NCBI GenBank assembly: GCA_950295325.1
Contig: OX485804.1
Location: 64,698,533 to 64,762,532, forward strand
DNA from: Polytrichum commune
Lineage: Eukaryota; Streptophyta; Polytrichopsida; Polytrichales; Polytrichaceae
Direction: 5' to 3'
DNA length: 64,000 bases
Part shown: positions 1 through 64,000 of the stretch, piece by piece
How the letters are laid out: every line of letters begins with the position of its first letter
How positions within the stretch are numbered: position 1 is the first letter of the stretch
Program-made: the position numbers and the translations under genes
Notes under the pieces: model-generated
Told to the model about the DNA's origin: nothing
Databases searched by the model: none
The model's input: only the letters and a program-made list of their open reading frames with translations

Positions 1-2701
1 CTTGAATTGGATGCGTAAGTTAAGTCATGCTTGTTGAAAACAGTGGAGGGAGCCATGAATGCAATTTGTTTCACCTGCTCCTCCTGCACCAGGATTCAAT
101 TGGGTATTACATTTTGCTCAGGCGTAAATGGAAGACGACCAACTGAGCCCAAAATAATACCACTGTGAAACATGATCATCAAAACTGGCCGGACGAAGAC
201 ACCGAAATATGCCCACTTTCGTACTAAACAATGTGAGGAGCATCATAACTATTTGCGAGCGGGAATTACTGCACACGTACGTACAACATACTACTCCCCT
301 ACGGGTTTGTGGTTGAGTCATCTCAAATGTGTCCTACTAAACTAATTCATGTTTTTTGCAACTAATCCTGGTGTCAGAACTACCTAGACATAGTAGCCTC
401 CCACATACAATTTATTTCAATCATTTTCGTTGAATGAATGAGAGATGTGATATTCCCTCTCAGCGTAACTATCGCTGAAAATAATCTGAATTGTTTACTT
501 AATGTGTGGGCCAACAGATGGGCAGATCCAAGCACTACTTACAGATGGACCAGTGGAGTTTGAGAAATGGTTCTAGGCAACTTGTTGATCGTATATATTA
601 GAGGAATCTATAGGATATGCCATATATTGATAAAGGAACACCAAAAGATATAACAACTTGGGTCTAGACCAATCGTGCCCAAAAACTCCCTGGACACTGT
701 GGGCCTTGTTCCATTTGGGATCATTGAGATGTGCACAAAATTTTCAAACAATTTTCATGGCACAACAGCAAAGAACACCCCGGTTTCACTTTTACATACA
801 TACTGTCTAAAGGATTTGAAGTTAATGGTATCCATAAACACTATCCCACTAGGTGAATAGGAAACATTTGATGAGTCAGGGTCATTAAATCTTCAATGAC
901 CAATCCATTATGTAGTACACTGTTGTCATCACCCATGTGATAATTGACAAATGTATTGTAGTCATTCCAATGTGTAGTGCATCTGCTGTTCAGTTCACCT
1001 GTTCCATAGATGACTTGAAGCGATTATTTGATGAGCTATGAACGCAAACGCTGTAAATCCATAAAAATCATTCCCATCAAATAAAACATCGGCTCCACCA
1101 TACCCTAACCCTAAATCCAAACCCAAGGCTCTGGGTCAGAGCAGGTGATGTCTTCAAAACTCTACTCTTAAACAATGCCAGCCACATGCCCTCTTTAAGG
1201 ATATATATAAAATATATCCAAGGAGGACCCTATATTTTTACCAACGCCACAGTAACCTCACATTAAGGCCAGGAGAATTAGTAACAAACCCATAAGGGGC
1301 ACTAGTAGGTGCTGAGAAACGAAATCTAGGGGTAAGGTTCAATCCAGCCTAGTGTTTCTAAATCTGTACACATTCTATAGCAGTAACAAGACCAGAAGTT
1401 CATATTCAGCAAAAAAATATCCATCTACCAGGAGCTGCAAAAGAAGTTTAAAAGCCAAGGCCCTGTGCAATGGGCTGTAGTCAATTCCATCAACCCACTA
1501 GTCAAGGGAGTAGCATAGAGATATAGAGAAAGAGAGGTAAAAGAGTCTTAACCTCAAAAAGTGGAATTGCTAGGTAATGTCAATGTCATATTGAATGTGA
1601 AAAGTTACAAGTTTGAGTGTTTACGGTACAACAGTGCAGGGCGGCACACATAACATTATATATATACCTCCGGCACAATGTCTATCACCAGAAAAATACA
1701 TCCTTTCTTTCCCTCCACCATGGCCAGCAGAAAATTGGCATTTGATACAACCTGGCTATAGTTGCTCTCCCTTTCCAAGGGTAAACAGTACCTAAACTTT
1801 GATGATGCACCTTCAGATCACTGCTGAAGGAAATGGGTTGCACCTTCCTCCTCATGTTATACCCAAGTTACATAGGGAAGTAGTACCTGCATAGTACGAA
1901 CGAATACACAAGCAGATATATCTCTCCCAACCAGTTTGCATGGAGCATTTCTATCTAACCTAAGCTGGACTAAACTTTCGTGCTCCTTCGTCCCCATTTA
2001 TGCTCCTCATATTACCAAACCGTGTCTTTGCACAGTGACCTCTTGCCCTACTCTTCCCTTTTATATTAAACAGCGAGAAAAGAGGGGTAAATCCACCTCC
2101 AATATCCCCCCCTCACCTGCCCTGCATAGCATCATCATCTTATTTGTCATACATAAACCCTCCTACCCTTCTTCAATTGAATGGGGATGATGGTCCTGCC
2201 TCACTTGCGACAACAGCTTCTCTGAAGTCAGTTGGCATGCTCTACTAATATAAGACCAAATTGTTTGACTGCAGTAGCCAATAGAATAATCTGACATGTG
2301 GGGGTGGGGGGCTCTGTTATACAAGACAAAAGAGCTGCTCATCCCTGTGATCTCACCCAAAATACAGTTCGCCGGACAGTAGAAGAACCCCTTCCAAAAC
2401 TCTACCCTGCCACCATTGACCGCAATACTGTTTTGTACATCCGAAATACATACTAAATGGAATTGATGAAGGGACATCATCATGTTGTATATCATTGTAT
2501 ACCTCCTGCGAGTTCTTCCTCCTCTGTAGGAAGAGATAGTTAACCAGAATCAAAAAGGTTCTGCCACAGTAGGAACTTCTTCCTTGGAGAGAGTTCCCTT
2601 GCATCCTCAAGAAAAGGTTACAGCCAGCACATCCTCAACAAGTCTCAAAGGGAAGTGAGATATATAGCAGAGGCACCTAGAATCAGAGCCCCCCAAGCTC
2701 A
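1..2701. other. 3' flank of the PUF gene; no further gene seen
   Basis: The proximal part must contain the 3' UTR of the minus-strand PUF gene, but I cannot place the poly(A) site with confidence. All open frames are short, overlap on both strands and show no recognisable domain. A two-unit telomere-like CCCTAACCCTAAA lies near 1102. Confidence 0.6.
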
Positions 2702-2809
2702 TCACTTCTTAATATTTGTGCGCGATAATATCCGCTTCCCATAAGGGCTGTTCCGTAAAGCAGGCAGATATGGTCGAATTGCATCAACTAACCCAGTGTG
2801 CAGAGGTCC
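2702..2809 (-). other. Coding exon 5 of the PUF gene, with stop codon
   Basis: The exon is 108 nt after a GATAACAG acceptor. It encodes the last 35 residues, the C-terminal cap helix region with the conserved SPYGKRIL motif, and ends in TGA at 2704-2702. Confidence 0.92.
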
Positions 2810-5800
2810 CTGTTATCACAAACAGCAGCAAGAGCAGAAATAAGATAATCAAATGTAACATCTAGACTTACTTAAGCTCACAGCATGAGTTGGGTAAACT
2901 ATCCCACCTTTAATAGACAACTGGAAGAGAAGAATGTGTTCTAGAACTCATGCAAGGCAACAATAACAAGAACAACATTCCTTGACTGACCTTGCATACC
3001 AAGGTAGAAATAATTAAGCAGTGATAAAATGTAAAAGCATATCAGCCATATATTTGAAAATGAGCAATCCCAACTTAGTAATATAGTCAAAATCCCAAGC
3101 TCTACACCCCAAAAAGGAGAACCATGAGCACAGTAAGAAAACACACCTTACAAACTGAAAGGGCAGACTGTATGACATAATTTGCATACTGGTCCTGGAG
3201 AAGCTGGCCCAGACGAGGGCTGGCTGTTAACTCCCGCACCAGGCGTGCCCGATGTTCCTCCACTCCCAACTTCAGACACTTTTCAACAACATTGCTGCTG
3301 AACTTTTGCATTGCCAAAAATGCATAGTTTCCTTCTAGCCTGGCCATTACCTCTGATGATGCCCAACCAGTTTTCAGGTCGAGAATGTATTGCACAACAT
3401 AATTTCTGCAACATGGCAGAAGGAATGTTCACAACGTAAGTTTGAGGTTGCATCATGTAGACTGATTGAGACTAAAAAGCCATTCCATGGAATAAATCTC
3501 TACGTAAAATTCCTGTAAATGCTTAACACTGCTTATGAAATGTACAAAAAATCTGCATCTCTACCACAATATGATAAGGATTCTGCCCTAATGCAATAGT
3601 TCCAACAACATGTCTGACTCTTACCCATAAGGATCTTGTGAAAGGACAAGAGCATGGGTAGCAATTACAGCTACCAAACGCTGTTTTTGAGGGGCAGAGG
3701 CAAAGTCCACACAACGCTGCATGACACAGCACCCATGACGGTGTGTGGATATCTCCACACAATGTGCAGCAGCTGCGTCGAAAATGAACTGCGATGCAGA
3801 GAACCAAGATATGTCATCACAGTTTCAGTATAGTATTTGAAAAAACACCAACTTAGACATGCATCAAAGGTCAGTCTTCAGTGTACAGTTCCAGCTCCTA
3901 GAACATTAACCCTCAAATATTTCCAAATGTATCCTCAATATTTGCTGTAGGGAACTAACCCTAGATAACCTCAACTAACCTGGCTATCTTCATGGCTGAG
4001 CTTCTGGAGACATCGCTGCACCACATGGTTTCCATTCAGATCTTTGATCAACTCAACAACGCCCTCAGTCAGGGCTGTGATGACCATGGTAACCTGCTCG
4101 GGGGACTTCAGTGTTTCAATTAGTTTTTGCACAGCCCGGGTCCTGTAAAACATAAAAATAGAATCAGAATGCTTCTTAAGCCATGAAAGCCATTTCTTGA
4201 GAGGCAAACGAACTAACAATCAACAAAAGAAAACTCTCGTGACAGAAAAATATTTTGTGCACACAGACCACAATTTGATTTACCGCTCTAATTCTACAAT
4301 AAGCTAAAGTACCAGAATCACTGTACAGAACACTGCAAAACACTATTTAGTATCAGTGTTTCCAATAGACAACAAACCCAAACCCCTAAAAGATGGATTC
4401 AACTTCTAAAACCCTAAATGAAGGTTAAGATTTAAATTACACCACTTATAATGAAGGCGCCCATCAAACCCGTCCATTTAGTACTCCTGCATTTTCAACT
4501 ACCTATCAAACCACAACAAACTCACCCATGCATGTTCAGAGAAATTTTGACTAGTTCTCCATCCATAGTCACAACTCGCAAAATGTCCATCCGCTGTGCT
4601 TCATCACAGACCTCCAGCAGCTTCTGGACCAGGTAATTTCCAAAGGGATCCTTCATCAATTCTGTGATGTGGCCAATGATTTCATGAAAGATCTTCTCCA
4701 CATCCTCAGGCCCGCCCTCATCAAACTTTTTCTGCAAAAACCTACACCCATGTTGATCCTTTGCAATCAAATAGATCCGACCTTCAACCTCTTCCAGCTT
4801 CGTATACTTGGGTTGCTGCTGCTGCAGATGATGTGCTGTTGGCAATCTTGGGTCAAATTCCAGTTCGTCCTGGATCGCCCTATGTGACTGAGTGTCCCCC
4901 AGGAAGGGGGAGGAAATATGACCTGAACCTAGTGTCATATGTCCATTCCCATATCCAAGAGCTTGACCATTGGTATGCCCATTAGGGATTCCATCTCCTT
5001 TCCTTCGAATTCCCATAGCAGGAATCGTAGACGTTCCCCCATTACTTGCACGTGGACGTCTCTGAAGAATTTTTTCTGGGAATGCTGGTAGCCTCTCATC
5101 TCTAGTCACTGCAGCAATTCGTGTTGCCTCCTTGACAGACAAAGCTGCTGATTGAGCTGCTGTTCTAGTACTACCATTTGACGGGGAATGCAAAAAAGGG
5201 CAGACCTCACCACGGCTACAATAACCCTGATTATAATACCTGCAAATGCTAGTGGCTGGATTGGTACGAGAACTATCAGGTAACACTAACCCCTGTGCCC
5301 AAAGACCATCCACAACCTGCTGCTGCCGCAACTTCTGCATAGCTTGGGTATGCTGCAACGATGGCACAACCCTAGGGTTGATTGCAGAGGAAACACTCCC
5401 CCTGCCAAAGCCACCAGCATTCTGCGCCTGCAGGGTGGCAAGAAGCTGGATCTGATTTTGGCGCTCCACAAGCTGCTGCTGCAGAATCAACCGTTGCTGT
5501 TGTTGCTGCTGCTGCTGCTTTCTCTTCTCCTCCTCTATCTGGGCATACCTCAGAGCTGCCATTTGTGCTTGCGCAGTCACTTGCATGCGCTGGGCCTCAT
5601 ACAGTGAAGCCACATCATAATCATACGACATCTGCTGCTGGGACGAAGGTGGGAAGAAGTCTGCACTAGATGCCGAGGCAGCAGCAGCAGCCGCAGCTTG
5701 CCCTCGCGCTGCAGCTGCAGCATGCATCGCTTCAAAAACGTCCAGTTGCTGCTGCTGATAGGCATTTGCAACAGCAGATCCAAAAGCGGCCTCCTCGCTC

Positions 5801-6774
5801 CTGGATGTATACGCATTCAACCCTGGGGAGCCCTGTCTCAGCAACTTCTCCACAACCTGAGAGGACACCTGAGGGTAATCTCCTATCCCATTGAACACCC
5901 CATTACTGAGCGCATCAATGCCGCCTGTGGCCTTTCCTCTTGGGAACAGGTTCATCCCGGGTGGTGACCTAGAAGTAGTGTAAGTCTCCAGTGACGCCAC
6001 CGAGCCTCCACCATAAGCTCCAGATCCAACACCAAATGCATCCATGTTGACATACATGCTGTTTGACTCAGCAGGGCTTTGTCCATTCGATAAGCTCCCA
6101 CCACCCAGACCGCCATGGCCACCCAGGGTTAGGTTGTCCACTGTCTCATCCGTGAGGGTCTGCAGTGCCCGGCTGCTGTTCCCTTCAAAATTCAAGTTCG
6201 CAAACGCCGAACTCAAATTCGACTCACCAAACATTTGAGTTTGGGACGAATTCCCAAAGTGGTGATTAGGTGAAGGCTCCCTCTGTTGCTGCTGTGGGTT
6301 TTGCCCCTGCTGCTGCTGCTGTTGCTGCTCTTGTTGCACCTGCTGTTGCTGCTGCTGCTTGTGATGTGCTTCCATTTGCCTATGCTTCCGATGCCTGGTT
6401 CGGGGGCTGTCAAGCGTGAGCCCAGAGAAGAAAGGTGAGAGCTGGGCACTGGCAGCCTTGGGGGACAACACAGACATGTCATTGTACAGATTCCGATTGT
6501 CCATGGGCGGAGGGAGCTTCTTCGCACCCGAGTAGGACTTGTAGAAATCCTCATATTGCTCATCACATCGAATGTCTATGAAAGGTTTCACTGGAACCTC
6601 ATCCTCCCTCAACCCAAAGGTGTGCGCATCTACACTGGATCCATACACACGTTGAAGCTCCTCCAAGTGGGGTGGTGCCGAGGTCGCCCGTGGAATTTCA
6701 TTCGGTGGGTCGGCTGATGTTGCCTCTGGAATCTCGTGCAGGAGCTGCTCAAACTCCTCGTCATCTTGCTCCAT
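2702..6774 (-). CDS. Pumilio-family (PUF) RNA-binding protein with CCCH zinc finger, five coding exons
   Basis: Coding exons on the minus strand are 6774-4526, 4142-3980, 3788-3625, 3405-3147 and 2809-2702. All four introns start GT and end AG (383, 191, 219 and 337 bp), phases fit, and the joined frame is 980 codons plus TGA. The ATG at 6774 has A at -3 and G at +4. Residues 1-660 are a low-complexity N-terminus with Gln tracts (about 139-164, 419-427), Ala and Gly runs, and a C-x7-C-x5-C-x3-H zinc finger (C511, C519, C525, H529). Residues about 664-975 form the Pumilio homology domain with eight repeats. RNA-facing triplets, repeats 1 to 8, are C677/R/Q681, N713/Y/Q717, T751/R/Q755, N788/H/Q792, C824/C/Q828, N860/Y/Q864, S896/N/E900 and N934/Y/Q938. 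By the known PUF code this predicts binding to UGUANAUA-type mRNA elements. The family represses or destabilises mRNAs in the cytoplasm. The start resembles short-leader plant Pumilio proteins, but I do not assign an orthologue. Confidence 0.95.
3147..3405 (-). other. Coding exon 4 of the PUF gene
   Basis: The exon is 259 nt after a GTTGCAG acceptor. It encodes residues 860-945: most of repeat 6, the G-specifying repeat 7 (S-N-x-x-E) and repeat 8. The donor is GTGTGT. Confidence 0.92.
3625..3788 (-). other. Coding exon 3 of the PUF gene
   Basis: The exon is 164 nt after a CATCGCAG acceptor. It encodes residues 805-858 (repeat 5, start of repeat 6) plus two bases of Gly859. The donor is GTAAGA. 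Confidence 0.92.
3980..4142 (-). other. Coding exon 2 of the PUF gene
   Basis: The exon is 163 nt and starts after a TTTTACAG acceptor. It completes Gly750 and encodes residues 751-804 (rest of repeat 3, all of repeat 4). It ends CAG before GTTAGT. Confidence 0.93.
4526..6774 (-). other. Coding exon 1 of the PUF gene
   Basis: This 2,249-nt exon encodes residues 1-749 and the first two bases of codon 750, about three quarters of the protein. It contains the whole disordered N-terminus, the zinc finger, PUF repeats 1 and 2 and the start of repeat 3. It ends CATGG before GTGAGT, so the Gly750 codon is split. Confidence 0.93.
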
Positions 6775-7494
6775 GCTGCCAAACCCACCTGACTCCGTCT
6801 CTCTCTCTCCCCGACACCAATCCCCTCAAAGCTGTCCTTCTGCTCCGTTCCCTGTGCGACTGACCCTCATCGGAAATGAGTCATCCTAACACCGCTCCCC
6901 TTCTTTACTTTACTCCCTTCCCGTTTCCTCTCCTTTCGTTTCTTTCCAGTCCACCTACAAGCCGGGTTTCAGCAGTTTGGTGAGTTTCCCTAACCCGACC
7001 CCCACACATGCAGAGCTTGTTTCGTCGCTCACTACGGTACAGGCAGGAAGGACGACATGAGCAAACCCCCCACCAGCCAAGTAACATGTCCGATTACTCT
7101 ATATGCAAAACTTGGCATTGGACCAACCCCCCCACACACAAATTGGACAACTCTAATTCGATCCCCTGTACCACCACCCCGACTTACCTCACCTGAACCC
7201 CTTCCAAGGAGCAGGCATTCAATGACACCGAGGTAACCCATTGGTTGCCCCACGACTCGCAATCAACACAGCACACACAAGATTAACAATTCCAAGCTTC
7301 CCGGCGACAAAATTCACAAAATATGCACGATAACAAACAAGGTCCACAACAGAACAGGGCAGGAAAGCTGGTCGCCCTCTCATAACAAGGCAACCTTCAA
7401 TACCAAGCCCTCCAATACAAAATTTTGCACAAGAACCGCTACTCCCACAGCAACAAGATAACAAGAAATCGCCCCCCCCATATATAACTATACA

Positions 7495-7532
7495 ACACAC
7501 ACGCACACGCACACGCACACACACACACACAA
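7495..7532. repeat. CA/GC-interrupted dinucleotide repeat in the PUF leader
   Basis: An imperfect (CA)n tract with CG interruptions, purine/pyrimidine alternating and so potentially Z-DNA forming. It lies between the likely start of transcription and the PUF start codon. Confidence 0.85.
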
Positions 7533-7883
7533 ACAAACAACACCGATTCTTCCACACACCTGCGACGGATCCCCGAGAGGATGATCGGCCCTCGGCACCA
7601 ATCGCGGAAACCTAAAAAAGCATACCCAATTGCAGCGTGCACACGGATCGCCTTCCCCACCCCCACCCTCACCTCACCCCACCGCAACCCGCCACCCCGC
7701 CCTCCCCTAACCCCCAACCGACCAAGCCAAACCTCCAATCACAGGAAGAAGCCACAATCGAATCGCACCACTCACCCCTTGGCGCTCCGTTGCACGTCGC
7801 TCATCAATCGACGCCCTCCTACTCCTCTCGATCTCTCCCGTCCCTTCTCTTGCTCCCCCCTCCTCCACTTCCGTCCTCCAGCA

Positions 7884-7946
7884 ACAGCTTCTTCTTCTTC
7901 TCCCTCTTCTTCTTCTTCCGCTTCCGCTTCTTCTTCTTCTCCGCCT
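7884..7946. repeat. TTC/GAA trinucleotide-rich tract
   Basis: Repeated TTC and TTCCGC units on the plus strand read as GAA and GCGGAA on the PUF transcript strand. Purine-rich leader tracts of this kind are common in plant 5' UTRs. Confidence 0.8.
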
Positions 7947-8529
7947 ATTGGGGCTGCGGCGATTGTAGGGTGCGTGTGTTCGTGTCTGTCTGTGATTCCG
8001 ATGCAACTAGTGTTTGAGAAACAGACAGGAAGGCAGGAACGAAGGAAGGAAAGGAAAGGAAGGGAGGATTGTTTTCGTTTGCTTTGCGAGGGTGGTGCGC
8101 CCGGCGGCGGGGCTTGAATGCGAAGGCGGGCCCTTGCGAGGCTGATGAACAAGAACAAGACAGGAAAACGGGGGACGCCGCGCGGGTGCCACGCCCGAGC
8201 TCGGGTGGCTGCAGGCACCTGGACTGCGCGGGCCGGGCGAGCAGAGGGGACCCGTGCTGGTCGGGCGGGCAGGCGGGCAAAGGGTTTGAGCACGGCCCGG
8301 CCGGGCTGTGTGCCGGGAGGGATTGGACGATGGTTCTGATGGTGAACTTTTATTATAAAATGGTGGAATAATAAGAAAAGAAAGAAAAAAGGAACGTCAA
8401 TGTCTTTTATCCTGACATGCGATGTTTATTCACCTTCTTCCTCTCATGTCCACGTGAGCATGGGAGTAGGGGCAACTTAGTGCCTATTTTCATAGGTGGA
8501 CCGTGTGGTTAGTGATAAGGTCAAGTGGG

Positions 8530-9400
8530 ACCAGAGCTTGTTTCTTTTCTAGTTTCCTTTTGTTTAGGATTATGTGTGTTAAGTTAAGTACCTTACAACA
8601 CTTTGTGAGAAGGATCCCATCAGTTTATGGGTTTTAGAGTTGGGGATTTATAGGTCTTGGAGTGAGTTTAACAATCGTCGTATGTATAGTGCCCCTTATT
8701 CATGCCGTGATTATAATGGGTAGTAGTACTATCCACCTTATGGTCCGAGACGACCCTAAACTATCGGGTGACAGTGGAGAGGTACCCATTTCTCAATGGA
8801 GTGGTTGGCGGTTCGATTCCTGCTGTGAAATCTTCTCTCTCCTTGAAGGAAAAAAACTAGCTAGATAGGAAGGAAGCCAAGAGCTCACCCACTACAAGGT
8901 AGGCAATAAATCCCACCCTGCACCCAACGGATTGCCCGACATTGGTTATTTCATTTATACCACCCTAGTGGGATAGGAGTGGGTGGAGAATGGCGTGTTT
9001 AACAAGTTTTTGGTTGGTGGTTTGTGTGGGGAATCTATCGTTGCAGTAAGTGAATTCAAATATTTGTACTTTGATGTTTGGGTTGGGTGTGAAGGGTGGT
9101 TTATGTGTAGGTGGGGCTCCTAAGATGCATGATATATCGAGTCTAAGTCAAGTTGGGCATTTACATCTTGGTGGATAGCATGTGAATGGGAGTAGCCATG
9201 AGGGTATGGTGTTGCCAGGTGCGCGGCCTTTAATGTTACCGGCATTGATTAGGGTAAAGCAACCGGTTGTGGGGTGGGCTAGTAGTGTGTTTGCTAGTGT
9301 GTGTATTGCTTTATTATGTCGGTTTGTCCTTAGATTGTTTATGTGGTTATTAGTGCAACATGATAGTAGGTGGAGGCATGTATCATTCTAGTGGGATGTG
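8530..9400 (-). pseudogene. LINE C-terminal tail
   Basis: Downstream of RNase H the frame gives LINAGNIKGRAPGNTIPSWL, a Cys-rich CYPPRCKCP block, IFEFTYCNDRF, a Gly/Thr block ITA-x-IRGTIH, and LNKRKLEKKQ. These blocks recur together in the C-termini of RNase H-containing LINEs. A SINE on the opposite strand sits between the CNDRF and IRGTIH blocks. Confidence 0.78.
8744..8957 (+). mobile_element. tRNA-derived SINE, copy 1, inserted in the LINE
   Basis: The head has an A-box-like TGACAGTGGA and a perfect B box GGTTCGATTCC (8812-8822), the internal RNA polymerase III promoter of tRNA genes. It has the same body as the copy at 46 kb, and an (ATTT)-like tail. It lacks an internal segment of about 50 bp found in other copies. 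Imperfect direct repeats of about 14 bp flank it (8730-8743 and 8957-8971, both CCACC...TAxTGG), and both halves lie in LINE coding sequence. Confidence 0.82.
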
Positions 9401-9689
9401 CATAAGTTACATGTTGGGGATATGTCTTGTTTGAGGATGTGTTTTTTCCGTTGGTTTCTTAAGTATCTACCATATCTAAATTTGAGGATTTGTGTTAGTT
9501 GCACATATGTAATCCAAGGGGGCATCCCATATTAGAATTGACCATTTTATGTGTATGTTCGTGTTGGATTGCCATTTATATACATAGGGTATTGTATTTT
9601 TTGCATGGAACATGAGTGTGCTTATGTATTATTTTTCTATGCAATTTTTGAGGTTGCAGATTAAGCCATCATGTTGTGTGGATGTCGAG

Positions 9690-10145
9690 GGGATAGATGG
9701 CCAATGTAGTGTTTGACGGACAACGAGGTGGGAAGGAGTTTCTACGTTGCAGGGTTGTTATACTCTTTGTTTGGCTAATTTATTAGCCTCGTCATTTCCA
9801 ATGATGTTTGTATGGGCTCTAACTGTGCGGATGGTGATATTGTGGTGGGAGGTTTTTAGCGTATTTACTATTCGGGTTATGAAGAGCTTATATGGGTGAT
9901 TATATCAGGAGGATGGATTTCTCATGTGGTTGAGGTACCTATGAATATGAATGTATATGTTGTGAGCATTTTGGTGTATTCCACAGCAATCAAGAGTGCG
10001 TATAATTATGCTTTAAGAATATTGTGGCATCCAAGTAGGCGAGTACCGATATTGATTTGTAGTGGTCCATTGAAAACTTTGGCTCCTACAATATTATTTT
10101 TTCTTTCTTCATCTGACGGTGTGAACGAGCCATCTGTATAGTAGG
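9690..10145 (-). pseudogene. LINE RNase H domain remnant
   Basis: The reading shows YYTDGSF (first catalytic Asp), NILKA-stop-LYALLIAVEY (the usual catalytic Glu is lost to a stop codon), a block ending FIFIGTS (the usual TDS Asp replaced) and VRAHTNIIGNDEANKLAKQ (final catalytic motif). The order and spacing are those of type I RNase H, which removes the RNA template. Two of the four catalytic residues are missing, so it cannot be active. Confidence 0.85.
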
Positions 10146-10629
10146 AATGAGCGGGTGGGAAGCTTAGAGGGAGGATTGATGTTATAGTTGGTGGGAGGGA
10201 GGAGGGTGTTGGCGGGTTGGGTTGGTGGTGGAGGGGTGGGCTATGTGCCATGCTTCAGGGATTTTAATGTATGTTATGTTTGTATAGGGGGTGGGGTAGG
10301 TGGTGCAAGTGGGGAGGAGTCTGTAAGGAGTTGTTAAAGGGAGGTGGGTATTTGTGATGTGATGGGTGTGTGGGAGAGTATTAGAATGAAGGTGAGTAGG
10401 GGTTCTTTGTTGTTGTAGTATGCAACGAAGGGCAATGTTTTGGTATATTGTAAAGTGAGGGGTGGGATGGTAAGTATCGTAGTTACATGTGGTTGTTAAG
10501 GCATGTTGGTTGGATTGTTTGTCCAATCGTCTTGTGTGATGGTACTAATTGCAATAGAGGTATGCCCAGTGTGATGCTAGTCTTGCCCATTTGATAATTT
10601 TGGAAGTACGTCTAGGGTTGTTTTATGTT

Positions 10630-11197
10630 TTATTTGGCCTAATGCCATAGGTCATTGATTGTTTGTGTGAGTAGTTTACTAAGTGTAGTGATATATCTTG
10701 GGAGTAAGGATAATGCTTCAATGTTGAATGTTCCACATGATAGTTGGGCAAGGATATTAGGGGAGTCTTTGGGGATGTTACACATGAATTTTGTGAGTTT
10801 GATGAGGAGTTTATCCAGTTTCTCGATGTATGGGACCAAAAAAAGGCGGCATAAAAGGCATATTCAATGCCCATGCAAATGAATGTATTGAGGTTCTTAA
10901 GCCTTTGTTGTAGTGATACGGGTGATAGTGGTAAGACCATTTTTTTTTGTTTTTTTTCCAACTATAGTGATTTTTTTATGGCCCATTTTAGGGATGGGAC
11001 TAGTCGTATTATTAGGTATGTGTATGGTTCATTTTGTGAGAGGATGGGGAGTTGTTGTTGTTGTTTATAATTAATGTTTTGGACTTTTAGATATGTGGTA
11101 CATATAAAAGGGTTGTAGTTTTGATTTATTGGAGCATCTTGTGATTGCGCATATGTTTATGCCTAGTTCCATGTGTGCCCAATCGAAGTATTATCTT
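10630..11197 (-). pseudogene. LINE reverse transcriptase, thumb and connection part
   Basis: The RT frame resumes beyond the inserted element with YFDWAHMELGINICAITRCS and continues through a degenerate stretch to IEKLDKLLIKLTKFMCNIPK and EALSLLPRYITTL. The latter are typical of the region between RT and RNase H in this LINE type. Two frameshifts are visible near 10840-10960. Confidence 0.8.
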
Positions 11198-11842
11198 CTC
11201 GGTGGGGTCACTAGTGAAAATCGTAGAAACAACGTGCGATACAAAATAAGGTCTAATATATTCATTGTAGATCAATTTTGCAAAAAAAATGTACATATAT
11301 TATAGGGGGTTTTAAAATAGTGAAATATGTTTACATGTAAAATACCATCACATATAATGGCCTCTTTTATCTAGTCAATACATGTACAATAACGTGAAAA
11401 CAATTACTAGGGATAGCAAGTTTAGGGTAGGGTATGTGCTAGTGGATGAAAAGAAGTAATTTTCTATTTGGAAAAAAAAACTTTAATGAATGACTTCGCA
11501 GGCTGGTTGACTTTGAACGTTATTGAACCAACGTATCCAATGTGGAGTTAATGTTCTCTACCTACGTGCCAGGAGGGAAAATTTCAACGCGTTGTTTGAA
11601 TTGCAATCTTCTTTCCAATTTTCTTTGGCAATATAACTAAAATAGGGTATTTTAAAACAATCCTCCCAAAAATGTATAATTACTAATAGAGTGTATTAAA
11701 ATACAAGCATTTACATTTATTTTGAAAAATACCATACCTTATAATCTTTTCTGCAAGGTAAATAGCCCCCCCCCCATAAATAGGTCCTAAGCACATGTGT
11801 ATGTGTTAATATAAGAGGGAGTGACCCCCCCCCCCCCCCGAG
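11198..11842. mobile_element. 645-bp hAT-like element with G/C-homopolymer ends
   Basis: The left end reads CTCGGTGGGGTCACT; the right end, reversed, reads CTCGG, a run of G, then GGTCACT. The flanks are ATTATCTT (11190-11197) and ATTACCTT (11843-11850), an 8-bp target duplication with one mismatch. Removing the element and one duplication brings the LINE RT blocks LNKLR and YFDWAHM back into one frame. An 8-bp duplication is typical of hAT transposons. The interior has no coding capacity, so it is non-autonomous. Confidence 0.8.
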
Positions 11843-11849
11843 ATTACCT

Positions 11850-12402
11850 TAGTTTGTTGAGTTGTGGTTGTATGTGTTTTATGTTGTCAATGAGGATGCT
11901 AGGTCGTTGGCGTAGGTTGTGGTTGTGATACTATTTGGTGAGGTGCTATAAAGTAATATCCTAGTTGATCTTTCTCTAACCATCTAAGTAGGGATTATAA
12001 TAAGATGGTGAAAAAGTATGGGCTCAAGGTGTCTTCTTGGATGGTTCCGCAGCTAATTTGAATGGATGTTGTTGTTGTTGTTGTAAAGTGTGCACCTCGG
12101 AAGGAGGTGGTTGATTCTACGTAAATATTGCTAACTAATTCGATGGCCTCTAGTGGGTGTTTAAGGTATTCCAGCGTGGTTGGTGATCTAGGGAGGCCTA
12201 TGAAGCCAAATGCATTTTTAAAGTCTATGTAAGTTAGATAGATATATTTGCTTGCAAATTTGACGTCTTCTAAAGTGGCGATGAATGCTTGAATTTGTCT
12301 ACCTATATTTCTCATAGGTCCAAAACATTTCTTGGCGATGGTGAAGGATTTCATGTTGTTCACCGAATGTGGTGAGGGCCATGGATTTGTAGCTTGTGAC
12401 AA
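11850..12402 (-). pseudogene. LINE reverse transcriptase, N-terminal and catalytic part
   Basis: Recognisable motifs in order are YIDFKNAFGFI (RT block A, usual DFxKAFD), CGTIQEDTLSPYFFTILL (block B, usual GxxQGDxLSP) and YANDLA at 11914-11903 (block C, usual YADD). The second catalytic Asp survives, but the first is Asn. A frame change follows, then the block DNIKHIQPQLNKLR runs up to the DNA-element insertion. It synthesised cDNA at the target site when active. Confidence 0.85.
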
Positions 12403-12565
12403 TTGTGGGTTGTCATTTTTATGGAGGATTATGGTGATGCTATATTTTCATTAGCTAGGTATTGCTTTATGGTGGTAGCATTTTAGGAACAACATGTACA
12501 TCATGTTGTGGAAGTTGCCTAGTAGGGCTTTGGGGATAATGGGGATACTATCTTATCTGGGGGAT

Positions 12566-13501
12566 TCACCTTTGGATAGATTTTGAAGGCACATGTTTTA
12601 CATAATTATAATGAATGATGCGGCTGGTCAACGGAGTGTGGAGGACGTTTTTGTTTTTGTTTCTTTTTCTTTTTCTTTCTAGTATGAAACCATCTTTCGT
12701 TTGCCATGAGTATTGGCGGATGGTACACATGCATCTTGATGGGTGGTCTGTCAAGTCTATGCAAGGGGGGGGGAGCTTGTCTTTGAGTTTTAATTTTTAA
12801 TTTTTGGTTATGTTTTGTGTGGAGTAGATGACATTTGCAATGGCATTTGGATGTATGACTAGGTTTTCATCTGTATTTATGAGACAATCGAGTGGTGTGG
12901 AGTTTTGATGGTTGAAATTTTTTTTGTGATTTATTTTTTGGTTTTTTAGTAGAGTTCTATATTTTTCTCTACTGCATTTTTGGGAGGTTGTGCAGTGGTA
13001 CCTTTTTGGGCTTTGCCTTGGTATTTTTTGCTATGTTGTCCAACCAATTTTGTATTTCTAGTGGGTCATAAGCAGTGGGTGGTGGATTATGTTGTGGAAT
13101 TTTTATTTCTTGAATTTATGGTTCAAAGTGCTAGTTAAAGGGTATTGGGAATGTGGTGGCTCTGTTGGCCTTTTTAATGAGGTGGAGGTGTTGAGTTGTT
13201 TTTTCCATTGTTTTGGTAGTTTATGGGGCATGAACCCCTCTTGACGTTTTGTTTGTGGGGTGAGGGATAGGGGTGGAGGTGTGGCACATGTTTGTTTGGC
13301 ACGTTCACTTATTGAGCTTATGATGGTTTGTAGTTTTCTATATTTTTGTCCATTTTTGGGGGTTCTTGTAGTAGTTTTGGTAAGTTGTTGGATGTTTACG
13401 AAGTTTAGTTCATGAAATTTAGTAAGAAAAGCTTGGATATTAGTTTCCAATATGGGGTATATGGATTGGGGGTGTGTTTGGTTGGTGATGCATGAGGTCA
13501 A
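12566..13501 (-). pseudogene. LINE linker between endonuclease and RT
   Basis: Two long open stretches (13501-13103 and 12754-12566) are rich in Lys, Thr, Pro and Gln with no clear domain. Their position between endonuclease and reverse transcriptase matches the basic linker of such LINEs. A (TTTTTC)-type run at about 12650-12680 interrupts the coding signal. Confidence 0.55.
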
Positions 13502-13719
13502 TGAACTACGAATTGGGGTGGGAGGTGGAGGGTATTGGGAAGTTGGTCCGGATTAGAATGTATTTGCATATTGTTGCAACATACCTGATACATGGAGATG
13601 GGTGTTGGTGGTATAGATCCCGTCTATGAGGCTATAGTGATGTTATAGTTGGGTCACTCTTGCCTTTAAAATGTTGATGTATTAAGGATTAGTATGAGTT
13701 GAAGGTTGGTTGTAAAAGT

Positions 13720-14310
13720 TTGTCATTCTTTGTCCTTATTGGTTGGTTGAGTTATGGAGTGTTGGTTGTGACGTTCAATGAGGAATATGTCTCGGTTAAA
13801 GTCCCCTTTGAGAATTGGGAAGTGTGTAGTGTGGGTAGTAAGGGTTTGTTCAATTATTTGTTGGATATCAAGGATTATGTGTATGTCTTCTTCGTGTGTT
13901 GGCACATATAAGTGGATTATTACTTTCGGGTTGAGATATTTATTGGCTATTATAATAGTATGCAAGTAAGGGTTAGTTCAATAGGAGTTGTTATTTTGGT
14001 GATGTTACCAAAGAATGCGATTGATTTGTGTATCATAGTGATTAGTTCTCCTCTTGTTGGGGTGTGTTGTATGTAAGGGCATCGTACGCATGTGGGTGCA
14101 TCCAATGTGTTGTTGTATATGATCTTATATGATGGAATTTGCATATCTATGTGTCTTGTAGGTTTATATGTAGGGATTTATGTTTTATGTACAAATAGAA
14201 GTAAATATGGGATATTATTTAAGGTCGTGAGTTGGTGGATGTCTTGAAGGTTTGTGCACAAATGCCCGCAATTCCATGCGAGGCATGTGATGGGATTTGG
14301 ATATATGTTC
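13720..14310 (-). pseudogene. LINE endonuclease domain remnant
   Basis: The translation contains the start motif LAWNCG (usual form WNCRG), a RGELITMIHKSIAFFGNITK-type block, and the catalytic-loop motif GDFNRDI followed by ER (usual GR). This order is that of the apurinic/apyrimidinic endonuclease domain that nicks target DNA for LINE integration. Frameshifts between blocks show it is inactive. Confidence 0.82.
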
Positions 14311-14559
14311 GAATTTTGGGTTGTTGTTGATGCTATTGTTGAGCTTGGGGGTTGGTGTGATTTACGTGAGAAGCCAAGTATTGGTTATAGAATTTTGAGG
14401 GATTTGTTTATGAGCTCTATGGGATAGTATGTTGAATAATCGTCGGAGCGATGATTGTGAGGGGATGGTGTTGTGGGAGACGTTGAATTAGATGTGGTCA
14501 TATAGTTCTTGTGCGAGTTGTGGGGTGATGGGGCAAATAATGGTGGAATAATAAGAAGT

Positions 14560-16240
14560 CAAGTATTGAGGTACACATGTCTCAAATAGTTACTCTTTTC
14601 AACTACTTGGGCCACTTCTCCTAAGGTTGAAACATGTGATTTGTACAAGATGGTTAGCGAATCCAAACAAAGCCCATAGCCACTTTCCCCTAAATTTTCA
14701 ATGCACGCATGAGTTTCTCAATCATTATCAAAGTGAGGACTCATGAGCTTGTTAAAAGATCAAATAAGTTCTCCCAGTTATGTTGATTATTGAGCTTAAA
14801 ATGATGAGCATATTGTGAGCACATAGTCCAAATTAATTTAAACACATGTTTTTTTGCTATCCATTGTTAGATCCACACCTAACCACATACCACTCAAATA
14901 TTATGTTAGGGTGTCCAAATTATTATTGTGTTGGAATAAGGCATGTCTACATGAATGGTGTGATACTTGAATGATTGTTTGTAACCTCCCTAGTAATGTT
15001 TAAGGCATGCATGTGTTATGGGGTTTGTTTTCCATGGTCTCCAACTTATACTATTTATATTTACACGATGAAACATGTGTTCCATTAGTATATCTACAAT
15101 GAAGCATTAGTAAAATTTAGATTTATGGTGGTCAAAATCCATGTTCGTTGATTCCTTGATTAAATACATAGATCCTCCCAATTGTGTTCACTATTGAGGC
15201 CTCTATCTTACCAAGCCCACTACACTCTGTTACTTCAAGGAACTTACATATTTGACATCATCGTGATGTACTTCTAGCCTCACAAGCATGTTGACTTCCT
15301 AGACTTTAACCGACAATTTTTTTCATCAATTGTTTTTAAAAGAATAAAAAATCGGAGACACGATCCAAACTCACCTAACCATGCACCAATCAAATATTGG
15401 TGTCTTATTGAGAAAAATAGTTAAGTAACACATGCATACCTTAATGATGTTTAGTGGTGTTTAGTGTGACACCATAGTGTTTGTTTATGGGATGTAGTAG
15501 TTGGGTTTATAGCGACTTTGTTTTTTTATAAGAACAAATGGATTGAATTGGTTTAGTGTAACTTCAACCAATATGTTGCATTAAAATTTCCAATATGTGG
15601 GAAACCAACTCAAAGACCGGTAAGGATTGGTGTGAGGAGAGAGAGTTGGTTATTATGGTACCTTTCTATCATAGAATGTTTGGATAAGTTGATGTTGTGT
15701 TACACGAATGATTCTTTATAGGGTACTTTAGTCGTGTTTAGTGGAGTTTAGTATGATAATGAGTATGGAGTTTATGGGATGATATAATTGTGTTTATGAT
15801 GCCTTTCATTTTTTTCATACAACATATTCATTGCATAGTTTCATATAATGCCAATCTATGTGTTGCATCAAAACTTGAAAACTCATGAGCAACCTAAAGA
15901 GGCAGGGTTGGGGGGGGGGGAGGGTACATGATTGGTGTTCACCCGAGAATGTCAATCATGATGATGTTTTTGTATGTGAATTGTTAAATCAATCACACAC
16001 TTTGTTAAAACGATCACAAAGACGCATTGCATGGTCACATGACCTATCAAAAAATCATTGCTCACATGGAAAGGAGCAAGGTACCGGATTTGTGTTATAA
16101 ATAATAAATTGGGCCCACTTGGATGACAAGTCGAAGTTTAGTCTACACCTTTACATTTTGATTGTAGTCATTTTAATCAACGCGTGGTTAATTTAGGAAT
16201 CCCCATTGTAGTTTATTTTTATCATAAATGTTAGAAGAAG
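14560..16240. repeat. Degenerate dispersed and long-period repeats
   Basis: Segments at 14570-14930 and 15060-15420 resemble segments at 21880-22210 and 29720-29880 (shared CACATGTTTTTTxG, ACCACATACCACTCAAA and ATGTGTTCATTAT-like words). Between them recurs a unit with TTGATGTTGTGATACTTGAA and GAGTTTATGGGATG words. No coding domain is seen. Confidence 0.6.
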
Positions 16241-16241
16241 C

Positions 16242-16395
16242 CTAATATTATTCAAATCCATAATCGTGTTTTGCGGGATTGACAATACTCCTGGATACTC
16301 CCCACATTCAAATGGAATATGGGGAATATCCATGAATATTGTATGGAATATTGTCAGTCCCGCAAAACTTTGTTATAGATCTAAATAATGTTATG
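16242..16395. mobile_element. Hairpin (fold-back) MITE, copy 1
   Basis: The sequence is nearly palindromic. TAATATTATTCAAATCCATA at the left pairs with the reverse complement of the right end, and the centre pairs CTCCCCACATTC with GAATATGGGGA. Related copies lie near 35.5, 38.3 and 43.2 kb. Confidence 0.75.
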
Positions 16396-16759
16396 AGTTG
16401 ATGTTGTGATACTCAAAGGATTGTTTGTAGGAAATTTTGGTGATGTTTGGTAAGACAACGAGTCTAGTGTTGATGGGACGTTGTTGTTCTACCATCTTAC
16501 ATGCGTGCATTATTTTGAGTCAAAGGTGGTATTCATAGTTTAAATTTATAGCGTTGTGTTCGTTAGGTGGCCAATGGAGCCCATGTCGGTAGGTAAAGGA
16601 AGACACAACCTAGGGCTTGGAGCTCACTTGTGTTTGAGGATGTTGGTTTATTATACGATGTTTCAAAATTTGGATGTTGTGATGCTTGGATGATTTTTTT
16701 GTACGATACCTTGTTTGATCATTAATGGTGTTTGATGTGCTAACGAGTTTGGAGTTTAA

Positions 16760-17266
16760 GGGCCTATTTAGACTTGGGGCCAGGGCCATGGTGTACGAAG
16801 GCCCATATGTCCCATGTGGCATGCAAATTGGCCCCCAAGGCCATTAATAAGAAAGTAACCCAACTCCATTCATTGCTTTCATGTGTAAACTTATTTAGGT
16901 GGGGTTGGGGCCATTTGGAGGCTGCAATTATGAGAGGGTTATCGATCGATTGATGGATAATGATTAAAGTATAATAAATTTATAATTTCTCCCCTCCTAT
17001 TCAATGCTCAAAGAATAGACTGCTACAAGCAAATAAAAGCTATGACAATGGCCTCAACTAGAGGGAAATAATCCACAAGGTTGGGAGCTCTCTTTTCCAA
17101 GGCTTGAGGCCATTGTCATGATGAATAAAATAATTTATTTGTTAATTGGCCCCAACTCATGGTGTAAACTTGAAGAGGCGAGTCCCAGCCTCTCTACCAA
17201 TGAGAGGAGTGGATTTCTTGCACCCCAACCCATTTTTTAGCCCTGACTCCAAGTCTAAACCCGCCC
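16760..17266. mobile_element. Tourist-like (PIF/Harbinger) MITE, 507 bp
   Basis: The 27-bp terminal inverted repeats begin GGGCCTATTTAGACTTGG and GGGCGGGTTTAGACTTGG (22 of 27 match). A TAA trinucleotide directly flanks both ends (16757-16759, 17267-17269), the duplication expected for PIF/Harbinger. The interior is non-coding. Confidence 0.86.
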
Positions 17267-17800
17267 TAAGAATGTTATGACAATGTTTACGGTTGCTTTA
17301 ATTTCTATACAACAAAATTTTCGCAAATTATTACGTATCTCCAAATGGGCTCCACGCAATAAATATATTTGGCGAAGTCACATTGGAAATAAATTTAAAA
17401 TTAGGTGAAGGATACGGAGGCACGGGCTTAATGGATGCGTTTGGAGATGTTGTATCTAATGGATACAATATTTATAAAATATCGAAAAAATTTGATGTCA
17501 TCATACTTGATTGATTACTTGTAGAAATAGTGATGGTTCATTGTGTTTTGTGCAATATATAAGTCCCCAATGAATCTTGGATGTTTAGGATGTTTAGGAT
17601 GTTATGATTGATCTTAAAGTTGGATTCCAAAGTGCAACAAGGAATTAATTCTAATGCATTTTACTTGCATTTATTTTTAGTCAAATGACATTCATGTTAA
17701 GTATTTATAACATCGTGTTACTTAGGTGGTAAAATAAACCCTTGTTGGTAGTCAAGGGAGAGGGGGCAAGCAAGCTAGGTTTTCAAAGCATGGTTGTATT
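17267..17800. other. Non-coding AT-rich stretch
   Basis: No gene seen. The part around 17500-17560 weakly resembles the long-period repeat of the preceding 2 kb. Confidence 0.6.
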
Positions 17801-17838
17801 GGAAAGGGTTGAATGTTGGTTACAACAGTAACTTTTAA

Positions 17839-18430
17839 AGTTGTCCCCATTGCGGTCCACAATCGGTGGAATCATTGGAGCATAGGTTCTTCATTTGTCT
17901 ACCCGCTCAACAAGGATGGCGATATGCTACCAACACCATGTGGCAACTCTTTGCCAAAAAAGGTAACCTTGGTCCAAGGAAATCGTTTTTTACGATGCAA
18001 TGCCTCTTTGATCAACCTTTATGCAACACTTTGGAACGGTCCAACCGCATCTAGTGTTTCTTGAGGAGTGGTCTTAAGTGGAGTGTTTGGCACCAATGAA
18101 ACAACATGGTTTGGAATGCTTTGCAATGTCCCATTAAGAAAACACATCAAGTCATTTGGGACACCTTGCAAGATTAGGGCAGGATTAAGTTGAAGCCAAC
18201 GCTCTTGGATTCGGAAAAAGCCTAGACATTGCTTACCAAGATATCCTTAACAAATTTGATTCAATATGGGGGGTCAAAGATCTTATTGTGACTTGTAGCA
18301 ACTTAGTGGTTACGTAAGAGGTTAAGGCTAAGATGGGCATTATTTCTTGATTTCCCTTGAGGTTGTACTAGTTCTCTTGAGGTGGTTGTTGTTGGTTCCT
18401 CTTTACAATTGATTTTTCAATTGGTCCCAA
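17839..18430 (+). pseudogene. 3' end of a plant L1-type LINE, copy A (RT zinc-binding region)
   Basis: In one frame the sequence reads CPHCGPQSVESLEHRFFICL, the Cys/His signature of the RT-associated zinc-binding region, then QQGWRYATNTMW, SGLKWSVWHQ-stop-NNMVWNAL (the usual WRQRNDMVFN motif) and AYQDILNKFDSIWGVKDLIV. It ends with a sequence nearly identical to the tail of copy B. Several stops are present. Only the C-terminus is found, as expected for 5'-truncated LINE copies. Confidence 0.82.
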
Positions 18431-18439
18431 CTTTGTTTT

Positions 18440-21400
18440 TAAATACAACATTAACTTTTATCACAAAATGGTGGATTAAATTGATGTTGTGATACTTGAA
18501 TGATTTTTTTGTAGGTAGTTATATGATGTTAAGTGGTGACTAGTGTAATAGTGACTTTTGAGATGATGGGATCATTTGGTTTCCTTTCAACATGGATTTC
18601 AATTTTTACTAAAGTATTTTTTAATGTTTTATTGTGTGCAACCCTCCTATGTGTATTGCTTTGAGTAGAGATGGTGTTTGCGGTAAATTTTCACTTACAT
18701 AGCATTTGAGTTGCATTTACAATCAAATACATGAATTGTTAAAGGTTAGGGTTGTATCGGGGGTGGAAATTTGGTCTTGAAAGAAGGGGAAAAAGCATCG
18801 GTCATGAAGGTAAATTTATAAAATGTTGTAGTAACAACATTTTTCATTTGAAGTTGTTTCATAAATTCGTAATTTACTTCATTGTTTTGGCAGTTGATGT
18901 GATAGGAAATTTATAGTTGTGAGGTTGCAATTTTTTATTCAATGTATGTAGAATGTGCATGAGAAGACACAAAACAATTTACATGCCAAAGAAATGGCAT
19001 TCAAGTAAACTCCAATTCAAACATGAAATTACACCAAAAAGGAAATTTAAGGTGGGCTAAATATTTTGGAGGCATCCATCCTAGAAGGGTAATTAGATGC
19101 CATTATGAAGAATTTACCAATCTATTATACATTGTACATGCATTGTACATTACTCAACAAATTCAAACCATTGTGGGCTCGGAATTTGACAAAGCATCAC
19201 CCATAGCTAAATCACTATAAAAATGTTCGTACACTCTCTCATATTGAAAGAAAAATATGAGAAAAAATACATCAATATTTATAATCGAAGGGGAGGCCTA
19301 CCTTGTGCATGTCGTAGGGGGCTAAAAATGTTAATGTAATTGATCATGTTGCTCAATAATTTTATGTATGTGATCTAAACTATCCAAAATTACAATGGCA
19401 ATATGACGTTCATAATTTGTTTTATTCATTATTGAATTTCACTTCAAATATCAATACATTGCAAACTCATTGAGTTTGTTAATCAATCGCACAAAATTTC
19501 ATTATTTTCTTATCTAACATAAACAAGTAATCTCTTGAACTTGTATGTTTCGGGTGTACCCACCTTTAGGACACAACGATTGCACTTGAACACGTGCTCA
19601 CAAGAAACCATCACATAATAAAGAGCAAGACTCAGAATCCAAAGAACACCAAGGTTCATGAATAGAGCCACCTTGAGTAACTAATTTAAGTTAGACTACA
19701 CAAATGGAGACAAGAACAACAAAACATGGCCACCACCTTTGTCGAAGTCTGGCAACCATCACGGTGAGGACCAAATCATGACCTTGGTCAACTTCTAAGC
19801 AACCAAAGGGCATATGTGTGTGTGTAATCCCTCATTATAACCTATCAAGAGCATATTGTAGGTCCTCGTGATACCAACATCGATCACCTTGGACATGATA
19901 CAATAGCACTTGTCATATAGCCTTGCTTTGTAAATCCATTTTAGGTACACTGATACAAGCTTGCGGCTATGCTTGAGGTGAACTCTATCTCTCCCTCCCA
20001 AGTTTCACCTCATTTCTTAAACTTATGGACAACATTGTATGCACATGTGAGGAGGCTTAGTATTGATTGAGTGTTTCTCAAGCTTCATATCACGTGTTAG
20101 AACATATTTTATGGTCACCACAAAATGATTCTCTCATTATCGGTTTCCAAAGTGTTTTGCGTCAATGCATATGCTTCAAATGAACCAATGAAGTCCATAT
20201 ATCATACATTTTCATTACCCATCAAATATTGAGATATTTACAATGGTCTAAAACCATTTGACCATTGGGTTTTAGGGTGGAAATGGGTTTAGTGGGTTGT
20301 CTCTCTCACACACTAATAAGTGAGCAATAAGGGTTTGGGAAGACTTCAATATTTTATGGGTGGGATAAGCATGCTACATTGTTCCATATACAATCTTTGA
20401 AACAATCACTCATGAACTTGATTCAAAGCCAATGATCGTAGAAACTGCGCTTATGCTCGCATTGGATAGATAATAAAAATGTGAGCATGAGTGCAATAAA
20501 CAAAAATGAATGTTTTTGCGTCACGTTACAAAAAAATCCAAAGAGTCGCCTCACCTTATGGTGTGTTAGGGATTGAAGAAGTTTATGATAATTGTTTAGC
20601 GGGATGAAGTTGTTGTTGTTGTTGTTCTTTTTCTTTTTCTTTTTTTTCTTTTTTCTCCTATTATGAGAGTGGTAATCACCATCTACACGATTGATGTTGG
20701 TTGAGGTCTATGCTAATTTACGATACACAAGTCGTAAGGACAAAGAGGGAGATGATGCCATCCTCTAGGGTTGGTGTGAACGAGGGACACTTCACCTTTA
20801 TCATAACTACTAGCTTGTATGTGAACCCGGATTTGGTTTGTCGTAAGAACAACTAGTAGGACCAATTACAAACGGTTGGATAATGGACCAAAAAGACGAA
20901 GACAAAGGGATCATCTAGCATAAATCCCTCAATAAATATGCAACTTATGTTACTATTCTAAGTTCATATGACATCAAAAAATAGCTTTTAAGACCCAAAA
21001 TTAGTCTAGTTTAAATCATGTGAGATGAATCATCCACAACCTTGTAGGGGTCAAGTTTTTATGTTGGATGTGTATGAGAAGTCACGGGTAGGTCACTTAG
21101 TGCATTTTAAAAACGACGTGAGGCATAATATAGAAAGGATTAAAATCATTTGAAATCAAAATTATAAAGGAATTCCAAATAATGAAGGGGCCATTAAATG
21201 TAGACAATCCCATTACAAGTAAGTTAGATGGACATAAAATGTGGGCCATTATTTTTTTGTAAAATTAATATAGGGGCTGAAGATAAGGATCCTAGAAGGT
21301 ATGTTTAGTATGTTTGCTATGGTCTCCTATGTGTTTTCTTCATAACTTTGTTTGCAATGATATTACTGTTTGCACCCTTCTTTGTTTCCACGGTTTCTCT

Positions 21401-21880
21401 TAACACTCATCAATGCGTTAGGAAGTAGATTAGCTTTATTACTTAAAAGGAATATAGAGTACAAAAAATTGCAGTGACTTGGACAATATAAGTAATGGAA
21501 GGGTGCAAACAAATGGGCCATTTTTGAAATTTAAGTAATTATAGGGAGGCTTTAATTCAACCCTTGAAGGTAAATAGCCCCAAAACAAAAAAAACCCCAG
21601 CCGCACGTGGTGCACAAAAATGCCTTAGAGTGACCTACCCGTGTGAGAAGTACACTCGCATGCAATGATTTTTCTCTCTCTTAAAGGCAATTCCCTCTCC
21701 CAAAGGTGATGGACGTAATTCACACTTGTGTAGTAAAATAGTTGTATTTGAGTTGCATCTATAGCCTATGAAGCATAGTTGGATAATTGTTTGCACACAA
21801 TACCTCATGACATGGACCGGTTAATGTTCCAATGCGAATTGTAAATCTGAGTAAGATATGCGAGGTATTCTTCAATTCAC
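18440..21880. other. AT-rich stretch with no recognised gene
   Basis: The left 120 bp (18478-18560) is a further copy of the TTGATGTTGTGATACTTGAA repeat unit. A CT/TTTTTC-rich run lies at 20620-20660. At 20990-21100 there is a fragment related to the Mutator-like MITE family of 27.5 kb. Open frames are short and unremarkable. Confidence 0.55.
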
Positions 21881-22210
21881 TTTCACGTTCTCCAACATTT
21901 GTTGATTATATTTACACAATGGAACTTGTGGTGCATTAGCATATCTATGATACAACATTAACAAAATAAACTAGATTGAATATCGGACTTCCCCTAATTT
22001 AGTTATGATAATTGGAAGTGCATGTTTGTTGATTCTTGGAATGAATACATAGGTCCTCCCCAAATGTGTTCATTATCAAGTGTTGAGTACTTAATACAAC
22101 TTTGGAGATGTAGTTCATTATCTTCTAAACACACATCTTTTTGGTGCATGCTCTTTGAGCCACAACAAACCACATACCACTCAAACATAAGTGTCTAATT
22201 AAGATAAGTA
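21880..22210. repeat. Dispersed repeat copy related to 15.06-15.42 kb
   Basis: Shared words in the same order include TTTACACRATG, CATTAGYATATCTA, GTTGATTC, AATACATAG and GTGTTCA. The right part matches 14.84-14.93 kb. The function is unknown; it is a decayed repeat. Confidence 0.55.
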
Positions 22211-22249
22211 ACCAAATTAGGCATGTCGACCTTCCCTGTTGGAAGAGGG

Positions 22250-22776
22250 TGAGAAAGGGGGGGGGGGGGGGTTGGGCATAACCTCTTGAGATCCTAGTGT
22301 TTCTATGTCCAGCCGGTTACATGTATGTTGGCATTCGGTTTTTCTTAATCATTTGAGGTATATCCATAGATTCCTCTAAAATGATCAAGAATTCTTCCCA
22401 AAGTCTTGAACTTCAACATGCTATTATTCAAATTCAACCAGTTCACCTATAACTACGTCGATTATCCCAATGCGTGTTACTATTTGGAGTTAGGCAGTGA
22501 TGCAATAACATCTTACTTAGGAGTTCTTTTACTAACAAAAGTTTGATAGGTTGTTCAGATGTTATGGAACATAAACAACTTTGCGTGTTACGTAAGTATG
22601 TGCCAAGTGTGTGGAGACACATGAATGTCTCCCATGTCCTTTCTATTCACTGTCCCTCCTCACTTTCTCCCCCTTCCTCTTCTCTTCAAAGCACTCACGT
22701 ACCCCTTTTCCACTTTCAAAGAGAACAATTCGATGTTGAGTTTGTAATAAGCATTGCAAAGTTTAAACCCTCTTAA
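22250..22776. other. Non-coding stretch after a 17-bp G run
   Basis: A pure G tract lies at about 22256-22272. An open frame at 22543-22776 has Ser/Pro-rich composition and no domain, and I do not call it a gene. Confidence 0.5.
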
Positions 22777-22778
22777 GG

Positions 22779-22834
22779 GTTGATGATTCGATTCCCGGCT
22801 GTGAAATCTTCTCTCTACTTGACTGAAAAACGAG
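22779..22834 (+). mobile_element. tRNA-derived SINE fragment
   Basis: A 56-bp match to the B-box part of the SINE (GATTCGATTCCC then GCTGTGAAATCTTCTCTCTA), truncated on both sides. Confidence 0.7.
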
Positions 22835-22839
22835 TCAAG

Positions 22840-23131
22840 TGGTCATGCGCTTCATGTGTTTCAAATCAAAAAGTAAAAAAGAAACAACTCAAATCTTACT
22901 ACACGTTCATGATACATGTTTATGTATCATTTTGATTGTTTTGAAGACATCTTTGTGATCTTCTATAGTGTCTCACACTTATGCCATGAATATGTACACA
23001 CATTTTTTCTTATAACTATTGATTTAAAGTACATCTCAAAGTTGCTCTAACCCCAAGGAGTGACATTCTTTGTGACCCAATAGAAGTATGCATGTTACAT
23101 TAAAATCACTGGTGGTGGGATGCTCTTCTAT
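22840..23131. other. Non-coding AT-rich stretch
   Basis: Nothing recognisable is seen here. Confidence 0.5.
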
Positions 23132-23134
23132 TTA

Positions 23135-23695
23135 AGTGCATGTTTACACTAGTAACTAATGATCATGACCATTGCTTTCTCAAATTTCTCATTGGATGAG
23201 GTGCCACTTTGTTTGCACAAGGTCACCCAAAAGAACAAGTGAACATAGGTGAGCATGTTAGAATATGAATGAGAAAGTGACAATAAAGTGATTTGGAATC
23301 ATACAAATCCACAAATAAATAAAGTCGAGAGATTAGTTTTTGCAATTCAAGGTTTGGTGGTCCCCCATATTTGTAGCAAGAGAAGCCAAAGAACTCGTCT
23401 CAGCTTCAAAATAAGGTGACCATATCATAAGGAAAAAATATTGGAAAATTGTATTCAAACATGTCTATTTTTGTAGTAAGTATCATTAGCACATCTTTAA
23501 TTATGGTGTCACTTTACTTGTTTGTTTTCATTGAAAGCATTATGTATTGGTCTAATCATAACCAAGGCCTTTAGAAAATTGATGTGGATTTCTCTTGATC
23601 ATGGCCATTGGGTGTCTTTAGACCGCCGACCATGGCCATGAGAAATTCTAAATCATTTTTTTCTCATGGTCCCTAGTTACGTGTGTAAAATGGCC
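23135..23695. mobile_element. MITE with TTA/TAA-type flanks, about 560 bp
   Basis: The left end GTGCATGTTTACACTAGTAA matches the reverse complement of the right end, GGCCATTTTACACACGTAA, and the match continues for about 35 bp. TTAA flanks both ends (23132-23135, 23696-23699), compatible with a PIF/Harbinger TTA/TAA duplication. The interior is non-coding. Confidence 0.62.
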
Positions 23696-23699
23696 TTAA

Positions 23700-24500
23700 G
23701 TGTACCTCTATTTAATTTAGTGAAAAAAAAGGTGGATCGTACACAACCTTAAGATTGGTTGTTGAGCCTAAGTTGACATTGGAATTGGCATCAAAGATCA
23801 TCACTTTACAAATAGTGGGTTTATGATTTAAGACTTAAATAAGGACTTGGAGGGGATCATTTAATCCGAATTGATGATAAGTGCACCTACACATAGCATT
23901 TCTCAACAACCACACATAATTCCCACTTATTTTCACATTTCAACCTCAAAACCATCCATATAGTCCATAGCATTTAGTGTCAAGAGACAACCGATGTAAG
24001 CTAAAGGACATGCCAACATTTGACAATGCAAGATTTTGAACTTCCCATGGTGCAACCTTAATTATTATTTTTTTTAAAAAAAATCAAGGGTTAAGATTGA
24101 TGTCAACAACGCTAAACTTTCCAAATGATTTAGTGAGCCCTCAAAATTACATTTCAGCATAATATCTAATTTCTTAATAGGACAAGGATATATGCTGACA
24201 AAATTTGTCAATGTATCCAATAATGGTAACCAAAATTGTGGTACCAAGCGTGTCTCGATTTGTTTGGGATGACCTCTTTACTAGTTTGGATCCCTGTCAT
24301 CTCAACTTGTTGCGCACATGCATATGACTTATGAGTTGTAATCAATGTTGCGGGTCGTCCCCACACAATTTGCTCAACATGCCACCGTCGACGCCCATCC
24401 ATTTTAGAGCTTTAGAATGGCAAGTGCATCAATGCCCATGCACCCTCGTTATTTGAAGTTCCTAATTCTACAGTAGATAAAAGTGCAAGGGATGTTATTT
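23700..24500. other. Non-coding AT-rich stretch
   Basis: No gene or clear element boundary seen. Confidence 0.5.
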
Positions 24501-25160
24501 ATTTCCAAAGTGTTTAATGTAGTCACCTCATGCCCCCCCCCCCCAACTCAACATGGACAATATTTTATGAAGTGATTTTCACAACATTTGGTTTTTATAC
24601 AAAGGAGAATTTTGGCATCAAGCGTAGTTTGACACTTGTAGAAGGGCACTAAGGTTTGAGTTGGGACACAAAATTTTAACTGGAATGTATTTTCCTTGTA
24701 ATTACCAACTACCTTCACTAGTTTGGGCAACACCCCGAACCAAAATATTTTCCAAAAATGGCATTTTCATTCAACAATTAGCACCCAATGAGAGATACCC
24801 ATCATCCAATCAATGAGTTTTTGTCTCTTGTAGAGCATGCACACAAGATTATATTCAAAACAACAAAGTCTCGATCATATTCATTCTAACATATTGAAAG
24901 AAGAACGATCAAGTGTTTTCCAAAACCACAAGATTTAAAAATAAAATCACTAATTACCCCAACTCATTATCTTAAACCTTGCAACAATTGGATCTTCTCA
25001 AATCTTGTTTGAATGATTCTTTTCTTTTCTTTTCCTTATCTTCATTTTGAAGTTAGATTTTAAATACAAATGCTTGACCTAGACCATTTTGGCAATAAGT
25101 GAGCTAAAACGCCCTCAACATCAAAAGTGGTCTAGAACTTCTAAGTGCATCCGCATGCAC
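24500..25160. repeat. Dispersed repeat family, copy 1
   Basis: Words such as CAACACCCC-AACCAAA, AATTxCCCCAACTCA, TTGGATCTTCTCAAA and GAAGTTxG recur in the same order at 31.88-32.46 and 32.54-32.80 kb, and inverted at 57.58-58.00 kb. No domain could be named. Confidence 0.55.
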
Positions 25161-27505
25161 CCAAGTGAAACGATCACTTAAGAAATTTACCCTACTTCTC
25201 TAGGTTTATGAACTATATAATTGCCCACAAGGAGTTGAGGGGTAAGGCATTAGATTCCAAGTTGTTTGTAACTCACATAAGGATTTCTTGAGAAACTATT
25301 TCAAAGGAGAACTTCATGAAAACATGAGAACACACATACACACTTTGGTTTCCTTATACTAAATTTAAAAGTAAAAGGGTTGAGAGTTCATTGTAATCAC
25401 ATTCTCTTTGTTTTGATAATTAAGAAACTTGATTTGATCGGTTGGAACATTGTAACTATAATATGATCTTCAAGTGATCAAATTGTCAAATTATAGCTTG
25501 AGATGCGAACACTTCATAAAATGCATAAGATGATCATTACTAAGAATCCATGAGCGAGCTCTTGGAGACAATACAAATGTTTTAAAACTACATATGAGGA
25601 ACAATATTTGCAAAAGAATGATTAAATTTGAGTGAGATCCTATCATTGCAACTCAAAGCCCCATTTTGAGACAAGGTTGTTATTTGAACTAGCGCAACTT
25701 ACGTTTCTTCCAAAATATTTGTAAAAGTTTCTCTCTCTCTCTCTAAACTATGTTTTTACCATGCCCTAAAAGAAATCTCACAGAACGTAAAACATAACCC
25801 CAAAGGTTTAACTACTTTAGGGTTAGGTAAGTTTTACCTAACAAATATCCACCCTAGATCCGATACTATGCATCTACGGACAAGGATAGTTACCTAATCA
25901 TATGTTAAGTGAAAGGAAACAAGAGAACATCCTTTCAAATGTTAAGCCGCATGAGTAGTTTACCCTTGGTAAATTTTGAGATTAGAGTAAAATTGTGTGA
26001 AAGTGTGGAAGGCGTAGGCTAAAGAACATGTAGAATACTCAAGGATGGTTTGAGTATGTATTGATACAAAATGTACGAGTTTGCCTTGTATGATTGGGTT
26101 CTGTTGTTATTCGCCTCGTGTACGTTACTAACCCTCTCTTTGGATTTGGTTGGTGGCATGGGCACAAGTGAGGCAGACCCTTCACAACCTTGACGGCATC
26201 ATTAGGTTTTGTATTTTCATCTTATTACAAAAATAATATGTGGACAACATTTGACTATGTATTTTGTTATGATAAAGAATACTTAGCATGAGAGGATGTG
26301 AGAGGCAACCTTTGAGGTAAACGTTAGATTTAGTCTTTATGCCTTCTTTTGAAGTTTGACCATGAAAGCCTTGGATTTCATATATCAACATCTAGTAAAA
26401 CCTTAGACATGTGAATGCTCAAAGGTTATTTTCTTTAAATTATTAGACAATACTCCAAGATGAAACAGTGACAAGGACATGATGATAGATATGTAATGAT
26501 GTAGCCTTGAGGGATGGTCCCACCCACCCTCCCGGATTTTACAAAGGAACATGAATATGTAGAAGAATAGTTTGGCCTCTAAATAAGAAGATGTATTTTG
26601 AAAGGTTCATGCTTGAAAATAAGCTTAGATGTATTCAAGAAATTCCTAGCTCTCTCTCTCTCTCATAAACTTATGAATTCTTCAAGTCAATTTCGTTTAT
26701 GTTAAAATTATGAAGCTCATGACGACTTTTTATATGATTGTATAGATGTGGCCTAAAACAAACTTTCACAATATCATAGGAAGGTGAAATGTATTTTACA
26801 ACCAAGACTTCATATATTTTGATTAATTTATAAATTGACGGCGTGAATGACCATTAACGGGTTGAGGGAAGCATAAAACAACACATGTTAATTATACTTA
26901 GACATATGTATCTTATTGGTAATTTCTATTTAGAGTTAGTTGATTATGGTTTAACTCTTGGATAATAATCCTCGTTGGATCTTTCCTCCAATACTTTTGC
27001 ACAACATGTTGTGAGAGCCCCGGCATTCAAAGCCATGGTGTTCTTGTCTCCTTGTTGATTTCCATATGTACTCAATCTTTGGGACCATGCTTTTTTACAA
27101 TACTATCATTTGACCACGTTTACTTGATTAAGCTTAGTTTTCATAACATTACGACTCAACTTCATGATGGTCTCATTCCCAAGAAAAAGATTATGATTAA
27201 AAAATCCTTGATAATTTATAGTTGTTTGCCAAAAAGTCCATAGGAAACAACCCGAGCACTCCCCATAAATGGGGAATCCCTGAATCAAAGGGGAAGTATG
27301 CGCATGTCAAACATGGTCCCATGGAACACATCCCAAGGATTTGTGTAATGTTATATTATAATTATATGTATTAGATGGTTTTATATATGCAGGCTTGTGG
27401 TGTTCAAAGGTGCATCCTTGGCAATGTTGGGTGGCGGCAACATGTGACAATACTCTGGTTAATCTCTCTCGGCCTTGGCCTCGTTAATTTTCCCCAAGTT
27501 GTCCC
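25160..27505. other. AT-rich stretch with no recognised gene
   Basis: Short CT microsatellites lie at about 25731-25745 and 26650-26666. A fragment near 27250-27360 (GGGGAATCCC then ATGGTCCCATGGAA) resembles 48.59-48.70 kb, so another old repeat is present. Confidence 0.5.
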
Positions 27506-27515
27506 TTCCAAGTTT

Positions 27516-27724
27516 GGAAAGAGGGAATTGATGCATACAAATGTACCTCTCATTCGTGCAACATGAAAACCACAAACTAGTATGCAACACAAAGGTTTTG
27601 TTTGTTTGTTTTTATAGTTTAGTTGACAACGTGATTAAGTTCAAACACATAGGGTTTCTCTGGTCCAATTTATATGTTGGATGAATGAGAGATACGCTCA
27701 TATGCGACAATTCCCTCTATATCC
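27516..27724. mobile_element. Mutator-like MITE, copy A, 209 bp with 9-bp target duplication
   Basis: The ends GGAAAGAGGGAATTG and, inverted, GGATATAGAGGGAATTG extend into roughly 50-bp inverted repeats containing CATA-x-GAG and CTCTCATTCxT words. TCCAAGTTT is repeated directly on both sides (27507-27515, 27725-27733). A 9-bp duplication fits Mutator-like elements. Confidence 0.78.
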
Positions 27725-27733
27725 TCCAAGTTT

Positions 27734-28041
27734 GGTGTGGGGGTGTTTCCAATGGTGTACTTTTACTCTTTTTTTTTCTTTTTTTTTGTGTGTGTACAAT
27801 TTGAAGAGATTCAATTACAAAGAGGTAATCATACAACCGCTGCAAGGAGAAACCAACATAAGCCCGTTTAAAGCATGATGGGTTTGACCTTCCACAAATC
27901 TACTCCTAGTGACTACGAGTCTTTTAACACACCAACCCATATCAAACTCTTTCAAAACATCCCTACATGCCATGTCAAGTACCTTCTCTAGATTATTGGG
28001 TTTGATTTTGTATCATTGGCAACAAAGATCATCGTTTAGTA
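27734..28041. other. Non-coding stretch with a T/C run
   Basis: A poly-T tract interrupted by C lies at 27768-27790. No gene seen. Confidence 0.5.
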
Positions 28042-28044
28042 TTA

Positions 28045-28557
28045 GGACCACTTCACGCATGAGCCAAGAGCCGTGACCATGGAATTGTGAGAGCCCAAAA
28101 GAAAGTGTCCAAAGGCCGTCCCAAGTCACCTCCCAAACCACGTAGTGTGGTCATGGACCCTCAAGTGTAGTGTAAAATCATATGTGAACGGGCCCTCAAC
28201 CAAATGCTATTTCAATGAATTTCTATTCACGTAGGTCTTCACACATGATAAAATAAATAAATCAACGGTTGTGAACGTTCGAAGTGCCACAGTCTACCAG
28301 TTTTGTGTTAGGCCTACCTCCAAGAGGTGGTTTTTGAAATTAGTGCAAGTGACCATGAAACACGATCCATTTGATGCCATGTAAGAAGGAATCCACATAG
28401 ACTTTTACATCCATCTTGCATTCACTTATATACTCCGGTGGTCCCTCAAGCGTAGTAGTGGGAAGTAGCGAACTTGGACCGGCTCCGCGTTTTCCACCAA
28501 TGAGAGTGCTTGAAGTGTAGTGGTCACGGGCTCTCAGTCTCGTGTGCGAAGTGGCCC
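28045..28557. mobile_element. PIF/Harbinger-like MITE, 513 bp
   Basis: The left end GGACCACTTCACGCATGAG matches the inverted right end GGGCCACTTCGCACACGAG, and similarity continues through GAGCC-GTGACCA (about 38 bp). TTA directly flanks both sides (28042-28044, 28558-28560). The interior lacks coding capacity. Confidence 0.8.
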
Positions 28558-28559
28558 TT

Positions 28560-28950
28560 AGAATTAAATAAAATTGGAGTGATTAGATTGGCTGAGCCAT
28601 TCAACCCTAGAATGTTGTTCGGTTCAAGGGAATTGGAAAGGATCTAAGTTCGAGATGTCTTGGGGTTTACTTTAACTCCATTGTAAAGCAATCGGGCCCT
28701 CACAATGGTGTGATTTGTTTTTCGCCGTCAATTTAAATGCCACCGGGACTCATTCAAAACGCGGTTTCTGTGCCACCCAAGGTACTCCTCCGTAACTTAG
28801 ACTTTGCTATTAAACTCGCTTAAAATACGAGTGAATTGAATCGGCCCTTCACTCCTCCACTCCCGTCAAGAATGTCTATAAGTTAACGTACGTGGCCACT
28901 TCCAACTCCACATACACTTCGAGCTAGATGGGTTTTAAATGTTTCCTTTT
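28560..28950. other. Non-coding stretch
   Basis: Slightly less AT-rich than its surroundings. No gene or boundary seen. Confidence 0.5.
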
Positions 28951-29087
28951 CTTTTTTTCATACTAGCCCACTTCTCGTAAGATACGAAACACGCGATTAG
29001 TACAAGATGGTGAGCGATTCCCAATCGAGGTCGTAGTCACTTTCCTCATAATTTTTAGGGTTCAAAATGAATATCTCAGTGCATTGT

Positions 29088-29194
29088 CGTCTTCTTTTTT
29101 GGCAGCAATTGAAAATTCAATTGCAAGAAAGGATCCAATATACAACCAAACCGGGCGAACCAACACAACCCGAGTGGAAATCAAGGCCTCTTGA
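29088..29194 (-). mobile_element. 5'-truncated L1-type LINE tail inside repeat copy 1
   Basis: Read on the minus strand it matches the 3' tail of the L1-type LINE at 31.08-31.19 kb. TGCATTGT flanks it directly on both sides (29080-29087, 29195-29202). Confidence 0.85.
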
Positions 29195-29381
29195 TGCATT
29201 GTTAAAGTGAAGATTCTTGTGCTAATTAAATGGTCATAAAGGATTCATTTTTCATACCAGCCTGCTTCTCGTAGGATACGAAACACGCGATTAGTACAAG
29301 ATGGTGAGCGATTCCCAATCGAGGTCGTAGTCACTTTCCTCACAATTTTTAGGGTTCAAAATGGATATCTCAATGCATCGT

Positions 29382-29485
29382 CTTCTTTTTTGGCAACAAT
29401 TAAAAATTCAATTGCAAGAAAGAACCCAAAATACAATCAACTCGGGCGAACCAACACAACCCGAGTGGAAATCAAGGCCTCTTGG
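29382..29485 (-). mobile_element. 5'-truncated L1-type LINE tail inside repeat copy 2
   Basis: This is the same insertion as in copy 1, at the same position, with flanks TGCATCGT and TGCATTGT. It was therefore duplicated together with the host repeat rather than inserted twice. Confidence 0.85.
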
Positions 29486-29702
29486 TGCATTGTTAAAGTG
29501 AAGATTCTTGTGCTAATGAAATGGTCACAAAGGATTTCTTTTTCATACTAGCCCACTTCTCGTAGGATACGAAACACGCGATTAGGACAAGATGGTTCCC
29601 AATCGAGGTCATACTCACTTTCCTCCCAATTTTTAGAGCTTGAATGAATATCTCAATGCATTGTCAAAGTGAAGATTCTTATGCTAATTAAATGGTCATA
29701 TA

Positions 29703-30740
29703 TTGCCCCCCCCCCCCGCGGTGATTATTTTGACTCTTCAGTTTAGATTGATATCATATTTTAAGCACATAGTCCAACCTTTCTTAAACACATTGTTTTT
29801 TGGTACATGTTTGTTGGAGCCCCACCATACTACATAGAAATCAAATACAAATGTTTGATTAAGAACAACAGTTGACTAAGGGTTGTTTATCTTGGTTGTT
29901 GGATAAGCTCGGGAATCGTCTTGTTCATTCTCATAGTTGTGAATTGTGACAATTGTCATTTTGAGTTTCAAAAGTAACGAGATTCAAAGTAACGGGATTG
30001 AAAAGTAACAAGATTCAAAGTGAAGACTCTCTTGATGTTTTAAATGATCACACGGGTCTTTTAAATTGTGTTCATTGTTACATCATCTACTAGTATGGTG
30101 TTTGTATTATGAGCACACAGTCCAATCTCATTGTAACATGTGTTCTTTTTCTTTTTCTTTTTCTTTTTCTTTTTTGTTCCTTGAATGCCTTGCCTTGCCA
30201 TATACCAACCAAGTACATGTGTCCGATTTAGAAGAGTGGCCACATAAGGCTCAAATACCTTAGCGGCATAATATTATGATCCAATCAGTGCCATTTTCCT
30301 TCCCAATTCAAACCTTTTATATAAAAATATATATTGTACGTATTTTTTATAGTAGGAAACTTCATGTGATGACTTGTGGACAAGAAAAACGACACCCAAC
30401 TTGAACGTGTAGTTAATCATCCCATTAACTTATAGATTTCAATTGTTGACACTCATAACCTCTTTGGAAGTACAATAGGGGGTATAGATTCACTTCAAGT
30501 TTTTCGCTGCTTCAGAAGTTTTTCGGGTTTGACCGATCAAGATAGAAATCAAATTGGAAGGTTTCCAAGTCCTCTACAAGGCAACTTGGAAACTTGATTC
30601 ACGGGCATACTAATCTTGAGCTCGAAATTGGACTCGGGGTCTACATCTTAGACCCTAAATGATCATGCCCTTTCCCAACTAAAATTGGCCCAAAAATTAG
30701 ACGTGCTTTTGACGTACTGTTTTTGGTGGTAATCATTCTA
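29703..30740. other. Repeat remnants and non-coding DNA
   Basis: The stretch starts with a C run (about 29705-29717). The parts at 29720-29880 and 30060-30250 resemble the dispersed repeat of 14.8 and 22.1 kb. A (TTTTTC)n run lies at about 30146-30172. No gene seen. Confidence 0.55.
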
Positions 30741-30744
30741 AAGG

Positions 30745-31195
30745 GTGACACGTGAATGTCAATTGTATTGGTGTTCGAGGCATGGTGTTGGCCCATATCA
30801 CATAAATAATCAGCCGTTTATTCCACGATACAAGGGAGATTATAACAATACAATATGGTATTTAATGTGCTGCAATGGTCCATTGTTAAAACACGACAAG
30901 TCATTTGGGACACCATGCATGTTTTTGGTAGGATTGAGTGGCAATGGACTCTGGTGGATTTGGAAAAGGCTCCGGACGTTGCCTACCAAGATATTCTTAA
31001 CGATTTCGATTCAAGCTGGGGGGTCAAAGGTCTCATTGTGACGTGGAGTAACTTAGTGGTCACGTGGAAGGTTAGGCCCAAGATGGGCATTATTTCTTCA
31101 TCCCCCCTTGGTTTGTGTTGGTTCTTCTGAGGTGGTTGTATTTTGGTTCCTTTCTTGCGATTGAATTTTCAATTTGTGCCAAAAAACAACAACAA
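30745..31195 (+). pseudogene. 3' end of a plant L1-type LINE, copy B
   Basis: The frame from 30855 reads MVFNVLQWSIVKTRQVIWDT and AYQDILNDFDSSWGVKGLIV, aligning with copy A at 17.8 kb through the final non-coding tail. Unlike copy A, this part is open to 31130. The upstream zinc-binding part is missing or frameshifted. The tail ends in a CAACAACAACAA run rather than pure poly(A). Confidence 0.8.
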
Positions 31196-31199
31196 CAAT

Positions 31200-31880
31200 A
31201 TAATTGAAGGTGGTCATAGGAAGTAACAATAATAAACAACTTTTAAAGACTTCAATGACAATTGATGGGCAACCAATGAAGGGCTTGGACGCACTCTAAA
31301 AATATAAACAAGCTCTCTCTCTCTCTCTCACTTGAAATTTTGTTTGTAATATTTCATGTAGCTGATTTTGGATGAAATTCTTGCCACCCAAGAGATCCTC
31401 TATTCTTAACCCTTAAAGGACCAAAGGGTTTGAATATTTACGGCCACGTACACAATTTACACGAGCCTCATCAAGTGCACTAAAGGTTTATTTTTCAAGT
31501 TTATACTTTATTATACATTATTTGTATCAAGGATGAATTTAAAAATAGACTCACGTGTGACATTAATGATAAAAAATTATGTACATATTTGCATCCAAGG
31601 GCATCCATGTTGTGTACATACATAACCCAAATCCTCAATATTTCAAAGTAATTTCTAAAATATTACAAGATTCAGGGTATTGGAAATTCAAATGAGAATG
31701 TATTGGATATATCTCAATAATGTTCATCAATAGATGTGCATATGAACCCGTGCTTATTCAAATTACTTCGTAAGCCCCCTAAAATACATGTTTATCTCGT
31801 GTATTTCAAATCTCTATAAGGGAGTGACCCCCTCCTCATGTGCATAAATCATTTATTACCATCAAGGGTCCCAAATGCTC
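31200..31880. other. Non-coding AT-rich stretch
   Basis: A CT dinucleotide run lies at 31314-31329. GGGAGTGACCCCC near 31816 recalls the right end of the 11.2-11.8 kb element, but no matching left end was found. Confidence 0.5.
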
Positions 31881-32800
31881 TCTTTTGAAAAAGAAAAGCC
31901 GACGTTGAGCCACATCATGTCTTCATAACCCCCCCCCCCAAACTCGGCACAAAGATTCCTTTATGTTTCGTGAGTAAAGAGTGATTTTGAAGCTTGAAGA
32001 AAAGCATAAATCTTGACTTTTTGCTCGCATGTGTTTCCCATTGTAGATATCCACCATTTTTAGTATTGTGGGCAACACCCCAAACCAAACATGCTTCAAA
32101 AATGACATTCATGTTCATTATGAGAGACATTGTGTGGTCAATGAACTTTGCGACCACCTCTAGACTGGGCATACGAAGTCCAAATTTGAAAACTCGTTAT
32201 GCTAACAATATAGATATTTTTTAATCAAAGGTCCTCATCCCATCATCCAACTCTAGAATCTAAAAACATAATTTCACTAGTTGCCCCAAGATGAAAACTC
32301 AACTTTGCAATCGTTGGATCTTCTCACAATGTGTTCAAACAAAGAGATTTCTTCCCAAATCTTCATAACAAAGTTGGTTTCCACATATAAGTGATTGATC
32401 ATATTTAAATATGTTGGTGAGACACCCATCATCCACTCAATGAACTTTGACCGCCTCTAGAAAAAACAAATGAACTCCAAATTCAAAAACCCAAATCCCT
32501 ACATGTATGATGCTTTCCAATTTTGTGCACGTGCATATGTCTATATCCAAGGGACCACACCCATCCCGTCATCCAAATACATATACGAAAACACCTTCAC
32601 TAGTTGCCCTGAACTTCATATATTCACCTTCGTGACCATCAAATCTTCTCAAAATTTGTTGGAATGACGATGTTTTTTGTTTTCTCGTGTTCATTATGAA
32701 GTTGGCTTCTACAAGCAAGTGACCGATCGAAATAAACGTTGACAACATCAGGCTCGAATGCCCTCGACACCAAGAGTGGTATAAAAGTATTAAGTTCATT
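31880..32800. repeat. Dispersed repeat family, copies 2 and 3
   Basis: Two head-to-tail members (about 31880-32460 and 32540-32800) share CACTAGTTGCCC, TTGGATCTTCTCA or AAATCTTCTCA, and AAGTTGGxTTC words with each other and with 24.5 and 57.6 kb. Minus-strand frames of up to 85 codons occur but carry no known domain. Confidence 0.6.
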
Positions 32801-33046
32801 GAAAATGCACCCGGGACATTAAAAAAGGGTTATATAAGGTACCTCAAAAAGCCGAAAAGTGAGGCTCCTCGCAATCCTTTTCCTTTGATTGTGGTGTCAG
32901 ATGTGCCTTTGCTGAAGTTGTAAGTTGCCGACGGCCTCCGTGCATCCACCTATCTTTCAAGTCCATGATTCCACAATAACTTATGAAGGCTTACACTTAG
33001 CCCGGACTCGAGAAATGACATGATATGACATGATATAATAGTCGGT

Positions 33047-33442
33047 CACTACACCAAATATGATATCTAGTGTCACCAATTCTAATTGTTTTGCTCAATA
33101 CTAATTGTAATTAAACCGCGGTATAGTGTCACCAACACTAAATGTTAACCCAACATTATTTTTCATTCCTTGTGATGTAAATTATTTTGGGGATTGTAGA
33201 GTTATAGTGTTGCAATTACTGTCACTTACCAAGTGATTTTTCATCCATTTTTTCAATTATCCATGACAATATTTCATCACAAGTTGTTGACACTTGAGAG
33301 AAGGTAGGGTTATTGGCCAATGGATGAACTCGTCCATCATCCGTGATAGTATTTGTTCACTTATTCATAAGAGGTGTCATCCGAAAGAGTTACCATAGTG
33401 GCATAAAATACCATGTGACACTAAATATCATGTTTAGTGTAG
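33047..33442. mobile_element. CACTA-like terminal sequence and related repeat
   Basis: The left end CACTACACCAAATATGATAT then TAGTGTCAC looks like a CACTA transposon terminus. The segment ending near 33442, inverted, reads CTACACTAAACATGATAT then TAGTGTCAC. A related segment at 36900-37040 shows similarity continuing past this point, so the right boundary is uncertain. Confidence 0.5.
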
Positions 33443-35490
33443 CTGGTCTTTGCAAAACCTTTCACATGTGGAAATGGACTCCCTTAGTAGATAATAAAAG
33501 GTCTTATTTTTGTGAATTCTTTTTACGGTGCATATTATTATTTTACTTGCACTTTTCATAGATTTATAAATGTTCATATAATTTTTCATGCTCTCATCAG
33601 GCCGCAACATAGAGAAATTGTTGGAGGTGTTGCTTATAGGCACACGTTATATCTCATTCATCGTTGGCCTACATTGATTGTCTTGTAATCACTGGGTGAC
33701 AAGTAGAGGGGGTGTTATGTGACACTCAATGTTACACGACAAGTTAGAAATACCACTTTAATTAACACGAAACATCAATTTGAATGCCACACTAAATTAG
33801 ACATGAATTTTAGTGTCGTAGAAGGTTTGTCCTTATTTGCCACTTGCATCACATCATGTGCGAGGAGTCACCGATGGGAAGAAGTTGGAAACAATCAATC
33901 TAAACCTTAAGTTTCCCAAAGCTAGCCAATGTTTTGGGAATAAACAAATGTGTTTGCTTTAACCCCTAAAAACTCAAGCCCTTTATATCACAATAAAGAA
34001 GTGAAAGAAAAATCACATGTACTCAACAATGACCATCCATTAATGAAAATCAAAAGTAACACGTTCACATGTATTTGGCTAATTGGATATAGACTTACAC
34101 ATGTTTAAAGTACAAAATAAATAAATCGGTATCCACTTATGAAATTCCTTGGAAGTTCTACAATAAGGTCCATTTTACACAAGAGAGGTTGAGAGCTTCA
34201 AGATTGAAGCTTGCAAAAAGGGGTGTTCTCATTATTGAAGACCCTCTCAATCGAGCTCCTTTGTTCAACTCTATGCTAAGAGCTTTCAACTTGAGATCAT
34301 CCAATTTATACCATGCTTACAATGCTCAATCGCCATCTTCATGGATCCAATGTGGAATGACTACAACAAACTCTCAATGGTTTTTCTACAAGTTCTCAAT
34401 CAAAATCCTAACTTGTCTTGCGGAGGTTGCTCTAGAATGAGATTTTAAGCTCTAACTTCATGTTTCATGTCCCAAGTCAATGGGGTTTCAAGCATTCCTT
34501 GGCTTGTTATTCGTGTGTTTGGAAGTAATCCTCATGTGATATCTCACCTCGAGCATGGTCATTTTATACTTGCTCAAACTATTGAAAGCTTGAAGATCGA
34601 TGAATCTCTCCATAGTTTGGGATGAGGAGGACAACTTGGGCAACTTGAGCATCAAACTCTCAACAAACGTAACTTCAAGATCTCTTCAACAACGAGTGTA
34701 TCACAAAACTCCTCATGGTGCTCAATATTGTAATATGGATATTTTTTACTCTTTCTCGGCATGTTGGAGAGGGTGAGAGCAAACTATCCCATACGAAGAT
34801 ACTTTTTGTTCATACGACGTAAAAACATTTTGAATAATATGCAATTCAAAGGTTATTTTTATCAATTGATGTTCCAGAATAATTAGTTCCAACAACCTCA
34901 TATTAATCTAGACGAAGCCATTTGAGATGAATTGGCCACAACCCTATAGGAGTCTTTATGCAACTGGATGCGAGGTACTCTCAATATGCAACAATTCTCT
35001 CAAGTGGAGGCCACACACATATGAGAACATCAGTTGCAAAACGGAGTTTGATCATCCAAGATGAAAGAATTTTGACCTTGGCTTGTGCCTAGCCACATGG
35101 AGTTGGGTTTCGAGGTTGGTCCCTCTTTTATTGGGTAATTGTCCATTTGTAACTCCGATCTACAACGGATGTTTGTTAGGCTCAAAAAATTTCTTTCCGG
35201 TTGGAGTTGAAACCACTAAGTACCCATGAATCGAGATCGTTTTGTAATGCCCTCAAAACGGAGTGGGGGGGTTTGCCTCACTCTTTGTACTTTTCCTTCT
35301 GCAGTGTAAATGTGAACTTCAAATAAAATGTTTCAAGTGTCATGTTTATATATTATGTGGACCCCTTGGCATTACCATCACCAACATCAAGGTTGTAGTG
35401 AGAACTTATTCCTTTAGGTTAGTTGTTGATTCATCCCAATTAAGTCCACCAGACTAATTCAAGGTCTTTGTGAATGTTTATCCAACACCT
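33443..35490. other. AT-rich stretch with no recognised gene
   Basis: A segment at 35030-35120 resembles one arm of the inverted repeat at 40.8 kb. A fragment of the Mutator-like MITE family lies at about 34965-35010. Open frames, for example 34189-34440, have no domain. Confidence 0.5.
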
Positions 35491-35493
35491 ATT

Positions 35494-35640
35494 CATAACA
35501 TTATTCAAATCCATGACATTGTTCTCTGGGACTGACAAAATTTCACAGAAGATTCCCTATATATTAGTCAGACAATGGGAATATTACGTGAAATATTGTT
35601 AGTCCTACGTAACAATGTTATGGATATGAATAATGTTATG
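35494..35640. mobile_element. Hairpin (fold-back) MITE, copy 2
   Basis: The ends CATAACATTATTCAAATCCA and GGATATGAATAATGTTATG are inverted repeats. The palindrome continues inward through ACATTGTT and AACAATGT. A run of G follows directly. Confidence 0.8.
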
Positions 35641-38260
35641 TTGGGGGGGGGGGTTGCAATAAACTAAATCAAGGTCTCTGATCTTGCATCAAGGGTCACT
35701 TTAGCTAAAAATGAAACCGCCTGATATACAATGCTTCTTTGGGTTTCCACCCCCTCCCTCCCCCCTCTCCCCCAGTAGGTGTCTCAAAGTTGTACCCGAG
35801 TCCTTGGGAATGTGAACACCTTAAATGCCACTAGCATTAAATTGTGGATTCTATGAGGGGCGTAGGTTTTGAAGCCATAGCCTAGGAAGTCATAACATTA
35901 TTCAGTTGTATGGTAGTGTTTCATTCTACATGTAGCATCTAACACGGGCCTTCACTGTTTTACTTTCATGGGGAGAAACTTAGAAAATAAGAAGAAATTG
36001 ACGCCATACGAATAATGAATAATGCCGATATGAATAGTATGAATAGTGTCAGCATTTTCAATGATAGTGTTACTATGAATAGTGTTTTGAGTGAATAAAT
36101 CGGGATGAACAATGTTTCATGTACAACTCCACCCGAATTTCCAAATGTCAACATGAATGTGTGAATAATGAATGAATATTCCTCCTTTGTTTGTGGGCCC
36201 CATATACCATAATTGACAAACTTTTCTAGGGTTGTGGAACCAACTCACATGGCTTCGACAATGACATTAAATAGCATATGACATTGAATACAAAATTCAA
36301 TGTAATTAGTTGGCAATGGGGGCTTAATGGGGGGGGGGAGGGGTATGAACGGAATATGGGTAATTTTCTAAAGTGGAATAGAAAGTAGAATTGAAATTGT
36401 CCAAATTTTCATTAGTTGAGCTCATAAACAATTGAAGTCTTCCTTTAAGGTGGAAGTTTAAGCTTGACCAACAAATCCTCAAGTGGGCTACCCGTGCAAA
36501 TAAGGGTTTATCTTAACATTTGTGAAATAAAAACTCTTCCAAATTTACAATATCCAACATTGAAAGGTTCTTCTTTAAATCAAAGTTGGCCCACGACTAC
36601 ATCTTAGTTTCTTCCACCTACCGATGGCTCCTAGCATGGAACTTACACTTGACAAATGATCACAAATCGTGGTCACATTTCCATACTTGCTTTCATCCAC
36701 AAAGCACCCTTGAATTCTAAATTCTTGCTCAATAACAATATATTGATTTTAATGAACGCTAACCACCTTAACATCAGTGTGCCGTGTTGATGTTGGGTCA
36801 TCTACCAATAAAAAGTTAAATATCTACAACTTTTGCATATTGAATTCAAACAAGACATTTGTGTACAACCCACAACTTTGTTTTAATATTTAGCATTTGG
36901 ATGAACTGAAAGTAAGTTGGGGTGACAATATTTGTTAACTTATTCATAGAAAGTGTCACCAAGAAAGTTGTCATGGCGACATTGAATATCATATGACATT
37001 AAATACAATACTTTGTGTACTTTGATTTTGTGAAAGACTTACCATAATAGTTGACTTAATTGAAGTAGTCAACCAAAATTAAGTTAAAGTAGGAGCAAAA
37101 ATAAAATTTTCTTTTTACTTGTACATGACTATCATTTGGGAGATTTTGTTTGAGGTTGAATACAATGTGGTGCAATATAGAATAATTAACACTATACATG
37201 GCTAGTGAGAAACTTTGGCCAAATTACACCTTGTTAAGGCTTGACATGTGTAGTTCGGTTTTTGCTATGACTTAAAACAACCAAAACCCATGGTATAGAC
37301 TCTCGGGGAAGGTTTAATTGGTGTCTTTGACATGTATTTGTCATAGTACGGTTCATTAATTACACAAAGGGGTTGCTATTCCACTCTAAAAACACGATTG
37401 ACATGTCTTTCACTCCTCTTTCTTCCAAGGGTTCTTCTTAGGACCTCAACTTCAATATTTCATTATGTCTTGTGTTTTTGGTTGTGGTATGTAAGTTTTC
37501 ATCCCTTGATCATAAAGTGTAAGAATAGTCTCTAGTAACCATGATCTTTTGAGTGCAAGAATTGTCTTTGTCATTATTAACCAATGCAACATCAAATCAC
37601 AACAAGACCATTCATTAATTGGTCAATGTCAATTTCAATACAAGACACATTGTTTATCCATTGCTTTAAATATTGAAATATTATTTACAATTATGCAATT
37701 CATAGCTAGGGCCAAGGTTAAGTTGTCGTCTTGGCTGCCTTGAAAAATCTAGAACAATGACGACAACAACAACAACCATGATAACACACAAGATCGTAGT
37801 TAATTTGGTTAGCTTAGGCTTCACTCTCATAGATCATAACTCCTAAACTAATCATCAACCCAAGATACTTGCTTAACCCTAGGACAACTCCTGCCTAAAT
37901 CTTCTTGATAAACCCAAGTTTGTCCTATCACTACTACACATGATAACTCTCAATCTATCATCCCCATGATTACTCAATCAATCGTAATTCTATTCTCATC
38001 GTCTTCAGCTCGGAAGAGGGTTCATTAAATTCAACTTCCAAAGACACATTGATAAGACTATAAGTTCTCATATCAACTATAATCACAAACTCAATAACAT
38101 GGACCATCATGTTCTTCACCTTCCACATGCTTCAACAATGTATCACAACAACATCTAGTGCAAGCTAAAGCTGAACAGAGACTAAATCGCATCATTCATT
38201 TCGTCCCAACGTAAAACTTTGTGGAGCCTAACAAACAATGTTAGCTCGTGAGTTGGTTCG
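35641..38260. other. Non-coding stretch with GAATAGTG-type short repeats
   Basis: G and C runs occur at 35643-35653 and 35748-35775. Irregular repeats of TGAATAGTG-like words lie at 36005-36120. A repeat related to the 33 kb CACTA-like segment lies at 36900-37040. No gene seen. Confidence 0.5.
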
Positions 38261-38405
38261 CAACATTATTCAGATCATAACAATGTTCCATGGGATTTGA
38301 CAGTATTCCACAAAATACTCCCCACATTCAAACGAAACATGGAGTATATTCCATGGAATATTGTCGATCCCACGGAACATTGTTATGGATTTGAATAATG
38401 TTATG
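38261..38405. mobile_element. Hairpin (fold-back) MITE, copy 3
   Basis: The ends AACATTATTCAGATCATAAC and GTTATGGATTTGAATAATGT are inverted. The centre pairs ACTCCCCACATTC with an ACATGGAGT-like arm. The arms also share the words ATTCCA and TGGAAT. Confidence 0.8.
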
Positions 38406-40800
38406 TTGACTCTTCTTTTGCTTGAATGGATTCACCGTGATTCTTTCAAAAACAACGAAATGAGAAAAGAGAAATAGGAAATCGAGTTTAGTGTATCAAG
38501 TGGAGTGATAAAAAAAAAACCTCAGTTTCTGTTATCAGTTTGTGGAAGTAGATGATTCAAAGTTTTCCTTGCCACGGTATTCGTAATGGCGGCCGGTTGG
38601 TTTTGTGAAAAGTCCGGTTGAATTGGGAAAGTGGAGGATGTGAAACTTGTGCTTTTTAAAATAAAATAAAAACATATTTCAACCGGCAACCATTTTGAGG
38701 AGGAGGATTTTTACCCATATGAATTGTGAAATAGGTGGATTTCATCCGGTTTGATTCATCTAGGGCCAGATACCATATGGTTCTAGGGGTTTAGGTTATG
38801 TGTTCATTGTAGGCTTGTAGCGATTTGGTGAATGGCGGACATGCAAAGCTTTTGCTTCATTATTGCATGTCATCGTTGACGGCTAGTGTTTAGAATGTAT
38901 TATGCGTGTGTCTATGGAAGATCTTCGTGGTGATCTTGATTACGTACTAATCGAAGCCATAGCTTTGTGGAGGAACTCTACAAAGTTTAGATGGTTCTTT
39001 TCACATGCACATATACATACCTTTCAAGGCGTTTTCCTCTCGAAGGTGAAGATGATACTGCTGATTTTGACTCTTAGAGTTGATGAATGTCATTTTTGTA
39101 CACAATATGATATGTTAGGCTACTCTTTTATCATGCTCTGGCCTCAAATCTAATATGAGGTTCTAAGACCTAGGTATGATAGAAGAGTAAATCCACGGCC
39201 ATCCACCGGTTGATGGGTCATTTCAGGTTCAAATCCTACTATGGATAAATTGTTGATCATTGTTGTTGGATGTTGATATCATTACACATTATTGTTGTAT
39301 GTCGATATGTTCTTTGAATGATGTTATTGAATGGTGTATGTGGTTTGTAGATATAATTTTACTACATGGGAAAACCGGCTTACTTATCAATGCCCAAGTT
39401 TTTAGCCGGTTGTCATTACAATGAAGAGGAAATTAACCGACACTTTAAAAACATATAAGATATTGGCCAGTCCAAATTAATGACAACAAGTTTGCAACCA
39501 ATCAAATCCTGAAAAAACCGGTAGAAGTTGTGAAGGGGCGGATTTTAAGCTGGGTGAGCTCCAAAATCTCCCGAACCCTGCCGGGTACAGAAGTACTATG
39601 GTTATTCTTCGTCAAAGTATGAGTTCTTCCTCGGACAAAGCTCAGTGAGTCTCATGATTGCCACCCTCTTCTTCAGAAAATGGCAGAAATCTATGAGTCT
39701 GCCGACATTGAAATCGTTGTTGAAACTGGAGCACACATCAGTATATATGTACTTCACTCACTTATTATAATAATAACAATAATAATACTACTACTCCTAC
39801 TACTACTACCCCAGGATAGTGCGCTTCTGGCAGGCAGTGGGTTCAAGTCAAACTTCAGGTTATCTGACATGTAAGGTAGCCGACTCGTTAGTCCCGACTA
39901 GTTAAGCAATTTAGCAGATATGGGGGTTTGGGGTTTAGGGTATGATCAGAGGAAGAAAATTTCCCATGTAGAGAAACTAAAATGATGTGCAAATCGTTCT
40001 TATTTGGATTTGTAATGTTCTATCATAATGAGTTATGATCAGATTATTATGAATTTTTCAAGTGGATATTCTCTTCATTGATTGGTTTGGAATTTGTGAA
40101 CGCTTGATTTCCGTAATTGATAATGTGTAGCACCTGAATATGTTTGTAATCTGAACATGGTTATCAAATCATCCACTAACATTTGGCTAAGTTGGATTTC
40201 GACCATAACCCGCGTTGGGGGGGGGGGGGGGGGCAAGGGAAGTCGCTTAGAGGTGCCCCACTCGATAAATTTTGGCTTTCTATAAAATATAGCGTTGAAG
40301 CCCTACGAAAGCTAACATTTGTTGTTCCAGAATTTTTTTGTAATATTTATTGTACAAAAATTCTAGAATGCACTACCCCGAAGGCCAATTTCTTGCATAA
40401 AAATTGTGTACATTAAACATTATGGCCTAAAAAATTCATTGTGCGGCGGGCATTATACATGGCATAACACATCATCATCTCAACTGAATGGATTTTAAAG
40501 GACATGAAAAAGGACCAAGCCTTTATCTATACACCCAACCTAAAATAATACGCAACATGCCTCTTGAAGATGTATCATAGTCTATTTTGCATGCAAGGAG
40601 GGCATGGAATGGGCGGGGACTTGAAGTTTGAGGGGGAGCACAATTGTGTATTGAATCATTGATCGTTCAATTGGAAATTTTGTTGAATTTGGCTACCACG
40701 AGTATTGTAGACATGAAGCCATGCCACCAACTCCACAAACTCATTGCAATTTGTGCCTCGACAGCAGAGGAATATCGGCAGTGACACGACAAAGGGGACA
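38406..40800. other. Non-coding stretch with two tRNA-like B-box motifs
   Basis: GGTTCAAATCC at about 39228 and GGGTTCAAGTC at about 39839 match the RNA polymerase III B box, but no tRNA cloverleaf can be folded. TAA/TAC/CTA triplet runs lie at about 39765-39810. A G run lies at 40217-40233. Confidence 0.5.
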
Positions 40801-40804
40801 CGTT

Positions 40805-41115
40805 CGAGAACGTTGGTTTCGAAACGGAATTTGGTAAGCCAAGGTAAAAGAATTTCGGCCTTCACATGTGCCTAACTCTTTGAGGAGCTTGGTTTCAAGA
40901 TCGGTCCCATTTTCTTCTCCTTTTCTCGGGGTTTAAACTACTTGTTTTCATATTCAATCCAAGACTACAACTTTGCAAGGCTCAAAGCCCCCCCCCCCCC
41001 AACAAAAAAAGGGACCAAGCTGGAAACCAAGCTCCTCAAAGTCAGGCACATCTGAAGGCCGGCAATCTTTTACCTTGGCTTACCAAACTCCGTTTCGAAA
41101 CCAATGTTCTCAAAC
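40805..41115. repeat. Long inverted repeat, arms about 105 bp
   Basis: The left arm (40805-40908) and right arm (41011-41115) are inverted copies, with TTGGTTTCGAAACGGA, TTGGTAAGCCAAGGTAAAAG and GAGGAGCTTGGTTTC in common. A 102-bp spacer separates them and includes a C run at 40988-41000. Confidence 0.88.
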
Positions 41116-43208
41116 ACATGTGGAGGCCACATGGGCAATCACCATTATACACGGATACTTTATTTACCATATTTTATTTTTTGAATTTCTTGATTGCAAA
41201 AGCGATATATATAGATGGAGGTTTGCTCAAAAGTGGCAGGAGGTTCACGGGTTGCATCACCGTAAAAGTCAACGGGAGTGAATGTCGAAGGACGTTTGTG
41301 TCACTAGCTCCTACCGAATTTTGTCGTGGTTGATTCGTGGTTGGGGAAGTAATCAATCACGGCTCGTAATGAAGTGTGCCTTGTATTCTCCATTGTGAGA
41401 TTTCATGCAATGCTCGAGCAGTGTTTGAATCTTGTCATTAAGATGGGAGATTCAGATTGTCGTAGTCAGAGATTGTTTACATCATGGACCATGAAGTCGT
41501 CCCTTCCTCCCCTAAACTATGTGATTGGCCGTTGAACTCGTCCAAGGACCGCTGCGGTTTACATCAAGGAAATAATTGTCAAAGTGACCATGGAGCTTGA
41601 GGTTTTCAAAGGGCCTATTTTCAGACCTACAAATGTGCATTGTGTCATGGTTCAATGGGTTTTGCGGTGAGAGAGGCTAAAGAGGTCCTCTCGCTACAAA
41701 AGTCAGGGCACTATGGCAAAGAAATGCCATTTTAATATTTCTTATATGTATAATTTTCTTTGGCCAAGTGTAGTTAAGAGGAGAGAAGGGAGGAAGAAGA
41801 GGGAGAAAGTAAAACACGGTTTTAGAAATCTAGAACTACCCTTCTTGGCATATATTAAAACAATTAGCACATCCATTTTTTGGTGCATGGACACTCCTCC
41901 TGGTCCACGTTCAATTTACACCTAGTGAAAGGTCGACAAACTTTAAAAATTTCCCACCCCCCCCTTCTCTAAATATGACCATGGAAATGCGACCATGAAG
42001 TGTGACCATGGATAAAAGGTCACTAGTAATGGGACAACTTCGTGGTCCATGATGTAAAACAATCCCTCATGTGGCCACCGGAGTCTGTTGTGAGATACAC
42101 GCACGTTTACAAGATGGTGAGTGCCAACAGATGGACACATACGTGACAGGATGCAATATGACGCAAAACTATGTAGTTTGTTGGTGGATGTGGCCATTCC
42201 CTTGTAAATTTGGAGAGCCTGAGATGAGCTTGCAACTATGATCAAATTGAAGTAGTCCCTCATTCATGCCAACACCAGAGGATGGTGTAGTCTCTCTGTT
42301 TAAAGAACCTGAGTCCATAATCAAACACCATGCCTACCAAAAGGGTTCGATGTCCATGCCCTTCAAGGAGTGCCATGTGCCTCATTGTCAATATTGCATG
42401 AGGGATTGGCGCAAGTCAGGCAAAGGCTTGACCAAGTGGTCCAACCCTTGTGCCATGGGAAAAATTCCACACGCCTTTCATTTACAAAATTTCAAAATTT
42501 GTGTGTGTGTGTGTGTGTGTGTTTATTTCTTTATTTCTTTAATTTTGGTGCATCATTCTTGTAGCCAACTCTCTCTTAAAAAAATATTAATCGTTTGGAA
42601 ATTAAAGGGATTTTAGGCAACTTGGGATCATATATGACCCCAAATGCATTCAAGGATCAATCCCCTTATTAATGTGGGTTCAAAGCTAGTATAGGTAGAA
42701 ACACCATGCTCCATTGTATTTCATGTTTAGGTTGAGAATCAGGGTGGATTATTAAACATTGAATTCAAATAAAAGATGGAATATAATTAATTATTTCCAT
42801 TGTGGTATATGATTGATATTATAGCGACTTTGTATTTCTCAACCCACGGTGGTTCTTATTTTTCTTAGATGGGTTGATCATGGTATGACAAAACTATAGT
42901 GGGCCACAATAGTAGGTGTAGAAGGTTCCGCTTTAGATATTGTAAGGGGAGTGTATGGCGCAACAACAAAATAAAATTATTTTCATAAAAGAAATGTGCC
43001 ACATGTCTAATTCACATTCGTCAAGGCCACATTGAATCGCACATACAAACTACCTTTGAAAATGTTAGTGTTGAAGTCCATGACATGTGTGCCAAACGTG
43101 GCTAGTCTTCTTTATCAAATGCCATGTATTACAATAGTTGGTATATGGCAAGACTTATAGTTAAAAAGAAACTTCAATAAGATAAGTGCTACGGTGAGTT
43201 TGGACAGT
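41116..43208. other. Non-coding stretch with a short inverted pair
   Basis: About 36 bp at 41468-41502 (TACATCATGGACCATGAAGT) is inverted at 42031-42068. A (TG)n microsatellite lies at 42500-42522. An open minus-strand frame at 42263-41943 (106 codons) has no domain and is not called a gene. Confidence 0.5.
42500..42522. repeat. (TG)n microsatellite
   Basis: A pure dinucleotide tract of about 11 units. Confidence 0.95.
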
Positions 43209-43313
43209 CATAACATTCTTTATATCCATAACAATGTTCTACATTGAACATGGGAATATTCTATAGAATAATGTCGGTCCCATAGAACATTGTTATGAAT
43301 CTGAATGATATTA
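43209..43313. mobile_element. Hairpin (fold-back) MITE, copy 4, internally deleted
   Basis: It begins CATAACATTCTTTATATCCA and ends TTATGAATCTGAATGATATT with the family's inverted pairing. The left arm is shortened relative to the copies at 35.5 and 38.3 kb. Confidence 0.65.
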
Positions 43314-43760
43314 GAGTGTGCTCAAAACATAAACACAATTCTAGATTCACTGGTGGACATGGTTGGGAGAGGCATTTTGTTATCATTTCAAGCATCAAGA
43401 TAAAATTCACTATGGGTTCTCACAACTTTTGCATATCTACTTCGATCTTGAAACTTGAAATGACAATCTTCGTAATTTGCAAGTGCAAGCTTGATGGGAC
43501 AATTCCCAAGCCAATCCGAAGGCCTAAACATATGTGTATTTAGTTGAAAGTGCCTGGCACAATAGGGCCACACACCTTATTATATGTCAGAGTGATGATG
43601 AAATGAAATGCTCCTCGCAAGGACACACTGCCTTGACCACCACAAGGACACCAAGGACAGGCTTTAGTGTCACAAACACCAAATCTAAATTCTTGGACGG
43701 CGTGATCACGTGGGCCGTCGAGCCGCTCCTATACCCGCCCACAAGATCAATTAAGGTGTG

Positions 43761-44747
43761 CAGTCAAGACTCTATAAGTGTTACCCCTATAAGCATTATA
43801 CTTTCATATATGTTAAGAAAATTTTACTCCCCTACAAAAACACGATTGGTAAGACCAGTGAGTGTTATGTGTTAAGTGTTATAACATGCTTTACTCCCTT
43901 CTTTGTTAATTACACCTTTACAAGTGTTAATTTTGAGAAAATCAAGGCAATAATATATGAGAGCATACATTTTCAACATGTAATCACATTTATCGCATAT
44001 TCTTTGCGAACAAGTCAAATTTGTTGGAGGCACATGGGTGTTCTTTCGATCGCTGTTGAGAGGGAGATAGAGGAAGGTAGGCGCTTGGTAGAGGTTGATG
44101 AAGTTGCTTCTCTACTTCATTAATTGACGTTGTTGTCATCTGATAGTGAGGTGGGTGACGTGCTGAATGCTCATGAATACCTCAATTATGAGATGGAGTT
44201 TGATTTAAACAACCCCTATGAACCTACCGATGAGAAGTTTTTGGATACGTATTCCTCATAACATCAAGAAATTGATGTCGATGAGGTTATAGTTGATGTG
44301 GTAGAAGAAGTTGTAGGATTTAGTGTTGTTGAGCGTTCTCTAGAGACTTTGAAGAAATACTTTGAACAAAGACCAAATGATGCCCTATCACACATCAGGA
44401 GCATTCAAGGACTCCAAAAGGAAGTCTCATCTCATATTTTGGAAGCTTCTCGTCATACTACTGTAGACTATTTCTTTCGGTTAGTTTAGTTGGAAGAATC
44501 TCGTCAAGTTACTACTATATAGATTATTTCTTTCAATTATTTTATTTGAATAACTATGTATTATCATTTGTACTCTCATTTTTTAATTTTTATAAAAATT
44601 ATGTTCTTCATTTTTAGAATTTAGAATTGTTATTTCTATAAATATTATTAATCATCGGTATGAATTCTATAAGTGTTACTTGTTATAACTCTGTATATGT
44701 TATTCTTTTGCTACTCACAACCTGTAACATTTATAGAGTCTTGACTG
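43761..44747 (+). mobile_element. Pogo/Emigrant-like DNA transposon, 987 bp, internally deleted
   Basis: The terminal inverted repeats begin CAGTCAAGACTCTATAAG at both ends and match at 23 of 24 positions. CAGT starts and TA target sites mark the pogo/Tc1-mariner group, and the sequence is close in form to plant Emigrant elements. The right flank is TA and the left is TG, a likely mutated TA. A frame inside encodes a transposase C-terminus remnant. At under 1 kb it is a deletion derivative. Confidence 0.87.
44018..44489 (+). pseudogene. Pogo-type transposase C-terminal remnant
   Basis: One frame, broken only by stops near 44121 and 44260, reads EREIEEGRRLVEVDEVASLL, acidic stretches, FSVVERSLETLKKYFEQRPN and ends TTVDYFF. 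Acidic linkers followed by a short helical block and a terminal xxDxFF-like motif are typical of pogo/Tigger transposase C-termini. The DDE catalytic domain is absent. The assignment leans on the terminal inverted repeats around it. Confidence 0.6.
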
Positions 44748-44749
44748 TA

Positions 44750-45820
44750 TTAACAAGATGGTGAAAAAATGGATATTATAATGTCGTTCATTCATCAAAA
44801 TCAAGCCAGGTTATATATAGATCACATAACTTAGTTTTGAATGCCCAAGTAAAAACAAGAGGAAGAAAGCCGTGTGTAAACCGTAAGCAAGCCCCCCGTA
44901 CGTAGTAAAGAGGATCTTGGTGAGAGTTGAATGTGGAGGACAAGGCCTTGATGATTGGGTCACCCTTTATGACACTCGTGTCCTTGTGACCCTGCGCCTC
45001 AATAATGCAAATCAATTTGGCCCAAGTAGGTTATAAAGTACCCGTTTACGTGCACTTGGCATTCATGTTAAAAACACCTCCCAATCCTTACGACCGAGAT
45101 CGACGTTTTGGTTCGCTCGGTCATCGTTGTCCTACATTATTAAGTTACCAACATACACATTTACATTATAATTTTCTAATTTTGGATATGTGGATAGTTG
45201 AAAGTTTATATGAATGATCTTAACTGCATAACTATGTCATTCTTGTGGGTTGGTTTCATCAGTTTGGATGTTGATCTTCATTAATAAGTTGTTGAATTGG
45301 ATTGTACTAATTTAGACAATTTCGAGAAGGTTTTGCTTCGGCCAACATGCTTAGGGTAGAGATGTGCATGAATCAAGCTTAGCAAATTGAATTTGGACAC
45401 ATGTATTTCATTGATACATGGGTTGGTTTGGATCTAAAAAATGGACACCAAGAAGACGTGTGTTAAAAGGGGGTGGGACTACGTGTTCAAATATGGGATC
45501 TGTTCTAGGTTCAATACACATGATTGGGTGCAGTGGGGGGAGGAGGACCTACATGACCACTCAATGAACTCATGAATCTTACAATTTGACATAAATAAGA
45601 TCATGTGGACTCCCACAAATTATGAGGCAATTGGCTATGAGTGCGATATTTGGTATGCTAATCATCTCATACTAATTGCGAGTTTTACATCCTACAAAAA
45701 AGTGGATGCAAAGAGAAAAATATCCAACTAACACACGTCTGCCTTAGTGACAGTTATTTTTAAGAATTCCAAAACTCAAATATTCAGGTTCTCTAATTAC
45801 ACAAAAAAGTTGTTGTAAAC
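44750..45820. other. Non-coding AT-rich stretch
   Basis: No gene seen. The open frames at 44788-45015 (minus) and 45005-45217 (plus) have no domain. Confidence 0.5.
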
Positions 45821-45822
45821 CG

Positions 45823-46047
45823 CACTACACCACTCATGGTATTTAGTGTCAATTACTAGGTATGTGGACTTATGCTATGCTATAATTTTTTTGCTAAAGA
45901 ACCTACTTTTGCCCAACAAAGGTCAATCCGGTTGTTTGGACATCATAAACAACTCAACCTCATAAAAACTTGTGTTTCAAATAAAAAGCTATTAGCATTA
46001 CGTAACTCCGTGTAGTAAGTGACACAAGTACCACAAATGGTGTAGTG
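45823..46047. mobile_element. Small non-autonomous CACTA-like element, 225 bp
   Basis: The ends are CACTACACCACTCATGGTAT and, inverted, CACTACACCATTTGTGGTAC, aligning over about 28 bp with one gap. CACTA termini and small size indicate a MITE-like derivative. The 3-bp flanks (CCG and TTA) do not match, so the target duplication is lost or the end is slightly misplaced. Confidence 0.72.
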
Positions 46048-46067
46048 TTATTTGTAAGAGTTCGTGG

Positions 46068-46328
46068 GTCCAAGATGACCCTAAACTATTGGGTGATAGT
46101 GGAGAGGTACCCATTTTCCGAATGAAGTGGTTGGCGGTTCGATTCCCGCTGTGAAATCTTCTCTCTACTTGACGGAAGAAAACTAGCTAAGTAAGTAGGA
46201 AGTCAAGAGCCCACCCACCGTAAGGTAGGCAGTAAACCCCACCTTGCATCAAGAAGATTCTTGAGCAGGGTAAGACCAACAAGCTCAAATTCATGTCGGA
46301 TTGCCCGACGTTGGTTATTTATTTATTT
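46068..46328 (+). mobile_element. tRNA-derived SINE, copy 2, full length
   Basis: It starts GTCCAAGATGACCC, with A-box-like TGATAGTGGA and B box GGTTCGATTCC, followed by a body ending GATTGCCCGACGTTGG and an (ATTT)n tail. Direct repeats AAGAGTTCGTGG and AAGAATTCATGG (10 of 12) flank it. At 261 bp it is the best reference copy in the window. Confidence 0.86.
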
Positions 46329-46329
46329 A

Positions 46330-46784
46330 AGAATTCATGGCTAATCATTTCATTCGTGAATTTCAAAAAATCATGGGCATACGCAAAAGCCTTGAGGTTA
46401 GTAAATAACGTTGTTACCCCTTAAAGGTTCAAGAGGCATGATCAAAGACTTCAAGATGTAATACATAGGGGCTTAGGATTATTCATTGATGTTTGTAGTT
46501 GAGACTATCTAAAATTAGTCCATACATCACATGCAATATTCCAATTGGAGCACAATTATGCGTAGAATGGATCATTAGGGGCATTTAAATTTGTATGAAC
46601 TACCTGAACTCAATTACATACAACATAGGTATGATCAATGTCATCACACATGATTATATTTTTACTTCTTCTTTTCAATAAGATGTAATAAAAAGTGATT
46701 TCAATACCATAGATCACATAAGACATCATTTCAATGTTTTTTTAGGGTGTTGTACAAATCATTTTTTTTGGTTTGGGGGGGGGG
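46330..46784. other. Non-coding AT-rich stretch
   Basis: It ends in a G run (about 46778-46789) at the junction with a LINE tail. No gene seen. Confidence 0.5.
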
Positions 46785-46788
46785 GGGC

Positions 46789-46855
46789 GCAAATTGAAAA
46801 TTCAATTGCAAGAAAAGAACCAAAATACAACCAACACAATCAAACGCGTCATACA
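46789..46855 (-). mobile_element. L1-type LINE tail fragment
   Basis: AATTGAAAATTCAATTGCAA and AACCAAAATACAACCA on the plus strand match the inverted tail of the LINE copies at 29 and 31 kb. Confidence 0.75.
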
Positions 46856-49800
46856 AATCATCATGTACCATGAATAAAACACCCTCGGTCCTTTAAGGGT
46901 CAGAGTGACTCCATACCAACACCATGTTTACATACTTGGCTCATTCCTATTCTTTTGAGAAAATGTTCAAGTAATGTTCTCCATCTTTGTTAAGACACGT
47001 TCGGTCGTGTAGGAAAGTGATGTATTATCCAAATGTTATATTCTTGATAATATGACATTTGGCCTCAAATGTCATACTATCGAGGTTTTTCAAGAAACTG
47101 GTCTATCTAAATGTAAAATGCTATTTTGTGTACATTCTGAAGATGCATATGTATGAAAGGACATTTCTGTTGAAGAAAGATGCTCAAAATGTTCCCCAAG
47201 GTTACCTAATGCTCACAACATTCTCCAATGTTTCCCAAAAGATTATCAATGCTTACAATGTTCCCTAAGGTTCCCTAGCATGTTCCAAAGTACTACTCTT
47301 GAAATACGAACCTTGACATATGTATGGATCCCACCACTTACGCACATAAACCACCTCTACTATATGACAAAGCAAGCCTAAAAATGTTGCCTTACGAGCG
47401 TTGTAATTGTAGTATGGAGGTAAATCAAGACTAGAAAGTTTGGTCGACGGAAATGCATTGTATAGTTAGGTGGCGTATAATTGAATGCCATAGTATGGCG
47501 GTTTGGTTGTATAACACAAGGTTTCTCAACCTATATAATAGGTTCCCAATTCCTCGTAGAAACTCTAGGAGTTCTAACATTTATGATGAGTAGCTAGCTC
47601 CATTGGTTATTCGATGGGTTGGTGTGTTGGTGTTGCATGTGCAACAATCAGATTTCTAGTATCACTATTAAAGTTGTTTTTTTACTGATATATTTTCACC
47701 CTATTTGCCTTAAAGAAACTCAATATGTACATCACACCATATCTATCTATCTATCTACCTAATACACCACAACTAATAAGGTGGTTGCTTTTTTCTTCCT
47801 TTTCGAACCAAACCTTGAAAACAATGATTAAAAAAACCAATGCAGCAATGTGGTTTGGAGGGTTATTGCCAACTCCACATCAGATGTCCCATATGTAATC
47901 CATGTCATCGCCAACACATGAGCCATGATAGGTCACGAGGAGTGGGCTAACTCCAAATTAAGGGGGTGGGGCAAAGATTTAGATCACATCTTATCATTAA
48001 ATTTAAATTTTGGAGTAAAAAGATAGAAAGCCATATGACATTCTTCATTGTGCATTGTGCAGCCAATCCAAAAAGAATAATCATGGATCACATTATATTG
48101 CCCCGCCCACACCAATTACCGAAGCGAGTGCGGTGTGAAGCAAGTACTACAAAAGCATCCATTGCGGTGAAATCCGGACAATACATGGTTCACAATATTT
48201 TCACTCGATACATGAAGGGTACGTTGTATGCAACCGTTCTTCCACCCAATCAATTCGTGTTTCACGTGACATTTTTCTATACACAAAGTCTATTCCCCGA
48301 TGACAACCCAACCCACTCACTCATCCTCTAACATTTTAGATGTTTACAAAAAAATAAAAAATAAAATAACTACAATGTTTTTTAACATTACTAAACAACT
48401 ATATAATGGTTTTTTTCCCACAACCGACTTAATGCCTAGTTGAATGGCAGTTTGAAAAGTTCTACATAAAACAAAAGTCCCGTTTCAGTTAGCTACACTC
48501 ATGGAACCTTATAATAGGCTACAATTAAAAAGCATTGATCATTTACAAATGTTTATCAAAAAATTCATTGTACGTGGCGTGAGTATTTCCCACGAACAGG
48601 GGAATCCCAAGTTTAAAGACTTTTAGCATAATGATAATAATAATCTTGTGATATATGGTCCCACGGAATGCAATCAAGGAGTTGAGTGATGTTATGCTTG
48701 TTTATACACGCTCATGTGGTTTGTTCTTCACGATAAGAAAAAAAAAACATTCAATATCTTATAAAAGAAAATGCGACATGTAGATTTTGATACTAAAATC
48801 TACCTTGTAGCGACAAATGACAAGGTGCAAAGGCCTATGAGTCTTGTAGTGCATACATGATATAAAGGGGTTCGACCCATTCTTTATAAGCTCCCATGCC
48901 CCACAAGTTCCAAGTGCCTTCTTTTGGGATAATTTTGTATTTTACTTTTTTATGTTTCGAAAGTTCGAGTGGTTATTTTTGAGTGATTTTGAGGTAAGTT
49001 TTGGATTCTAGGACTTTCACACAACCAAGAATGCCAAGAGGGCCCTCTACTATTGGGGGAAAATTTTCTTTATAATTTGTTCACTTCTGATTCCTACATT
49101 GGTTTGACTCTCCAATCTTGCATTGAAACTACTCTAAATAGCCTAATTAGTGTGGGACACAATAAGTCTCCAAAACCCACATAATTTCTCATAAAATCAT
49201 ATAAAAAAATAGGCCCATGTTTATTTAGATGGTCCGGAATTATATGTTCATTTTTTTCTTTTCAAATAGCAATATCAAGGCTCTACATAGTAATTCACAT
49301 TTTCATCCTTTTAGCGAATTCTTTCTTTCTTTCTTTTTCTTTTTGGTATCACCTTCAATATCCCAAATAATCCAATACAATATTAGGGGCACGGTGAGTC
49401 TAAAAAGAAAAGAGCAATCAATAATCAAGTTTTCCCAATTATGTTGGTAAGGAGGTGACCATCTCATAATTCATTCAATAGACTTTAGGCAAAGAGACTC
49501 TCCAATCGTGTTTGCCTTAGCAAACATATTGTAGCTCTCTAGTAGTTTGGGCACCTTTATGTATGATAATTAATTAAAGTGCGAAAGTAAGTTAGGCAAC
49601 CCATAAGATAATTTTTTTAAACTGGCAGTATTAGAAAAATAATTTAAAATAACTTAGACATTCATCCAAGTCATTCCTATAATTCATGGATGGTTTTCCT
49701 AATTTCATCTCTAGCGGCTACGATTAACCTAAACACTTCCCTCAACCAATATTCCTTAATCATAAAGTTTGTATTTTCCTTGTATGTCAAGGGTTTGCTT

Positions 49801-50249
49801 GGCAATATATTTTGCTTTGATTTGATGCTACTTTTTTGGATTCCCATAAATGTCAGCTCCATTATTGTGATTTAAACACTCTTTGATTTAATTTTTTTTT
49901 TTTGGGGGGGGACACTCAATGAAATTTATTTTCCAAAAATTTGAGCACCTTTGAAATTAATTATTTTATGCCCAAGCTGATATGGTATGCATCATAATTT
50001 CTATGTATTGAATCTTCTTATGTTCCATGATAATGGACAAATGGAGCAATTAATATCAAGGTTGCAAACTATATGAAGCAAATTGGGTGGAATTGATTTA
50101 CATGTAACATCATATAATTTGTTTTCTTGATAATTTGGTAACACACAATGTATGCATCTCATGCTTCTGACTACAACAAAATCCTTGTTGTGGAAGCTTA
50201 TATTATATAGAGTTGATTTGATTACACATGATGAAACGCAAAAGTTTAC
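46856..50249. other. AT-rich stretch with no recognised gene
   Basis: The longest open frame, 47966-48331 (121 codons), shows no domain, coding bias or splice context. The part at 48590-48700 resembles 27250-27360. A T run next to a G run lies at about 49892-49910. Confidence 0.5.
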
Positions 50250-50257
50250 GATTCAAA

Positions 50258-50599
50258 CTCGGGGGGGGGGGGGGTAGTCATTGGTTGGAGTAGCAATATA
50301 CGTGCGAACAAATGATAGGGTACTTTAAAAACATGGGGGCAAAAAATTATAAATGGACTTAAGAGTAGTATAGGGTATCAAAAATGGCATTGGACATCTT
50401 TAAAGTACTATAGGGTATGGAATAATAGGTAATTTGGAATTATAAGTAATGCAAGCCATTTTTCTATTAACCCAAAGTAGAAATTTACCTAATGATAGGA
50501 TGTGAAAAAAAAATTGAAAGTAATACCCCCCTATAAAATAGTGGTTGTTCGCACCTATATCCTTAACTTTTTAACACACTCCCCCCCCCCCCCCCCGAA
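50258..50599. mobile_element. 342-bp hAT-like element with G/C-homopolymer ends, copy 2
   Basis: The left end is CTCG followed by a G run to 50274. The right end is a 16-base C run (50581-50596) then GAA, so inverted it reads TTCGGGG. GATTCAAA is repeated exactly on both sides (50250-50257, 50600-50607), an 8-bp target duplication. The interior is AT-rich and non-coding. Confidence 0.82.
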
Positions 50600-50689
50600 G
50601 ATTCAAACCAATGTGAGATGTATATTTTATGAATTACTAATGATGAACTCCTTGTAATTCAATTTGGGAAGTATATCAAGACATGAATG

Positions 50690-50948
50690 TTTTTGAGGGA
50701 GAGAGGGTTAGAATTATCGTACATGAGTGTACCTCTCATCCATCCAACATAAAAACTTGACTCCCTACAAGTTGTTGCCGTTTCATTTCAAACGAGCTTG
50801 AGCAGCCTACTTTAGGGTCTTTAAAGCTAATTTCGAAGTCAAATCAACTAAAAAATATATCATAAGGGCTGAATACGTTTTCAAGGTTTTTATGTTAGAT
50901 GAATGAGAGGTTCATTCATACAAATAATTCCCTCTCTCCATTCTCAAG
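50690..50948. mobile_element. Mutator-like MITE, copy B
   Basis: The left GGAGAGAGGGTTAGAATTAT then ACCTCTCATCCATCCAACAT pairs with the inverted right end GGAGAGAGGGAATTAT then ACCTCTCATTCATCTAACAT. The target duplication is no longer clear. Confidence 0.75.
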
Positions 50949-50949
50949 G

Positions 50950-53296
50950 TGCCTTAAACCTAAGGCTTTCACCGGGATCTAGCAGGCACTCCAAGATTAA
51001 GTCACTTACGGTTGGAATAGTGTTTTGGTGTAGGGGATGCTCTATGACTTGATATTCAATGCACCCTACCACCTATTGTCCACCCATATACGCTGGGGGG
51101 GGGGGGGGTGGCGGAATGGGTGAACCAAATATATTCAACCAACCATGTGGGAACCTAAGGGCTTGCCCTTCAAGGAGATACGTGCATGCTGACTTGTTTA
51201 CACATGTTCACAGTGTTCATCTTTGATAGGAGGCAATGTTCTTCAAAAGCCCTCTATTATCGTAATGTCCGTTTTGGGATTACGCAAAGACATAGACCAA
51301 CTTGAAGACGAAGTAACAAAATAATTCATGTCAGTGGCAACATTAGAGTCATTTTTTCTTGTTCTCCTTCTCAAATGTTTTCTATGGAACCTATCTTGCT
51401 CTTGTGAGATGTGATGTTTGTGCAAAGCAACCTTTTTTTGAATGCAAATTTTTGGATGGATTTACTATTCACCAATCACACAAAAAGTTGGAAAAACACG
51501 AACACACTCATACGCCTCAAACTAATTCTTCATCTTTGATATAGGCCCCTCCCATAGTAGAAGTTCATGTACGGGTGCAACAATGCATTCACTTTCCCTT
51601 TTTTTTTTTTAGTTTAATGAAAAAACACACATGTCTTCGTGAAGATTTTGGGTTGCTTATCATTGGGACCAAAATTGGCACTCCAACTATTTGGAGTTGA
51701 AAAAACATCTCTTCAAATAAGGTAGACATACTCATTTCCGTTACTTGTAAGTAATTTTGCATATATGTAGCATAAGCATGATACTAGAGTGTTTTTCCAC
51801 ACGTTTGAAAATTGATATCACAACAACAACAAAATTCCATTGTTATTTCAAGCTTTGCAGTCACGGTAAAGTTCCAAAGGTAACACTCTCTCCCAACTCA
51901 TATTCTCAACATAGGTCGGTCTATCATGATAAATGGCAGCTGGAAAGTTGAGTACAACCAATGTCCTTTCCAAGGAACCCAAATCCGTGCCCTTTCAACT
52001 TACTTTTTTTTTTCCTCCTTCACAACAAATGTAAATACTACATGTGTGATTCTTCATGGCTTCATTAGGAAAATGACCGCTACATGTGTGAAACTTCATG
52101 GCTTTATGGGACTCTATGTATTAAGATTGGTGAGGTGGGTCGGAAATGGGTTTGTCCACCATAGCGACTTCATCTCTTGACACAACACACATGCTTTAAA
52201 AATAATGTTCCAAGTAGTGTGGGTCAAATTTTGTTGCATCCACACTATTTTGCAAGGTTACACTAAATAGGAAAAGGGTGTGGCTATTCATAGACCTTGT
52301 TGTCATCAAGAAGCTCTTTTACTTTCACTTTCACTTTCACTTTTTCCACAGGAGAAAATGCACATCATGGAAACAATCTTGGCTTACTTTAAGTCACAAC
52401 TGCAGTCATCACGAAGTCATGACCAATAAGCTATGAGGTGCAACTAGAGTTTCCCAATGGCCACGTAGACTCATCCCCCTCGAAGGTGAAATTGTTGCGA
52501 AGTACATGTGTGCTACTAGTGTACATTCCAATTTGGAGTTAAACATTCTTCTATTGTATATCACAGTCTCTTAAAAAATCACATAGTGTAAATACATATA
52601 TATATATATATACCAATATCTTATTTAGTTCGGTATTAATATTGGTGTGCCATTTTAATTAGAGTGGTCTTCACGACTTGTTATGTATCACCAAGTGTCA
52701 TATAACACCCTCTTTAGTTGTCATCAAGTACACAAAAGGCTCATACTATATCAAACATGTATGCACATCAAGAACCAATGAATGACTTGCTTAGTAACAA
52801 AACTACGACAAACATGTAACTCGAAATGGTAACCCATAGAAATAAGGAATAGCCTCAAGTATTTACATGCATTTATAAAACGATACATAATGTAATGACT
52901 AACATACATATTATGCTGGTATCATGATGCATGTAACCCTTAACCTAGGCTTACAACTCATACTGCATCATAATCTTAGCCTAGTGTATCTACATAGTGA
53001 AGAAAATGAATACCTTATAACTATGTGTATGTTGTATCCCATACCCTTACATGATATCCTTTTGTGCACCCATGTGGGTACGTATGGCCAATATTGTATG
53101 CATCCTTTGTCCTATGTCCTTTATAGCAAACGCTATGTCCTTTATGACCCATTAATCACTTGTTCAAGTTCATTCAACCTCGCAAAATGATCACCTTAGA
53201 CTAACTCCGTAGATATCCATTACCCAAAAACCAACAAGAAACATGTTCTTGTTGGAACTTTGTATCCATGAAGATGTCAAGTTTACATGGTTTGCT
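50950..53296. other. AT-rich stretch with no recognised gene
   Basis: It contains a G run at 51096-51108, a (TTTCAC)n run at about 52320-52345 and a TA microsatellite at 52596-52612. Open frames carry no domain. Confidence 0.5.
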
Positions 53297-53543
53297 TGGG
53301 CAAGAGTAAAAATGTTGCATATGAGTGTATTGTTTCATCCATCTATTTTAAAAACATGGCCCTATAAGTTGTGAATGTTTCATTCAAATTTAGCCACACG
53401 GACCTAATTTGGGGTGTTTGAAAAGCCAATTATAATGTCAAAAAAAAATTTAATTTGATATTTAGTCTATATACTATTACATGGCATTTTCATTGGATGA
53501 ATGAGAAGTACCCTCATATGCAACAACTCCCTTTTGTTGTAAG
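53297..53543. mobile_element. Mutator-like MITE, copy C
   Basis: Left GTTGCATATGAGTGTA and right, inverted, GTTGCATATGAGGGTA share the family's inverted repeat, with CATCCATxT/CATTCATCC words further in. It is more diverged than copies A and B. Confidence 0.68.
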
Positions 53544-53916
53544 GAAGAAGTTTTAGCTTCGAGGTGTTGGGCTCAATTTGGCATCCAGTTGAATTGAAAA
53601 TCTTCAAGACTATTTATGATTATTGCAATTAATTTGCTCTCCAATGACACATCTAATCAAATAAACTATAATATATTAACCACAAACCTACAAGGAGCAA
53701 CTTCGTACTAGATCTCTTGTATCTACAATGGACGAGTTGCACGTTTATGAAGAAGCTCTAAACCTATAATCCATACCCAATTGGGCCCGCATAATTTAGG
53801 GTTTAAAGTTTCATCGGAAGATGACCTAAAACCATCACATGAACATGATGTTAAGGTGGTAAACATTTTGTGTGTTAAAACATTTATCCTATATATAGCA
53901 CAATTGTGTTATCCCA

Positions 53917-54150
53917 AAATAAATAAATAAATAACCAACATCGGGCAATCTGACATGAATTTGAGCCCGTTGGCCCTACCATGCTCAAGAATCCTCTTGG
54001 TGCAAGGTGAGGTTTACTGCCTACCTTGCAGTGGGTGGGTTCTTGGCTTCCTACTTACCTAGCTAGTATTTTTTTCCGTCAAGTAGAGAGAAGATTTCAC
54101 AACGGAAATTGAATCACCAACCACTCCATTTGGAAATGGGTACAGTTGCC
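53917..54150 (-). mobile_element. tRNA-derived SINE, copy 3, 5' end decayed
   Basis: Inverted relative to copy 2, with the (ATTT)n tail at the left and the B-box region (GATTCAATTTCC) near 54105. Body words such as GAGCCCGTTGG, AAGAATCCTCTTGG and GTAGAGAGAAGATTTCAC match. The first 40 bp of the head are missing or unrecognisable. Confidence 0.8.
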
Positions 54151-55380
54151 ATATTGTTGGTATCTTTCTTACTATTGAAACAACAACTTTGCAATTGTGG
54201 CACTTTTCCGTACATGGTTTTAATGCATTTTTTCTTACTCCCAATGTAGAAATGTGATTGTTATATAACTTGAACGGTGCCACTTACCAGTTGTAGCATT
54301 TGTCCATTTCTCGTGGGAAGCCAAAAAAACAAGTGTTGATCAACCTCTAGACCCGCCGGAGCTCCTAACACCCTTGATCTTTTTAGGGTTGAAAGTACTT
54401 ATTTGTGCAAATTCTTGGGATATTGGTTAAGGACGGGGTGATGGTTTTAACACGCTATCCTTCTATACACCGGGGCAATGAGAGTTAGGACCTTCAAGGT
54501 ACCGTGGTAGTACCTTTGACATGGTTTGGCCACAACAAAATACTATGCCTTTGATATCACTTGATTTCTATCTTATAATGCAGCTGAAAACGAGGTAGAC
54601 TTTGTGTTGGGGTGCCCTCTTGTATAACCCTCTTAGAGAGAAGTTTCCATTATTGTTTGAGAATGTAGTATGAGGAAGTCTCAAGTCTTTATTTCAATTG
54701 GACCAACAAGTTAAATAATAGATTCTATTGTTGCATCAAAGGAGGTTAATGCGCTCTGCCAATCTAGGGAATCGATCGATTTGAAACCATGCTAATGTAC
54801 TTACAACCTCATTTGCGTTCTCGCTTCACGGAATTTAAAATCAATTTCATTTCATCGCCAAAGAAAGTCAACCTAATAGTGGATGCATTATGTGGTAGAT
54901 TTTGAAGTCTTCAATGCTTGTTAAATGCAAAATTTCCCTTTAAAAAGAACTTTTTCTTCTTAATAATAGGAGCCCTTTACAATGTTATGCAAGGTTTTTC
55001 CCAAGACCATCACAATGAAGACCTTCATAAAAGGTGCCCTTCGCGATTTCAATGTGAGAGAATGAGTGTACCTCTCATCCATCCATGTTAACCACATATG
55101 CATTCTACAAGTTTATGATAATTTCATTTCATTTCAATCATTTTGGGAACTTTGAAATCTAAAATCTAAACATGTCACACGAGACAAAATGAGACTAGGG
55201 TTATTTTATCAACTAATACGTTAAATTGATTCACAACCCATTGCAACATTCCACCTCACATAAAACACATTCTCATAAAACTTCCCCACAAGGTTTCGTT
55301 TAGGTCAAGTGTGATTCAAAAGTGGGATTGGATAATACACCAAGGTCACAAATCTAATCACGAGTGGGATGTCCATCACT
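54151..55380. other. AT-rich stretch; half of a Mutator-like MITE at 55048-55110
   Basis: GAGTGTACCTCTCATCCATC at 55063-55082 matches the left arm of the 50.7 kb MITE; no right arm is found. No gene seen. Confidence 0.5.
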
Positions 55381-55383
55381 AGG

Positions 55384-55450
55384 AAAAAATAAACCAACTT
55401 TAGGCAATCCGACGTGAATTTGAGCCCGTTGGTCCTACTCTTGGTGCATG
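55384..55450 (-). mobile_element. tRNA-derived SINE 3' fragment
   Basis: AGGCAATCCGACGTGAATTT then GAGCCCGTTGGTCCTAC matches the inverted 3' part of the SINE. The rest is missing. Confidence 0.7.
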
Positions 55451-56055
55451 CTAAGGCATGTCCACCACTATATGATACATAACTTGATCTGATATGTTGT
55501 TTTTCTCATTTGAGTGGCAATGGCAATGACAACATAATTATCATTATTGGTAATGTTACGAGAAAGCTTAAGTTTACTTGGAGAGACACTTAGTCAACAT
55601 GCAAAATCCGTTGCCATAATAGGCATTCATATGTTTATTTGTGGATTGGAATAATATATTTGTGACTTGTAAAGCAACTAAGAATCATACATGTTTATCT
55701 CCATAATTAAAATGTGAGTAGAAGTATCCGACCTCTCACATTTATGTATGTGACCAAATTATGTCAAGTTTCAATAAGAGTTGCTTTCAAAGCTTCGAAA
55801 ACATGTTCACAAATGACTATAATTCTACACTACTTTTTTTCCTAATATAAACGTAAGGGCTCTTCAAAGGTAAAATTAAAATCACTAGAAGTGCACTTGT
55901 TTTGGTGCCCTTTAATTTGAGGTGCATATGAGGACTTCAACCTTGAACGTTGGATCAATCTCTGATTCTGCTACAAATCCTTGTGTGAAGTTGGCATGGC
56001 CGGCCTCATAAGTTTACTTACTTAAAATCATTGGTTCATATGAATGTGTATAACA
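55450..56055. other. Non-coding AT-rich stretch
   Basis: Nothing recognisable is seen here. Confidence 0.5.
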
Positions 56056-56058
56056 TAA

Positions 56059-56081
56059 AGAAGAAGAAGAAGAAGAAGAAG
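56059..56081. repeat. (AAG)n microsatellite downstream of the 5S-derived sequence
   Basis: About eight AAG units, which are CTT on the strand of the 5S-like sequence. It lies about 90 bp past the 5S 3' end, where a SINE tail would be expected. Confidence 0.9.
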
Positions 56082-56167
56082 AATTATGATCTTTGAAGGT
56101 GTCTGGAGTGAGTATATTTTATGTTCGTAAAACATCCTTGACCACGCCCTAAAGGACAATGACTTAT

Positions 56168-56284
56168 GGATGTAGCCCTGGGACATCCCAGGAGGTCACC
56201 CATCCTAGTACTATTATGGTCAAAGGCACTTAACTTCAAGAATTTGACGGGATTTGGTGTTGTAGACTTCGTATGACCACATCA
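56168..56284 (-). pseudogene. 5S rRNA-derived sequence, near full length
   Basis: Read on the minus strand, the 117 bp can be laid against plant 5S rRNA as I recall it without gaps. GATGTGGTCATAC corresponds to the 5' end and CTACATCC to the 3' end. GAAGTTAAG (start of the A box) and TAGTACTAGGATGGGTGACC with the following TCCTGGGA are fully kept, while the rest has many substitutions. It is not a functional 5S gene. The intact C-box block is the internal RNA polymerase III promoter. Confidence 0.8.
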
Positions 56285-57580
56285 CCATATGTATACAAAT
56301 ATCCACCTAGTTGCATGAGCACCTTGGAATGAAAAGGGCGTACTCCACCCCCTCACATCGGGCAATTCAAATTCTAACTCAAGCTAATTGTGGTTCATGT
56401 CAACAACCCCAAGTTTTAACCTTGTTTTATACATTTGGGATACTTTAAGTTAAGAGCTCATTAGCGTGTAAATTGTCCAAGCGTAAATTTTGAAAGTTGG
56501 TGAAACTTTTGGACTTCCTTCTTCAATTCAAACAACTTTGAGAGAAATTTAGGAACCAAAATATTATATGACTTGTGGGATCTACTACCCCATATCATAC
56601 AAAACTAGCTTGGCCCACAAATCCTAGTATGACAAATTATGAAGCTCTTTTGAATATACATATATGTAGCTCAATCTCATTACGTAGCATGTTAATTATA
56701 AGTCTTAGCAAAACATGAGCAATTGTTACAAATACTCTCTCAACTCACATTTTAGTCAATTTGCCTGGAGTTTAATACAAAGGCTTTAATGGATAACTCT
56801 ATTTGATCAAAATTTATGAAGATAGAAACAAGGTGTATAGAAGGTTTGTAATGGGCTTCAGAGTGGGCTATATATATATATATATATATATGAGGTGTTT
56901 CAGAGTTGTAATGGCGGTAATCTATGAAACAAAATCATGTTAGTCTTGAAAGTGGAGTGCAAGTGGTGTTTTCAAACAATCAAGAGGTGTTAAAGTGAGG
57001 ATAACTATACCTTCAAAGTGAGTATTTGAATGCATTTTTGGTGTAGTTCTCTTGCAATACCCATCACAAAACTCATCTTCTTGGTTTAAGCAAGTAAACA
57101 TCTACAAAAATGTTCATTCTCATTATTAGTCATTGCATAGAGTTATATATTTATGTCATTGAATGGACACTTTCAACTTTCCACCCACTTTTCATAGGAT
57201 ATAATATACTCAATTTGTACAAGAAGATAAACAAATCCAAATTGTGCATGTAGCGATTTTCCTCATAAATTTCAAAGTTCACTTGGTTAACAAATTTGAG
57301 CATGTAGTCCAATCTCTTGTACCCTTTATTGCGATGTATATTGAACTACGGCAAGTGTCACAAGCACTGAACATTGCCCACCTATCGGGCTGCTCACATG
57401 CCTATTTGTATAATCCCCAAAAACACCAACCCACCCTCTAGTCAATCCCACGGTTGGCCAAGCAAATTTAACCACATCACCCCACCCCCCCCCCCCCCCA
57501 AATGTGCCAAAACGGGTCTCACTTATTTGCAAGAGGTTGCAATTCAACAAACTTGGAATGTTCATACTGCCCATGATGTC
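56285..57580. other. AT-rich stretch with a TA microsatellite
   Basis: (TA)n lies at 56870-56891 and a C run at about 57485-57499. No gene seen. Confidence 0.55.
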
Positions 57581-58000
57581 GAAGGTGATTTGGCCCATTG
57601 TCACCAACATACTTCATGATTAGCCACTTGCACATGGAAACCAACTCCATTATGAAGATATGCAAAGAAAAATCTCTTCGTTTCTCCAAATTTTGAGAAG
57701 ATCTAATGGGTGCAAGTTTAAGTTCTCAAGTTGGGGCAACTAGTGGATTTATCTCTAAATTTGGATGATGGGATGGATGAGGGAGTTCAATAAATTAAAA
57801 AAAACTATATACATATATGATTCAAATATGTGCAAATTTGTAGTTCATATGCATAATTGAAAGGTGGTCAAAGTACATTGATGATGATGAGTGTCTCTCA
57901 CAACAAGCTTGGAACATTCTTGGTTCAGGGTGTTGCCCACACTACTAAAGACGGTTGTTCTTTTTAATGGGCAACACCCCAGGCATGAAAATTTGATGAC
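57580..58000. repeat. Dispersed repeat family, copy 4, inverted
   Basis: TTTTGAGAAGATCTAATGG, TTGGGGCAACTAGTG and GGGTGTTGCCCAC are inverted versions of words in the copies at 24.5 and 31.9 kb, in the same relative order. Confidence 0.6.
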
Positions 58001-61000
58001 CTCCTTCAAGTCTTAGTGACCTACGACTTTAGCAAAACTTCAAAGCATCATTCTCCTTCAAATTAAAACGAAATTGTACGATTGCACTTATTTATTCTTG
58101 AATCATTAACGAATCTTCATGCCCCACCCCCCGCGTGCACGCAAATGAAGACATGAAATGGCTCCATGGTGGCTCCTGTTTTCGGGAGAAGCCATGTGGG
58201 ATCCCTAGGGAAAGAAAGGTTAAACACACATTTTTTTGGGTCTTTGTTCTCAAATATACCATATTCCAAATATGCCACATCAATGAAATATATTGTTATG
58301 CATAACAATTTAGAACTCTAACCCAAACAATTTTGAAAAAAATCCATAAAATATTGTAATTCAAATTCTCGAACCCACCAAGGAAGCCCAAAATGGTTGT
58401 CCCGTGTGTTCAACACACTTTTAAACATGTGTTCATGATTGTTCCATGTGTTAGCAACTCAGTTGAAAGTAATATTGAATACTATATATTCAAAGTTGTT
58501 AACATGTGGACATGAAACCCGAGATAGGCTCATGGAGGCTCATGGAAAAAATACACAAAGACGAAGCCGTATCCTTGCATAAAGTGGTGAGACCCCTAGC
58601 ATGTTTTTAGTGCATGTGGTTATTGACACATTGAGGTTGTGGTTATTAGCACAAGTAGCAAGCACCCAATTCCGGTTTAAAGTACCCAATTCCGTTAGTA
58701 ACTCCAATCCCAACATCTACTTTTTTTTCTTCTCGGCGTGGACAACTACGTACTTCAACATGAACATTAATTACATTATTCTAAGGACTAGAAATGTAGT
58801 TCATTAGTTGAAGGAGTCAAAATACCAATGATCAACAATATCCACTTTGGGGGGGGGGGGGGTATGTGATTAGGAAAGGTCTTATGAGGATTATGACACT
58901 TTCATATAAATCAAACATCCTTTGATCACCTTGGAGGCACAGGTAATTCTCAAGTAATTTAACGTGTCATGTGCAATAATGGGTGTTTTCAAGGGCAAGT
59001 TGTGAAGATAGACCTATTAAGTTTTCGAATTAGCCTAAATGTTTACATTATTTCTATATGTTTTACATTAAGAAAGGGCACTATTATGTATTGTGTCACG
59101 TTTTAGTTGAACGGCAATTGCCCCAACCTTGACTTTGATTCACACATAATGGATTTGCTAATCCAAATATAATATTGCATATATGTATGGGTTAGGCGAG
59201 GGGGCCAAAGTGCTCAAAGTGTCCATGATAGGCGTTTCCAACTTACGTGTCACAAGAACAAAATACTTTGAATAATTGGCACAACTATTTCATGTGTAGT
59301 TAACCCCTATTGTGTGAGTATATAAATTCAACATGGGTATCAGTAAGTGCATGTGTACGGGTATGATCTACCTAGCCCGGTGGTAGCACATCCTTTAAGA
59401 ACATTATTGTTACCTAGTTGATATTTGCACATAAATCACTACAAATTTTTATGGTATTAAAAGTATCTTCTTCAAAATACTATGATTGATTAATATCACG
59501 ACCCTTCACAAATCAAACAATAAGTTGTGTTTTAATACCTTTACCCTACTAGTATCTGAGAAATTTTAAATGAATTACATGCGTAATTGTGGAGTTGACA
59601 TCATAAGTGCCGCTTTTATGTTTAATTTTGCATAATTAATACATGAAAACTACAGGGCTCTCACTATATAATCCTACCCATGTTAATTACAATCACTATA
59701 AGGTAAGCATGCCTAACTCGGTTATTGAGTTGCGATCAAACACATGTAATTGAGTGGTGCATGGTTAAGACGTGCACCTAAAAGCAAACAACAAAAGGAT
59801 AGATGTTTACAAGGCTCGTCAATTTGTTCTCATGATTTGTTAACTAGTCTAAGTCCAATAATGAACACATTTAAGGAGTAAGACATTCATTTGAGCTCAA
59901 ACAAATATGAGAAATTTGGCTACAACCTCTATTTAGATTCACTAATCATCTTGTATTTATTGTGGGTTTGAGTTTCTAAGAGAAGTGAGTGCATAACGGC
60001 AAGCATCCATTTTAGACCAACTTAGCTTAAAAAGCCCACTCTTTCCTTAAAGCATCCACCCGCCATTCTCTTTATGAAAGACTACAATTGATTAAGAAAG
60101 TAGGTCCTATAAACAATGAACGTTTTCAACACATTGTTTATTTCACGTAGCGTGAACAATTGATGTTTGTATTGTTGTTTGTGCGTGGAGGATACCAAAC
60201 CTTTGAACACTTCAAGTTTGGTGTGGCTTATACACGTACATTGGGGAGGTATAGTGTTTCATGTGGATGATATCAAGCCATGTCAAAGGCAAAATAGTAT
60301 GTTCTTTGGTACTAGTTTTTAAGCTAGACGTGTTTTATTTAATGACTTACTTTGGTTGCAACATGGTTCATCTAAAACGAACACTTCTAGTATTATTATA
60401 AGCATTGGTATGATAACTTGTTGATTGGGATAGCCAAAAATGAATGCTCAACACCCGCTTAACACTAATCACTCTAGGCACACCTACGCAAACGCTTGAG
60501 AAGATCGTATGTTTTCTTCTTAATATGCGTCACAAATTGGGGTTTAGTTGCCTTAATCTCTTTCTCGTGGTTTGGATTCACAAAAGATTTGCTAATCAAC
60601 TAGAGTGTATTCCCAAATCGGTTGCACGTCAAAAGATGTTGAACCTCATGAAAGTAATTGTAATTGGCTCATCTACCTTGGAGAGATAGAAATGATTGAC
60701 AAACAATTCACTCTACTAGACTATGAAAATGTCAGTTTTGGTGGACCTTATGGCACACAACCTTAGTAAGCATTAGGTAAGTGGGTTTTGTGTGGTCAAT
60801 TATTCTTATTCAAACACATGTCTTTAACCCTTAACTCCGTAGAAAGCCAAAAATTACTACAAATTCCATGTTTTGGGTCAATTAACCTACCTTCCTATGT
60901 ACAAAAGTGATAAACTTCAACACAACACACCATTGCACTTTAAAGTTGATGTGTGCCATGTGGAAATTCCCTTGCTCCAATGTTGTCTTTGACACAAAGC

Positions 61001-64000
61001 TTGACAGTAGCTATGTAAGTCTACCGCAGGCTCCAATTGTATCCATTTGCCCCCACAAAATTGCATGAAACGTTTATCGATTCTTTGTAATACATGTAAC
61101 ATTGGGATTGATGAAAATTATGGAAGAAAATGTGGATTTTTCCAAAACGATGAAAGCATGCATCCACAACACCTTGGCATTGCAAACCCATCTACGAAGA
61201 CTCACAGTAAGTGAGGATTGCAATCTTCAAGCCCCAACCGTGAGGAGTTTTCTACAATTGACATGAAGATTTGATTTCATACATTGTGGATGTATTCTCA
61301 TCGTCCATATCCAATGAAACCAAACCCTTCAATTTTTTTTGTTAAAGTGCTACCAACTTGCTCTTTAATGTTATATTCCTCCACATACCAACACTTGGAA
61401 GGCTTGATTAATTTACTGCTTAGTGATGACTTTACGATTTCCCATTCCATACAATCACAAATGTTCATATTGTCTCATATTGCATGTGCAAGACTCACCA
61501 ACAACGGACACACCAACAACTATTACTTTGAGCTAGATTTGGGATGTTATAGGCACATAAAGCTAGGGGTTAAGCGTTGTATGGCAAGGCTTGGTTATGA
61601 TTGAACACCAAAAAAAAAACACGTGTTACAATGACATTGGCCAATGAGCTTAGAATATAGACATTCTTCTAGGTTCATCATCGGACCCAACTGAGAGTTA
61701 ATATACGATCACTCAAAGAGAAAGATGATCTTCATTTCAATCTCTTCTAAGTTTTGCTCTCCACTCCTATTTTAAAACTCAAAGTGACAATCTTCACTAT
61801 TTGCATTTGCTAACCAGATGAGATAATGCCCATTTAATTCAATGAATTTTTTTTCGTTCATGGAGTTGGAAGTGTCCAAAATAAGATCGCATACCTTATT
61901 ACATACGAGGAGGCTCTTCATATAGAAGTCGGTGTTATCATCAATTGAATTACCTACTACAATCCAGTTAGTTAATCATAATTAATTTTGTTGTGGTTTT
62001 ATATGATTAAACATAGCTCACACACCGTAAGATAAGTAATAATCTCTAAACATGTACCGATAGGACTTCCAAACATGATAGAACCAACTACACAAATTCA
62101 TGGCGCTAATATTACCGATTAATATTAAAAGTAATAGTACTAGTGGTATTTTCCACTCTTTAATTTTGTGGTGGAGTCATAGATTTGTTGTTGCTCCACT
62201 TGTGTTTCTAGATGACACGAAAAGACATGTTTGAAAACGTGAAAAGTGGAAAAGATTGGTTTCCGGTACTACAATGAACACCATGATATTGGATATAGGC
62301 AAGACGTGACAAGTGGAGCCATGTGAAAGGGTACATGAGACACATGTTCAAGGTACATGGAGAGCTTCATAAAGCACAAAGTCTCATGTAACTTACTCTC
62401 TAAGGTGGCCACCATGCAATCGTAGCTTGCCTCTACACAAGGAACCAAATCATTTATCCCAACAACCGTTCATTTAATAGAAGACTATCAAATGTGATAA
62501 GATTGATTATTGTGTCCATTTGGTGACAACTCTCACTTAATAATTCGCCATTAATGGATTCCACTAGTAGATTGTAAAACACATGTTTATTGGAGCAAAT
62601 TTGCAAACATGCTCTCTCTCTTTATTTATTATATAATGTGGATTTATTTAGCTCTATAAATTACATAAAATTGCAAAAGGTTTTGAAAGTGTCATTTTTA
62701 GACATACTTACCTTACGGTGGCCACCGAGCAATTGAAGCTTCCATCCACATGAGGGACCAAATCATTTACCCCAACAACTCCATTGTGATATTATTTGGT
62801 GACTTGTCTATGTGTTGATTGAACTAGGCCAACCAACTCTAATAGCATGCTAGGCCTTAGATATTTGTTGCACATGGCAATTTTATATGAAAGACCTTGG
62901 CCAAACTTTTGAATTGACAAATCTAGGAACACAATGTGGTGAGTGATGATGCAAAATCATCTTTCAACATTTATCCAAATTTCTACGCTCACCTCACATG
63001 CAACATTATAAACCCACTAGTTCGAGTCCAAAATTAATGGTCTTATATTTGTTTGTGCAACTTATGTCATATGCAAACCATCTTTGGTTCTTTTGTAGGG
63101 TTTCATAGCCGTACCCACTATGGAACCATAACAAGAAGCCAAATGTTGAAGTTAATAGTTTCACCAGACATTTTAGTGACCTTTTGATGGAAATTGTACT
63201 TAGATGGATGAAAGAAGTGTACAATGGACGGAGTTAAGTGGTTAGAACTTTAATTATGAGCTTGGAAGGCCATAGTTAGTTACACTATCATCTTCCTCCT
63301 GGCCATAAGGATGTGGGGTGAGGAAGAGCAAGACATACATTCCCGGAGACAATTTGAGCTCATTGTTGAACTCAATGGTCTAGTCTCCCTCGACATAGAG
63401 ATTGTGCGATAGTTGAATTATTCTTTGTGAGCAGAGAGCAATCGCCACATCAATTGTGGGACTGTAGTTTGTGACAAAGCATATTGTTATTTTGATTACA
63501 AGTTATACAAAGGTTGCCGAAGTCTGGTTTAGTTATTTTCTTGTTTGTGATTGAGTTATGTGGAATTGAGAACTATTGTCTTTTGTTGTGATAGCATTGG
63601 ATTGAGTTTTAGGTTATGAATGAAGTTGATTAGGTCAAAACCATGAGTCAATTTGTCCAAATATGAAAGAGTTGAGATCCATAAACATTGAGTGAAGAGG
63701 TGAGAAAATGTCTGAAGTGCATGCAAAACTAGTGTTGATCCCCGTGAGAGAAAGAACTTGTCTACAATAAAGTAGAGTGAGAACGCATTTGAAAATATAT
63801 ACTTTGAAAGATGGACAATACGATCAAACCATTGTTTGAGAGTTGGGAACACTTCAATGTAGAACAGAGAAAGGGACAAATCAAATTAATCTAAAGATGA
63901 GAAAATGAAAATATTGTAAAAGTGTCAAATGAACATTCAAAGCTTACGAGCAAATTTGAAACCATTAGCTAAGGAAGGTTTATACAAAGAGTTGCATAAA
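58000..64000. other. AT-rich stretch with no recognised gene
   Basis: A G run lies at about 58849-58862. TAGCCCGGTGG at about 59374 is A-box-like but has no B box nearby. The plus-strand frame around 63250-63860 and minus-strand frame 63879-63556 have long open runs without a domain I can name. Old retroelement sequence is possible but unsupported. Confidence 0.5.

Follow-up and report, generated by a model that had tools for sequence, protein, structure and literature searches.

The window, the whole 64-kb stretch of Polytrichum commune DNA analysed here, holds two short elements that open with a run of G and close with the inverted run of C (Table 1), and on re-reading the sequence both were found as an earlier note on this DNA had described them, each flanked by an 8-bp direct repeat. 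The first, F1, starts CTCGGTGGGG..., closes with 15 C and GAG and lies between ATTATCTT and ATTACCTT, which are identical at seven of eight positions. The second, F2, has CTC and 14 G at its left end, 16 C and GAA at its right, and an exact GATTCAAA on both sides; this match can be extended by one base (GATTCAAAC), and the resulting ambiguity between 8 and 9 bp is settled as 8 bp by the other copies described below. Runs of at least seven G or C number 24 in the window (12 G and 12 C); three of them are ends of the two elements, ten read TTG(n) or its complement, and long G/C homopolymers seem to be common in this genome. Among window pairs of a G run and a C run 150-15,000 bp apart, an exact 8- or 9-bp repeat was found at the F2 pair only, the F1 copy being outside this set because its left run is short.

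F1 interrupts a sequence that, judged by its look, appears to be a decayed LINE. The earlier note had used the LINE as confirmation of the borders, with a reading frame continuing once the element and one repeat are taken out. A single minus-strand frame does cross the joint ('..NIKHIQPQLNKLR*YFDWAHMELGINICAIT..'), but it meets one stop at the joint itself and the LINE is decayed. A 150-aa open stretch of it has no match in Pfam at E 0.01. Elsewhere in the window lie a gene for a Pumilio-type RNA-binding protein (4522-6825, minus strand), with PUF repeats (E 1.1e-23) and a CCCH zinc finger, and a tRNA-Thr(CGT) predicted by ARAGORN (25118-25210, minus strand).

Table 1. The two elements, their ends and the interrupted LINE, in positions of the window.
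Feature	Position	Strand	Basis
F1 left 8-bp target duplication ATTATCTT	11190..11197	.	sequence and register test
F1 element, 645 bp, CTCGGTGGGGTCACT... to (C)15GAG	11198..11842	+	sequence, copy comparison
Subterminal motif ACGTGCGA, F1 left end	11232..11239	+	sequence, motif comparison
F1 right end, 15-C run and GAG	11825..11842	-	sequence; C run at 11825-11839
F1 right 8-bp target duplication ATTACCTT, one mismatch	11843..11850	.	sequence
Putative decayed LINE part interrupted by F1, 150-aa open stretch	11995..12447	-	ORF, Pfam search
F2 left 8-bp target duplication GATTCAAA	50250..50257	.	sequence
F2 element, 342 bp, CTC(G)14TAGTCATTGG... to (C)16GAA	50258..50599	+	sequence, copy comparison
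Subterminal motif ACGTGCGA, F2 left end	50300..50307	+	sequence, motif comparison
Subterminal motif AGGTGCGA (minus reading), F2 right end	50549..50556	-	sequence, motif comparison
F2 right 8-bp target duplication GATTCAAA	50600..50607	.	sequence

The genome searched comprises 64 contigs that total 407.8 Mb, of which seven measure 42-78 Mb, and a first look yielded roughly 1371 candidates for F1, 1650 for F2 and 513 left and 890 right ends of a third family, F3, found elsewhere in the genome (40 scored each). The two window sites are copies of non-autonomous DNA transposons with many genomic copies, as had been proposed; they do not form one family, as had been proposed too, and are instead two different families having in common their ends and subterminal motifs. 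The pattern CTCGGGGGGGG occurs genome-wide 1428+1445 times, compared with 269+247 for the reversed pattern, and the pattern CTCGGGGGGGN{0,10}GTCAYTRG 459+424 times, compared with none in the reversed control. F3 comes in two types, A (831 bp, seen in L062) and B (1308 bp, in L063). Between the types the ends, 243 and 200 bp long, agree at 97.5% and 99.5% of positions around different interiors, and F3 ends are 73-78% identical to those of F1. The elements of these families are short and non-coding and have inverted ends, a duplication and many copies, like MITEs and other non-autonomous TIR transposons; F3B retains a 120-aa exon remnant.

In F1, F2 and F3 the ends have the form CTCGG(G)n...(C)nCGAG, but they are better recognised by CTCGG(G)n-CACT (CATT in F2) together with the motif ACGTGCGA at about 35-47 bp from the end, which places it some 23-26 bp inside the G run. 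The motif or a one- or two-base variant is present in 11 of the 14 ends compared, which are related and not independent, and is lacking in the left end of F4 and the right ends of L102 and L104 (elements described below); the chance rate for the same degenerate motif is 7 in 1706 75-bp pieces of the window. As assembled, the pure run in 24 F2 copies with strict ends measures 6-16 at the left (median 12) and 2-21 at the right (median 15), the shortest being interrupted runs (right end of L032) as well as short ones. The left end reads CTCGGGGAGG in at least six of 21 F1 copies and in the F1 consensus, and interrupted G-rich ends of this kind (CTCGGGGAGG, CTTGGGGCGGGG, CCCGGGGGGAG) show that the G-rich termini are independent of homopolymers. 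We conclude that the G-rich ends are older than the pure G runs, which are probably a product of slippage in a genome rich in such runs. The long pure G/C run of the original description is variable in length and not a fixed homopolymer, and in F1 it is often replaced by CTCGGGGAGG.

Target duplications were measured with borders set by sequence alone at CTCGG and CCGAG, for which 35 of 54 copies qualify; the other 19, of which 15 are F1, have an end that departs from the strict motif. The expectation that flanks extracted genome-wide would carry 8-bp repeats beside matching ends held: the duplication is exact at 8 bp in 28 of the 35 strict copies (F1 3/7, F2 21/24, F3 4/4), and 31 have at most one mismatch. 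One strict copy matches at 6 bp, while for lengths of 7 and 9-12 bp there is no match. With the right flank displaced by 1-3 bases, 0 or 1 exact matches are left, and when flanks of different copies are paired only 6 of 1190 combinations agree with at most one mismatch. Two of the copies, L105 and L106, are a single insertion duplicated along with its flanks, so that the independent exact duplications number 27 of 34. Most of the 19 copies left out have repeats in a looser, shift-tolerant search, and among nine more F2 copies, each with one departing end, a repeat was seen by eye in eight, including three that occupy the same site, and none was seen by eye in the ninth, L078.

Pairwise identity is 91-96% in F2 (21 copies) and 82-91% in F1, values biased upward since the 20 copies of each family were taken from best matches; among the best 40 scored F3 ends, the left ends are 98-100% and the right ends 99-100% identical, and the movement of F3 looks recent. 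Eighteen of the first 100 places listed for CTCGGGGGGGG were read, namely five candidate pairs and 13 single ends, together with two variant ends of the CTCGGGGGGGN{0,10}GTCAYTRG pattern. The single ends comprise nine F2 copies with one mutated end, one F3, one F4 and two that look like chance; where a G run had no counterpart within the sequence fetched (the first end of L065, L069 and L077), it was taken as chance. Twenty further F3 left ends, classed by script labels where tags were exact and otherwise by eye, are seven of type B, 12 of type A or near it, and one shorter element (L094) that joins A-left to B-right sequence. F3A, F3B and L094, with the same ends and different interiors, would fit internal deletions of a longer element.

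A single F3B insertion, identical in its repeat and flanks, is found on two chromosomes (L105, 1960-3282, and L106, 1241-2564). A genome search with the F3B exon returned at least 22 rows that agree in an 85-residue match and a 104-aa frame, perhaps because one F3B spread as part of a larger repeat; L105 and L106 are the rows read. Likewise, the F2 copies L071, L072 and L073 share the left flanking repeat ATATTGAG, which is also the left flank of L061, and the three are probably one insertion copied together with its surroundings. F4 (L101), which is 2166 bp long, starts with CTTGGGGCGGGG at the left and has an exact 8-bp repeat, CATAATGC, was considered as a long relative and set aside: its interior resembles a TG..CA-bounded insert also present in L050, and we interpret F4 as F1-like, with an insert inside it. 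In L050 this insert spans about 2853-4683 (TGTGAGCCC...CTCACA, ~1.8 kb), with related pieces inside F4, and is possibly a TRIM/LTR-type element.

Longer coding relatives, for which the earlier note had suggested looking, exist for F3, and by the tests run their protein is neither hAT nor MULE, but the copies read are incomplete. F3B contains an open exon of ~120 aa that has no match in Pfam; searched against the genome (150 of 1096 candidates scored) it recovers mostly F3B copies and few longer frames, and the pattern VGGCATGTTCTATATAGG, designed for the parent of the exon, gave 0 matches. The locus L112 carries an intact frame of 1497 aa (P0001), upstream of which lie CCCGGGGGGAGCACT and ACGTGCGA; its left border is presumed from its sequence and is without a duplication. 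A decayed element, L111, is colinear with P0001 at residues 9-465, 461-535, 483-1267 (54%) and 1321-1495, in pieces that lie in different frames, and is 96.3% identical to F3B over 1061 bp, including the right end CCCCCCCGAG. F3B itself codes for P0001 residues 1386-1495 at 36% identity. F3B, which matches both the end of L111 and the C-terminal residues of P0001, therefore arose by internal deletion from an element like L111. At L104 the gene of L112 is accompanied by a right end of F1 type (90% over 206 bp); its left end was not found in the search of the locus. The link between ends and gene is pieced together from copies read in part, L111 up to its right end, L112 from its presumed left border and L104 with its right end. 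The core of the L104 gene has at least 121 matches in the genome (117 of 184 candidates scored), among which at least 16 lie in frames of 1000 aa or longer and are free of stops. F1 and F2 have only short terminal motifs in common with the coding elements and no coding sequence, and P0001 has no match in the window, F1 and F2 included.

The protein is ~1,500 aa long with N-terminal cysteine/histidine clusters. P0001 and its alignments found no credible match in Pfam, NCBIfam, PHROG or the PDB sequences, the best E values (0.038, 0.14, 0.07 and 0.11, respectively) failing the cut-offs where these exist, and the core protein has no relatives in viral and prokaryote collections or plasmids. Four divergent cores are invariant at AEDET, NPL..LPRLV, DGD-RRR and QD-H-GKKL-NP. 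The order DE in a hydrophobic first strand, then G-F, SDG..RR, D..H..K..N and E before FFS.vGG resembles that of P/THAP9 transposases. Both AlphaFold models are of low quality (mean pLDDT 38.9 and 44.3); the better parts of the second (block means 58-84) run helix, AEDET strand, strand, strand, helix, strand ending DGD, an order that fits an RNase-H core, as far as a model of mean pLDDT 44.3 can suggest. Foldseek placed seven Mos1 transposase chains first (E 0.023-0.14), with TM-scores near 0.2 and rmsd near 19, and this ranking is no support for a transposase reading. We read P0001, which keeps AEDET and DGD-RRR, as a putative DDE-type transposase, and membership of the P superfamily is a lead.

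We regard it as probable that F1, F2 and F3 are non-autonomous, MITE-like cut-and-paste elements moved in trans by the ~1,500-aa DDE/RNase-H-like protein of L111, L104/L110 and L112. The putative transposase would bind the subterminal ACGTGCGA near both ends, cut next to CTC and insert the element with an 8-bp stagger. The G run would lie between the cut site and the binding site, where spacing would be tolerated over about 10 bp while the run probably grows and shrinks by slippage. The same protein would serve F1 and F2 as well, because the end signature and the motif are shared.

Several other origins have to be weighed against this. That the elements are hAT MITEs with unusual ends, moved by the hAT transposases of this genome, is improbable, although hAT elements and their MITEs are alike in the 8-bp duplication and in high copy number, and the hAT profile PF05699 gave 1060 first-look candidates (150 scored). 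At 15 hAT loci (L041-L050 and L056-L060, in pieces of 6.8-7.8 kb), which are a small part of the candidates and in several of which element ends were not found, no CTCGG ends enclose the gene, which bears out the doubt about hAT that had been voiced at the outset. hAT ends are of the YARNG type; four of the first ten loci have paired CAGAG/CAGTG ends with 8-bp repeats and a group with 1084-aa frames has CAGGG at the one end seen, whereas the ends of F1-F3 are CTCGG. Comparison by eye of the first 100 listed ends with the hAT matches gave one near pair, a plain F2 copy at L060; L060 and L043, tried as hAT parents, simply lie near F2 and F3 copies. P0001 matches neither PF05699 nor the MULE profile PF10551, and hhalign found no relation of it to hAT and MULE proteins of the genome (probability 0.1 of 100 against seven hAT frames), a weak test as hAT and MULE were likewise unlinked. 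A descent from MULEs with short duplications, with L102 as the parent, is quite improbable. L102 (G000:C2:56922600-56932500) looked decisive, its two ends being of F3 type (82% and 79%) and its interior containing a PF10551 domain (E 1.5e-22, at about 4779-6395) with weak FAR1, and MuDR/MULE elements resemble the present ones in G-rich ends and in foreign gene pieces inside, as in L102. Yet the MULE piece is antisense to the native gene and cut at both sides, and it is common to L107 and L108 at 94-98% identity, CTCGG ends not being seen in their fetched pieces. Since these loci share the piece without the ends, it is foreign to L102, by capture or insertion, and L102 was ruled out as a parent; it also has no 8-bp duplication, and the gene it has in common with L104+L110 and L103 lies on the opposite strand to the MULE piece. 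A MULE search gave at least 142 matches (150 of 271 candidates scored), and at eight further loci (L051-L055, L107-L109) no CTCGG ends enclose the gene. MULE/MuDR duplications are 9-11 bp long, against 8 bp and no strict copy at 9-12 bp here, and the native gene is not PF10551.

It is possible, if short of probable, that the 1,500-aa protein belongs to the P superfamily as a divergent member and that the elements are P-like with altered ends. The P superfamily has 8-bp target duplications, and P, Galileo and THAP9 are further alike in cut-and-paste movement, in binding sites inside the ends (here putative sites some 40 bp from each end) and, by its look, in the motif order of the presumed catalytic acids. 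They differ in their CA-type ends, against CTCGG(G)n here, and in a transposase of about half the present size, and the protein described here has no PDB sequence match. Pfam holds P-element transposase models; none is among the matches up to E 10 of P0001, P0002, P0004 and P0005, in a search whose HMMER filters lose weak matches. Novosib, Zisupton/KDZ and Merlin have 8-bp duplications too and are alike in that length, and the KDZ model PF18758 has no match in the genome, nor in the control genomes. That the G/C runs are assembly artefacts at otherwise ordinary ends is highly improbable: the runs are long and variable in length and most of those in the window lie outside the elements, but the 883 ends genome-wide against zero in the reversed control, and the interrupted G-rich ends, argue for genuine termini. 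Returning to movement by the ~1,500-aa protein, we raise tentatively that the elements belong to an undescribed superfamily, which would be marked by 8-bp duplications, CTCGG(G)n-CACT with ACGTGCGA, a ~1,500-aa transposase outside all known superfamilies and a slipping, tolerated homopolymer between cut site and binding site.

In the titles and opening lines of abstracts of the open-licence literature we found neither families with G-run ends and 8-bp duplications nor this protein, either of which may still be published. A 2022 review places the TIR transposons of land plants in six superfamilies (PMC9033089). If the reading is true, a recently active group whose transposase is recognised by none of the libraries searched would be a seventh land-plant superfamily, or a remote P-like lineage in land plants, and would allow the handling of ends of varying length by a transposase to be studied in nature. 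The thousands of short copies could be filed by an annotator as unknown, or as hAT from their 8-bp duplication.

Some minor observations concern the neighbourhoods of these loci. The hAT loci L041, L042, L043 and L050, with frames of up to 1084 aa, are 95-98% identical over kilobases, and next to their hAT gene runs a long tandem repeat rich in G (GGGGGAGCGGACGG-like); at the MULE locus L054 an F2 copy lies nearby. In L112 the 1497-aa gene is followed downstream, on the reverse strand at 638-123, by a 172-aa frame with no Pfam match, which could belong to the host or be another gene of the element. Beside the element at L103, two reverse-strand frames from 1077 and 1421 encode 233 and 151 aa, the former with a weak resemblance to 2OG-Fe(II) oxygenases (E 0.033).
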